Assembly: GCA_963575645.1 (NCBI GenBank)
Contig: OY754466.1
Coordinates: 7,852,001 to 7,916,000 of the forward strand
Length of the DNA stretch: 64,000 nucleotides
Reading direction: 5' to 3'
Origin: Xanthostigma xanthostigma
Taxonomy: Eukaryota > Arthropoda > Insecta > Raphidioptera > Raphidiidae
The notes beneath the pieces were generated by a model. The model saw only the letters and a program-made list of their open reading frames with translations. It made no database searches and was not told where the DNA came from. Of this stretch, positions 1 to 64,000 are shown in pieces; the stretch's first letter is position 1; every line of letters begins with the position of its first letter. A program made the translations under genes and the position numbers.

Positions 1-71
1 GATACAATTTCATATTACAGTTTTGTTTCAGTAAAAAATATAATTATTGCAATTTGATTTTTAATACTTAC

Positions 72-1951
72 AAAAATTACAGACTATATCCTCAGAATTG
101 GACGTTTCTCTGAGAACATTACGATTGCTAGAAACATTTTTGTAACCCAAAACAGAACCATCTGGGCCTAGAACTGCTTCGTTTTCTTCTAGCCTTTGAA
201 GTTCCATTACCTTAAAAAGAAATTTAACGATTACGTCAACTGTTCTAAAACACAATTACGTTAAAAAAAATCCAACTGAAAATATCTCAATATATTCAAC
301 TACCTCCGCTTGCATAAGGTCGGTGGACAAATTTTCAGCCTTCATGTTTTCATACATAGTTTGAAACATTCCGACATTCGAGTATTTGGCAGGCTGCAGA
401 TTTAAAACACGCGCGTCATCAAAAGATTCCGTATCACCATTCGACACGTCACCGTCGCCTTCTGCGTCTGACGAAACGGCAGATACGTCGGGAGACAGTT
501 CGCCTTTCTTATGTCGAACTAGACGGTCTATTATGGTCGCCAAATCTAAAGGTTTGTTAGGCTTGCCACGATTATCGACGCGCTTCTGATTTTCCTTCTC
601 TAATTGAACTATCATAAAGTTGTCATAATCCTGAAAACAAAAGAAAAAATAAACAAAATGTAAATTATTTGTATTTTTACTCATGACAGGTGTACTGTTT
701 TATCTTTTTTTCAAAGCCACATGCCATTGCCATAAAAATAATCTTAATATGTCCGACAGGTACTGACCTTGCTAAATCGATCTCCGGTATTTGAAATGCC
801 TTTGAGACCGCACAATTGAGTGCAATACTTCCGTTTATGCATAAAAAAATTAGCCATACTGCGAAACAATGATCGGCACGCTCGGCATTCGTAGATCAAA
901 TCGCATTCATATGTTAAAAAATCGCACATCTGGAAAACAAAAAAAATCATTATTTTATCATTTTACCGTATATGTTCCAACGAAAAGAAATTATATAACA
1001 AAAAGTAGGGCAATTATACACTTTCACGGTCACCTGGTTTTTTGGCTCTAGAAAATCGAAAAATAGATGGATTTCAAAGATCTCGGTCTCAAAAAGTTCC
1101 ATTTTACAGCGGATTTATGAAAAAAATTAGTTCACCCCGGAATTACAATTCGCATACCCGTTTATCGTTCACCCCGGAATTGTTTTTTCAAAAACTCCAC
1201 ATTTGCCCCTTCCCGTTTCACTGCGAGACAATTCGCATACCCCTTTATCGTTCACCCAGGAATTACAATTCGCATACCCCTTTATCGTTCACCCCGGAAT
1301 TACAATTCGCATACCCGTTTATCGTTCACCCCGGAATTGTTTTTTTAAAAACTCCACATTTGCCCCTTCCCGTTTCACTGCGAGACAATTCGCATACCCC
1401 TTTATCGTTCACTCCGGAATTACAATTCGCATACCCGTTTATCGTTCACCCCGAAGTTACAATTCGCATACCCGTTTATCGTTCACCCCGGAATTGACGT
1501 CAGAAACAGTTATAAAGAATTATATGTAGAAAGTCAATTTTTTTTTGCATTTAAAGTCATAAAACTGTGAGAAATATTGATTTTTTCAATTTTCGTATTT
1601 TTTTCCATAAATCCGCCATAAAAACGAAGATTTAAAAAAAAAATTCATCGAAATCGGATGATTTTTCGATTTTCTAGAGCCAAAAAACCAGGTGACCGTG
1701 AAAGTGTATAATTACCAAAAGTAGTATATAACGTCATGTTAGGCTGCTTTATTTACCTCTTTAGTTCCTGTTTCGAGAACCTTCGCAGCTTTCTTAAGTC
1801 CGGCTGTATTCGCTTGCATGGGTCGTTCAAGGTTTGCTTCGTCCATTTCACAGTTTTTTCCATCTTTATTATTCTCGTTGTTTCTTTGCTGCGATGAGTA
1901 CTTCGCTGAACCTTTCGCTTTTAACTTGGAGTTAGGCTTTGGACCAGGCAT
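72..1951 (-). CDS. ZNF800: ZNF800-like zinc-finger protein, 5' portion (four exons, runs off left edge)
   Basis: Coding exons on the minus strand are 1757-1951, 768-929, 304-630 and 72-210. All introns before the last one are phase 0; the donor at 66-71 leaves phase 1 and the next exon is outside the window. The start is ATG 1949-1951, giving MPGPKPNSKLKAKGS. Exon 2 encodes a zinc finger of the form YECRACRSLF followed by FFMHKRKYC, which closely resembles the first finger of vertebrate ZNF800 (FECKLCRSLF, then THKKFYC). Exon 3 is acidic and Ser/Asp rich with a conserved-looking DYDNFMIVQLEKENQKR stretch. Exon 4 ends in VCNF, apparently just inside a second finger. ZNF800 is a nuclear DNA-binding repressor in vertebrates; the same role here is inferred. 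Intron 1 (930-1756) is almost filled by a transposon. The family call is from memory of one finger plus layout, so another small zinc-finger family is possible. Confidence 0.72.
1009..1716 (+). mobile_element. Non-autonomous DNA transposon with 8-bp TSD and internal tandem repeats (copy 1)
   Basis: The terminal inverted repeats start GGCAATTATACAC on the left and GGTAATTATACAC on the right and run about 50 bp, through GGTCACCTGGTTTTTTGGC. The 8-bp target-site duplication AAAAGTAG is exact (1001-1008 and 1717-1724). Between the ends lie tandem repeats of a unit of about 37 bp containing ATTCGCATACCC and TTTATCGTTCACCCCGG. They are interrupted by a longer spacer containing TTTGCCCCTTCCCGTTTCAC. 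The repeats create open frames on this strand that read as simple peptide repeats and are not genes. An 8-bp TSD fits hAT- or Merlin-like transposition. A second, inverted copy is at 17674-18538. Confidence 0.9.
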
Positions 1952-4553
1952 GTTGGTCTGTCTTATTCTAAAGATTCACTGTCAAATACAAATGAAACAT
2001 TTTTATTAGCGAGATATTTTCAGAAACGTAACTAAAAATAAAATATTGACATAATTATCATTTTTTTATCTTTGTTACCAGAACAATTATAATCAAATTT
2101 TAAAATAAAAAATCGAAACTGGAGTAGAAAATGAAAAAAAGTGAAAACATCCGAACTCTCTTCGTTTATCGACATTAAAAATAAAACTTGATTTATCGTT
2201 AACATTAGATGAATTTTAAAATGAAAATGACGAGTTGATTTTAATGTTCCAGTTAATTATATAATATTAATGACATAATTACTTTAATGAATGTCACAAA
2301 AATTACAGCAGAAAAAAAGACAAAAAAACACGAATAAAATAATCTTTCAGAATGGACTTCGAAGTGTCATCAGATACCAAAATTTGCCATATATTTGTAA
2401 AATAGCTATATGAAATACTTATGCTTAAATTGGGAGAAATGACATTATACTGATCACAATAATAGTAGGTAGTTATAACCTACTATTTTAAAAATAGTAA
2501 TTTTGTCACAAAGAAAGTAATCCTATCATTTTGATCAGATTTAAATGGAAAGTTTATCATAGATCATTAAAAAAGATTTCCATTTTAATAAACCTGATAA
2601 AATTTTAAAACCAATTATGATACCACACATGTTCAAAATACCAACACATTGTTTCTGAATTCTTTTTCTTCAGGTGAATATAAAAGCAAACTGGAATCAA
2701 TATAGCAAAATACTACCAGATACAATAAGACAGCCACTTACAATGTAATTTATATAAAGTTAAAAGTATTTGTCATGAGATAAAATAAATTATCAATTCT
2801 TTCTTAAAATCTTATCTCAATTAGTGCCAATGAATAGAAAGTTCAACATAGCATTCGAAGCCTATATAATTACCAAATTAGTTATTCTTCGAACAACCGT
2901 TATACGTATCGATGCACCGAGAATAATATATTTGAAAAATATTTTTTAATCAACACGTTTGCAATTAAAAAAGATGTGGACATAAACAATAGCCTACCTA
3001 AATTAGTAAAATCATAAAAAAATTGAAAAATACATTAACGTTAAAATCAGCAGTATAATAATAATCCCAGCTGTATTTCACAATACAATATGTACACTGC
3101 AATGATTCCATTCTCGTGGTTCTACATTTAGATGTAGATGCTCTTGTATATAAAAGGTCAGATTAGGAAGACGAGTCTCTCCCTTGATTTAATATTATAT
3201 TTACATATTATTTACCAAATATCAATCAAATTATTAAAATTTCCTGTCAACAAAACATAACAAAGCAGTTTTTAATATCCATAGATATAATTTCTTACCA
3301 GAAATAATAATATTTGTGGCCCAGTTCTTGGATTACATTCTCCACCATTTTCTGTATGCAGCTGTGTCTCAGTTTGACAACAAAATACAAATACGGATTC
3401 GTTCGGAATACTAAACCTATCCTCTTCTATCTCACATGTAGTTAAATAGTTTGTTCGCTCTGTGTGCAAATTGATTGATTCTCAAATCCGAACGAAGTGC
3501 ATGTATCTTAGGAGCAGTATTCCAATTATTGTGACGATCTCGTAATGATTGTTACATTTTATTTAAACGTTATTTTAAAACACGAATAAAAACAAGCTGC
3601 ATACATTTTGATAAAATACACATTGAGTAGGCAGTTAAACGCGTAAAAATGAATTCTCAGAGGATCTTTCGAGCGCTGAAGGTAACTTCATAACCTATAA
3701 AAATTCATTCAGGTTCGGTATTTAACTTTTGGGGAGTACGTAAAACGCAGAACTGAGACACATGAATGAATACTTATAATACATTCTAAATAGGTATCAG
3801 TACATTTTTTTTTTATTTTACTTATATCGTAAATTTCAAGAGATCGTAGTCAAATTTTACCGCGTTATCTTTGAAAATATAAACAATTTTGTCTGAACAT
3901 TCAAAACTAACTAAAATAAATAATTTATGTCAGCTACCTAAAGGAATACCTATCATGGGATTATGTAATAAAATATCTACCTTATGTAGTAGACTGTCGT
4001 TTAAAATCTCCGAAAACCTTAAAATTTCCCATAATTTATTATTAAATTTTAGATCCCAAATAATAAATTTATAAAGCGTATTTTTATTGTTAATTAGTAT
4101 TGTATCCATACGCCAAATAGGCCCCTTTAAAGAAAAACAAAACGGTTACTGTGGTAATAAGCGCACTTATGAAGATGCCTTTTTTTAAAACGGTCACGCA
4201 TAACACTTTTTGTAATGAGAACGGACGGGCGTAAAAAGTGACAGCCGCGTGTAAACAGTGAAACAAAAGAGAAACCCAAAAGGGTTCTACACACGGATTA
4301 AAATGTGACTTTTTACGCACTCTCTGTAACCATGTAAAAACCCCATTTTATATGTTTGTGTTATAAAAATATTAAAAATAGGCGTACCTATTGTATATTC
4401 TTATCGTAGTTTGAAATAAATCTATATTAACTTTATTTTTGTTTTATTTAGACATGTTCGCATTGTTCCACAACTTATCGGACGTTAACAACAAATCAGT
4501 CGTACAGTTTCCTGAATCATCGAATACAGTTTCCATCGATATTATCTAAAACG
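1952..4553. other. AT-rich intergenic spacer between ZNF800-like gene and UQCC1
   Basis: No convincing gene. It should hold the promoters of the minus-strand zinc-finger gene (near 1952) and of UQCC1 (just before 4554). At 3290-3455 on the minus strand an open stretch ends at a good donor-like site (CTGGTAAGAA); it could be a stray exon, but no acceptor or homology supports it. A short inverted motif with GTAAAAAGTGACAG lies around 4225-4320. Confidence 0.5.
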
Positions 4554-7500
4554 ATGGCAATCACAACTCGCACCAGGTTAATTACAACCGATAGTACAGC
4601 TGTCGCTATGACAAGCCAAGACAGCAGAATGAAAAAGTTGTTTAAGAAAGTAATAGGGGTTGAAAAATCTGTAAGTTTTGTCCTGCATCTTCATTTTTGA
4701 CATGCAGTCCATGTTCTCGGGTTTAGCTACTCAGACCGAATCGCTATAACTTGGCAAAAAATAAAGCTTGAGGTTTCATGTGAAAGCCAAATAAGCACCG
4801 TTCATTTATTATTTAACATTTTTGGTAGTTTTTTTAAAAAATGTATCTGTTGAAATATTTTTTCCAAAAAATGTAGTCCTACGGAAAATACTGCTGTGCA
4901 CAGAACTTACCCGATTTATTTTAAGACTACCAATAATCAGCGTTATTTGGGTTTAGTGAGAGAGAGAGAGATTGTGAATTATAGACACTGAACAGCTGAG
5001 ATCATCAGCGTCTGGGTTTAGTGCTAATGCATATTTCCAATTTATTATTTTTAATAATCAATTGAAAATCCAATTGACACTTTTACCAGTGCTTGGATTA
5101 GAAACTAGGAGCTGAGGGTTTGCGATAGAGGAGCCTGGAAGCGCCATTTATTGTCACACACCCGGCTATTCTCCAGTCCATTAAATGCAGTTAATATAAT
5201 TAATCAAAGTTTCCTTACCCTCAACCAAAAATTGTTCTTCACAAATAATCAAGCTTCAGTGTAATCAAATATGGCATCAACAAATACTTCACTTCAAACA
5301 AGCATTCATTTCTATCAGTTGAGAATAGAATTGAATTAACTATAAAGTATAAATTATTTGTCTTTCCTCATTGCTTTAAACCATCTTTAAACCAATGCTG
5401 CCATTTCACCAATAATGTAGGATTAAAACTATAGACATAAATGTCTGATAAGTGATAAAAACAAAAGCACCTGAATTGAGCGTAGCTCTACTCTGTTATT
5501 CTAAAGTATAGTTCAATGTAGAAAAGGACCAGTGACTTAAGTATTGTTGACTTAAATGATGTCATTAAAATATCAGTTTATTAGTTTTTTCCTACAATGA
5601 ACTGCACTACAATGCAAAGTAAGTTAATTCATGAATGTAGAGTAGGTATTGGTACAATAATAAGGGTAAATATTGCTTAAAATTAGTTTTTAATGCGGAG
5701 TTCACCGTTGTTCTGTATGAAAAAAACATTTTTTTAAATTATTGACGTGATAACGTCTTATAAATTGATGAAACACCAGCTGCACGCACGAAAAAGTGTA
5801 ACGTTCCGCCTGACCCTGTGCGTGCAAGCGAGAGCGCAGTAATGTATTATTAAATATGATATTCGAGCGGAATATGTTATCACGTAAAACTATCGTCCGT
5901 AAACCGACTTTACAGACAACCAATTTTTTTTTTCTATCTAAAAATGCCACGTTATTGACATTACAAAAATAAGAAAAAACGAGATTTCTACACTTGGACT
6001 TCAACCAACTCTCAGCTACGTTACAGTAATTCATTAGTTTGTGTCATAAAAATTTTTGATGATGCGTGAATATGTTTACACATTTAAAAAAATGGCTACT
6101 GTTTCTTTGTGCTAACAAAATTACACTCTGACCTCTTCCAGTTTTTTTAATAGCGATTCAAGTCGGTTTCGCAGAAAGATTTCAATTAATGTTTTGAAAT
6201 TGGCTGGATTTATGAAATAACTAGCGGTCCCGTCCGGTTTCACCCGGGTGTAAAAGAACGAATGGGGAAGGGAGGAACATGAGTACACACATTCATCTTA
6301 GTTTACCGAGATGAATGTTGTGTCCAAATTTTATGATGATCGGAGTTACCGTTCAAAAGTTTTTGTTGATAAAAAGCAGTATTTAAACTTTTTTTAACTA
6401 ATAATATCTTTTAAATTAATTAAATAAAATTAAAATAAATTTAAATGTAAGCCTTAGAAGAAAGCAATGTAAAAAATAAAAAAAAAAAAATATATTCGCC
6501 CAACGTGGGGCTCGAACCCACGACCCTGATATTGACAGTCGCATGCTCTACCGATTGATCCACCTGAGGTTGTGTTCTCACATCGCTAATATGAGTATAT
6601 CTAGTTAGTGCATTTCACATGAATAGAAGCTTATTTTTGAGATACATTTTGCAACATTTTTCATTAAAGCTCCGCTCCTAATGGTCGTAGCGTAATATTA
6701 TATAGCCTTATAGCCTTCCTAGATAAATGGGCTATCCAACAAAAAAAAATTTTCAATTTGAACCAGTAGTTCCTGAGATTAGCGCGTTCAAACAAACAAA
6801 CTCTTCAGCTTTATATTATATTAGTATTAGTATAGATAATAAACCGAATTTAATATTGTTTCATGTGTAAAGTACATAAGAGCACAAGGTTTATATCTTT
6901 ATGAATGCATAGCCGATAAACTGGACTACAAAGATTTGATGGAGCGATTAAATCTGCCCGATACTTTCTACTCTTGGTTTGTACTAACGGAATTACACGT
7001 ATGGATGCTAGCCGTCAAATGTATGGCTCACGAAGAAAATGGAAAAAAACTGCGCAACGCATGCATCGAATCCATGTGGGCAGACATGGAGGCCAGATCT
7101 AAGTTTCTGAAAGTTAGTCGTTCTTGTTACGATAAATAATCGGATTTTTCTCTAAATTAATTTGTTATACAGTTATTCATTACGTATTCTTTTGTAGGAT
7201 GAATCTAACCCATCAGAATTAAGACGTCAGATCAAACTATTGGGCGAACAGTTTCAAGCAGCGCTGGTATCGTACGATGAAGGATTGTTATCGGCAGATG
7301 ACCGTATCTTGGCTGGTGCGGTCTGGCGTAGAATCTACCAGAGAGAGTGTGACACACCTCAACATATAGAATCTGTTGTTAAATATATACGTCAACAGGT
7401 AACACTAACTTGCAATATAAAATGGAGAAACAGGTTAAATCGACATATAAACACTGTACTGCTTAATATTTGGGGCATGGGGAATTTGAATCTAAAAATA

Positions 7501-8759
7501 TTTTTAACAAAAAAAATTGAACCGACTTCAAAATATGCACTAAAAAGTAAAAAATAACAATTATTGTTATTTTTGGAGTCGGTGTCACATCGGAATTCGA
7601 AAATAGCAATTTAAATCTTACATTTCAAGTAAATAAAATTGTCGACCAATTTTATTTACTTGAAGAGTTCTATTCAGACGTTAATCAAAGATTTAAATCT
7701 TACATGTCTCTAGTTCTCGAAATAGATTTCATTTTGGCTGACACCGACTCCAAAAATAACAATAATTGTTATTTTTTACTTTTTAATGCATATTTTGAAG
7801 TCGGTTCAATTTTTTTTGTTAAAAATATTTTATTTTTCTCTTTTTAGTGTTAGATTAGTATTGCAATGGGTAGGCCAAGTATGCGTGCCTTTGAAATTTG
7901 AGAGTTTCCCTCGATTTCTCCGGATTCCACCTTCAGATCCTGACTTGGTTTCGATGGGACCACCTCGGAAGTGCACTCTTTAGAATAAGAAAAGATTTTG
8001 AAAATCGGTCCTTAATTGACGGAGAAATCGGTGAACATACATAAAAAAAATATATACAGTCGAACATAGAACCTCCTCCTTTTTTGAAGTCGGTTAAAAA
8101 TTAAATATTGGCTCTCCATTTGACTATTTAAAAATGGACAGCTAGTTGCACCTCCTTTTCCCATAGCAATGTAAAACGATTGACGGCAACATCTTTCAAC
8201 TTTTTTTTTATACATTGGGCATCACCCAACGTTCCAAAGAAGCGCGAGTTATAAAGTTGTAGTTTTTAGTGTGAGATGCCAGATCTGGTTATTTTGGTTA
8301 CTATTTGGTTGTAATTGAGTATTTTTTTTTTTGCAAATCAGATTCACTTAGAAATTTATGAAACCAACCGCTACTTACATGGCGTTCCTATAGCAACGCC
8401 AAAAGTTTTAGTTCTTAGCTTGGCCTCCACTGGAACACTGTGTCGCTAGAGGTCGTGACAACAGTGTGAAGTTAGCTTTGCTAGTCCAGTTAAATAGTCA
8501 AAAGGCTTTCCTGTTAAATATTTCTCGATGAATACTTCGTGCAAAGTAGCGCACTGTACGTGTTCATCAGATCAAAGGCACTTTTTTATATTGCGTTCGG
8601 ACTTCGGACTCCTATCTGTATTACGTAGTACATATAGTGACTGGGCTAATAATAAAATCTCATACTTTTTTTCCATTTCAGATTAAACAATTAGATAATA
8701 CACCATTTGAAAATTTTATGGACAAAAAACCGGAAATCGAATGGATAAAATTAACATGA
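4554..8759 (+). CDS. UQCC1: Ubiquinol-cytochrome c reductase complex assembly factor 1 (CBP3 homologue)
   Basis: Four exons: 4554-4670, 6873-7112, 7198-7398 and 8682-8759, all phase 0, giving 211 residues. Exon 2 encodes YECIADKLDY, then LPDTFYSWFVLTELHVWML, and later ESMWADMEAR. Exon 3 encodes GEQFQAALVSYDEGLLSADD, AGAVWRRIY and VVKYIRQQ. These match the ubiquinol-cytochrome c chaperone (CBP3) domain of UQCC1 in order. UQCC1 assists translation and assembly of cytochrome b in mitochondrial complex III. The N-terminus is short, with Arg/Thr and few acidic residues at first, plausible as a mitochondrial presequence. Relative to the human protein a few residues are missing at the exon 1/2 junction, so a small exon in intron 1 or a different acceptor is possible. 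A candidate AATAAA signal is at 8968. Introns 1 and 3 carry repeats, including a Helitron and a foldback. Confidence 0.93.
5739..5933 (-). repeat. Interspersed repeat family X, copy 1 (short form)
   Basis: About 195 bp bounded by ACGTGATAACGTCTTAT on the left and CCGACTTTACAGACAACC on the right, with the body CACGAAAAAGTGTAACG and CCGCCTGACCCTGTGCGTGC. Three further copies occur at 26860-27430, 33270-33840 and 36211-36424, in the opposite orientation. Short subterminal inverted motifs (ACGTGATAACGT) suggest a DNA-mediated element. No TSD or class is clear. Confidence 0.75.
6221..6836 (-). mobile_element. Non-autonomous Helitron carrying a tRNA-like segment
   Basis: Read on the minus strand, the element starts TCTATACTAATACTAATAT and ends in a GC-rich palindrome (CACCCGGGTG) followed by GGACCGCTAG. 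It is flanked by host A and T, exactly the Helitron insertion signature (5' TC, 3' hairpin then CTRR, between A and T). No Rep/helicase gene is present. It lies in UQCC1 intron 1. Confidence 0.85.
6497..6569 (-). other. tRNA-like segment with Pol III boxes, inside Helitron
   Basis: On the minus strand a D-arm-like CTCAGGTGG...TAGAGCA precedes an anticodon-arm-like stretch and a perfect T-arm, CGTGGGTTCGAGCCCCACG. A run of thymines follows (6476-6490), like a Pol III terminator. The 5' sequence does not pair with the 3' TTGGGCG to make an acceptor stem, so it is not a functional tRNA. It is a tRNA-derived or SINE-like relic. Confidence 0.7.
7495..7832. repeat. Foldback (long inverted repeat) in UQCC1 intron 3
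   Basis: Two arms of about 95 bp (about 7495-7589 and 7739-7832) are near-perfect inverted copies, containing AAATTGAACCGACTTCAAAA and CAATTATTGTTATTTTTGG. The spacer between them has its own palindrome around AAATTGTCGACCAATTTTAT. The rest of the intron to 8681 is non-coding and holds another TTTTTTGAAGTCGGTT motif near 8081. Confidence 0.8.
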
Positions 8760-9755
8760 AGATAACAGTAGTATATGCTTATAGCTTATTCAATCAAATT
8801 ATGCTTGTTTGTAAATATTTATAATTAAAAATACAATCGCCTATATGCCTTTTGTGTTTAGTCTTTCTTTTGAACCTTGTTGCTTTGAGCATAAAGGTTC
8901 TTAAGGTTTATCAATACATTGAGTATGGAATGAAATAGCCTCCGGGTGTGGTACAACAGTTATTCTAAATAAAAAATGTTAATTACATTATTCGATACCC
9001 GATTTTTAAAAACGAAAGTACTACTGTATCAAGCACAATTTCATAAGTTATAAAAGAGATTAAAACTTATTTTTCAAAAACGCTACATGCATATAGCGCA
9101 TTCCTAAATATCGAATACTAGATTTCGAAAAAATGTAATACAAAGTTAAACTGTTCTATGGCAAAGCATTTTCAACATAGTATAGTCACGACTGACTAAC
9201 AATGAAGAATTGGCGTTAACACGATTTAGTGAATTAATTTTTCTATAACGGAGCGCGCTTCCGTGCAGGTAAATATTTGACAACTATTAATATTAACATT
9301 AACCATAACAATGAAGTGTTAATACATTCTTATATATTTCTTACCATTTTTAAAAACTGGCCTTTACTTACTTTAAAAAATGTAACATAATATAAAAAGA
9401 AGCCAAAATACATTGTCAAAAATTCAGATAAAAGAACAGTTTATCTTATTTTAGACTCGACAATGATTCGGAAAACGTAAAAGACGCTTTTAATTGCGTG
9501 TTTATCTTCACTCGAAGAGGAAAATGCACTACTCAAAAATGTAGGTGCGCAAATTACTTACAATTCGACGCTTGTTAAATTTTGTTCCCGCGTCGAACGA
9601 ACTCGATTCCAATTTTCCAAAATGTAACTAATGTGAAAGAATGCTCTACAAACCGCAAAAGTTGATCGTCCACGAAAAACATTCATAATAGACAGATTTG
9701 ATCCGACTAAGCTACTACAGTACCAATTTCAAAACATTCATTTAAATATCGCACG
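8760..9755. other. Spacer between UQCC1 and zinc-finger gene
   Basis: Contains the UQCC1 3' end (AATAAA at 8968-8973). A GC-richer patch ending in a good donor (CCGTGCAGGTAAAT, near 9262-9275) plus a possible acceptor ending CTACTACAG near 9720 could form a non-coding first exon for the zinc-finger gene. This is weak inference. Confidence 0.4.
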
Positions 9756-10583
9756 ATGGAACATAAAAAAATCCAAGAACATTTTGAATTCAGTTGTCCA
9801 GAATTTGAAATGACGAGCGACATAAAGAAAAATGACAAAAAGGAATTAATCGACAGTGAATACTTTTCGTGCAACAATTTAAACGAAAATATTAAATTTA
9901 GTTGTCCAGAAATGGATGTCGACAACGATAGCGATACGAATGAAAAATACGCTTACAAACAAACGAACGAGAACAAATGCGTTACTGAGAGAGACGGGTC
10001 TTTTCGGTGCGACCAATGTGATAAATGTTTCACACAGAAACGCTATCTCCGACGTCATATGAAACGGTTACACGTATCGAACCGTATCGATAGACGTTTC
10101 AAAACAAAAGATCAAACATTTGAATGCGACACGTGCAACAAAACATTTACGCAATCCCGTTACCTCAAGTCGCACCTACGAACCCATACAAACGAAAGGC
10201 CATTCGGATGCGATATTTGCCATAAACGGTTCACCCAAAGCGGCAATCTATTAATTCATAAACGGGGCCACTTGAACGATCGCCGATATCGGTGTGATAT
10301 CTGCGGAAAAATGTTCACAACGTCTGGTAATCTGTCGACACACAAACGGATTCACGCGAATTATCGACCGTATTCGTGCGACATATGCGATAAAACATTT
10401 TATAAAACAAGCGATCTCACGTCGCATAAACGCATCCACACCAAGGAACGACCGTATCGCTGTCTCGTTTGTGACAAAACGTTTCGGCAGTCGTCTAATG
10501 TTCTCAAACATAAAAGAGTACACGAAAAAAGTCTTCCAGAAATTATAGTCAGTTCTGATGGAAAACCGATAATATACAGTTAA
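9756..10583 (+). CDS. C2H2 zinc-finger protein with six fingers, single coding exon
   Basis: 275 residues. The N-terminal 85 residues are acidic and contain an internal near-duplication (FSCPEFEM and FSCPEMDV). From about residue 87 there are six C2H2 fingers: FRCDQC, FECDTC, FGCDIC, YRCDIC, YSCDIC and YRCLVC starts, each followed by two His ligands. Typical linkers HTNERPF and HTKERPY join two of them. Finger 1 has HMKRLH spacing. It is most likely a nuclear DNA-binding regulator; I cannot assign an orthologue because C2H2 arrays are all alike. The start is the first ATG in frame, before HKKIQEH. A candidate AATAAA signal lies at 10733-10738. No intron is seen in the coding part, so either a naturally intronless gene or a retrocopy is possible. 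Confidence 0.88.
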   Translation: MEHKKIQEHFEFSCPEFEMTSDIKKNDKKELIDSEYFSCNNLNENIKFSCPEMDVDNDSDTNEKYAYKQTNENKCVTERDGSFRCDQCDKCFTQKRYLRRHMKRLHVSNRIDRRFKTKDQTFECDTCNKTFTQSRYLKSHLRTHTNERPFGCDICHKRFTQSGNLLIHKRGHLNDRRYRCDICGKMFTTSGNLSTHKRIHANYRPYSCDICDKTFYKTSDLTSHKRIHTKERPYRCLVCDKTFRQSSNVLKHKRVHEKSLPEIIVSSDGKPIIYS

Positions 10584-12017
10584 CTAGTTTTTTGAAGCAG
10601 GACAACGTGAAATTTGGCACGGAAATGACGTCACGTTTATGTGCTGTCATAGGCTCGTCTGACGAATGTTCAAGAAATAATAATTTATTATTTGATTTAT
10701 ACGTGTAGACGTAAATGTACCTATCTACAAATAATAAAACTGTATTAAATAAGTAGTTTCACTTCTACTGAGTATGACCAATGGCGATTCTGATTTCTTT
10801 TTTCACTGAGTGGGATACCAGTTTTTTGCCCGTCGATATATAAATTTGTATTAAAAGCTAAACAAAATCTGTTCATAGGAATTAAAAGGCATACTTTTTA
10901 AAATCTCAATTTAAATAAATAGCATACATTGTAATTTATTACCTGTACAGATTTACACTCCGTGGCAGTAAATTAGGCAAAAACTTCTCTCAAGAAAATT
11001 CTTCATAACTGCACGTCAACGCAATCCACACTCATTTTTTTCTCCATGCTTTAAAATTCAGTCTTCAACCATTAATAAAATACCAACTAACTGAACGACC
11101 GTTAATCTTAAAGTTACATAAATATCTGTTAACCCACCTATATTTAAAGTCACAATTCACAAAATATATACTTCATAAAAAATACAGCACGTTCAATAAA
11201 TTCTCGATTTATATAATATTCATCTATGAATGTCTGAAGTGACTGAAAAAATTACAGTGAAGTATCTATCAAATTTGTCTTGTTAATGGTCAAGTCCATT
11301 GTAGCAGTAGTAGGTGAAGAAAAATATAAAACATACGGGACACTGCCCCCCCTCTTTATGGCAGCGAATAAAAACTGTTTGGTGTACCAAAATTGTAAAA
11401 AAATGCCTTTAAAAATCGTAAAAATCAAAACTTTCAGTAAGACTGTTTCTAGAAAAAAGTACGCTGATTTCAATTAAAAACTTCTTTATTTTTGGTTTAC
11501 AAATTATGAGCAGTCAAAATTTCTTTTGAGAGTTTTGTGAAACTTAAAAAGGGCACAACTTCTCAGCCAAAAAAGAAATATAAATGCGCATGTGCCCATT
11601 GAAATACAACGATGGTGAATTGTCGAGCTGCGAGTCGGAGACCCTCTGCCCGTTTTAAATGAAAAGAAAAAGCACACAGCTGGTATAGGAAAACTAAATA
11701 ATATAACTCAACATTAACTATAAAAAATGATAGTTTTAAAATTGTATTGAAATACTTTTAAAACGTCAATACAGAAATAATACATGATTTTTAAAATTTT
11801 ACTTACATATAATAAATCTTACATAAATCATAAATATTACTAAAAATATTTAGTCTATGTTTGGATTTTAAAATCGTTCGCGTTCCTTTGTTTCCAATGA
11901 AGAAGCAACATTTCGAAAAAAAAAACTATTCCATCAAAACATCGGCCTTCAAATAGCTGTCCGTCAGCTTGCAACTATAATCCCCCTGGGTTGAGAAATA
12001 AAAGACATACTTACACG
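10584..12017. other. Convergent intergenic spacer (zinc-finger gene 3' end, AMOT 3' end)
   Basis: No gene seen. It should include the AMOT 3' untranslated region. A minus-strand AATAAA is at 11485-11490, and a strong donor-like GTAAGT follows the AMOT stop codon closely (near 12005-12012), so a 3'UTR intron or alternative C-terminus is possible. Confidence 0.45.
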
Positions 12018-15000
12018 TTAAAATTGTATTCTAAATTTCGATCCGCTGCCACTGTCCGTTTTGTTACCATCTCTACCGAGCGATGAGCCCCTTCTAGAGG
12101 TAGTGCCCGTAGGCGAACCGCCATACAGGCGTAGTTTGGACGGAGGAGGCAAAGACGTTGCTGAATTATCGCTGAGTGTCGATGCTGAATCGCGTTCACC
12201 AGCCGATGAACGGGCTGACATACATTGTTGCTGTTGTTGCGACTGCGATGGCAATTTACTGCGCAATATCGGACTTGACGAGCCCCCCAAACGACCGTAC
12301 TCACCTAGTTTCCGCGGAGGAGGTATTAAACTTCGTGCTGGACTCTATTCAAACAAATCGTTTAATTTTTCAAACTATAAATTGTCAAACTTGTAATTTT
12401 TTTATGAAAGGAGGATATGATGGTCCACATAGAGCATGTGTCCCTTGTAGTGACCAGATCATACTTATTTTGCCTGTATGGGCTATGTGCACGGAGGCGG
12501 AGTTGCAAATTTTTCGATGGGAGCGTTTGTGGTGAGCACTAGGGGAAACTTCGAACTCCAATTTTCTGTATGTCAGTGAGCAATGTTTATTAAAAGTGAA
12601 AATAATTATAATTTTATGAAGTTTTTTAATTACAAAGAAAACATAGGAAAACTAAGCGATCTGGAAATGCTTGTTGTGTTCCGGGCTGTTGCGCTGATGG
12701 CGATTTAAGTAAAATAAAGACCATTGGCGCCCTAATTTGACGTTCCGCTGTCAGTGTAAACAAATTAACATCAGTTTTCCTTATTACATTTTTTTTTTGA
12801 CACATCATGGCCAACTAAAGTTTTTGACTTATCACCTTAGAAACATGTCGCGATTTCCATAAAAAGTTAGTTCAATAATTCTCTATTACCCACTAGCGGC
12901 GCTAATAGGCTTCGTGCACACAGCCTATATACAGATTGTATCAAATCAAAACAGTCCATAGAACATTCTGTGTGTAAGACAGAGACGATATATAAAGCAG
13001 TAAGTAAGAATGAGATAAATGATCGCTAATAGTTACTGTGGTTACGTAAATAAATAATTACGTACACTGTAAATCTTTTTACCAATTTATCAATTAAAAC
13101 AACTAAACTGTAATAATAATTCGTATTATTATTTATACCTGGTACAAAAGTTTTAACAATACTTTTAATAATTAATTTATTAAATGTTCAAAAAGACCTC
13201 CACGTTCTGCCAAACAATATCCTAATCGATTATAAATATTTTCCCTCACATTGGCTGACATGCATTGGAAATCTGTATTTTCAATTCGTTCAAATTATTA
13301 GCTCTATTTTCTTGAAAGCCATAAATTTTGGATTTTACAAATCCCCATAAAAAAATTTTTTTTCGGAGATAGGCAACCATTTGATTAAAATTCTCGTATG
13401 ACACTGCGAATTGTTATTTTAGACGGAGACAGTCTGTTTTCAAAGGCAGCTACAAATAAATTTATTATGTCGGCGGTTGAATTACCACCATAAAACCATT
13501 TAATTATTTGGATTTTTTCCCGAACAGTATAAATAGCCATTTTATCAATAATTTCACTAGTGAATACTGACATTTGATAAAGTTGTGATTTTTACTGGAG
13601 AAAACAAAGACGATACTATCAGATTGTATAACCACAGTAACCAGCTATTAGCGATCATTTATCTCCTTCCTACTTACTGATTTAGTGCTTTATATAATAT
13701 CGTCTCTGTCTTACACACAGAATGTTCTATGGACCGTTTTGATTTGATACAATCTGTATACTTTTATTTTTTCTACAATAACTCGAAACTGATAAATTTT
13801 TTATCAAGGCTTCAGAAATCAAAAATTAGTTCGACAACTAAATTACTGATCTGTATAATACCAAAAAAATAGAATTTAGTGTTATCAAAAAGACAGTGCA
13901 AAAAATAAAATTTTATAAGGGATTCCTAAAGTATTTAACAAGAACGAAATTTCGCGAATGTAGACAAAAATAAAATAAAATAGACTACACTGTACCTGAC
14001 GTTTACTATTATTACTACTGCCGATACTTCCTCCGCTGCTGATGGAATCTCCTCCGTCCGATTTCTTTCTTCCTCCGCTCGAAGTATCATCGTTCTGCAA
14101 CCGTCCATAATCTCCAAACTTGCGCGGCTGTGAAATGCCGGACCTCGTTGACCTCGGCGGTCTCGGAAGCGAACTCGGAGGAAGACTCCCGGATCGATCG
14201 TCCCTCTTCCTTCCGTCTGACGAACGTTGGCTCGCACTCGTCGCATCGGCACCCGTCACAGTCCTCTGCTGCTGAGAGCTTCTGCCCTGTTTCTCTAGCA
14301 ACAACATTTCCTCCGGTTTATTAGACGAACCACCGCTTACGCTGCTTGCCGACGTCGCCACAGCTACAAGTCCCTGCAAGAATCCTGCAGCCGAGGAGGT
14401 AGCTTGTGAGCCACCGCCCCCGGAACCACTTCCTCCACCGCCAGTCGCGCCGCCGTTACCGCCTACAGCAGCCAATAAAGGCTTGGGTATTTTATTTTTT
14501 CGTTGTGATGCTGCGTTGGCGGCGACCGCGGCCGATGCGAAGCCTGGAAAACAGCAAAGACCGCGCTGAAAACAGAGAAACAAAAGGTGCGACAGTCGGC
14601 ACAAAACGTGGTGATCGAGTAACGCCATTGCTGTTTGCTCGCCGCGTGACTGTTAGAGCAAACGGAACACTGAAAAAGCACACGTGTTAGTTCTGTTGCC
14701 GGTTAGTCAGCTGCATTTTTATCTACAGCACACACAACGCTATTGCTGAATAGCGACCATGCACCTTTCACTTCAATATTCGATTATTCATTTGACCTTC
14801 ACACTTTGCAGAAATCCTTTTTCCAGTTTATTGAAGTGCAACTTCTTATGCGAGTTTGGGCCGTTTAACGTTTGCGTTAAATACTCAACGCTCTAGTCAC
14901 GACAATGAAAAACAAATGATACAATATTGCTATTTGACATATTAGCGGAGTTTAGGCCAAATGTAATGATGAGTCCACCATTTTCATATATACAATAATT

Positions 15001-18000
15001 CTAGCGTCATGTAAAATGTAATGTATTCATGGTTTAAATTTTTGTCACTAGATGTAATATCGTCTGTAAATATAACTTTAAATTTCGAGTTAGTTTCAAT
15101 TTTGTAGTGTGTAGTGCATAAGAAGTCACACTTCCGCCAAGTGTCGCGACATACACAATTCTTTTTTTTTAATTAATATAAACTTTTAAATTTTAATGTT
15201 TTCCTAAAAGCAAACGTTGCCCGATAAAAATTTACCCGTATTTTTGCTTAATTTCACAACGAATTATTAACCGAAAATTTAAAGAAAAACCACAGATGTC
15301 ACACCTTTCACACATCTAATACACTTAAATCACAGGCTTTGTAAATGTGTTAATTGCACAACAAAAAAAAATTGTTAAACAATAAAGCTTTTTTTTATTT
15401 TCGTACATATATATAATAATATTCACAATATATTCACGTCTGAATAATTAACAGCGTTTAATCGCTTTAGCTATTCAATTGTTGGAAACATATGAATGCC
15501 AAAAACAAATTTATTGTTGATGATCGTCACCTCATATCAATCATACCGTCATATTTTTATTATGTTTTTTTTTCAAACTTGATTTTTTAAATAAAATGAT
15601 CAACAGAATTAACAAAAATTTGATGTATAAAAAAAAATCACAGGTTAAATAAAGTTAAACAAATCTTAAAACGTGAATTTATTACGGTGTGTTTGTTGGT
15701 AAGTTTTTTTATTTTTTATTTACTACATGATAGTCCCTCTCTTATCTTATGCCAGTAGTCGAATGCAAAGTTCTAAAGCATTTGTTAAATAATTATTTCA
15801 GCTCGTCTTGTTCGAATTGTTCTAAAACTTTCCAACACACCTTGAGATGCGCTTTTGTTTGCCTGAACAAACAATCGCATGCGCAGCGGTAGGTACATGA
15901 TTTCGAATGTCATATTTATTCATCTTTAGCATGTTTATTTGCAATTAATGTTCGTCTTTTGTTAACATTTGATACACGAAAAAAAATTGAACTACTAGTA
16001 ATTATCTAAAGCGATTAACGATATTAACTACAAATAACGTATCGGCACAGTAATAGAAGGCACTAAATATTTGCGACGATAGAAAAAAATTTTGTCGACA
16101 TCGCATTTCGGTGCCTCTCGATAAGTTTTTTACATAATTTATACATTCCGTATTTTTTCAGTAAGTGAAAAAAAAACGGAATGCACCGAAATGTGTACAA
16201 ATAAATAAATAACAATACAGCAATCATTAAATTTCTAAAATGTCTAGTATTATACAATTTATAATACGATACAACTATTCAGCCCTTTTATGATTATCAA
16301 CTAAGATTTTTTTTTAAGAATTTCGAAATATGTACACTAATTGTAAACGATATTAATTTACTGAATCAAAGGTTTAATTATTTAAATTCCGTTTTTGATT
16401 ACAATACATTCATATAAGGGCTCGAACGATTAATTATAATAACTATTATTTTTTTATAAAATCTAATTTCGAATAATTATAGTTGTGTTTGGTATAATTC
16501 GTCAATGTACACTGGTTTACACTTTTAACACTAGAGTGTGTTTATTGGCAAGTTCTTGACTGTTAAAAGCGTATGTTGGCAATGCAGAGCTCTGCGAACA
16601 CAACTAAGTATACTGCGTCCACAAAAAGGCGTAGGGCACGATGACAGGTGAGCGCAAAGAGAGGGAGGTTCTGTTCCATGCTAAAATCTGTCTCACTCCA
16701 ACCGATGTAAATCATCATATTATGCGTTTCTCTCTGTCATGGCGGTTCACGTCTCTGCTAACATCGACATAGGCTTCCCCGGCCACCGTAAATATGTTAG
16801 GCAAATTCTCGGATTCTTCAAGCTATTTGAATTTGGTTCTATAGAACTTTCGGCTGCTTAGAATTGCTCAAACCAAGTTCGGACAGACCAACATACACGC
16901 AGCTGTATCCGAAGAGATCTGTATTGCCAACACACGCTTTAGCTGTTCAGAACCAGTTCACAACTTGCCAACTTATTTTTAAGTATAGAGACTCATTATT
17001 AAAGTACGGTTCGCTTAATGGAGCGGCAAAGCAATGAAACAGCGTAAAGCATACCCGGTCCTCGCATAAAAACTGCGTAGCTTATATTCTTGAAGTATAG
17101 TGTTAGCCACTACTGTACTACAGTTCTGTTTAGTGTATCGGCTCTTTACTACACTAACGAGTACTCAATAGTTTATAATAACTATTGTTTACGGCTTTCC
17201 TTTTCACTAAACTTCTTGATTGAAGACTTGCTACGAATTAAGTGAGAGCTTTTGTAAGTTACAAATTAAACATATTCTGGCACTAGCTCGCACTATTAGA
17301 TGTACACTAAAATATTCACTACTCATTTTTTTTTTAATCACTGGTTCCATAATGTATACTAAACACAACTTCTATGCATTATATAATAGTATTAATAAGG
17401 CACCTAAATGGGGTTATACAAATATTATTCAAGTATTTATAAACAAGTAAGAAACTATCTCTTGTTTTTCACTTCAGTTGTTTTGATGTTGTTATTTCAA
17501 GTATTTGTTTTAATGTAAAAATCTCATTTTTCTCATTATTAAAGATAATCCATTTTCTTAATAATAGTTCAGACAACTCAATATTTTTCAAATGCATTTT
17601 TTTTAGTACAGCTAATTTTTAATCTATTTTTCCAGCACAATATTATTATTTAATTATTATCGGTAATACTTTCGGTTATTATACACTTTCGCGGTCACCT
17701 GGTTTTTTGGCTCTAGAAAATCGAAAAATCATCCGATTTCGATGAATTTTTTTTTTAAATCTTCGTTTTTATGGCGGATTTATGGAAAAAAATACGAAAA
17801 TTGAAAAAATCAATATTTCTCACAGTTTCATGACTTTAAATGCAAAAAAAAATTGACTTTCTACATATAATTCTTTATAACTGTTTCTGACGTCAATTCC
17901 GGGGTGAACGATAAACGGGTATGCGAATTGTAATTTCGGGGTGAACGATAAACGGGTATGCGAATTGTAATTCCGGAGTGAACGATAAAGGGGTATGCGA

Positions 18001-21000
18001 ATTGTCTCGCAGTGAAACGGGAAGGGGCAAATGTGGAGTTTTTAAAAAAACAATTCCGGGGTGAACGATAAACGGGTATGCGAATTGTAATTCCGGGGTG
18101 AACGATAAAGGGGTATGCGAATTGTAATTCCGGGGTGAACGATAAAGGGGTATGCGAATTGTCTCGCAGTGAAACGGGAAGGGGCAAATGTGGAGTTTTT
18201 AAAAAAACAATTCCGGGGTGAACGATAAACGGGTATGCGAATTGTAATTCCGGGGTGAACGATAAAGGGGTATGCGAATTGTAATTCCGGGGTGAACGAT
18301 AAAGGGGTATGCGAATTGTCTCGCAGTGAAACGGGAAGGGGCAAATGTGGAGTTTTTAAAAAAACAATTCCGGGGTGAACGATAAACGGGTATGCGAATT
18401 GTAATTCCGGGGTGAACTAATTTTTTTCATAAATCCGCCGTAAAATGGAACTTTTTGAGACCGAGATCATTGAAATCCATCTATTTTTCGATTTTCTAGA
18501 GCCAAAAAACCAGGTGACCGTGAAAGTGTATAATTACCATACTTTCTTCAAAAATATTTTTTTTCTCATAAGCCAACAAAATGTTGATATTTTATGGAAG
18601 CCCAAAATACGGACATTACCTCTATTTTAAAATACAAATATGACAAAACCTGATTTAGTATAATTTTGTAGGATTACAATACAACAGTCTTCGTTAATAA
18701 TAGGTACATGATTAAAGTGTACTGCGCATCAATTAAAATTACACAAAATGGCAGACTTATAAACACGCGAATTAACCATTCAAAGTTAAAACCGTCAGTT
18801 TATCAACGCACTACCGTTTTCGTATTTTTCGATAAAATACGCAAAGGCATCCAAACACGTTTTAGTACACCTCTGGATAATTTTATAGAAAATTATGAGA
18901 GTGTAAAAATTGCAAAATAGCACTAAATTTACCTATCTGTCAGTTCGTGTAACAAAAAAGCATCCATATTTAAATTTAATATCCAATTTTTCAACAATCG
19001 GAGCAGCGGGCAAATCTAATCATAAATGGAAGCACTGTACAACAAATACGCGCTTAGTATACATTTTTGAACTGTAGGATTACATAACCTCAACGCATAC
19101 TTTCATGTGTCGTAGTGGTTATGTAACAGAGTCGTCTCACATTTTTTAATATACCAAGATTTATAGATACAGAAGTGACCTCGTTCCATTGGACAGCAGT
19201 GAGGGGATGACGTCATCCAGCAGACTGTCAATTGATATTGCGTGACTAACAAAAATATGAACATCTGCCAGTTGGCATCATTGGTGAACGAGATAACCTA
19301 TGTTCTTGTAATGACCTTGGAAATATACGTTACAAATAGAGTATAGACTATGAAATATTTTTTAAATTTTTCGCAAGCTTTTTCTATAATAAAAAAAGTA
19401 CTGAAAGCGTGTATTTGTCCACGGAATTATGCCGCTACCCAATTAAAGTAGATAATAATTTACTGTATCACATCGACCGATCTGTCAAATTGGATGCGAA
19501 CAACGAGGAAGGAATAATATGGCACTGTTCAACATTGCCATTTTTCGATATGTGTGACGACCCTATTCTATCGCTTATTAATGTATTACAACACTGTAAA
19601 AACGGATGACGAGGGATTTACAATAAACTGTAATTTGTGGTTATGTAAAAAAAATATTTGATATAGCGCTGTGTTTTGCACATTTGACACCGTCTGTTTC
19701 TAATTAAAAAGAATAGATTCAAATATTTGGAGTTTCTATTTTGTTGTATTACAAGTAACATTAATAAAATATAATTATTTATAATTACAATCTAAGAACT
19801 AACTGTTTACAGTTTACAGAAAAAATGCAAAACAAAAGAAAAACGAAAACAAAAATCATTCACTACCCGGTTAAAACATTTCACATACTTTATGCAAACA
19901 TTATAACATTGTCTTTAACAATTTAATGATAGCTTTGAATATTGGCAAGAAACCATATGTGAAATATTTTTTACACGTTTTCAAGAGCGGATTTTGCTCA
20001 AGTTGGCCCCCTAGGCCTCAGAACTAGTTTGATCCTTTATTTATAGGATCCAATATCACAGTTGTCAGTTACATATAAAAATATGTATATTATCTCAAGT
20101 AATATTTATTTTTCTTCTAAATATACCTTCAAAGTCGCCCCTTAAAATCAGCCGCTATTAGTCTGGGCCTCGCAAGCCTTAACTTAAATCCGCTCCTGCA
20201 TTTTTTATATAAAACACACTTAAAAAAAACGCAAGCACAAACGTTCTATTTGATTGCTCTGTACAAAACGAAACTTTTCTGAACTTTTCTGCAATTTCTA
20301 CAGAAACCTGTACAAAAGAAACATTTTTTTTTCAAATTAAAAAAAAAAAACAAATATCGACTTTGTTTAGGCTTCATTTTTTTTATTGTCTTGGGCTGGC
20401 CTATCTTTGGCCAATAGCTGACAACTCCATCTTAATTCTCAAAAATTTGTTTAACTAATAAAGCATGTAGGTAATATTACATACGATATCGGTAATCCAA
20501 ACTATATTTTGTTATGAAAGGTCCAGTTCAAAGACAAAAAAAAATGTTCGGAAAAGCTAGTGTAACCTATTTATTTTTATTATTCCATAATATTTTTCAT
20601 ATGTAAAATCTAATCTAATCCTTAAATTAAAAAAGTGGCTCTAATATTTTAAACGAAATTTTAGAGATGAGTTTTTTTAACAATAAAAATTAAAATAATG
20701 TTATTTGCATTTGTTTTAATATTCAACTGTTTACGCCGAAGCTGTAATTTATGAAACCGTTTTCTTCTGTCATTTTTTTATTTCAATCACTTCAGACTCA
20801 AAAAATTTTAGTGGATGATCTAAAATCTAAATGTACTAGCGGCCCGTCCCGGTTTCACCCGGGTGCAAAACTGTAAGATTTATACATAGTCTCTCTCTCT
20901 CTCCCCTCTCTTTCTCTGGAAATATTATATTGACCTTCCCATCTACGCAACCATTCACACCCACCCACGTAACAACTCACACCCACAGTATATGTGATGG

Positions 21001-24000
21001 TAAGTGAAAAATTCGTTTTGGATATAATTTGCATAAAATCCGTTTTTAGTGGGTATCTACGTCGAGAAAGGTGTAACTGTGCCTTTAAAGTAAATTAGGC
21101 GTACTATAGTTTTGGAGATCTTGTGATGTGTCAGTGAGTCAGTGAATCAGTGAATGGTATCCAAACAAAGAAAAACTAAAAATTCTTATTTAAAACTATT
21201 TAAAAATAAAATTGACGCGTTTACGACACGCCAAATGTTCACTATCGATAATTTATTACTGCAAAAAAAGCTACGTAAATTTCACTCTGTAATTTTCACT
21301 TCGATATGACCAAATATCCATCGATCTGATACTAAATAATTATTTTACATTCAGAACAAGGAACTTCTTTGAAAATAATACACTGCGGTAAAATTCCGAA
21401 CAAAACAAAAATTATTTACTTTGATAATGATACCTACACTAACACTGGTTTTGCCAACTTAAAAAAAAAACTACTATCACACTGACCTGAAACACTACTT
21501 AAACAAATAGCAATCACTCTGTTTTGACTAGAAAGCATTATTCTGTGCACTATTAAAAAGCATTACTTACAATTTCAGTGCCGATACATTAACCTACACT
21601 ATAAGGAAAATAATTACACACTATTTGTCACTTCGCTAAAAGAGAGCACAAAATATATAAATGAGGTCATATAAAACTTTGGTATTAAAGACATAAAGGC
21701 GCACAACCTTTCTTTTATTTTTTTACAGGATGGTGACAGTGATGGCCGATTATAGGACTCGTGTAAAATCATAATTTTGTTATTTCCTGCTTCCCTGATT
21801 ATTTCACGCGAACAATTGTCGAATAAAAGTTTTAATGCATAAAATTCTGTATCTAAATCAATAAGAAAAATTAATTTTGCATGGTTTGTAACTACATGTA
21901 AAAACAAAAGCATGCAAATTTAATTTTGTTTATTGATTTACATGTAGAATTCTATTTAGCAGAACTTTTTTTTTTCCTAAAATAATTAGGGAAGCAGGAA
22001 ATTTTGACAGTATGTTAAAGTCATATGATTGGCAGGCGCGGTTACAATTCTGTATAAGAATGTAGAAAAAACAAAAAAATAACAAAACCTTACATCACTA
22101 ACAGCAGTAGTTCAAAACGAACATATAGTGAACAGAATAAGCTCTATGTCGATTGTATTTTGTTTTAATTGTAGATTGTATTTTGTTTTTGACTTAAGAA
22201 TTTTATGTTGATACATTTCCCGACAAATTACGGAAAAAACGCAATGTTCATTTTTTTTTTTGAAGATTTTACCTGCAGTAAAAAATTCAATTCAAAATTC
22301 AATGATAATTGAAACACAGAAGCCAATGCTCATCAGATTTTTCAAAAATTTTAATTGTATGTTCAATAACTCCAACAAAATAAATTTTAAAAGACTCGTT
22401 TTTTTACTGACACTGTTATAATACTATGTAATCAGTCTTACCAAATGACAAAAAATAATCTTTGTCTCATATGAAAGACTATTTTATAACCAAATTTTAT
22501 ACGAAATTTGAAATCACTTTCAAAAACATCAGCAGTAACAAAAATGGTTTTTAAATTTTGATATTTCTAATTACAACTTCAACATACAATTGATATTTTA
22601 CAAATGCCTTGATAACACTTATCAATATGTCAGCCGCAAAAATATTTCAACTAGTTCAAGAAAACGCAGTTTGCTTTTGTACCAAGACATAAGATTGAAA
22701 AAAAAAAAGAAATATATCAAACTAGTACCTGATACAACGTTGCCGTACTCTAGCAATTTTTTTAAAACTAGATGGAAGCGTTTGACCTGTTTATAAAATT
22801 GATCGAATACATCTAAGTATGGCAATCTTTTTTTGTTTGTTATTTTGGAAATCCTTGCGATGCTATAATCGTTCATTATCGCACATTTCACTTAATTTTT
22901 TGCCACTCAAATTTTGATGCAATAAATATTAATCATAAGAATGGAATATTTCATGATCATCCGATCAACAAATCAATATACATCATTTCTAAGCCAATTG
23001 TATGCAAGCAGTCTAATAGAACGTTTCGGTAGAAGAAGACGATGATGAGCCTACCTTCCCGAGCAGTTGACTATCAAGCTGCGAATCAAGTTCCTTGAGC
23101 TGATCATCCAGCGCTCGTTTGGTCGTGTCATAAGCCGTGTCAGCGTCCGTCGCAGCGCTGCCGTATCGCAAACCGTGACAGATTTTAGTTGCGCTGCTAG
23201 CGCCGCGATGATGATGATGACCATATGACGAACTGTCACCACTGCTACTGCCTGCGTATGATGTTGTCGAACCGAAACCGGTCGATCCGGTAAGAACACT
23301 ACTCACTGCGCAAGAGAACGACAAAAATCGTGAGCTAAACGTAAACTGAACACTGTAACTGCGATGTGGTCGATCCAGCATGAGAAGCTTGTGTGCGTGT
23401 GTGTCGAGACATGAATAAGCTGAATTTAATTGGGAATTTGGACGCAAGAAACAGAGAACGCCAGTCTAAATGTTGATCTGGCCGTAGTTCCGCAAGGTTC
23501 AAGGATTTGACCAGGAATAACATACAACTGGGTGATTCTTAGATGATCTCACCAGAGTTCCGCAAGGTTCAAGGGTTTGACCAGGAATAACGTACAACTA
23601 AGTGATTCTTAGATGATCTCACCAGAGTTCCGCAAGGTTCAAGGGTTTGACCAGGAATAACGTAGAACTAAGTGATTCTTAGATGATCTCACCAGAGTTC
23701 CGCAAGGTTCAAGGGTTTGACCAGGAATAACGTACAACTAAGTGATTCTTAGATGATCTCACCAGAGTTCCGCAAGGTTCAAGGGTTTGACCAGGAATAA
23801 CGTAGAACTAAGTGATTCTTAGATGATCTCACCAGAGTTCCGCAAGGTTCAAGGGTTTGACCAGGAATAACGTACAACTAAGTGATTCTTAGATGATCTC
23901 ACCAGAGTTCCGCAAGGTTCAAGGGTGTGACCAGGAACAGCATACAATTAAATGATTCTTAATGATGCCAATTGAAGTAGGCTAAAGGCAATTGGGATAA

Positions 24001-27000
24001 GGTTCGTGAGAATAGGAAGATACAGGATTAAATGGATTAGAAGGTAACACAAAATCTGGCCTGACTGGTGGTGATCAGAAATGCCTTAATCTGAACTTTA
24101 GTTACCGGTGAATGCGTGAATGAAAAAGGAAAGGCAGAAAGTACATGATAAAATGAATTGCTAAAATGTGAAAGAGTCAAAGGATTAGAAATAGTTTAGA
24201 TTTGCACAAAATCTGCTACAGGTACAGAACAGGATGTTTGAGTGTGTTGGGAAAAGAAAAAGAAGAAGGGACAATTCAGTCCCAGGCGTCGACAAGCTTA
24301 TGTAGTCTACCTGTAATATAACCAACCTAGTTCTTCTCTGGAAACAGCAGTACCCAACACAAGGTCAGTGGCAGTGGTTCCAGCGCCATGAAGACTTGCG
24401 TGCGGAGTGTGATGAGGGGACCGCGACCCTACCACAGCGCCACTGTCCTTATCATAAGCGTGCTTCTGCAACACTCGTATCATTGCGTCTCTCTCGGCTA
24501 GTTTCGACTCATAATCCTTAACCCTGCGAGAAAGTGACAAATTAAGACATCTCCCAGTTAACGATGATGATTGGTTCCATGAAAATTAAGTGTTGCATCA
24601 TTGCCTCATTAATACACCTTCCTAACAAAATGGGGCTATTATTGCGTGAGTTTGAGAACAAGATGTGGCAAAATAAACATTCTAGACGTAATTTCGCGAC
24701 GTTGCAGAAATCTAAATCAATTGCGTACGGTGTAAGTTATTATTTTATTTCCACAATTACTCAAAAACTGACCGCATATATTTATTTTTGCAATTGGGGG
24801 AGTTTCGAATAATAAAGATGAAATTTTGTATTTCTTTATGCACACAGAACACCGATTGCGAAAATATCGCTGAAAACAATTAAAAACGATTATTTAATCA
24901 CTATTTACTAACTTGGATTCGAGATCAGCAACTTTTTTCTGAGCAGCATGAACTTCATCCATGTGTCTTATTTTCTCAGAACGCGCCTCAGCAATCAGTT
25001 TCTCCGCATCCTGGCTCGTTTTCTCCAAAGCGGCTATTTTTGCATCCCTGAAAATTTATGCAAGTATTAAAAATTTTCTTTTTATGCCGGCACTTCACAT
25101 GGCTATTTATATTTGTGTATTTGGCATATTTGGCAAGCAATTACCAAGTGTGCAGGGTCTATTTGACAAAGTGTTGGTCTTATTTGCCAAATAAGACCAA
25201 TACCAAATACGCGTTACCGTGCGCTTGTCGGTTTTTCGAGGCACATCAAAGGAGTCAAATAGGCAAATATGGCAAATAAACCGTCCACACAATGGCTATA
25301 TTCAGAAGCGCACGCGCCGTGAACCTGTATGGACGTGCAGTATTTTTGTGTCTGTGCTGTGAGCGAGAACTGGAACAATTACTATTGAAAATGAATTGGG
25401 ACAATGAAACAGTGCTAAATTTCCTGGAATTTTGAACCTTGCGTTCTGCTGCTAAATGTTTGAGTGTTTGTTATTTGACTGCCAAATGTGGATGGTCGTA
25501 TTTACCTCTATTTGCATGTTTGTCTTGAACGTCATATATTTTGCCAAATACAACAAACACCCAATAGCGAACACAAATAGCCATGTGAAGTGCCAACTTT
25601 AAGAACTCGATTTTGTCTGCGTTTAAAGTCAGTTACAACATATTAAGCGTATGTCGGGATTAGACATTTTTAGAATCTATGCCATCTAGTGACAGAAAAT
25701 GAAATTACAGCAAAATATTTATATTTATATTTATACAATAAATTCCCCGCCTTTGAGGGAACTTAGGTTATGTTCACAGTGGAAATTAGTGTCCACTGCA
25801 GACATAACTGTCTACCGTGGACACTAGACATAACCGTTTCCACCTTGGACATAGCTTATACATGACCCCCACTATAATTTCAAAATGAAAGACTCACTTG
25901 GGTATACTGGCAGCGTCGATGGCGGCTTGTCGGAGGGCACTTTCCTCCAAATATCTCTGCTCCCACTTGGCGCATTCTCCTTCCAGCCTCATGATTTTCT
26001 CATCGCGTTCTCTCAATCGTCGTTTCAACTCGGCAGCCGATGCTTCGCCAGTCAAACTAAGTCCCTGTGAATCGTCACCCGGTCGAGCTCTTTCGCTGCG
26101 TAGTTCGCGTTCCAACTGTAAACGTAGCTTGCGTTCGGTTTGTTCGCGACGATCACTTGCTAGCTGAAGTGATGAGAGAGCGCGCTGCAGCTGAGCTACT
26201 CGTTCAACATACATCTGTTTCTTGCGACACTGTAACAGAATTGTTCAGTTCGTTTAAGAATCATATATATTAATACGCTAAGGTTAAAGATGTTTGCCTC
26301 CCTTTTTAGAAAAAACCTCACAATTTCTCCACATAAATTATATATCATTTTACAGATAATTGCTTGCTCTACTGACATCGACAACTAAAAAATTTATTAC
26401 TGCCTTTGTTTTTGTAAATTAATTAAAATACAGCAACGCTGAACAACGTCTGCCATCTGACGGCTTTAATTTTGAAACAACGTCAACACTTCGATCTGTC
26501 ATCTGACCTTCATATTGTAATACAACAGACACAATACTGCATACTGCCATCTGACGGCTTTAATTATGAAACAGCGAGCAACGCTGAACAACGTCACAGC
26601 AATGCTGCATGATGCCATCTGACGGCTTAGCTCAACGCTTTTGCTACTTGTGCCTCTATATGACAATTTTAGTAAAATATTTCTTCGATCTGTCATCTGA
26701 GCTTCATATTGTAATACAACAAAAAGAAGAACGTTATAATAAGCAGTGTGCAAAATTAGAAACGAATTGAATACTTGCAATCATATTTAAAAAATAATTT
26801 TGTAAAGTGATAATTACTATACTTATTTGGTGCGAATAATTCGCACAGGTCACTCTAGTAAAAAAATTGGTTGTCTGTAAAGTCGGTTTACGGACGATAG
26901 TTTTACGTGATAACGTATTCCGTAATACATAACATAAATTTATATAATAATTATAATAATTCGAATCTATGATATTGCATCTTTCGCTTCAAATTTAGGT

Positions 27001-30000
27001 AAATTTTATTTATTAAATTACTCACCACCTATAAAAATAATTTTTTTTATTAACTTTCTTTCTTTCGTATTTATTTAAGTCTCAAAGATTAACTGTCATA
27101 CTATTTATAAAACAATTGTTTCACTGTTTATATAAAATTCCAAAACCTACTTACAATATTTAAGTATTTTCATACGTCAAAAAATTGATTTTTATAATGA
27201 TAAAATTTGTAAGAAAACGATTTTTTCGAGATATGAGACCTAGCTAAAACGATTTTTTGCCCCCCAAAATCCCTTTTCAGTAAATTTCATCCAAATCGTT
27301 AGGGCCGTTTTCGAGAAAAGCACGCACAGGGTCAGGCGGAACGTTACACTTTTTCGTGCATGCAGCCGGTGTTTTATCAATTTATAAGATTGGTGATTCA
27401 TCAATTTATAAGACGTTATCACGTCAAAAATTATAATGACAAACCAAAATACATCCGAACAAAGCCGGGCTGGAAAACTTATCAGTTTACACATCAAAAT
27501 ATTGATAAAATAAAAATTTACCTCTTCCTCGAGTCGCACTACATTTCCTTGCGCGTTGGTCAATGCTGTATCCAATATGTCGATGTGAGTTCTTTGTTCC
27601 TGCAGGGTGGCTCGTTGTGCTGCTAACTCGATTTCTTGTCTCTCCTTGGCCGCCACAAGTTCTTTATCTGTCGAAATTCATTGTATAAAATAAATGAATA
27701 ACTGTTCCGAAAAAATTCCCAAAAAATTGTTTTATTATCTATTTGTATTGTTGAATCCAACCTTAAAAAATAAATATAGTTTAAAAAAAACTAAAAAACA
27801 CACTTTATATCAAACTAAAAAGTAAAAAATATTTTTTTTAAAATAAGCTTAAAACAATAATGAATAAAAAATACTAGTATTATTGTGAAAAAAGCGTGGG
27901 GCGCTCGATGTACGAAAATGTGGAACAAAGCGCCCCACGCTTTTTCACAATAATACTAGTATTTTTTATTCATTATTGTTTTAAGCTTATATTAAAAAAA
28001 ATATTTTTTACTTTTTAGTTTGATATAAAGCGTGTTTTTTAGTTTTTTTTAAACTATATTTATTTTCCACTTTTTAGTTCGATTTATTGTCAAAAATTTG
28101 CCGAGAAAAAAAAAACAATTTTTTTTTTCGGCGTGGACGGGATTAGAACCCACGACCCGTGTTTCCGAGAGTTGACGTCAGCAAAGACCCGTGCTTTAGA
28201 CCGCACGGTAGCCACTGTACTTACAGTGCTGGCATATTATACCACTATATAAACCACTTACTGTAGTCCAAAACGGAGTTTACAAACAAACATACATACA
28301 TACATACAAACTTACAAGTGAAACTAATATAAAGCGTGTAAAAATGTTGGACAAGCCCATTAAGATTCTATTGTTATAAGATCATGTTGAAATGACAGTA
28401 AATAAAACATTTCATGCCATGATAAAAACTACGTTTATAGACCTTTGACGCTGACAATCAGATAAAAAATTGCAATTGCACAGATTAAAGTTTACTTATG
28501 TCTAATCTAACAATATGTAAATAACTTTCGCTTGTAAAAATTTTTTAAACACTCACTCTGCGTAATAAGTTGCGCAATGAGTATTTCACGTCGACTGATC
28601 TCCTTCCTTAACACGTTGGCGTCACCTTCGTGCTGGACTCCAGCTCCGACGACACTTGCCTGCGCAGCCGTGAGTTGGGCTTGCAATAGATCGGCGTGCT
28701 CTCGTAGGGCCGCGTTCAACTCTTGTAGTCGCCGACAGTCAGCATGTAGTCTCGATCTAGCAGCCCGTTCGAGTCTCTCGCGACGTTCGCACGACGCAGC
28801 GAGATCCTCATGTGCTCGATGAACTTTTGCTATCTCTTGCTCCAACTGCAATTTTTTTTGTGAAATATTATATGATTTACTTCTGTCTCCCCTTCCATTT
28901 TCTTATTTCACTACAATCTATCGTCATACCACAACAAAAATAATGTTTGAGAATGAAATCAAGTGGTATCATTGATTAAAATAATAATGACGGTGAAATT
29001 TAGATAACCTCAAAAACAATTCAAGACTACGTGCTGAAAAATAGAGGATTGTGACAATTGTGATAAAAGGAATTGTTATAAACTATTATGAAAAGCGATT
29101 ATGCACTAAAATGAATCAAAATAAACTTGGGAAAACTTACACGTTCTATTGACATTTAGTTACTTTTTGTTACATTTAGTTGGCTACTTTTATATTCAAC
29201 TCATTTCAGATGGTAATACCATTGGCTAACGTATTATAAAGACTATTAACCAGGTAACGACAAATTTTATATAGTAAACCTCTTACGTTTCATACCCCTG
29301 GCCCACAAACTGAATGTTGTTTTGTGCTTCCACCTACATTATGGTTAAACTAAAAGTTCAGATAATCTTAAAGCTACCTCTATACTGATCCTAATTACTC
29401 GCTCAATGGTTTATAAATTGTTAAAAACCATCAATTTGTGTTTTTTTTTTGACGGATGTGATAATTTACAGTTTTCCGTGACGACAGTTCCCAGTTTGTT
29501 TCAAACCATAGAAACGCCCCGTAAAGAACGGCACTTAAATTTCTAAATAAATGTAAAAAACCAAATATAATTCAAAATTTTTGAATTTTCAAATTTGATT
29601 TTGAATAGTCGTGGTAACGTTTTTTTGGTCTGTTTCACAGTTTAATCAAAATCATGGATACGAATTCATTTTAATAATTTAAGACAATTCATTATTCGTC
29701 AAAGATCTTTTCAACTTTAAGAATACTGACATATTAAAGGTAATCTGTAAAAACTTAACCCCGTTGAATTTCGTCTACAATTTTTACAGTTAACGTAACT
29801 GCACGAATTACTAACACAAGCCATTATTGAAAAATTCTCGGAAATGAAATAAGAAATAATTTTTTGACACAATTTATAAACGTACCGACAGAATTTTTTT
29901 AAATCATACATAAGGCTGTTTATATTTTAAAACCATGAATACGAATTTAAAAAAAAATAGTCGAACATTCTCTTTATTATATTTCTTGACTATAGATACC

Positions 30001-33000
30001 AAAAAAAAATAACATCTCTGAAAAATCTAAGAAAAATTCAACTGTCAGGCCGTTAAATAATTAATCATATATTTTTTCACCTACGGATTTTAACAAATTT
30101 ATAACATGTAATACAGGGTGCATTTTTCGTCCACTTTGGTTATGTATTCTACTCTACAATTGTGAATGACATATTATTTTGTAGCATCGAAGATCATGTC
30201 AATTATTTTATTATGGGAGAAGTACAGTGTCGGTATAAGCATCTAATTAATTAAGATAATAAAAATAATTTAAAATGAAATACATAATCTTATTTCTTGA
30301 ATTTATATTTTTGTTCGGATTTTTTTGACTCAACATCAGAACTTTGTTTAAAAATAAAATTTTAATTAAAGTTATTCATTTACTTATGTCAAAAGAAAAA
30401 TATTTAAAAGCCCAATAATAATGTCACCGCGGGATATTGTACAATACAGTCGAATGACGTAAGAGGATCTTTGAAGAACAAATGTAATTATGATGCTAGT
30501 CACTAGAGGACCAAATTGCCTGCACAATTCACTACGGAAAACATATGTAGTTATGATGCTAGTCACCAGACGGCCGAACCATTATCAGCACAATTCACTA
30601 CGGAAACTCTACATATTCTACACTCGCAGATTAAAAAAATTTAGCTTATGATGCTCGTCAATAGGTGGCCACCTAGCGGCGAGCATCATAAGTGGTCTTA
30701 TTTTGGTTAACTAGGATATTTATCTTCCTATAATACGTTTATCTATGGTAATACTGTAGACTTTGTCAAATAAGAATCCTATCTAAAAGCACTGAGTGTC
30801 AACCCACTGGGCACGATAATCCGAACTAAATAATACACAGGTGATTCAAATTGCAATTTCAAAATTGAAAAAAATAATAAATCAACCCTGTGTTTCTATG
30901 GATGCAAATCGAAAATTTCTGCTTTCTTATTCGATAAATTATTATTATTATCCTCATGATTTAATCATTAATTTTTTTATACTGACAAATACCCTACTGT
31001 CATGAACCATATAACACTTGGTACAAACCTTTTGTGTCTTGGCAACTTTCTGATATAAATTTTCCAGATCGAGTTTTAGAGCTCCATTTTCTTGCACGAG
31101 AATGTCGACCATTTCCGACTGTGGCCAAATGTCCCCGCCACATATTCCATCCTCTCTTCCGCGCGTGCGCGGACGAGGAGCTGACGAAACTCCACTCCTC
31201 ACACGCCAGCCCGATGTAGCTTCAGAACCGCCATTTCCTCCGACCTTCGACAAATCGGGTTGAGATTTCGACAATGAACTCAAAGCTGGGAATTTTCCGG
31301 ATGCTCCTCGATGTCTCCATTTCGCTCGTAATGCCTCATAATCTAAACTGTGAGTGATGATACCTTTTCCGCCTGACACACAAGATATAAACAAAAGATA
31401 AATGATAGACGAATTTTCATATTTTACATATACATATAATTCGTTTTAACACATATTTTTTTTTTTAATTTTACATCAGTTCGAAAATGATTGTATGTAT
31501 CAGAATTTTAATACAGAGCGAATTATTAGCTCAGTGACAAATTTTGACAGATGAAAGCTTTTCTAATTAAAAAAAAAACTTTTTTTTGTTATTAACAAGT
31601 AAAAACAAAAATTTAATGGGACTAAGGGTATGTTCCGATATGCACTGCGACCACTGTACAGTGTGACGTTCAAATGAGTGTAATACAATTTTCTAGTTCA
31701 TTAAAAAAAACTGTTGTTGGAGAACTGTCAAATTAAAAATATCTTAATTAATATTAATTGTAAATTGAATTTATAATATAATAAAAGTAAATAGTTTTTC
31801 ATTAAAAAGAATATGTTTTAATATCTAATAAGGTTATTTTTTGCAATTCTTCCATTGTTTTAGTTATTAATTCAAAATAATTACAGAACTTTATAATTTT
31901 TGTGATTAAACTGTAGATTGTTTATAAGACGTTAGTCACTCAAGTGGTTTTGACAGATCACGTGATCAAAGTACTGCGAGTACCTTACCTCGAAAACGCC
32001 AGTGCTCACAGTAGAATATGCCGGCGATTTATGACGTCATATATTTTCCTAGGGTACTGCGGCAGTATACTGGCAGTCCATAACGGAACGAATTTTTTTA
32101 CAGTGATAGCACTGTGCAGTGCTCGCAGTGCATATCGGAACATACCCATAGTGTCTCAAGAACAAAAGTGCAAATTTGGAAATAATAAACTTTTTTTTTT
32201 CTCTATATTTATATTTTAAAAAAATCTATCACGAATTGCATTCAAAATAAATAGAAACTAATTATTAATTATTTTTTTTATATTTTTAGATCCGTTCTGA
32301 AGAAGATCCAAATCCGGATCGAAACGTTAATGTATTATTAATAATTTTTGTTAATATATTGTCTGAAAAATTAGTCGATAATTTTATTTATTGAAAACTT
32401 TATGACACTTAGTTCAAGGTGAAAACTTAACTTGACTGAATTATAACAAAAATGGTCAAGGAACGACATAGCTTATAAATTCGGCTACTGGCCAATGAGA
32501 TAAGTCAGGCCATAATCAAAACAAAAAAAAAACAAAAATGGTAGTTCGAAAGAAAACGTTAAATACGAACCAATGGAAAGCCTGTCTAGATCAACATTCT
32601 CGCTAACACCACTGTCTCGAGTAGCAGCAGGGCTAGCGGCATTTGGTGACGGCTGTTGTGGTGTTTTTGTAGCAACTTCTTTGGCAAGATGCTTCAGCAC
32701 ATGCGAATCGCTTAAATAATCATCCGGTATATCGTTTATGTCTGTAACGCCAGTCTGATGCCCCATGCTTAGAGCGGGAGCAGGCGACGCTGACGACGCA
32801 CGCCGTTTATCGCTGGTAAAACTCAACGGGCTGCAATTTACATCGACACGATCGCGAATTCCAGACAATCTGCAGAACAATCATTAACACAAAACATTTT
32901 ATTGCGTTGCCAGTCCCAAGTATTTAGAAAATAAATGTAAATAATTGTTTTTAATTAATCATATAACAAGTTTCAATTCGTTTCGTCATTTTTATTTTCC

Positions 33001-36000
33001 CGCTATTAAAAAAGGGAAGTTATTGGTTTCAGTCCGATTATCGAAACTCGAGTTTTCATCAAATCTGTTATAGAATAGTTCTTTATTTGTAGAGTCAAGT
33101 CTGGATACATATTAATGTATATTCAAATCTTTGATTAACATCTGAATGGAACTCTTCAAATAAATAAAATTGTCGACCAATTTTTTTCAGACTATGTATT
33201 GACAAAAATAAAATTATAAATCAATATTGATTTATAATTTTATTTTTGTCAATATATTATAGTCTGAAAAAAAAATTGGTTGTCTGTAAAGTCGGTTTAC
33301 GGACGATAGTTTTACGTGATAACATATTCCGTAATACATAACCTAAATTTATATAATAATTATAATAATTCGAATCTATGATATTGCATCTTTTGCTTCA
33401 AATTTAGGTTAATTTTATTTATTAAAATTACTCACCACCTATAATATAATTGTTTTTTTTAACTTTCTTTCTTTCGTATTTATTTTAAGTCTCAAAGATT
33501 CGCTGTCATAATATTTTGAAAACAATTGTTTCATTGTTTATATAAAATTCCAAAACCTACTTACAATATTTAAGTATTTTCATACGTCAAAAAATTGATT
33601 TTTATAATGATAAAATTTGTATGAAAACGATTTTTTCGAGAGATGAGACCTAGCTAAAACGATTTTTTGCCCCCCAAAATCCCTTTTCAGTAAATTTCAT
33701 CCAAATCGTTAGGGCCGTTTTCGAGAAAAGCACGCACAGGGTCAGGCGGAACGTTACACTTTTTTGTGCATGCAGCCGGTGTTTTATCAATTTATAAGAT
33801 TGGTGATTCATCAATTTATAAGACGTTATCACGTCAAAAATTGGTTGACAATTTTATTTATTTGAATAATGTATATTCTCTGAATTAAAAAGATTACGTG
33901 AGATTTTTATTGACTCCTCCCTCCCTTTAAATGAGATTTGGTGAGATTTTGCCGGACTCTCCCCGCCCCATATTGAGCTCACGTAATAAATGGACGTCCC
34001 CCTATAGCAGGGGTCGATAGCCTTTGGAGACGGAAGAGCCAAAAGTTACAACTTACAAAATTTCCCAGTTTTAAAGAGCCACTAAACATTTTCGTTTCAG
34101 TATTATAGTATTTGCTTATACAGGGTGTTCTACAAGCTCTATGACAAACTTTGACAGATGGTAGGCTGCTTGATTTTAAACATATTTTTTTTAATAAACA
34201 TGTGTCCGATTCGTTTTTGTTTAGAAGTTACAAGCATTTAACCTTTATTAACTTAAGACTATAAAAATTGTTCGAAATGTCCACTCTCAGCTTTTATTTT
34301 TTATTTAGAGCTTTCACACGAAATATCTAATAAATAATTAAAATGACACTAACAATAATTATTGTCATAACAACCGATATTTCTATTTATCAACCTACGT
34401 TTTCGATTCTTTAAATGCTTGTAACTTATAAACAAAAACGAATCGGACCCATGTTTATTGAAAAAAATATGTTTAAAATCAAGTGACCTACCATCTGTCA
34501 AAGTTTGTCATAGAGCTTGTAGAACACCTGTATAGGTATAATATATATATCCGAGGACGACACGTCGCGACGGGGGCGGGTGCGGGTGAGACGCAAGTGG
34601 AAATGGCTGAGAGATATAGACATGGTACTCAATCCTATAGTAATAAATAGAGCTGTAAAAGTAACGAGAAATTGTGTACCCGTATGTATTCGTTACTTAA
34701 AGAACCAGTACCCGTTACTTTCGTATCGTTACGTTACTCGGTACTTTTCATACGACATAAGCAATAAGCATGTAGTTCGCATCAAAGCGCATCGCATATG
34801 TGATACGACATGAGTCATGACTTCGTACTTTATGAATACTTATAAGTTATAAGTATAACACATTGTGTTCGTATAACCGTATCAAACGAGCCGAACTAAC
34901 ATAGATACGAAATATGCGAGTAACGAAATGAATGTACCCGTTACTCAGTAACGAATACATACGGTTTGTTACAGCTCTAGTAATAAATGTCAACAGTTAC
35001 CTGCCAGTCCAAGGTTCATCCCCAGCTCCGTGTATAATAAGAGTGTTGTACGATGATGACGAAACATCCAGTGAGCTTCTGTTACTCGGAATGGTAGTTC
35101 CATCTTTAATGGATCCCCGACTCGCTTGCCTTTGGTGTTGTTGCTGTTGGCCTCCATTGCCAGAGTTCTGCAAATGCTGTTGACTGCTCGTCTGCTCTTG
35201 ACCTTGAGGCTCCTGTCTCGCTGTATGCTGGATCACATACCTTTCCTCGTGAGATAAGTTCTCATTCGATGTCGATACATCTGTTTCACTGCCGCTCAGG
35301 CTTTGTGGAAAGCCACCTGCGAACAACATTCTCATTTAAATTGTCGAATGTAAAATAGTGAATATGACAGATATCAAGTGATATTTTATTTCAATACGGA
35401 CAAAAGTGATATACAGTATGTAAACACGTAAGGTGCGCATAGGGAAATTAACATTGGGAAAAAATAACTGGATCAGAGTGAGCCTTGAAATCTTGTTTTT
35501 CAATTTGACAGATAATATTCTTTTGCAAAATGAATGTGTATACTACCGAAGTTAATATTCAAATGATTACAACATAATCGGACTTTTTTTATTAATGGGA
35601 CATTAAATTCCCAAAAATACTTAAATATGGTGCGAGATCAAATATCTCCGCCTATTCGTGTTGAACCTAAAGACATTGGGTCACTGATTTACCGACGCGC
35701 ATACGTCATACCAGTCAGACAATTTTTGAATGAAATGTTTTTTGGTTTTATTTTTGTACAAAAAAATTAAAATAATGATTTATAAGAGCTTTTTATTATT
35801 AAAAAAGCCAAGTAAAATCAAAATAAATCAAAATAAAATAGAAATCCTCAAGATTACCACGATAATTCAATAGAAATAGCAATTAATGCAGTCATGGCTA
35901 ACTCTGATCCAAGTATTTTTTCCCAATGCTAATTTCCTTATGTGCACCTTACGCGTTTACATACTGTATATGTACCAATTAAAAATTAATCTGACAATGT

Positions 36001-36625
36001 ATAAACTCAAATAAAAACTTGATTAAACCCCAAAAAAATATTCACAGCTGTAATAGAAAATTGAACAGAAAATTATCATATTTTACTGCTATAAGCGACA
36101 TTATTTTGTCTAATTAACCCCTCGTTCCCCTTACAGTGTGTCACGATCAAAGATAACCCTAATATTTTAGATAACCTGCTGGAATTTACTTTTCGCATCA
36201 TCGTTTTCATAAAAAAAATTGGTTGTCTGTAAAGTCGGTTTACGGACGATAGTTTTACGTGATAACGTAATCCGTAATACATAACCTAAATTTTAGTAGC
36301 TGTCAAACTTGGGCTGAAGCATACTGCGCTCTCGCTTGCACGCACAGGATCAGGCGGAACGTTACACTTTTTCGTGCGTGCAGCTGGTGTTTCATCAATT
36401 TATAAGACGTTATCACGTCAAAATAGTCACCTTGATTCTGTAGCGCACCAGTTCTTTGAGAACCATTCGCATATGATGATATGTATCGGCCGGGCTGCTG
36501 TAACGAGCCCATATCCTGTATCGCTAGTCTGTCGTTAATATGATCGCTTTTCGAATATCGCTCACATCGGTGATTGCTGAAAGCGTTACTGAATTGAGAC
36601 TGATCCACATCTGTTATTGTCACAT
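12018..36625 (-). CDS. AMOT: Angiomotin orthologue (first coding exon not found)
   Basis: Exons 5' to 3': 36431-36625, 35001-35316, 32571-32869, 31029-31372, 28557-28845, 27522-27667, 25898-26229, 24913-25047, 24327-24523, 23055-23305, 13996-14565 and 12018-12299. Every junction keeps phase, giving about 1118 residues. Residues near 80-100 contain ARQEPQGQE, nearly identical to human AMOT. Residues about 355-750 form the angiomotin coiled coil: VDILVQENGALKLDLENLYQ, then VLRKEISRREILIAQLITQN, THIDILDTALTNAQGNVVRL, KWEQRYLEESALRQAAIDAA and AERDAMIRVLQKH. The C-terminal third is Gly/Ser/Gln rich and ends KFRIQF, a class-II-type PDZ ligand comparable to the human EYLI end. AMOT scaffolds tight-junction polarity proteins and controls Yorkie/YAP. 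A Warts/LATS-type HQRQAS site is present; no PPxY motif is visible, though one could lie in the missing N-terminal exon. Exon 12 uses an acceptor at GTGAG|TAC to stay in frame. Confidence 0.9.
12932..13756 (-). mobile_element. Mariner-like deletion derivative with HTH and C-terminal transposase fragments
   Basis: Inverted repeats of about 120 bp begin CAGATTGTATCAAATC and are flanked by TA on both sides. On the minus strand, 13385-13573 reads as an HTH of the type heading mariner-like transposases (IYTVREKIQIIKWFY, then PSKITIRSVIREF). Further on, around 13185-13265, MSANVRENIYNRLGYCLAER and GGLFEHL resemble the transposase C-terminus. The catalytic core between them is gone. It lies in the last AMOT intron. 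Confidence 0.8.
16544..16972. repeat. Imperfect foldback element
   Basis: The left end TTGGCAAGTTCTTGACTGTT and the inverted right end share TTGGCAAGTT and an inner GTRTGTTGGCAATRCAGA stretch, with mismatches between the arms. The inner part contains CTCTGTCATGGCGGTTCACG. It is probably an old MITE. Confidence 0.55.
17674..18538 (-). mobile_element. Non-autonomous DNA transposon with 8-bp TSD (copy 2, inverted)
   Basis: Same family as 1009-1716, in reverse orientation. The ends are GGTTATTATACAC and GGTAATTATACAC, with an exact 8-bp TSD ATACTTTC (17666-17673 and 18539-18546). It is longer than copy 1 (865 versus 708 bp) because the internal repeat block has one more long unit. The open frames inside, on this strand, are repeat-generated. 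Confidence 0.9.
19409..19609 (+). other. Unassigned open reading stretch
   Basis: About 66 codons open, containing YPIKVDNNLLYHIDRSVKLD and IIWHCSTLPFFDMCDDPILS. Composition looks protein-like, but there is no ATG start in frame, no clear splice sites and no family I recognise. It may be a transposon or viral-gene relic, or chance. Confidence 0.25.
20836..21180 (-). mobile_element. Helitron 3' end fragment
   Basis: On the minus strand the sequence ends CACCCGGGTGAAACCGGG followed by GGCCGCTAG and host T, the same terminus as the Helitron at 6221. The 5' end was not located, so the right limit is approximate. Confidence 0.6.
23055..23305 (-). CDS. AMOT: AMOT exon 10 (Ser/Gly-rich, His run)
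   Basis: Listed separately because it links the coiled-coil exons to the distant C-terminal exons. It starts with two bases completing a Val codon from exon 9, encodes VSSVLTGSTGFGSTTS, a short HHHH run and an amphipathic end RALDDQLKELDSQLDSQL, and leaves phase 0 at GGGAAG|GTAGGC. The phase match on both sides supports one gene. Confidence 0.8.
23481..23965. repeat. 70-bp minisatellite, about seven units
   Basis: Units start at about 23481, 23551, 23621, 23691, 23761, 23831 and 23901, each with AGTTCCGCAAGGTTCAAG and TGACCAGGAATAACG. The middle units alternate GTACAACTA and GTAGAACTA, so the array probably grew by duplicating a 140-bp pair. It lies in AMOT intron 9. There are no unique spacers, so it is not CRISPR. 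Confidence 0.95.
25089..25594. mobile_element. MITE with GGCACTTCACATGGC ends
   Basis: Inverted ends GGCACTTCACATGGCTATTT at both sides, with subterminal TTTGGC motifs. About 506 bp, no coding content and no clear TSD. In AMOT intron 7. Confidence 0.7.
26261..26858 (+). mobile_element. Helitron-type repeat Y, copy 1
   Basis: Starts A|TCATATATATTAATACG and ends with the hairpin GTGCGAATAATTCGCAC, then AGGTCACTCTAG and host T, a Helitron-like terminus. The body has GCCATCTGACGGCTT, present more than once here through internal duplication. Other copies are at 39416-39851 and 41275-41561. Confidence 0.72.
26860..27430 (+). repeat. Interspersed repeat family X, copy 2 (long form)
   Basis: Begins AAAAATTGGTTGTCTGTAAA directly after the repeat at 26261-26858 and ends ACGTTATCACGTC. 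It shares the body with copy 3 (33270-33840), including GATTTTTTGCCCCCCAAAAT. Confidence 0.8.
27766..28065. repeat. 300-bp near-perfect hairpin in AMOT intron 5
   Basis: Two arms of about 140 bp are inverted copies, meeting at AAGCGTGGGGCGCT and AGCGCCCCACGCTT around a loop of about 22 bp (27908-27930). A transcript from either strand would form one long duplex. Confidence 0.9.
28129..28220 (-). other. tRNA-Leu/Ser-like relic
   Basis: On the minus strand GTGGCTACCGTGCGGTCTAA resembles a type-II tRNA D-arm. A long variable region and a T-arm-like GGGTTCTAATCCCGTCC follow, then a T-rich tract. The acceptor stem is not intact. It probably belongs to a SINE or Helitron whose tail (CATACATACATAC near 28290) follows on the plus strand. 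Confidence 0.6.
29717..29824 (-). pseudogene. THAP-domain N-terminal fragment
   Basis: From ATG at 29822-29824 the minus strand reads MACVSNSCSYVNCKNC and then GLSFYRLPL, matching the start of a THAP zinc finger (C-x-x-x-x-C, then SFHRFP-like). It stops after about 35 residues without the rest of the domain. Part of the sequence upstream of it recurs at about 38690-38750, so this is a transposon piece rather than a host gene. Confidence 0.6.
30479..30695. repeat. Two tandem units plus palindrome
   Basis: A unit of about 70 bp with TATGATGCTAGTCAC and GCACAATTCACTACGGAAA is repeated twice (about 30480-30605). It is followed by an inverted repeat, CTTATGATGCTCG...CGAGCATCATAAG, at 30646-30692. 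Confidence 0.75.
31626..32147. mobile_element. MITE with GGGTATGTTCCGATATGCA ends
   Basis: Inverted ends of about 26 bp (GGGTATGTTCCGATATGCAC) flank an AT-rich core. No TSD is obvious and there is no coding content. It lies in the AMOT intron between exons 3 and 4. Confidence 0.75.
32293..32332 (+). ncRNA. Hammerhead-ribozyme-like motif 1
   Basis: Core CTGAAGA (32297-32303), stem II GATCC/GGATC, then GAAAC and GTT. A four-pair stem I is possible between CGTT before the core and AATG after the cleavage triplet. Stem III has no loop, as in minimal dimer-type hammerheads. It is antisense to AMOT. Confidence 0.45.
33197..33254. repeat. 58-bp perfect palindrome
   Basis: 29 bases on each side, starting TATTGACAAAAATAAAATTA, with no loop. 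It sits between two other repeats in the AMOT intron and is probably a head-to-head insertion or hairpin-end product. Confidence 0.9.
33270..33840 (+). repeat. Interspersed repeat family X, copy 3 (long form)
   Basis: Nearly identical over its whole length to copy 2 at 26860-27430, from AAAAATTGGTTGTCTGTAAA to ACGTTATCACGTC. This implies recent spread, although both copies are in introns of the same gene. Confidence 0.85.
34121..34530. mobile_element. Mariner-type MITE with long inverted repeats
   Basis: Ends CAGGGTGTTCTACAAGCTC and its inverse, flanked by TA on both sides, with arms of about 125 bp and no coding content. Confidence 0.85.
34648..34979. mobile_element. hAT MITE, TAGAGCTG family, copy 1
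   Basis: Inverted ends TAGAGCTGTAA and TTACAGCTCTA with an exact 8-bp TSD GTAATAAA (34640-34647 and 34980-34987). Second copy at 44983-45366. Confidence 0.9.
35414..35966. mobile_element. Mariner-type MITE in AMOT intron 1
   Basis: Ends CAGTATGTAAAC with arms of about 65 bp including TTGGGAAAAAATA and GGATCAGAGT, flanked by TA. No intact gene inside. Confidence 0.82.
36211..36424 (+). repeat. Interspersed repeat family X, copy 4 (short form)
   Basis: Starts AAAATTGGTTGTCTGTAAAG and ends ACGTTATCACGTC, abutting the donor of the first visible AMOT exon (exon end 36431). It has the short body found in copy 1. Confidence 0.8.
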
Positions 36626-38192
36626 CTAAAACCAAAATTAGTTTCTAAAAAGATTCGTTACAATTTACACAATCAAGCCTACAACTGAACAAATTATAGA
36701 ATGCAATTTCGTACAACATTCTTCAGTTGTTTGTTTTTTATGCAACGCATGATAAGTGATCTTTTTTGACAGTTTATAGGGCACGATTAGATTTTGTTTC
36801 GTTGAATAAAACAAAGTAATAAACATAATCAAATTTTCATAATGAATTTAACCTACATTGTTTGCAATTACAGTTTTCCATATCATTTTTGATAAACACA
36901 ATCTGTGTTGTTATTGTAAATTGAAAATACTGCTAAAACTGCGTAGATCCACTAATATTTCACAGTAAAAATTGATAGAACATAAGAAAACAGGAATAAT
37001 ATTGTACAATCACTATTCTAACCACAAATATTACAAAAACTTTCTTGTTAAATACATAGTTGAGATATTTAGGAATGTGAAAATTAAACAATAAATTATC
37101 TTTAAAAAGTAAAGTGATGTCAAAAAGTCAATTCAGTCTTGATTGAAATAAAATTAAAAATTACCACAAATTAGGAAGAGTGGGGGACAACGATAAAGTA
37201 AGCGCTTTGGAATGTAACATGCCAACGATGAAAATATTCCAAAAATGCGACATTTTTAGATTCTATCCTGGACAAACGCATGAAAGGTCGTTTTATTTCA
37301 TTTATAAACGCAATTGGTGAGTTCGTTGAAACGAAAAGAAATATGGGAAAATGTATAAAATAATGTCACATGAACTTGTAAACACCATGAAAAAGTTGAG
37401 AATCGATATATTTAAATGAAAAACAAATTAATTCGAGAATACAAATAATAGTAATTTATTATTTTCTACTACTTACGAATGAAAAGAACACATTTATTTT
37501 ATAAAAACATCACAAATATTTACTTAAAACATTGAATATTATACAAAAATAAATTTCACTACTGTCTGAATTCCTCGTCAGATGGTGCAAACAAAATTAA
37601 TTTTCACTTGATTATTTTTTAATGCATTCCAATCCTTACTTCTTTTTATTCTTCGTATTCAAAAAAGCGCGCATTCACAAAAATCTCTACATTTTCTAAT
37701 TTTTATAATCTTTCGACTAAAATTTAGAAGAAAAGAGCTGCACGACAAAATTCTACCGATTAAATAGAGAATTTTGTAATAAAATAGATTATAATAGTGC
37801 GTTTCAGTAATGTTTTTTTTTATATTATTAATGGTTTTAAGAAAAAGAACATTAATTTTTTACTATAATTTATTTTTTATGTGTATTTCAATATATATTT
37901 ATTAGAAAATCGATTAAATTTGATATAATCAGTACAATCCCGTCTTCACTGTTTTTATTTTTTATTTTCAAATTTTCCAGTTTCGAGAAATTGGTACCGC
38001 ATTGAACAGTTTGAGGACTACTGTCAGCTACTGTCAAAGCAATTGTCAAAAGAACTGTCAAAAAATAAAAATAGTATAACTACAACCTGAAAACGGAATG
38101 TATTTTGATAAGAATATAATTAAATAAACTTCATACGAATATAACACTAACAACAGTTTCTATTTTTAATTTACCGTACAAATTTATTCATT
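36626..38192. promoter_or_regulatory. Head-to-head region between AMOT and CCDC174
   Basis: No clear exon was found. The missing AMOT start exon must end in phase 1 and could lie here or further away. The 160 bp before the CCDC174 ATG (38030-38190) should hold its promoter. The region is AT-rich with no TATA box I would trust. Confidence 0.4.
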
Positions 38193-41100
38193 ATGAACGG
38201 AAAAACAATAGAAATTAGCAAATCATCTGTAAGTATTAAATAGAGATATCTAAATCTTATATTATACTAGCGGACCCGGCGAACTTCGTACCGCCTAACA
38301 GTATTATATATATATATATCTATATAATTGGAACATCTATCTATCTATTTTATTTATTTTAAAATATACATGGACGTATATGTGTGTATGTCGAACACTC
38401 CGGCTGCGCCGTCGTGCCCGGTGCAAAAGAACGAATGGGGATATTTGAATCTTTGATTAACGTCTGATTAGTACTCTTCAATAAATAAATTATCGACCAA
38501 TTTTTATAAGATCAACAACATTTTCGATATGAATAAAAAAAAGTATACTTACAACACAAAATCCGTTGTTATTGGAAGCTCGTGTTACGTGTTGAGTACT
38601 TTTGAGGTGATAAAATCACTTGAAAATTATTTAATGATGAAAAATGTTAAAAGTATAATATAAATCAATGTTTTTTTAATTTTTGACAGAATTTTTTCAA
38701 ATCATACATAAGGCTGTTTATATTTTAAAACCATGGATACGAATTTAAAAAAAAAATCGTGTCTTTAATAATAATTATAATCAAAGGAAGAAAAAAAATT
38801 TAAGGGTGGACTACCCCTAACATTTAGGGGGATGAAAAATAGATGTTGGCCGATTCTCATAGATACCGGATAAGCACAAAAAATTTCATCAAAATCCGTC
38901 AAGCCGTTTCGGAGGAGTATGACTTCGAAAACTGTGACACGAGAATTTTATATATTAGATTAAGATATCAATTCATTCGTAAACAAAATTGTAGTGTATA
39001 ATCTATTAAAGAGAAGTTTATTTCACTTATCGATCATCTTGTCGATTTATAAAATGTTTGCACCGATATCCAAAAATAACCACTTATGTTTTTTGGTAGC
39101 TGTTGAGTTTGAAAGCAGAAGTCCTCAGGAAACAAGAAGAAGTAAAAAAGGCAAAGCTGCTAGCAAAACCAAAAATAGTCAAGCGTATGGCTAAACCTGA
39201 AACGTTCGATAAAAAAAATACCGGTGTTGAAAAAAGAGACGAAAGAGATTTTAAAGAAATAAATGCGGAAGTCGATGTTAACCAAATTGAAAAATCGAGG
39301 TAAATACAACTGGTTTATAAAGTCTTTTTAAATCAAGTACCTAATTAATTCTTTATGTATCTATAAAACAATTGGGGAACTCTTTCTTTACAAGTGTGGA
39401 AAGATTTTTCTATAATCGTAATTATATATTAATACGTTAAGGTTAAGATGTTTGCCTCCCTTTTTAGAAAAAACCACACAAATTCTCCACATAAATTATA
39501 TATCATTTTACAGATAATTGCTTGCTCTACTGACATCGACAACTAAAAAATTTATTATTGCTTTTGTTTTTGTAAATTAATTAATTAACAGCAACGCTGA
39601 GCAACGTCTGCCATCTGACGGCTTATCCCAACGCTTTTGCTACTTGCGCCTCTATATGACAATTTTAGTAAAATATTTCTTCGATCTGTCATCTGAGCTT
39701 CATATTGTAATACAACAAAAAGAAGAACGTTATAAGCAGTGTGCAAAATTAGAAACGAATTGAATACCTGCAATCATATTTAAAAAATAATTTTGTAAAG
39801 TGGTAATTATTATACTTATTTAGTGCGAATAATTCGCACAGGTCACGCTAGTATAAATACATTTTATTAACTTAAATGTTTTATTATTGACAAACTCTAT
39901 AAGCCAATGCATTTTTTAATTACTTATTTATTTTAATCCGAGGAATTTAAAATTACAGATTAGCATTAGAATCGAAGACACGTTTGTATGAGCGATTATC
40001 ATCCAATCAACAGTGTCTTGATAATGACGAGTTAAAGAGCCAGTATTTAGTTCAGTTTGACCAAAAACTACGGGAAGAGAATGACAAATGTCTGAACGAC
40101 GATGTAGAAGAATGTAATGAGATTGAAGAAAATGATATGGAAAAACAAGAAGAAGATGAACACATTGATTCAGACGACGAATGGTATGTAATACTGTACT
40201 TACAACAATAATAATAATACTGTGTGTTATGTGACGTCATCCTCAAATAACAGATGGCGCAGCAATCAGCAAATACTGTTTATAGAGAAATAGTTCACTA
40301 TTTGATATAAATTGACATAAATTATGCTTTCTAACAAGCTACCAGTACTGATAGCTTGTGACAAACATAGCGTCAGAAAAATAAGGGGAAAAAATATTGC
40401 ATGATCTGTTTTTGGCGGATCAAGTCACTCTAGAAGCAGTTTTAGTTTGTATTCGAATCAAATAGTAAAAACAAAAACCATTTGAAAATTCTACGAAATA
40501 TTTTCTTTTCTCAACGATCCGGACATTAAATCCATCATCAGGAGTACAGACATACTGAATTATTTGAAGATGCAATTGTTTTTTAGGTTAATGAGTTTTG
40601 CCTCTCCGGCATATAATATAATTTGCACTGATTTTTCACTCGGCACTTGGTAGAACATGATTAATAACAAATAGTAAAAACGAAAATAAATAATTCAGTA
40701 CATGTCTGTACTCCTGATGATGGACTTAATGTCCGAAACGATCGTTGAGAAGAGAAAATATTTTGTAGAATTTTCACGTGTTTTTTGTTTTCACTATTTG
40801 TTATTAATCATGTTCTACCAAATGCCGAGTGAAAAATCAGTGCAAATTATAATCTAATAGTATTCGATAATCATACCGGGTGAGGCAAAAGTCCCGGAAC
40901 GGTTGAATATCTCGCATACTACGCATCATATCAAAAAAAAAAAATACGTGTCAAATATTTTTCGCAAAACTATTTTTTGATACCACACATGACTCCCCAC
41001 CCCCCACCCAGTTGGTGGGGGGAGGGGCAACTTTAAAATTTTAAATAGGAACCCCTATTTTTTATTGCAGATTCGGATTCTACGGGAAAAATTACGTACA

Positions 41101-44100
41101 ATTGATGTAATTTTTCCCGTGGGTTTTAGGGGTTGACAAATATTTTTGGGCCCGAAAATACCAAAAAATTTTTCCGAATCGTTTCAAAATTGAAATTTAA
41201 CCCTTTAGTAATGATTAAAATGCGCTACCAAAATTTTATTAAAATCGGCCCGACAGGACCAGACTTAAAAATTTTATGAAAACGTTAGTTTGTAGATATG
41301 GACAGCAATGCTGCATGATGCCATCTGACGGCTTAGCTCAACGCTTTTGCTACTTGCGCGTCTATATGACAATTTTAGTAAAATATTTCTTCGATCTGTC
41401 AACTGAGCTTCATATTGTAATACAACAAAAAGAAGAAGCTTATAAGCAGTGTGCAAAATTAGAAACGAATTGAATACCTGCAATCATATTTAAAAAATAA
41501 TTTTGTAAAGTGATAATTATTATACTTATTTAGTGCGAATAATTCGCACAGGTCACACTAGTTTTTATTTAATTATTTTTCTCTTACCTTTACATTATTA
41601 CGATACCCATAAAATAACATTGTTGCAGGGTTGAATACACGGATTGTTTGGGTCGTTCGAGGCGCTGCTTGCGTGAAGATTTGTCATTCATTAAGTCACG
41701 AGATGAAGAATTACGTTCGACACTTAACACAAACAAAAGCCCGACAACAATTCAAAGCAGCGAAACCGTAATAATTGATGATAATGATGAAAGTCCGGAA
41801 CTCGTATCGACCGATATGAAGCGAGATGCAATGAGAAAGAAGTGGGAGGAACAAGAAGAACAACTGCTGAAAAAATCCGATGTACATTATCAGGACGTAT
41901 TATACGATGGTAAGTGATACTTTTATGTTTGAGGATAACTTGAGCTTTCGGGTGGTAACAAAGCTACAATTTTGTAATATTTTGTACAAAATTTTAAGGA
42001 AAAGTTATTGTTTCCTCACCCTGCACCGTACTGTTGGATTTTTAAAAGAAGACCGATCTATGGAATGTAGTCCTATGACCTTATTGCAGAAGAGCGCACA
42101 TGTATTTTATATTACATAATATTAGTAAAAGGTAATGATCCTGGAACCGCTTCTATGCAATAAGGGAGTCCAGTCGACCAAACGTTTAACAATTGTGTTA
42201 TCGCGATAATTGTACTATTGCTATAGCCGTACGACTATACAGCGACACTTGCTAACAGTACAAAAAAATCATACACCAGACAGTACATAGGCGTGCGTCC
42301 ACAGACTAAGTTGAGAGGTGTTGTCTGAATATCATCAAAATGGAAAGTAAAAAGGGAAAAACAGTTAGAAGTGGCGCTAGGGAGGTCATAGCGAATGTAA
42401 TTAAAATTTTGCTTTACTATTTATTATGAATGAAATTTAAAGCTATACATTTGTTTGCATGCCTTGCTATGCGCCGCCTATGAATTCCGATAATTTGGGA
42501 ACACATCAGCGACTTCTTGCCCTTTCCCCACCGGTCTTCTTTCGCCGATCGCACAGTACATATGATAGGTAATCCAGAATGTTCAATGTTCTGTCTTTCA
42601 TATTCTTTAAATTCAAAAAATTTTTCAGTCAGTATAATTTTAAACAAGTTACAATTGACACGATTATACAATTTTCAGTAAAAATCAGTCGTTTTTTCAA
42701 GAAAAATAGTAATTTTAATACCCGTTGATGACATTTTTTATTTTAATTTATTTTTTACATAACAACAATACTGAGAAAACAGACAGCATTGATTCTCCGA
42801 AGATGGCATAAAGAGTGCCGAAACGTCAGACAATAAAATGCAATAAAAAAAAAACTTCAGTATTTGCAAAGTTCACTGATCCTATGCCACCAGGTTTTAT
42901 CCTTTAATCTTCTAATATGTAAACAGGATCATCAGCACTCTAAATTATTAGAGTTATTTTTCATAATCCAGAAGGCTGCCTGTTTTATTTTATAATTAAA
43001 AAACTTTTATATTTTTGTTTTTTAGAGGCCCGAGCTCACGGTGTTGGTTACTTTAGTTTCTCTCGAGACGAGAAAGAACGATCACAACAGCAGCGCTCGC
43101 TGAACGAACTGAGAGAGGAGACTAGACGACAACAGGAGGCTGTTAATGAGAAAAGAACACAGCGCGATAAAGCACTTGCTGCCAGAAGGCACGCTGCTCT
43201 TAATAGAAAGCGCGCTCGAATGGGACTTCCCCCACTTGAAGATACTGAAGAAGAACAAATACAGGAGCCAGGTTTGTAAATAACTAAATAGTTTATTGAC
43301 GCTATAGATTTAAAAAATGATTTTGAGATCGATCTTTATTTTTTTTTGCTATATAATTTGTCGATTCTTATAATTGAATATCGAAACAATTAGGCTTTTG
43401 AAAAAAAAATAATTATCGATTTTTTTATTGTATTTTAAAACTTTATTATAAATAATATTGATAATCGATGCGAAAAACTTTTTTTAAATTAATTATAAGC
43501 AATTTATAATTGATAAAATATTAAAAAAAATCACGTGACTGCAAACGCACTAAAATTGTTTTTGACAGTTGTTACGTCATAATGGTAAAATGTATATACG
43601 CAGTATACTATCAATGGCTTCTACATGTGTATTGACTAAAACATTATGACGTCACATAATGTTCGGGAAATGTCGGCCCGTTCTCGGAACTGGGTACAAA
43701 AATTTATTTTTAATTTGATATAACTTTTGAATTATAACGAAAATAAAAAAAAAGAAAAATAGTTTTGTTATAAAACTTATATACGATCTTTCCATTTATG
43801 ACAAAAAAAATGTCATTCAAAAGCCCAATTGTATTAAATGAACTCTCCAAAATTTTTTCTTGTTGAAGTTTTAAACTACAGTCGAAATTGTCGGATAAAA
43901 ATAATTACGTCAGTTGTAACAAAATGTGTAATCTCAAAATTTTTGGGTGACACTAACGTAATGAGTCTTTTTCTTGCACATAACTGTAAAATCTGCTTGT
44001 CATTTTTTTTTTTTAATAATCTTCGAGTTTGTGAAATTATTGATTTTTTAGAAACAGAACCAGACAAGGTTGACGATTCGACGGAAGTTCTTGTCGATAA

Positions 44101-44740
44101 AGAAGTTAGCGTTGAAGATCAGGCACGTGAATTGGCAAGACGACAACACGTGCGGCCATGGGATCTTCCAAAACTGAAAAAACGAGAGGTTATGTCACAA
44201 GACGAATGGGTTGCGAATAAACGATCGGAACGACCGAATGAATTTGCACCACCTAGTTTTTACATCGATCGTGAAGGCAAAGATACAAAAGAAATTTTAA
44301 ATAGATACAAGAATAGTAAAAATGAAACGTTAAACAATGATCAATTAGATGAAGATGAAGCTGATACAAACAATAGGGCAAACTTATTCTTTACGAGTAG
44401 AAAACCGAAAGCGTTTAGAAATGATTGGCGGAAAGATATGTCATCACAAGAAGATCAAATAAATCAGAACTTTATTCCGACACCGATTATAGATGAACCT
44501 GTCGATGGTTCTAGAACAAACGAAAGTCGCAATGAAACAAAAGACGATCGAAGTTTTAAAAGGAAGTATTCCGAGATCCCTCCACCTCCGGAATACAGCG
44601 ATGCAAACACCAGTTCAGTACGTGTTCAGTCAGCGTCAACCAGCTCTATAAGAGCTTCGGTGGAAGCTGGACTGAGATTTCTCAGAGAACAGGCAGAAAA
44701 AAAACAAAGACGTGGAGAAAATGTTGGATTTTTTGATTAG
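38193..44740 (+). CDS. CCDC174: Coiled-coil domain-containing protein 174 homologue
   Basis: Exons: 38193-38228, 39100-39299, 39959-40183, 41629-41909, 43026-43271 and 44052-44740. Every junction keeps frame, giving 558 residues. Exons 1-2 give SSLLSLKAEVLRKQEEVKKA, the conserved N-terminal motif of CCDC174. The exon 3/4 junction gives DDEWVEYTDCLGRSRRCL (human EEWVDYVDSLGRSRRC). The exon 4/5 junction gives VHYQDVLYDEARAHGVGYFS (human [20 protein letters not shown]), then a basic coiled coil. Exon 6 has VRPWDLPKLKKRE and ERPNEFAPPSFY, matching the family's WDRGKE and EFAPPSDY region. CCDC174 is a nuclear protein tied to the exon-junction complex in vertebrates. A candidate AATAAA is at 44880-44885. 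Open frames extend upstream of exons 2 and 6 into introns but are not exon sequence. Confidence 0.95.
38267..38959 (-). mobile_element. Non-autonomous Helitron in CCDC174 intron 1
   Basis: On the minus strand it starts A|TCTAATATATAAAATTCTC and ends GCCGGGTCCGCTAG|T. There is a TA repeat near the 3' end (38308-38322) and a nested fragment similar to the THAP element around 38690-38750. No Rep or helicase gene. Confidence 0.85.
39416..39851 (+). mobile_element. Helitron-type repeat Y, copy 2
   Basis: Starts TCGTAATTATATATTAATAC and ends GCGAATAATTCGCACAGG, then TCACGCTAG and host T. It lacks the internal duplication of copy 1. In CCDC174 intron 2. Confidence 0.75.
40459..40855. repeat. Nested inverted repeats around a hammerhead motif (Penelope-like relic)
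   Basis: The stretch AAAATTCTACGAAATATTTT on the left has an inverted counterpart ending TTTTGTAGAATTTTC on the right. A second pair (ATTTGCACTGATTTTTCACT and its inverse) is nested with it. A degenerate hammerhead core lies on the minus strand near 40518-40545 and a better one on the plus strand at 40711-40749. Inverted terminal segments with hammerheads are typical of Penelope-like retroelements; no reverse transcriptase is present. Confidence 0.55.
40711..40749 (+). ncRNA. Hammerhead-ribozyme-like motif 2
   Basis: Core CTGATGA (40714-40720), stem II GGAC/GTCC, GAAAC, a GATC tetraloop and GTT. Stem I pairs CTC before the core with GAG after the triplet. Sense to CCDC174 intron 3. This is the most canonical of the three motifs. 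Confidence 0.55.
41275..41561 (+). mobile_element. Helitron-type repeat Y, copy 3 (3' fragment)
   Basis: Shares the 3' half of copies 1 and 2, ending GCGAATAATTCGCACAGG, then TCACACTAG and T. The left side adjoins unrelated repeat sequence, so this is a 5'-truncated or capture-derived copy. Confidence 0.7.
42794..42830 (+). ncRNA. Hammerhead-ribozyme-like motif 3 (core substitution)
   Basis: Core CCGAAGA (42797-42803), stem II GGCA/TGCC, GAAAC and GTC. Stem I pairs TCT with AGA. The second core base is C instead of T, which should weaken or abolish cleavage. Sense to CCDC174 intron 4. Confidence 0.4.
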
Positions 44741-44982
44741 CGATTGTCAACTATTTATAATTACATTAAAATCTCACTACTTTAGATTTTCCTCGGTGTC
44801 TTTTGTACATACTTTTTTGTAATCTGTAACTTTTTACCGGGGTAGTGTGAACTGCCTATTCTGTAAACATCAAAACGACAATAAACAGAAATATATATTT
44901 TTTTAGTATATTTGTTTATACATGCCACAATGCCTCATACCATAAAATAAAAATTGAAATATTCTTCAACTCTATTTTCTAA

Positions 44983-45366
44983 TAGAGCTGTAAAAGTAAC
45001 GAGAAATTGTGTACCCGTATGTATTCGTTACTTAAAGAACCAGTACCCGTTACTTTCGTATCGTTACGTTACTCGGTACTTTTCATACGACATACAATAG
45101 TGTACTTAACAGCATCAAGCAATAAGCATGTAGTTCGCATCAAAGCGCATCGCATACGTGATACGACATGAGTCATGACTTCATACTTTATGAATACTTA
45201 TAAGTGTAACACATTGTGTTCGTATAACCGTATCAAACGAGCCGAACTAACATAGATACGAAACATGCGAGTAACGAAATTAATTTGTAAGGAACGATTC
45301 GGTACTTCGAGTCAGACGATGTACCCGTTACTCAGTAACGAATACATGCGGTTTGTTACAGCTCTA
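44983..45366. mobile_element. hAT MITE, TAGAGCTG family, copy 2
   Basis: Same ends as 34648-34979, exact 8-bp TSD TTTTCTAA (44975-44982 and 45367-45374). It is longer than copy 1 by extra segments near 45100 and 45280. Confidence 0.9.
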
Positions 45367-45428
45367 TTTTCTAAACATACAGTTTTCAATTTAAAGGCAC
45401 CGGTATAGCGCCGCTAAATAACGTAGCT

Positions 45429-45656
45429 CAGGCCTGGGCAAATGGCGGCTCACAGTAGAATTTTCTCCAGCCCGCGAAGCATTTTATAAGTGATTAAAGC
45501 AAAAATATTACTGTTTGCCAATTTAGAAAAATAGTAAATAGTGTTTAAAAACTTGAAATTGTTGTTTCAAAAAAACTATATTTAAAATTAGAAAAAGAAA
45601 TTGTCAAATTTTCATCCGCAATGTGGCCCGACGATCAAAAGATTTGCCCACCCCTG
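45429..45656. mobile_element. Short hAT-like MITE
   Basis: Ends CAGGCCTGGGCAAAT and ATTTGCCCACCCCTG-like inverse. The flanking 8-mers ACGTAGCT and ATCTAGCT differ at two positions, so this is an old insertion. Confidence 0.65.
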
Positions 45657-46223
45657 ATCTAGCTGTTCCTACGCTAAAACCTTCATTATTCCAAGCCATA
45701 AAAAACGCGGTGGGGTTGCACCACTTAAAATGATGCATTCGCAGGAAAAAATGTAAAAAATGACTAATTTTCCCGCTAATCGGTGATCATTTCTACAGAA
45801 TTCATGTTTAAGCAAAGAAAATGTATTTTACGTTAGTGTGCTCCAAACAGGTTATAGTTATGATTCATTAAGAAAAACTATCGGAAAGGTGACAGGAAAA
45901 ATATTTGTGGATAATCACGATTTGAAATTCAAAATACTTCACAATATAAGCGTGTGGGACGGAATGCTTTACATTGTTGCATTGCTTTGCCGCTTCATTA
46001 AGCGAACCGTACTATAATGATGATTCACTCCTACTATTTTGGTACCTTATTATAGCTGATTCACTTTTACCAGCATGGAATAATACAGATTTTTGAGAAA
46101 ATTAGAAAAGTGTCCCTACCAATCAAGGTCAGATGTTACTTCGTTCCGTTGGATAATAATGAGGGGATGACATCATCCGGCGGACCTGTCAATTGATATT
46201 ATGTGGTTGATAAAAAATATTAA

Positions 46224-46998
46224 AGGCCCCCATACACCTCGTTCTTTTTTGGCAGTTTTAACCGCCGGGTAAACTGTACGGTTAAACACGAACAACGGCC
46301 ATCCCCATACACCTCGTTCTTTTATGGCAGTTTTAACCGCACGGGTAAAACTGTACGGTTAATTAAACACGAACAACGGCCATATCCACACAGAGGCGTT
46401 GTTTCGTTCAGTTTTTCTGAAGTCGTGGCATCATTAATACGATCTGCTTTGATGGATCCTACGACAACGTAGAGAATCTATTTTCTTTTTTACACATTCC
46501 TTTGTTGCTGAATTATCTACTTCTCTTAATTTTATAATCATGTCTTCGGAAGCTTTATTTTTTTTATCCCTATCAGAATACTCACTAGATTTTATTTTCC
46601 AAAGGCACGAATGGCTTCGATACAATTGTATGAATTGAACGAGCTGAAACTTGAACCTGGGGATTGGTTCAATTACCTGAGAATGGACGAACATACTTAT
46701 TTTGAGTTATTATTAAAATGTAAATCAATACTCAAACTAATTACAATCATTTAATTAATATGACTTATTTGCTGTACGTCGCACCACTGAATAAACACGT
46801 CGATTCTTATCGGAAAGCGCCACACATTACGATTTGAAACGACAACCAGCAAACACGTCGTGTTTAAAATCAAGATTCGGCAGATATAAAAACTGCCGTG
46901 TTTCATCGACAGTTTTTGCCCATACACTTCGGTTTTGACCGACATGTTTTATCGTGACGATGAAAACTGCCAAAAAAGAACGAGGTGTATGGGGGCCT
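46224..46998. mobile_element. PIF/Harbinger deletion derivative with MADF and transposase fragments
   Basis: Inverted ends AGGCCCCCATACACCTCG, flanked by the 3-bp TSD TAA (46221-46223 and 46999-47001). Minus strand 46434-46670: FIQLYRSHSCLWKIKSSEYS, then MIIKLREVD and VKKKIDSLRCR, a MADF domain. Plus strand 46625-46755: LKLEPGDWFNYLRMDEHTYF resembles the N-terminal side of a Harbinger DDE transposase. Divergent MADF and transposase genes are the usual Harbinger layout; here only pieces remain. The left end is internally duplicated (46224-46385). The element is inserted in an older repeat also found near 19190-19290. Confidence 0.85.
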
Positions 46999-47001
46999 TA
47001 A

Positions 47002-47548
47002 CGGTCCGCCAGCTGAAATTATTCATTTGACCTTGCTTACCATCATATATTTAAATTTTTATTATAAAAACGGACATGAAATTATGTAATATTGTTACAT
47101 TTATATAACCACAAAAACAGAAGATAATACTAAAAATCTTAGTAATAATGTGATAAAGACACACATTGGCAGTATAATTCTATTTTTATACTAATTAATT
47201 TAATGCAGGAAGTGAGAGAGGTAAAGCGGTATGGGTAAACCCAGATTCCGAGAACAATTAAATTTTTTATAAACAAAGGAACGTATATACGAGTTCCGTT
47301 TCTTAGAATGAGATAGCTATATAAACACTTGTGATAAGGTAATGCAAACTAAAAACAGAGATACTAAAAACAAGTTGTTCTACTGTTCAGAGGCCAATGA
47401 GAAACAGTCGTTCAGAGACATTCAGTTGTTTGCCACGAAAGTTTATATTTTGTTTTGACTTACTTTAAAGTGTGATTTAAGTTAGGTTATATTTATAAGA
47501 AAAAGTATATACAATTTGATATCAATTTTTGATTAACTTGAATTTATC
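47002..47548 (+). promoter_or_regulatory. Upstream region of the first MSD gene
   Basis: Nothing coding. An arthropod-type initiator TTCAGT occurs at 47421-47426, with no TATA box upstream. If used, it gives a 5' leader of about 125 bases without an intron. Confidence 0.35.
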
Positions 47549-47974
47549 ATGTCGGATGGGGGCTGTGATAGTGGGGGCGGCGGTGGAGATTGCGGTGGAG
47601 GCGGTGATACCGGAGGCGGCGGTGATTCCGGTGGAGGTTGCCATTCTAGCGGAGCCGATCATTCCAGCGGAGGCAATCATTCCAGCGGAGCCGATCATTC
47701 CAGCGGAGGCTGCCATTCCGGTGGAGGCGGTCATTCCAGTGGGGGCGGCCACCATTCGGGTGGAGATTACCATTCCAGTGGAGATTTCCATTCCAGCGGA
47801 GGCAATCATTCCGCTGGAGGAAACGATTATAACGGAGGAACATCAGCTTTTGGAAATTATACAAGTGATTCGAGCGGTTTCGGTGATAGCGATGGATATT
47901 CCAGAAGAAAACGGAAACCCAAAAACGCGCCATACAACGGGCAAGCCGATTGCTGCTGCTGCGTGATTATTTAA
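47549..47974 (+). CDS. MSD-family Gly/His/Ser-rich protein with C-terminal Cys cluster and CaaX-type end
   Basis: 141 residues, single exon. It begins MSDGGCDSGGGGGDCGGGGD, followed by about ten six-residue repeats of the form (G)G-x-H-S-S-G rich in His with a few Cys (residues about 28-92), a GNYTSDSSGFGDSDG stretch, a basic patch RRKRKPK and the end QADCCCCVII. The last four residues (CVII) fit a CaaX prenylation box and the three preceding cysteines could be palmitoylated, so a membrane-tethered protein is predicted. Nothing in the sequence tells its role; His/Cys richness could bind metal. It is the first of three same-strand genes starting MSD. Candidate AATAAA at 48223-48228. I do not recognise the family. 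Confidence 0.75.
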   Translation: MSDGGCDSGGGGGDCGGGGDTGGGGDSGGGCHSSGADHSSGGNHSSGADHSSGGCHSGGGGHSSGGGHHSGGDYHSSGDFHSSGGNHSAGGNDYNGGTSAFGNYTSDSSGFGDSDGYSRRKRKPKNAPYNGQADCCCCVII

Positions 47975-48999
47975 AGTCGAAATTCAAACGAAACGCAGTG
48001 CCAACATTTGACTAGAAATTATTTTTCTTTAATTATTTGAACGGAACATTTAATTATTTTGATTTTGTTTACATCGTTGATCTAATTGTTATATTCAATG
48101 TTAAAAATTTGATGAACATATTCTGTTATATGTATTGTATCTTGTTTCTACAAAAAAGAATTAGATAGATTTTCTAAATTGTTTAAAAGTTACAGCAGTC
48201 ATTTTAAACAAAATAACACGTAAATAAATGAAGGTAAAAGTTTTAGCTAACTTTTGCAGCAAGGGGCATACCTTTGTCTACAATTGTTTAATAAAGGCTT
48301 TAAATACCTATATTAATAGAAAAAATGTTAAGTGAAAAGAATTTAGAGTATGCGATTATGACTGAAATGACGGTCACAGAGGTTAATGAATTCCCTGCAG
48401 ACAATAATAAGTTGATTGGAAATTATTGTGACGCATGACGTGTTTACTGTTGATACGAATTATTGTAAAATAAGTGTTGTATATGTATAAGTACTTATAA
48501 TAAACATAATGTAGGCTATAATTTTATGTTTTTAAAAGAAATAAATATCTGTTACAAAAAAAGCGTTTTAAACTGATTAAATATCTGCCATTCATTTACA
48601 GTACGTATCAAACACAGGAAAAAATTATCAAATTTTGAAACCATAGGTGAACTGTACTAGTACTACAACAACAAAATTAAAGTAACGTCTAACCTTGGCG
48701 GGTAGATATTTTTACTTCAAACTTTGGCAACACTGCGCGACAATAAGGAGTCGCATATTCCATGTCCATATCGCATATACTTACACAAAATGCACTGAAA
48801 AAACATATATCGATTGTAATGTGTGTCTGTTTACTGACTTCAGTACAGCGGGCCGTCTTTTTGTCTTCTAAAAGCGTTGAAATAAAAAAAAAGAAACCTT
48901 GACCACATTTATAACCACAAAACAACGTACAAATTTTGTACTGATCAAAGTATACGCTTATTGAAAAGCAAAAGGTGCGTATTTTTGAAATAATCGATA
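47975..48999. other. Spacer between MSD genes 1 and 2
   Basis: Contains the 3' end of gene 1 and the unmarked promoter of gene 2. No other gene and no recognisable transposon. Confidence 0.5.
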
Positions 49000-49749
49000 A
49001 TGTCAGACGATTGTGGCGGTGGCGATAGTGGTGGCGGAGGGTGTGATAGTGGAGGAGGAGGGTGTGATAGTGGAGGAGGAGGAAGTGATACATGTGGAAC
49101 TACCGACTCCGGCGGAGGAAGCATTGCTTGCGAAACTACTGACACCGGTGGAGGAACCGCTTTTTGCGGAACAGCAGATAGCGGAGGTAATAGCGACAAT
49201 AACCATCATGGTGGTGGTAATGACACTGCAACCGTTTGTTATGATACAGGAGGTAATAATGACAATAGCAAGGATGTAAACCACGGATCCTATTTTGGCG
49301 GGAAAGACGAAAACGGGGCACATTTTAACAAAATAAATTGTAAAGGGGAAAACAATGGCAGCAACAATGAAAATGAAATTCGAAGTTTTAATGAAGAAAA
49401 TCGCGGTGGTTTACTCAACAATGATAGTGATATAGGAGTAATCAGTGAAATTGCCAAGAATTTTGATGGTGGCGTTGCAAGAAATCTTAGTCAAATAAGT
49501 GATCACGAAAGCATTTTCGATACTGGTTTAACTGGAACCAATAGTTATAATACTTATTATTATGACAATATTTATGATGATACTAACGACTATGCCACTG
49601 ATTCTCCGAAATGCTGGAAATCTTGTAAAAGGGGAGTAAGACGAATGTTTTACAGATTTTGTAAATGCGGTTGTTGCGAAGAAAACGGAGAGGAAATCGA
49701 ATTGGAAACGGAGAGAAAACAGTGGGAACGATTTCCGCAAAAATCATAA
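49000..49749 (+). CDS. MSD-family Gly/Cys/Asn-rich protein
   Basis: 249 residues, single exon. It begins MSDDCGGGDSGGGGCDSGGG and continues with (D/T)(S/T)GGG units containing spaced cysteines up to about residue 85. An Asn/Glu-rich middle follows (residues about 86-160), then a more ordered part with GVISEIAKNFDGG, a Tyr/Asp-rich stretch (YNTYYYDNIYDDTNDY) and a basic Cys motif, PKCWKSCKRGVRRMFYRFCK, ending in CGCC. The tail is acidic then charged, ending FPQKS, so unlike gene 1 there is no CaaX box. The basic/aromatic Cys stretch could sit on a membrane with palmitoylated cysteines. Shared start, composition and position indicate common descent with the neighbours. Function unknown. Confidence 0.75.
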   Translation: MSDDCGGGDSGGGGCDSGGGGCDSGGGGSDTCGTTDSGGGSIACETTDTGGGTAFCGTADSGGNSDNNHHGGGNDTATVCYDTGGNNDNSKDVNHGSYFGGKDENGAHFNKINCKGENNGSNNENEIRSFNEENRGGLLNNDSDIGVISEIAKNFDGGVARNLSQISDHESIFDTGLTGTNSYNTYYYDNIYDDTNDYATDSPKCWKSCKRGVRRMFYRFCKCGCCEENGEEIELETERKQWERFPQKS

Positions 49750-51565
49750 ACACGAATTCTATTTCACGTATTTATTGGCTTTTTTTATGTGCCTTATCGT
49801 TGTTTCGAATTAAATTCGAATTGTGTTTACAAAAAAGCTAAGCTTGTTTTCTGTGTGAATTTTTCGCTTGATAATACTTTGTGTTTGTATACAATATATT
49901 TTTTGCACGATCATTATAAAATAACTGCTTCTCATGTCTGTATAGCGGTAGTAAAATGACCCATTTCGCGCTAGTGCGCAAAGTAAAATAAAAGAAATGC
50001 TATTTTACCAATCCAGTGGTAAATGAGCAACAGAGACAGTAAATTAGGTGTTGTCTTCGTAAACAATTAAAATAGATTTCAATATGGCCGGAACAATCTC
50101 AGTTATTTAGTTATAATTTACATTGATAATCTCATTGAAAAATTGGATTTTAATTACATTGTTGATGAGTTTGTTTTAAAAAATTCCCAGCGTCGAACGT
50201 TTGCACTCAGTAAACATAATATATCCAATAAAAATTTAAAACTATAATTACAATATAATTATCGAATGTTTTTCTATAATTAGTTTTAAAATTTATACCG
50301 CTCACCAGGTCACAATGTATCTACATTTTAATGTGAAAGAATTGTTTCAATAAACAAAAAAAAATAGTTCATATTTCTTATCTATAAACTTGAAAAAAAA
50401 ATAAAATACTTCACTTTTGAGGTAATATTTCCGGGAATATTGTTTGATATTGGCTTGGCTGTTTAAAAATAATTACTTATTTTATTTGGAAAGATCTTGG
50501 CGTCATCGTTGTTCGTCGAAAACAGTAAAATACCGTGAAAGAGAACTAATTTTATTAGACTGAGAGAGAAAAAACGATAAAAAAACTATTTAAACACTGT
50601 GGCGTACCACCTGTGATTTCGACACTATAATACTATTAAATAAGAAATCAAACACCTCATCTTTTCTTAAGTCCATGTATTTTTATATTACACAGGTAAT
50701 ATAGTAATGTAACACGTTAGTAACAAGCAATAAGCTTGAGAATATTCTATCAAATTACTTAGTACGTCTTATAAGTAAAATAATATTCAATAAGGTTGCG
50801 CCATTGGTACAGTAGCCACTAGCTTTTGTTTACGAAATCAACCGATTTATTGAGTCGTGAAACTCCGTCATATTTGTGGGTTTGACTGTGGAAGCGACTG
50901 CTGTCTACTCTATTCTATTCAGTATTCAGTGCATAGAAATTAGGAAATATTCATTGCTATCAACTTTTCGGTGTTTACCGAACAAGTTTTTGTGTTATTT
51001 TGTTTCAAAAACTACGCTTCCACATTATATAACTTTTGTTTTGTTATAAGTTCACAAAAAATATATTGTAAAATTTGTTATAAAATTTGAAGTGTTTTAA
51101 AAGTGCTACCGAATTTATTTAAATTCTGCTTTGTTAATTGCTATCAAATTTGATTATCTCAAAATTAACCACAAACATTTTTATGTTACTTATAATTTTT
51201 TATTTCCACATGGTTATAATTTAAAAATGTGTATACAATAATATTGGATTCAATTGTAGATTATAGACGCTCGAAAACTCAACATTTTTAATTTATATTC
51301 AAGCATTTCGTATTGTCACTTGCAGTCTAACTTAATTTAATGTTTTGTGACTTAAACATTTTTTTAATTAGTAGTTATACTAATATTATTATTAATATGT
51401 GCCTATAAAAATATTAAATAATATATTCCATAGCTTTGTGTGCCTTTTAAGAATTTAATATCGATATCTGATACCGCGATACCTACTTAAGATACCATAA
51501 AATTTAAATATACGCTTCGAATAAATTATTTGTAATACCTATTGATAACTGTATACGTTTACACG
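49750..51565. other. Spacer between MSD genes 2 and 3
   Basis: AT-rich, no gene seen. Initiator-like TATTCAGTATTCAGTGC lies near 50918-50935, far from the gene 3 start; if used, a long leader or an intron would be needed. Confidence 0.4.
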
Positions 51566-51892
51566 ATGTCCGATTGTGGAGATTGCGGTGGAGATTGCGG
51601 TGATTGTGGTGATTGTGGAGATTGCGGTGATTGTGGTGATTGCGGTGATTGCGGAGGAGACTGTTCAAACTGTTGCTGCAATAGTTGCGATGGTTGCTGT
51701 GGGAATGGAGATTGTGGAGGCTGGATTTGGTATTGGCTATGCTGCGAATGGATAGATTGTTGTATAGATTGCACTTTATGCTGTTGCGCTTCAACACCCG
51801 GACCTCCGCCTCCGACGCAATTACCGGCACAACAGAAAAAGAATGAAGAAATCGAACCGGAAGAAGAGCCCATCACGACTCAGCCGAGATAG
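51566..51892 (+). CDS. MSD-family Asp-Cys-Gly repeat protein
   Basis: 108 residues, single exon. MSDCGDCGGDCGDCGDCG continues as about nine DCG triplets to residue 34, followed by NCCCNSCDGCC, an aromatic stretch GGWIWYWLCCEW, then IDCCIDCTLCCC. The end is Pro-rich and then acidic (PGPPPPTQLPAQQKK, EEIEPEEEP). About 30% of the first 75 residues are Cys. The Trp/Cys block is hydrophobic enough to be a palmitoylated membrane anchor. The pattern recalls, without homology, the Cys-Gly-Pro repeat sperm proteins of Drosophila; metal binding or disulphide crosslinking are alternatives. The ATG at 51566 is chosen because it gives the MSD start shared with the two upstream genes. AATAAA at 51988-51993. 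Confidence 0.75.
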   Translation: MSDCGDCGGDCGDCGDCGDCGDCGDCGDCGGDCSNCCCNSCDGCCGNGDCGGWIWYWLCCEWIDCCIDCTLCCCASTPGPPPPTQLPAQQKKNEEIEPEEEPITTQPR

Positions 51893-52111
51893 TACAATGA
51901 ATCGGATTAACAATCTGATCGGGAGTTAATTATATTTTTCTTAAAATCGATTTTTTTTATTAATTTAAGACCATAATTGTTGAACAAAATAAAAATTTAG
52001 TTGGTACTTCTACCAACTGTCAGATTAAGAGCTGGAAACTAAAAGTTTTTAATAGCTGATTCTCTCGTTTAATTACAAACTGGTTTGATTTTTCGTATGA
52101 AACATTTTAAC

Positions 52112-52639
52112 TAGTGATGTGCCGGATCGTTAAAAATGTATATCCGCGGATACGGATCTGAATACGGATATTTGGTTTCAAGATCCGCGGATACAGATAC
52201 GGATCTTAACTTTCTTAAAGTACGCGGCGGAAAATATTGCACATCGAACTTTGGAAAGAGACTATCTGTTATGGGAAAAAATTATTGAACTCTTTAAGAG
52301 TTAACTCTCATAACAAATTGTCTCTTTCCAAAGATCGATGTGATATATCTCATTATAAAGATAGTTTTTTAGTACCTTTGAGTTATGTACTATTGGTATG
52401 GTACTCACTACGATAAATGTTTGCAATATAAAGGTGCCAAATGCGATTTTAAAAAATAAAAAATAATCTGAATGGAATTTAACAGTTATTCATTATTACC
52501 TAATCACCTATATATACCTATAAAATTTCATCTATGAATTGAAAATTAATAAGGTAAAAGATCCGCCAAAAACTAACGGATACGGATACGGATCTTTCTT
52601 CTCCCTCGGATACGAATACAGATATCCGGCACACCACTA
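52112..52639. mobile_element. hAT MITE with TAGTGATGTGCCGGA ends
   Basis: Inverted ends TAGTGATGTGCCGGA and its near inverse, exact 8-bp TSD ATTTTAAC (52104-52111 and 52640-52647). Subterminal parts are built of GCGGATACGGAT-type short repeats on both sides. No gene inside. Confidence 0.9.
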
Positions 52640-52652
52640 ATTTTAACACATT

Positions 52653-52731
52653 AAGGCCTAGTTTATATGAGAGGCGTTCAACGCGCGTTGGGCCAACGCG
52701 CGTTGAACGCTCTTCATGTGTGCTAGGCCTA
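52653..52731. repeat. 79-bp hairpin mini-element
   Basis: Core palindrome 52674-52710: GCGTTCAACGCGCGTTGG, one base, then its exact inverse. The outer arms are TAGGCCTAG-like with mismatches. The whole element is a single foldback. Confidence 0.85.
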
Positions 52732-52739
52732 AAACTGAT

Positions 52740-54540
52740 ATGAGGATCAGACCAAGTTGCAAATTATGACCATAAATTTAATATTTTTCATATTTATTTC
52801 AAAGAACAAATAAGTAGTAACATGGCAAGAATAAAAATGTGGTGTTGAGTTATATTCCATTTAAATGAAATTAAAATATACGTCTTTTTATCAATATATT
52901 GAGAAATTTAACTAACACGATGTCTTCTGTTATACGCTCAAAACACGGAGATGAGTGATTAAGTTTTGTAATGACAAAAAATAGTTTGTTTTTTTTCTGT
53001 CAAATGAATATCTTTAATTTTGCTCAAAAGTATTTTATATTGCATGAAACATTATTTTTCATCTGATTTTATACATATAAAATTATTGTATTTTTGATAA
53101 CGGACATAAAATAATTGAAAAGTATCTTGAATATTATCTTAAATTTGTTTCATTGTGTCTCAAATATATATTATGTATTCTATTTTATATCATGTACTTA
53201 TTTTGTATACTTTTTATATTATATTGTATAATACTTATATTAAAATATAAATTTATCTTCCATTTTAACATTAAAAACCTGCTTTCAAATTATTAACAAT
53301 TGCCAGTTGCAAAATTGCAATTTATGAACTACTTCCTTACGAATCCTAACACATCCCTCTTCTGTCAGTAATAACCCAAACCTTTATTATGTTATCATAC
53401 ATACTTTAAGCATGACGAAAACTTTTAACGGCTCCAAATGATTGTATAACTATTCAGAATTGCCACCTCTTATTTGTTTTAACATTTTTTTCATATCGAA
53501 TCCATCAATCATCACAGACCTTGTCCAATCATAGACGGGTAGACATGAGGCTTGACTATTATTAACAATTTTAATTTTGACTACTTATTATATACCACAG
53601 AATCCCGTCATAAAACAGTTTGGTCCTAATATGATTTTCCTTTTTTAACCGACTTAAAAAAGGGGGGGTTCTCTATTCGATTGTATTTTTTTTTTGTCTG
53701 TCCGCCGATATCTTCACCGGCTATGAACCGATTTCAACGATTCTTCTTTTTACAAACAGCACTCCAGTATATTGGGTGGCCTACCATAAAGGTATTAAAA
53801 GCGCAAAACTAACAAAGATTCTACTATTGCTAACGTGCTTTTCTGGGCATCAACAATTATTTTTTTAAGTAAAACTTCTGGCACGGTCGGGTTAAATCGA
53901 TTCATGAGATTGAGAGTGTAACGAAACGTTGCAGCACAAATGCACGTATACTACAAAAAACAACCGGACAAGATTGTGCTATAGTGGCTGCCTTGTAACC
54001 TAAAGATCGTAGATTCGATCCCGACGGCTTTTTTTTTGTTTTTAACAATTATACCAGGTTTACTTTTGCAGTATGTAGTCTAAAATACACAGTCTTATTT
54101 GCAGTAGGTACTACATTTGAAAATTTTTACTTAAAATGTGTTTTTTTTATCGGCAGTTTGATTTTATTCGTGAAAGCTTTTTTGTTGTAAAAAGTCGTTG
54201 ATTGTAAATTTCAACGGTTTCAATCTACAATTATTTGAATAAACAATTATTGTTATTGGTAGGTGCTGCCACAGGCGGTTGATTTGAAAACTATAATTTA
54301 AATGTCCACTAATGATCTCTTGTGATGTACATTGCACAGATAATATTGCTTAATTTGAAGTATGTAGTTGCCGCTTTCACTTAATCATTTTTATTTTTAA
54401 TATTTTATACCAATGAGATCCCTTTATAAATAAGCGAATTCAATAATTTCATAAAAACAAAAACATTCGTTGTCAATTTTTTGCAACAATTTCCACAAGA
54501 AATTTCAAACTAAAACGCAATTTTTAAGCACTCTACAGCG
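52740..54540. other. AT-rich spacer with SINE-like pieces
   Basis: At 53645 a segment begins TTTAACCGACTTAAAAAAGG and continues with CCGGCTATGAACCGATTTCA, a common interspersed-repeat motif. A tRNA-like stretch at 53978-54028 (GTGGCTGCCTTGTAACC, then B-box-like GTAGATTCGATCCC) follows. No gene seen. Confidence 0.5.
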
Positions 54541-54740
54541 CATGCTCAGTAGAAGAACGTCGTAGGACGTCGTTCTGGCGTCGCGGTGTCGCTTGTCGGT
54601 GACTTCATTTTCGAAACGTCAATAATTACCGTCTGTGAGACTTTTCCACGTTGCGCCGGCATCAGATTGAAAACTACATCGCAGTAAACTGTACGTTTTT
54701 TGTTTTTGAAACAAAAATAAAATAAATCAGCCCACTCGAG
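54541..54740 (+). promoter_or_regulatory. Promoter / 5' leader of the synaptobrevin-like gene
   Basis: A CpG-richer patch (TCGTAGGACGTCGTTCTGG and CGTCGCGGTGTCGCTTG) stands out in AT-rich surroundings, just before a strong donor. The transcription start is not marked by a clear TATA box. Confidence 0.45.
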
Positions 54741-57700
54741 ATGTAAGTACAATTACTTTATTTTGAGATGTAAGTACAATTACTTTATTTTCAACCGTGA
54801 TGTGATCTTCCAATAGTCATATGGACCATTCTTAAATAATAATTATCAAACATCTTGTTGATTTTGATATTGCTTACAAATATGATTATTAAAAATTTAC
54901 ATCAATTTTATGATTTCCGATATCTAGCTTCAATTTTGCGATAATCTTATTGTATATGCCAAAAGTTATCAATATGGATCAAAAGTAGCGCCAATAAGAT
55001 AATTTAACAAAATCTTTTTACTGCCTATAAATATTCTGTTATATGTTTTTTGGAGATAAGTACCTAACTTAGTTTTTTAAAATGATGTATGATGGAGAAT
55101 CATTTTTAACTTTTCACATATTCCAAAGTATGTCGCCTTCAGACTTCAGACTGATATTGCAACATCCATCGATTTTTTTTATTGCTTAGAAAACAAGCCA
55201 TGAAGTTTTCATCGAATATGATAAAAATAATCATTTTAACACAGATAAAAAAGCCATAAAACAATATTTGGGAGAAACGAAAACAGGATAAAAAGTCACG
55301 TTTAAAAAAAAAACGACTGCTTTAGACCACACGACTGAAGTAAAACTTCTTCCTGCCATAATTTGTTATTATTCACCCGTAAATTCACAAAATATTAACT
55401 TTAAAATGAATTTACAATTTTAGTCACTTTAAACGTAGAATATTTAATGTATTGAACAAAATATTAATTTATAAAATTGTTCAAGAACGAAATGAACAGT
55501 CTAATGTAAGAAGAAAGAAATATAAACATAAAGATAATGAAAACAAAAATAATACATTGCAATTACTTAGCTCTCGTTGGATTTTAAGCGTATAAAATAT
55601 TATTTAAAGTAGGTTTACAAAACTTTTTTCTGTCACCCGATAGCGCCACTTGCAAGTAAAGTATGTGTCATTCTATTGTTAGTACTACTTATATTTTCGG
55701 CCACCTGATGACGCCACTAGCCAGTGAAGTATTTGTCATCCTCTTTCTATCTTCACTAACTTATATCCCCCTCTCAACTTCCGTTCGCCTCGCCCAATCA
55801 CACTTCCGTAAATCTCTCGTCAGGCATTTACCAGCTTACTCCCCCAGTCAAGCGTGCGTAAGAAGTTTTTAACTTAAAAAATATTTTATGAAGTCGAAGT
55901 CGTTTAAAGATGATTTCTAAAAATATCAACTGTGACGTACGGATAACTGATGCTCATTTCAACTTAATGTCACTACTCGTCTGTAATATATCGTATTTCG
56001 CCACTCAAGGGCATAGATATGGGGGGTAAAGAGGGTAATTACCCCCCAGGATCGTAATAATAAGGAAATAAAACTGAAAATAATACGAATACCTGGCTAA
56101 ACAATAAAATTTAGAAATTCTTTTTGAACAGGAATTTGTAAAATTAGTTTGGGAATTAATATTTTGCTTGACACCGTCCTTTGTAAGTATTCTTGTGTGA
56201 TATCAATAAAACTTACAAAAAATGTTGACTTTTTTGCTTTACCCCCCAGAAAAAAAACTATCTACGCCCTTGACGCTACTAGATATTATACAACCTGCTA
56301 TTGTAAATACCAAGTCCCGAATACGGGTCATCTTCGATCGGGATGAAACTTTTGGCATTTGTTTGACCTTGATGGGACATGAAAAAGCCCAAAGGAATTT
56401 TTGCCGCAAGTACTTCATAACATTGCTAGAGGAGTTTAAAGTTTTTACCGTTTTAAAATCGTTAACCCCGGCAATCATGAGTCCTAGGCAGATGGAGACA
56501 CAGTGCCGGGTTAACCTATAAGCAATTTAAGCAATTGCTTAGGGCATCACATCTCAGGGGGCACCAAGAAGCACCACTCAGAAATGAAAAGTACATCACT
56601 AAACCGTGTCAACATTTTTTTTTCTTTTTGTCATGTTATCAAAAATTTTATTTACTGATATAAAACTGTCTTTAGAAGTATAAAAGTTAAAAATAAATAA
56701 TTATTTATTATTGAAAATGAAAACAAAAAAACATTTTTTCAATTAGTTCAATTTTTCTAGTTTTAAAGTTTTGAAACTTTTTTTCTATTAATTGTATAAA
56801 AATGCCCGATTTTATAGACACCCAAATTTTCAATGGGAGCATTGATTGTAAACTTCAATTTTTTTCTTAAAAATCTATGCTTTTTAACTTTTTTCCATCA
56901 ATTTGAATTTTTTTATAAACTAGACATATTAGAGATGGGGCCCATAAGCAAGAAATGCTTAGGGCATCAAGGAGTCTTAATCCGGCACTGGAGACACTAT
57001 GAAACATAGATGGGACAATCCCCTACATTCTCCAGAATGTACCGCAATATCTCGCCGTTTAAAATTTGCGCAGGACTTCAAATGCCTGATGCCCTACCTG
57101 AAATTTAATTCTAGGTACGACTATATACCTATTAGTGAATAAATCGGCCCTGCATAAAACCAACTAATTATTATCTAATAGTCAAGCGAAACTGATAAGA
57201 GATACTAAGTGCTAATTAAATAATCAATATTTTTTTCATTTATGTAAAATTATCTACATACATTTTTGTTTACTATATTACCGTTGATAAAGAAACCCGT
57301 TACCTCCACCATCAAGATTTAATTTGCAAATCGAATTTAAAATTCCGTTTTCTTCCAGATTTTTCGAATATTTTTTGTAATACTTCTAAAATTGTTTGTC
57401 TGATTATTTATTTTACACCACTCGAAAACGACTGAACCGATTTGATGAAATTTCGCATTCTACCCGAGCGAAACTGGACCGAAAAGCTAGTAGCACATAG
57501 TCAATGTGTACGAAACATTAATCAGTTGCTAATCAGTTACACGCCTCCATTTTATAGAAACTGACTCGAGCGAAACCGGGTCTATAGACCTAAATCTGTT
57601 CTGTATGTCGAATTCACCCGGGCGAAACTGGGCCGGTCAGTTATCATAGATCTCCATAATAGCGAGTGCTAGCCACTTAACGATTTCGTTACTATAACGA

Positions 57701-60569
57701 AAAAAGCTGAGAATAGGCTTCCTGGGCTGTGATTTCTAATCCTAACTAATATTATAAATGGGAATGTGAGTTTGTTTGTTTGTTACGCTTTCACGCGTAA
57801 ACCGCTGAACAGATTTCGATAAAATTTGGCAAGGAGATAGATTTAATCCCAAGGAAGGGCATAAGGTACCTTCCGTCTAAAAAAAACCTGAAGGAAGTGA
57901 AACAGAGGATGAAAGTTTGAATGGAAAACCCATAATTTCTCAAGTTAGGGATATGAAAATTCATATTTAGGCTTTTGGTAAGAAATAAAGGATTTTGTAT
58001 TTCAGTGTTTCTGCAAAATCATCCCTCAAGATAGGGGATGATTTTAAAATCAAAATGTATAAGCATTGTTTCTTTTAAAGTTGTACGGCTTCACTATATT
58101 GTTGTCGCTGTCCCGTTTCATCACAATCGCGTACGGAGCCGCGGGTAGCAGCTAGTAATTTATAAAGACGCGTTTGTATTTGATTTAACAGGTCGACAGT
58201 GCCGACTTCCAGAGATCCAAGCGCAGCGACCGCGCTCGGCGGCGGTCGAGATGCAGCCGCGGCAACTTACGGCACTATCCCCGGCGGCGGACCGCACACG
58301 CCGCAGCAAATCGCCGCGCAGTACCAAATGCAGCAAACCCAAAAACTGGTCGACGAAACGTGCGGCATAATGCAAGAGAACGTCAACAAAATTATCGAAC
58401 GGGATTTCAAAATAACTGAACTCGAAGGAAAAACAGGTGAATATATCGTAGCTGACTATTTGTGGTGGAAATAAAGCGGCACATATATTTGCCGTTTTCC
58501 TATACGTTTATTTGGCCGCGCTAATCTCAGAAACCAGTGACCCGATTTGAATGAAATTTTGTAAAAGTGTCTTGCTTGGTGCAGCTTACCCTATAGGATA
58601 GTTTTTATATTTTATACAAAATTACGGTATTTTCTTAAAAAACTGTTTTAGTAACATGTAACGACATCTGATAGAATTTACTCAAAGCTATTAGTTCAGA
58701 AGCATACAAAAAAAAAACCCCTTTGCACTCCGGGAGTGCCGGCAGAAGTGAAAACTTGAATATTAACGTCTTACGAATTTTCGATCAAAATGGTTTGTAT
58801 CATAGATTGCATTTTTATGTACGATATTTCAACGCTAGATGTCTAACGTTGTATAAATAAAAGTTTTCGTCTTACGCATTTTCGATCAGGACACGTGACC
58901 CTGACGCAAATATATGCCCTGACGCGAGTTTAACATTTTTTACCCATTACAAAAAAAGTGTACAACGCCGCTAAAGAAGTTTTCACTTCAAAAACTGTTT
59001 TAGTACCAAGTAGCGACATCTGTTAAAATTCGCTCAAAGCTATTAGTTCAGAAGCAAATCGGGTAGAATTTGCTCAAAGCTATTAGTGCAGAGGCCGGGC
59101 TGCAAACGAAATACATTTTGCAGAATTATATCTATCGCACCCGGGTGAAACCGGGACGGACCGCTAGCATGTATATAAAATTCCCGTGGCAAAATTTTGG
59201 CCGCGCTAATCTCCGAAACCACTGAACCGATTTTAATGAATTTTAATATCTTGCTTGGTGCAACTTACGCTATAAGATAGTTTTTATTGAATATTTTGTA
59301 AAAAAATTGTTTTAGTAACATGTAACGACATCTGATAGAATTTACTCAAAGTTATTAGTTCAGAAGCAAATAAAAAAACTGTTTTAGTATCAAGTATATT
59401 TATATATATTTTTGTCAAATGATGTACCTATTCCTAAGGAGAACACTGCGGTACCCACCCAATTTTTCTTATCTAGAACCGTTTCATAAACAATTATTGC
59501 AATTTTCAGATGACCTTGAAGCCAACGCATCACAGTTTGAACAGATCGCTACAAATTTGAAACGGAAATTTATGTTCAAAAATTTAAAAGTAAGTTTTTG
59601 TAGTTTCTAAAACCAAGATAATAAATACGTTAAAAGTTTGTTTTTTTTCTAGTACATGATCCTAATTGGAGTAGTTGCAATTGTTGTAATTGGCCTTATA
59701 ATTGGTAAGACATTTTTCATTGAGCAAGCATCTCTTCTTGTTTATTTTTTATCAATTTCATTTTTAATCATCTCTAGTTTTGGAAAGGAAAGTTTATTTA
59801 ACCTCAAAAATTTAGCGTTTATTTTGAGTTAATTTATTTCTTTTATATTATTTTTTTAGTTTCATTTCGAAATGATTAAAGCGGCATCAGTAACGGACTA
59901 CTACGCTGTATTTAATTAGATAACTTTACTACGAAATTGTTTCATTCGGCCTTTTTGTCAGGCAAATTAGACCAACCTCCGGCCACCCCCGTACACCCGG
60001 CAACCGTTCCCGCCATAACGGAACAGAAAGTGGAGCATCCGTCGGATTCGGAGCAGCTATTAAAATCCGACGTATCGAAATCCGAAGTTGAAACCAAACA
60101 TGAACCAAAAGAATCAACCAGACCGGATTCAAAGTCGGGACACAAAACCAAACAAACGCAATCTAAGGCTAAACCAGAAATGAAAATTGAGCATAAAACA
60201 AGGACATCCGAATCAAAAACTGAAGAAAAATCTGAACCTGAAGAGGTTCCTAAATTTGAACCGGAAACAAAATCCGAACCGAATCTTGAATCCAAATTGA
60301 AAACAACCGAACCGAAAACAAAATCCGAATCAAATTTAGAAACTGAACTGAAAACGATTTCTGATTCCGATGAAGTTTCAGAACAGGAAAAAAATGTCGA
60401 ATCAAAATTAGAGACTGAACTGGAGAAGGATTTCGAACCGGTATCAAAATTTGAGCAGGAATCAGAATCCGAAAAAGAATCTAATTCCAATAAGGAACAG
60501 AAAACAAATTCCGAGCAAGAAATGAGCTCTGAACCTAAAATGGATTCGAAGTCTGGATCGTCCAGTTAA
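54741..60569 (+). CDS. nSyb: Neuronal-synaptobrevin-like R-SNARE with long C-terminal tail; start codon split by intron
   Basis: Exons: coding begins with AT at 54741-54742, then 58192-58436, 59510-59589, 59653-59704 and 59962-60569, giving 328 residues, all phases consistent. Exon 2 begins with the G that completes ATG, then STVPTSRDPS. Residues 34-50 (GPHTPQQIAAQ then MQQTQ) match insect nSyb. The R-SNARE motif runs about 46-106 with the zero-layer arginine at 71 (NKIIERDFKITELE) and NASQFEQIATNLKRK. The membrane anchor is 110-127 (MILIGVVAIVVIGLIIG). Synaptobrevin is the vesicle SNARE for exocytosis. The domain is more diverged than usual for nSyb, so this may be a paralogue. The 200-residue tail is rich in Ser, Glu and Lys with KSE-like repeats and would lie in the vesicle lumen. 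AATAAA at 60610-60615. Confidence 0.82.
56006..56272. mobile_element. MITE with CAAGGGC ends
   Basis: Inverted ends CAAGGGCATAGAT and its near inverse, inner GGGGGGTAAAG facing CTTTACCCCCC. Flanking 8-mers TCGCCACT and ACGCTACT are similar. In synaptobrevin intron 1. Confidence 0.7.
56502..56989. mobile_element. hAT-like MITE with AGTGCCGG ends
   Basis: Ends AGTGCCGGGTTAA and its near inverse, exact 8-bp TSD GGAGACAC (56494-56501 and 56990-56997). Subterminal TGCTTAGGGCATCA occurs on both sides. No gene. Confidence 0.88.
57740..58155 (+). mobile_element. Non-autonomous Helitron just before synaptobrevin exon 2
   Basis: Starts A|TCCTAACTAATATTATAAAT and ends GCGGGTAGCAGCTAG|T, only 36 bp before exon 2 begins, so its end abuts the splice branch region. 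No gene inside. Confidence 0.85.
58470..59165 (+). mobile_element. Helitron-derived segment(s) in synaptobrevin intron 2
   Basis: Contains GGCCGCGCTAATCTC near the start, repeated again at 59198, and ends CACCCGGGTGAAACCGGG then CGGACCGCTAG. Inside is TTACGAATTTTCGATC and a block (58846-58990) whose inverse closes the window at 63844-64000. Borders are approximate; two related copies appear joined. Confidence 0.6.
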
Positions 60570-62381
60570 GCCAATTTTGACATACGATAATTCTTATAAT
60601 GAGCGCGAAAATAAATTTTATTTTTTGATTGAAGGGAAAGTTTAGTATTTGAGAAAAGAGTTAAATTGGTATTAGGTTATATATATTACTTAGTTTGAGA
60701 TTTACATTTGGTTTACAAATTTATGGATTCAAAATTTCTAACTGAAACTAACAAAATTTCAAAATAAAGAATGAAATTGCTCGTCCATAATAGGCTACTG
60801 AACAAATATATCTTATATCTAACAATTTTCTAGACACAATAAAAATGTGCCATTTTTACTACAATTTTTAAAGAGTATGTAAGCATAATATATAAGTCAA
60901 AAATTGATACTAATTTTTCAAAACAGTATACCTACATATTTTATGAATGCTTAAAAAGTAGAATACCTGAGAAATAGTTTGTTCCATAGTCTGTAGGTTT
61001 ATCAATTCAGATTGCAAATATATTTTAGAATAGCCGTTACAATATTAAAACTTGTCTCTTTTGACAGTTACTTTGGCTCAATTGTTTTTCTCCCTCTCTT
61101 TTGTTTATTATATTAATATGACGGCAGTTTAAATTAAAATTATTTAATGTTTTTATTTATCTGTAGGATAGTTCTAGCATGATAATAAGAAATTTAATTT
61201 CTAAAGCAATAGGTAATATGGGTCACGTGATCGTCATCTCGGGAATGATTAAATCATTGTGGTTTCAAAAGTATTTCTAGAGAACATGTTTTCTAATAAT
61301 AAATGTTCTCAAAGAACGCGCGTTTATAAAATCAGTATTTTTCTAAATACGTATGTATCTAACATTTTTTTCTGGAGATGTATTCTGGAAAGAACGTGTA
61401 TTCCTAGAACCCGTATTTTTTTAGGAAGCGGGATCTGAGAGAACGTATATTTTTAGAGTTAATTTTTTTCTAGAAAACGTGTCTCTCTAGTGATGATGTT
61501 CTAGAGAAAATGTGAATTTCTAAAGCCTTCTAAGACAACGTGTTCTAGAAAGTGCTCTTTAGAAAGATTATATAGGAAGTAACCAAAAGAGAAGGAGATA
61601 AATGCTGAGTTGCGGAAAGCATTGTCAAAACATTTGATTTGACAATGATCTTAGATTGTGATCATATATTTACAGTTTCCACACATCAGGAGCAGTCAAA
61701 TGTGAACCTGCCACAAAAACAAATGATTGATCTACACATAGAAAAACATCGCTTTTCAAGCTAAATTTTGCTTAAAATGCGTAGAAAAATGTTATTTCGA
61801 AGTCATGGAAATTCTGCAAAAAAAAAAATGTTAAATTCATTTACACCCATAGTTAAAAAAAAATATCTTTTCAATTGATCAATTGTTTTTGGAGCAGGAT
61901 CGATTTAATATTCTGCAATGGTTTTCTTGTGGAAAATTATGTGTGGTCACAGTCTAAGGTCATTGTCATATCACTTTTTTCTGACAATGCTTCTGCAGCG
62001 GAGTATAAATGTATTAAAAAAGTGTGCCAAAAATTTACTGGATGTTAAATTATATTTAATGATTAACGATTTTCCTTGATATTCTTAAATCTAGACAAAG
62101 GCAAAGAAACTGTTGAAAGTGATTTGTTTTTAATTAAATTAAAGTATTAACGCTGTTACAGTTATTGCAGTCGACCATTGTAATTTAACGACCAAAATAT
62201 TTTCTCTTGTGATTTAAATCTTTGCATGATGCCGTTGTTATTAATGAGGCAACGAAACAATTCCGCAACACCTAAACATACATTAATCTGATAGAAACAG
62301 CCAAGTTTCTTCTACAATGCGATATCTAGTTCCGTAACGTGGCAAGAGTCGTGAGCTACGCATAAAAGGACATGGTGTATA
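60570..62381. other. Intergenic spacer with degenerate repeat array
   Basis: After the synaptobrevin 3' end there is no gene. At 61265-61570 motifs such as TTCTAGAGAAC and AACGTGTATT recur every 25-35 bp with much variation, a degenerate minisatellite. Confidence 0.5.
61265..61570. repeat. Degenerate TTCTAGA / AACGTGT repeat array
   Basis: About ten variants of TTCTAGAGAACRTGT spaced 25-35 bp. GAA and TTC blocks alternate, loosely recalling heat-shock elements, but the spacing is irregular. Confidence 0.5.
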
Positions 62382-63234
62382 TGTTATTCGCAATAGCCGA
62401 AATCGGCCACTGCCCGAAATTTTTGCCCACAACGCGTTGCGGGTAAGGAAATATACTCACAAAGCGTTTTCTGTTAGTTTTTGCGGGGCATGGGTAAAAT
62501 TAAACGCCCACAACGCGTTGTGGGTAAATGATCGTACCCACTACACGAATTAAGAGTTTTTGAAGCGTCGCATCGGTTTGTGGGCATTCCAATCTACCCA
62601 CGTCGCGTTGTGGGCGTCTCTTCTTACACACGATGCGTTGAACCTGCTATGGTTTCCTCGGGATCAAAACAAGGATTTCTTCACTGCCAGTGTTTTAAAG
62701 CATGCGGAACAAAGGCATGTTCTTGTGTCAGGAAAAATGTTAAGTGCTACTCAAAATGTCACAAAAGCAATCCGTGCAAGAATAAGTAGAGCGTAGAAGA
62801 AAAACTGTTGTGAATTTTTTAATACATACTTTCATATTTAAAAAATAAACTCAGTGTTTATTAGGTATTTAGATGTTTTTTGGAGTTAAAATTTTATTTT
62901 TATTATAATATATGATATTAATGGTAGGTAATAGGTATTATTAAAAGCTATTAGAAAAATTGTTATTATTATTATTAAAACACATCGTGTGTAAAGAGAC
63001 GCACACAACGCGACGTGGGTAGATTGGAATGCCCACAAACCGATGCGACGCTTCAAAAACTTTTAATTCGTGTAGTGGGTACGAGCATTTACCCACAACG
63101 CGTTGTGAGTGTTTACTTTTACCCATGCCCCGCAAAAAATAACAGAAAACGCTTTGTGAGTATATTTCCTTACCCGCAACGCGTTGTGGGCAAAAATTTC
63201 GGGCAGTGGTCGATTTCGGCTATTGCGAATAACA
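62382..63234 (+). mobile_element. Ginger-like DNA transposon remnant with long inverted repeats
   Basis: Inverted arms of about 260 bp begin TGTTATTCGCAATAGCC, flanked by the 4-bp TSD TATA (62378-62381 and 63235-63238). The arms contain many CCCACAACGCGTTGTGGG-type palindromes. The interior holds only the end of a protein with a Cys-rich motif. TGT...ACA ends and a 4-bp TSD fit Ginger-type elements. Confidence 0.75.
62634..62789 (+). pseudogene. Cys-rich C-terminal domain fragment of a transposon integrase-like protein
   Basis: Reads CQCFKACGTKACSC, then KCYSKCHKSNPCKNK and a stop. The pattern C-x-C-x3-C-x4-C-x-C-x6-C-x3-CH-x4-C is the motif I know from C-termini of Ginger-like integrases and of the domesticated protein KRBA2. 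The catalytic part is absent. Confidence 0.65.
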
Positions 63235-63428
63235 TATATATTGTCTACTTGATACTCCTATATTGCTAGTAGGGGTCTGGAAAAGGATGACGACGCAACG
63301 GTGCAAACGTACATGCGTCTGTCTTCGTCATTTAGACCTCAAATGTTATGCGCATGTCCGAGAATGGAGCATGCTCACTTGTCTACTTGCCCCGCTACAG
63401 TCGCGACGCTTGCGCATAAAGGATCGAG

Positions 63429-63458
63429 TATAAATAAGTGAGATAGAAGTATGCAGTT
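63429..63458 (+). promoter_or_regulatory. Candidate TATA/initiator core promoter
   Basis: TATAAATA at 63429-63436 with GCAGTT 25 bp further (A at 63455) gives canonical spacing. What it would transcribe lies to the right; no coding start is evident in the window. Confidence 0.4.
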
Positions 63459-63843
63459 GCTATCTCTCTTGATGGACAACACTTCCACTTACGGGAACTA
63501 ATAATATAGGTGTATTAAGTATATGGATGAGGCGCCTTTGTTCGAGAAAGTATATAACACCGATAGGAACGCTCCGTTGTTTTTTTTTATTTAAATCATA
63601 AGCCAACGTTCCGTACTCAAATTTCTAATTTATCTCGAGTAATTTATAATGATCATTAACAACTAAAATTAAATTAAACAGTAGGACTCTTGCATTTTCA
63701 ACACCATCTGTTTTCAACTCATTTTACTTACGTGTTTTTAAGTTTTTTTAGTTCCTATTTTTCACGCAGTGTCTCCTCCTATGCTGCTCATCTAATGGAA
63801 AAATACGTTTGACAATGTTTAACCTCAAATTAATGAAGATTTT

Positions 63844-64000
63844 TTTGAAGTGAAAACTTCTTTAGCGGCGTTGTACACTTTTTTTGTAATGGGTAAAAAT
63901 TGTTAAACTCGCGTCAGGTAAAGTAAGAACTGGGTGAGCGAGATACTATAAGAGTAGGCACTCACTTTTTTTATACAACGTTAGACATCTAGCGTTGAAA
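63844..64000 (-). repeat. Inverted copy of block 58846-58990
   Basis: Shares TTAGCGGCGTTGTACACTTT and ACAACGTTAGACATCTAGCG with 58846-58990 in reverse orientation; it continues beyond the window edge. Confidence 0.75.

Follow-up and report, generated by a model that had tools for sequence, protein, structure and literature searches.

In H-Ras and K-Ras4B, a polybasic region or palmitoylated cysteines next to the CaaX box provide the plasma-membrane signal (excerpt of PMC7255682). Cysteine string protein (CSP/DNAJC5) is described as a cytosolic protein anchored through many palmitoylated cysteines (excerpt of PMC4447612), and CYSTM proteins as tail-anchored (excerpt of PMC10217909). The modulation of PIEZO channels by MDFIC requires palmitoylation of the cysteines in the MDFIC helix (excerpt of PMC12626003). 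Mst84D/87F are described as a male-specific cluster with a Cys-Gly-Pro motif (excerpt of PMC10645079).

The locus examined here belongs to the genome of an animal, probably an insect. It lies between CCDC174 and a synaptobrevin-like gene in a 64 kb window, by which we mean the whole stretch of DNA analysed, and its three genes (g1, g2, and g3) resemble each of these systems in part. The end of g1, which consists of a polybasic stretch, a cysteine cluster, and C-V-I-I, is like the hypervariable regions of H-Ras and K-Ras4B with their CaaX tails, whereas g1 has no GTPase domain (no Pfam match) and its head is a Gly/Ser/His repeat. As in CSP/DNAJC5, the products would be cytosolic and anchored through cysteines that are presumably lipidated; unlike CSP/DNAJC5, they gave no DnaJ match in Pfam, and their longest cysteine runs are four (g1) and three (g3) residues as compared to about 11–15. 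g3 shares with CYSTM proteins a small size and a Cys-rich hydrophobic segment behind a low-complexity head, but it is not tail-anchored in the manner of CYSTM since a 33-residue Pro/acidic tail follows the segment. No Pfam family, CYSTM included, was matched by g3 at E values up to 10, in a search whose HMMER filters can drop biased, Cys-rich matches; the library used presumably contains a CYSTM model. The genes also resemble Drosophila Mst(3)CGP in being small Cys-Gly repeat genes in a cluster, and differ from it in their repeats (DCG, DSGGG, and HSSG) and in their lipid-type tails.

The features of the three genes are collected in Table 1. An earlier note on this DNA had described three open reading frames (ORFs) in a row on one strand with MSD(G/D/C) starts and Cys/Gly/Asp repeats, and both observations were confirmed, the starts being MSDG in g1, MSDD in g2, and MSDC in g3. 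Its view that each gene has a repeat of its own stands only in part, as the first 30 residues of g1 carry DSGGG and DCGGG-type units like those of the g2 array.

Table 1. Features of the g1–g3 locus (positions within the 64 kb window).
Feature	Position	Strand	Basis
g1 ORF, 141 aa; MSDGGCDSGGG... start, G/H/S-rich repeat, CCCCVII end	47549..47974	+	ORF translation
g1 18/36-nt tandem array of H-S-S-G-G-x units	47625..47820	+	TRF
g1 polybasic RRKRKPK, N-terminal to the CaaX box	47903..47923	+	translation; net charge +3 over residues 121-140
g1 C-terminal CCC-CVII-stop, CaaX box after three cysteines	47951..47974	+	pattern TGYTGYTGYTGYNTNATHNTNTRR
g2 ORF (249 aa) with a DSGGG/Cys array, an extended middle rich in N/D/S, and a basic-Cys end; non-repeat part, residues 100-249	49000..49749	+	ORF translation
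g2 arrays of tandem units (21 nt and 36 nt) for GGCDSGG-like and D(S/T)GGG repeats	49024..49172	+	TRF
g2 basic amphipathic stretch PKCWKSCKRGVRRMFYRF, then CKCGCC; candidate S-acylated membrane anchor	49606..49677	+	hydrophobic moment, charge
g3 ORF, 108 aa, 25 Cys	51566..51892	+	ORF translation
g3 DCG array of 9/27-nt units, Cys at every third residue for the most part	51572..51656	+	TRF, Cys positions
g3 Cys/aromatic hydrophobic stretch WIWYWLCCEWIDCCIDCTLCCCA, a candidate for an S-acylated membrane segment	51722..51790	+	Kyte-Doolittle hydropathy

All three ORFs run from an ATG to a stop of their own, and inspection by eye revealed no clear splice acceptor beside the three ATGs; judged from the DNA, single-exon genes are plausible. 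On both strands of the window, g1, g2, and g3 were the only M-S-D-starting ORFs of at least 20 aa, and four 10 kb flanks (40 kb) contained two more, of 33 and 73 aa, neither of which has a Cys/Gly repeat. Every one of the three genes has TCAGT initiator-like words upstream; a word of five bases will turn up frequently, and nothing was drawn from it.

To judge ORF length, the longest ATG ORF on one strand was recorded in 500 first-order random sequences modelled on window positions 47000-52800. It reached at least 108 aa in 19 of them, and at least 141 aa or at least 249 aa in none (0/500 each). Length alone is weak evidence at g1, since further open readings exist there, of 136 aa in the +2 frame and of 95 aa on the antisense strand. 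The repeats gave only suggestive evidence for translation of the three frames. When repeat units were chosen by DNA alone, the codon-position test gave P values of 0.025 to 0.095 across five settings in g2 and showed no preference for position 3 in g1 (P 0.44 to 0.57); in g3, the variable columns fell at codon position 3 in two of two cases with one mismatch allowed (P 0.083), and looser settings gave P values of 0.60 and 0.77. In a 9-nt-shift comparison of g3, codon position 3 held 12 of 16 mismatches (P 0.0008), these events not being independent. The finding that 38 of 38 differences among the DCG units of g3 lie at third positions was given no weight, since the units had been picked as D-C-G and the result is true by construction.

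The earlier note had also described cysteine-dense segments that look fit for lipid attachment, and had suggested membrane-bound products. Such segments are present, and the g1 tail proved more specific than had been described: Cys138 is fourth from the C-terminus and is followed by V-I-I-stop, which fits a CaaX box. The pattern CCCC-hydrophobic-I-hydrophobic-stop, which was composed after the genes had been seen, as were the GGCDSGGG and MSD-start patterns, matched the 623 Mb genome only at the end of g1, and the reversed pattern matched nowhere. Membrane binding is supported by motif for g1 (CaaX box, polybasic stretch, and extra cysteines), and may be called plausible for g2 and g3. In g2, the maximum 18-aa hydrophobic moment (0.65) falls in the basic amphipathic stretch leading into the CKCGCC cluster, and residues 201-220 have a net charge of +6; the hydrophobic moment of a 22-aa segment, picked by eye, was equalled in 53 of 2,000 shuffles. 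The maximum 19-aa hydropathy among the three proteins (1.34, Kyte-Doolittle) was found at residues 58-76 of g3, largely inside the Cys/aromatic segment (residues 53-75), which would nevertheless make a poor classical transmembrane helix because acidic residues lie within it.

Based on these features, it was hypothesised that g1–g3 are a locus-specific, tandem-made coding family, in which cytosolic, disordered Cys/Gly heads are carried on three different membrane anchors; we prefer this reading but hold it tentatively, giving it a little less than an even chance. The products would be cytosolic, with repeat heads of Gly/Asp/Ser/Cys that are intrinsically disordered, acidic for the most part, and tethered at the cytoplasmic face of membranes. 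In g1, the CaaX cysteine (CVII) would be prenylated and aided, Ras-like, by three S-acylatable neighbouring cysteines and the polybasic patch; in g2, the anchor would be the basic amphipathic stretch with its palmitoylatable CKCGCC cluster; and in g3, the Cys/aromatic segment would be multiply S-acylated. The heads might then form a flexible membrane coat whose regularly spaced thiols, together with histidines in g1, bind metal ions or partner proteins. We infer the transcription and translation of the three genes as well as the lipidation, location, and metal or partner binding of their products.

Tandem duplication with repeat turnover, as proposed earlier, found uneven support among the three pairs. 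The score of the N-terminal 40 aa of g1 and g2 was equalled by only 7 of 1,000 shuffles, in which repeat periodicity is lost, and the 22 identical residues of their alignment comprise 8 with the same codon and 14 with synonymous codons, yet BLASTP with composition adjustment gave an E value of 6.1. Duplication is moderately supported for this pair, and g1 and g2 may, from their sequences, be diverged duplicates. By alignment g3 is weak: its N-terminal score was reached by 31 of 1,000 shuffles with g1 and by 807 of 1,000 with g2, and BLASTP of g2 against g3 gave no match. Over the last 60 aa, no pair was more similar than shuffles (146 to 466 of 1,000); the EEIE tails common to g2 and g3 (repeat D19) were rejected as a sign of kinship, their score being equalled in 466 of 1,000. 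The full-length scores of the three pairs were reached by 0, 0, and 27 of 1,000 shuffles, a null that is too easy because shuffling spreads the repeat composition over the whole length.

What speaks for all three is genome-wide rarity plus adjacency. A start pattern fitted to all three genes matched the 623 Mb genome 25 times, as compared to 27 times for its reversed control, and the three that open Cys/Gly-repeat ORFs are the neighbours g1, g2, and g3. An MSDCG pattern gave 28 matches (reversed control, 70), one of which is g3; 16 lead into ORFs that span 6 to 71 aa and lack Cys/Gly repeats, and 11 are copies of one copia-like ORF. Exact matches to GG-C-D-S(AGY)-GGG numbered three, every one in g1 or g2, and GGCDSGGG with one mismatch allowed gave 6 matches against 10 for the reversed control. 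Searches of the own genome returned g1 itself as the sole strong match to g1, and nothing beyond the queries themselves for g2, also with its last 66 aa alone, and for g3. A shared tandem origin of g3 with g1 and g2 appears likely, and together the three may constitute a small gene family that changes quickly.

Searches of Pfam, NCBIfam, and PDB sequences returned nothing of weight for the three proteins; a DUF832 match of g2 (E 0.16, under the DUF832 cut-off) and three PDB matches of g3 (E 0.08 to 1) were taken as chance. Relatives were not found in scans of viral contigs, nor were such peptides or a described family in the open-access literature searched. For g3 and g2, AlphaFold modelling from the single sequence gave mean pLDDT values of 45.8 and 34.8, which are compatible with disorder, and the models were too poor for a structure search.

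Several other explanations were weighed. The genes could encode male germ-line structural proteins like Drosophila Mst(3)CGP, that is, small Cys/Gly repeat proteins of spermatids packed or crosslinked in the tail. A cluster of small genes that carry Cys-Gly triplet repeats fits this idea, but the triplet is DCG instead of CGP, which is absent from all three proteins, and a CaaX tail seems ill-suited to a packed sperm-tail protein. Besides, the exact TCE motif ACATCNAAATTT (excerpt of PMC3439415) was not found in the 700 bp upstream of g1, g2, or g3; at two mismatches it occurred there 2, 3, and 0 times, respectively, against 0.67 expected per 700 bp from the window, so that the element may yet be present at g1 and g2. 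We regard the germ-line explanation as unlikely. Metallothioneins are typically Cys-dense and without aromatic residues. Metal buffering of this kind, in which Zn, Cu, or Cd would be bound by the Cys/His arrays of g1 and g2 and by the CxxCxxC array in g3, would suit the 25 cysteines among the 108 residues of g3, whose N-terminal ones are mostly separated by two residues, and the 11 histidines of g1, most of which stand in a regular array. Against it, g3 contains Trp and Tyr, g1 and g2 have just 8 cysteines in 141 aa and 14 in 249 aa, unlike metallothioneins, and Pfam returned neither a metallothionein nor any other family, which leaves this explanation distinctly unlikely. That the ORFs are not genes at all, being open by chance in low-complexity, satellite-like DNA, we consider improbable: the further open frames across the g1 array, the flat (g1) or at most suggestive (g2 and g3) codon-position tests, and the random sequences that attained the length of g3 favour it, but none attained the lengths of g1 and g2, and the common MSD start, the adjacency, and the ordered motifs of the non-repeat tails argue otherwise.

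It is very improbable that g3, or possibly the whole trio, works as a modulator of a membrane protein by means of a palmitoylated Cys helix, as MDFI/MDFIC (I-mfa domain) does on PIEZO channels. The likeness is one of texture, namely a Cys- and acid-rich hydrophobic segment that is possibly palmitoylated, but g3 gave no profile match, and PF15316 had no match in the own genome at E values up to 10 in a search that was equally silent in 14 of 14 control genomes, its power being unproven. Least probable of all, with hardly any weight in our view, are secreted or cuticular crosslinked Gly/Cys proteins. Gly-rich composition is common among cuticle proteins, but the CaaX tail is a cytosolic signal, and the first 25 residues of g1, g2, and g3 have a mean hydropathy of -0.50 to -0.64; a hydrophobic N-terminus is thus absent from all of them, which argues against extracellular crosslinked proteins.

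Returning to the membrane-anchored family that we prefer, a bolder form of it, which we consider doubtful, is that the family is young and that its related disordered heads bear three chemically different anchors (prenyl with acyl, basic amphipathic with acyl, and poly-acyl aromatic), each of which would direct a brush that binds metals or partners to a membrane of its own, so that anchor swapping would be a route to diversify a repeat family. Short repetitive proteins presumably tend to be masked in standard searches, and such families may thus be under-reported. If the three are relatives, they would show in compact form how a single disordered repeat head is combined with three membrane anchors at one place in the genome, where the roles of head and anchor could be separated and the speed at which repeats and lipid tails turn over would become visible.

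Three ORFs starting with MSD and carrying Cys/Gly/Asp repeats (g1, g2 and g3) were found in a row on one strand, as the earlier note had described, separated by 1025 bases (g1-g2) and 1816 bases (g2-g3). The window corresponds to G000:C3:7852001-7916000 of the 623 Mb genome (28 contigs), and ORFs neighbouring the three matched Angiomotin_C, ubiquinol-cytochrome c chaperone, CCDC174, C2H2 zinc fingers and synaptobrevin. From these matches we take the source to be an animal, presumably an insect. The three ORFs are placed between a CCDC174 exon (41.6 kb) and a synaptobrevin-like exon (58.2 kb); we take an ORF reaching 44740, which matches no family, as the end of the CCDC174 gene. At three places within ca. 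75 kb, a tandem repeat reading FTPELQFAYPFIVHPGI or RDNSHTPLSFTPELQ formed long open frames and is a satellite-like repeat that stays open. A Cys-rich stretch, SGSKQGFLHCQCFKACGTKACSCVRKNVKCYSKCHKSNPC, at window 62658 (+) presumably resembles a zinc-binding end of a transposon.

Positions of the MSD-start ORFs and of other repeat-type and transposon-type frames
Feature	Position	Strand	Basis
g1 ORF	47549-47974	+	ORF call
g2 ORF	49000-49749	+	ORF call
g3 ORF	51566-51892	+	ORF call
Tandem-repeat open frame	window 1009-1529	+	ORF translation
Tandem-repeat open frame	window 17861-18416	-	ORF translation
Tandem-repeat open frame	L036 9325-9988	+	ORF translation
246-aa ORF copies	L007, L008, L010, L012, L015, L018, L019, L029, L030, L031, L032 at 1501		
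315-aa ORF copies	L048, L055, L056 at 1501		

The ORFs, repeats and motifs, together with their rarity and adjacency, were observed directly in the genome. In 500 random sequences from a first-order model of the region, the longest ORF never reached the length of g1 or g2 and reached that of g3 in 19. No other M-S-D ORF of 20 aa or more occurs on either strand of the window, and two in the 40 kb flanks differ from g1-g3 in make-up. A DNA pattern fitting the three starts gave 25 genome matches against 27 for the reversed control, a count that is no test because the pattern was composed after the genes were known, with serine as TCN codons only. What counts is that the three of the 25 matches opening Cys/Gly-repeat ORFs are the neighbours g1, g2 and g3. 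In whole-protein genome searches, where the best candidates alone were scored so that diverged low-complexity relatives could escape, g2 and g3 matched their own locus only, and g1 its own locus and two weak low-complexity matches (E 0.26 and 0.33). The latter lie in a 1385-residue open low-complexity frame on C4 (L005/L006, G000:C4:6387094-6387621) weakly like the g1 array. The start MSDCGSIDTPIECKL is shared by 11 ORFs, each 246 aa long and near-identical to the others across the 120 residues compared; we take them to be copia-like, probably a recently active transposon. A 315-aa ORF starting MSDVCGQCNIKITATRQLPKVNCSDCLKSYHGKCV, with three copies similar across the 130 residues compared, is presumably PHD-finger-like and possibly a LINE ORF1.

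The repeats gave weak evidence of coding. All 38 differences among nine D-C-G units of g3 fell at third codon positions, which is worthless because units picked by D-C-G cannot differ elsewhere. When g3 was compared with itself at a 9-nt shift, with units not picked by amino acid, 12 of 16 mismatches were at third positions (P 0.0008), counts that 27-nt duplications make non-independent; a 27-nt shift gave 2/2 (P 0.11). With units picked from DNA alone and each column counted once, the tightest setting left g3 with two variable columns, both at third positions (P 0.083), and looser settings gave 2/5 and 2/6 (P 0.60 and 0.77). A third-position lean was seen for g2 in all five settings (3 or 4 units; P 0.025 to 0.095) and in none of three for g1 (P 0.44 to 0.57). 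The case for translation is therefore made by length, common start and ordered tails.

The earlier note had proposed tandem duplication, which has moderate support for g1 and g2. The first 40 residues of g1, GGCDSGGGGGDCGGGG-DTGGGGDSGGG, aligned to g2 GGCDSGGGGCDSGGGGSDTCGTTDSGGG with a score matched in 7/1000 shuffles, and the motif GG-C-D-S(AGY)-GGG had three exact genome-wide matches, all within g1 and g2 (with up to one mismatch, 6 against 10 for the reversed control). Among 22 identical residues of this alignment, the codon was the same in 8 and synonymously different in 14, which may reflect either an ancient duplication under which the protein was conserved or convergence to a common composition. 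N-terminal scores were equalled in 31/1000 shuffles for g1-g3 and 807/1000 for g2-g3, and no pair exceeded shuffles over the last 60 residues (146 to 466 of 1000). Full-length scores stood above shuffles (0, 0 and 27 of 1000), but this null is too lenient, since the repeat composition becomes spread along the shuffled sequences. BLASTP with composition adjustment gave E 6.1 for g1-g2 and no match for g2-g3. Taken together, these results moderately support common descent of g1 and g2, and kinship of g3 is suggested by its place and start.

The distinct anchor-like ends were borne out as motifs, from which lipidation would follow. g1 ends in SRRKRKPKNAPYNGQAD-CCC-CVII, and CVII fits the CaaX rule; Ile in the last place favours geranylgeranylation. 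The pattern CCCC-hydrophobic-Ile-hydrophobic-stop (or TGG) had one match in 623 Mb, the g1 end, and its reverse none. The tail also carries a polybasic stretch and neighbouring cysteines, both described as accessory signals beside CaaX in Ras proteins (PMC7255682). In g2, the most amphipathic 18 residues, PKCWKSCKRGVRRMFYRF (moment 0.65), are directly followed by CKCGCC; the moment of a 22-residue segment picked by eye was matched in 53/2000 shuffles. The Cys/aromatic stretch of g3 (19-residue hydropathy 1.34) includes acidic residues, so multiple S-acylation would be a better fit here than a plain transmembrane helix. A hydrophobic N-terminus is absent from all three proteins.

Searches of Pfam, NCBIfam and PDB with g1-g3 gave no match of weight. 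Through its tail signals g1 may work like a Ras protein, but it has no GTPase and is not one. The three may likewise work like cysteine string proteins (PMC4447612) but are not members, since they lack DnaJ and their Cys runs are too short. The same applies to CYSTM, whose tail anchor (PMC10217909) is absent here, and to Mst(3)CGP, whose CGP repeats are absent and for whose TCE no exact match was found. An I-mfa search of the own genome gave no match, and its control was silent too. The open-access papers searched yielded no account of such proteins. Proteins of this kind are habitually labelled uncharacterised or 'keratin-associated-like', and relatives of g1-g3 may already stand in databases under such names.

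Single-sequence AlphaFold gave mean pLDDT values of 45.8 (g3) and 34.8 (g2), compatible with disorder and also with a lack of relatives for alignment. If transcribed and translated, g1-g3 would probably place unfolded cytosolic heads at the inner face of membranes, held there by three unlike lipid-type anchors, and the thiol- and His-bearing arrays of the heads would be free to take metal ions or partners.
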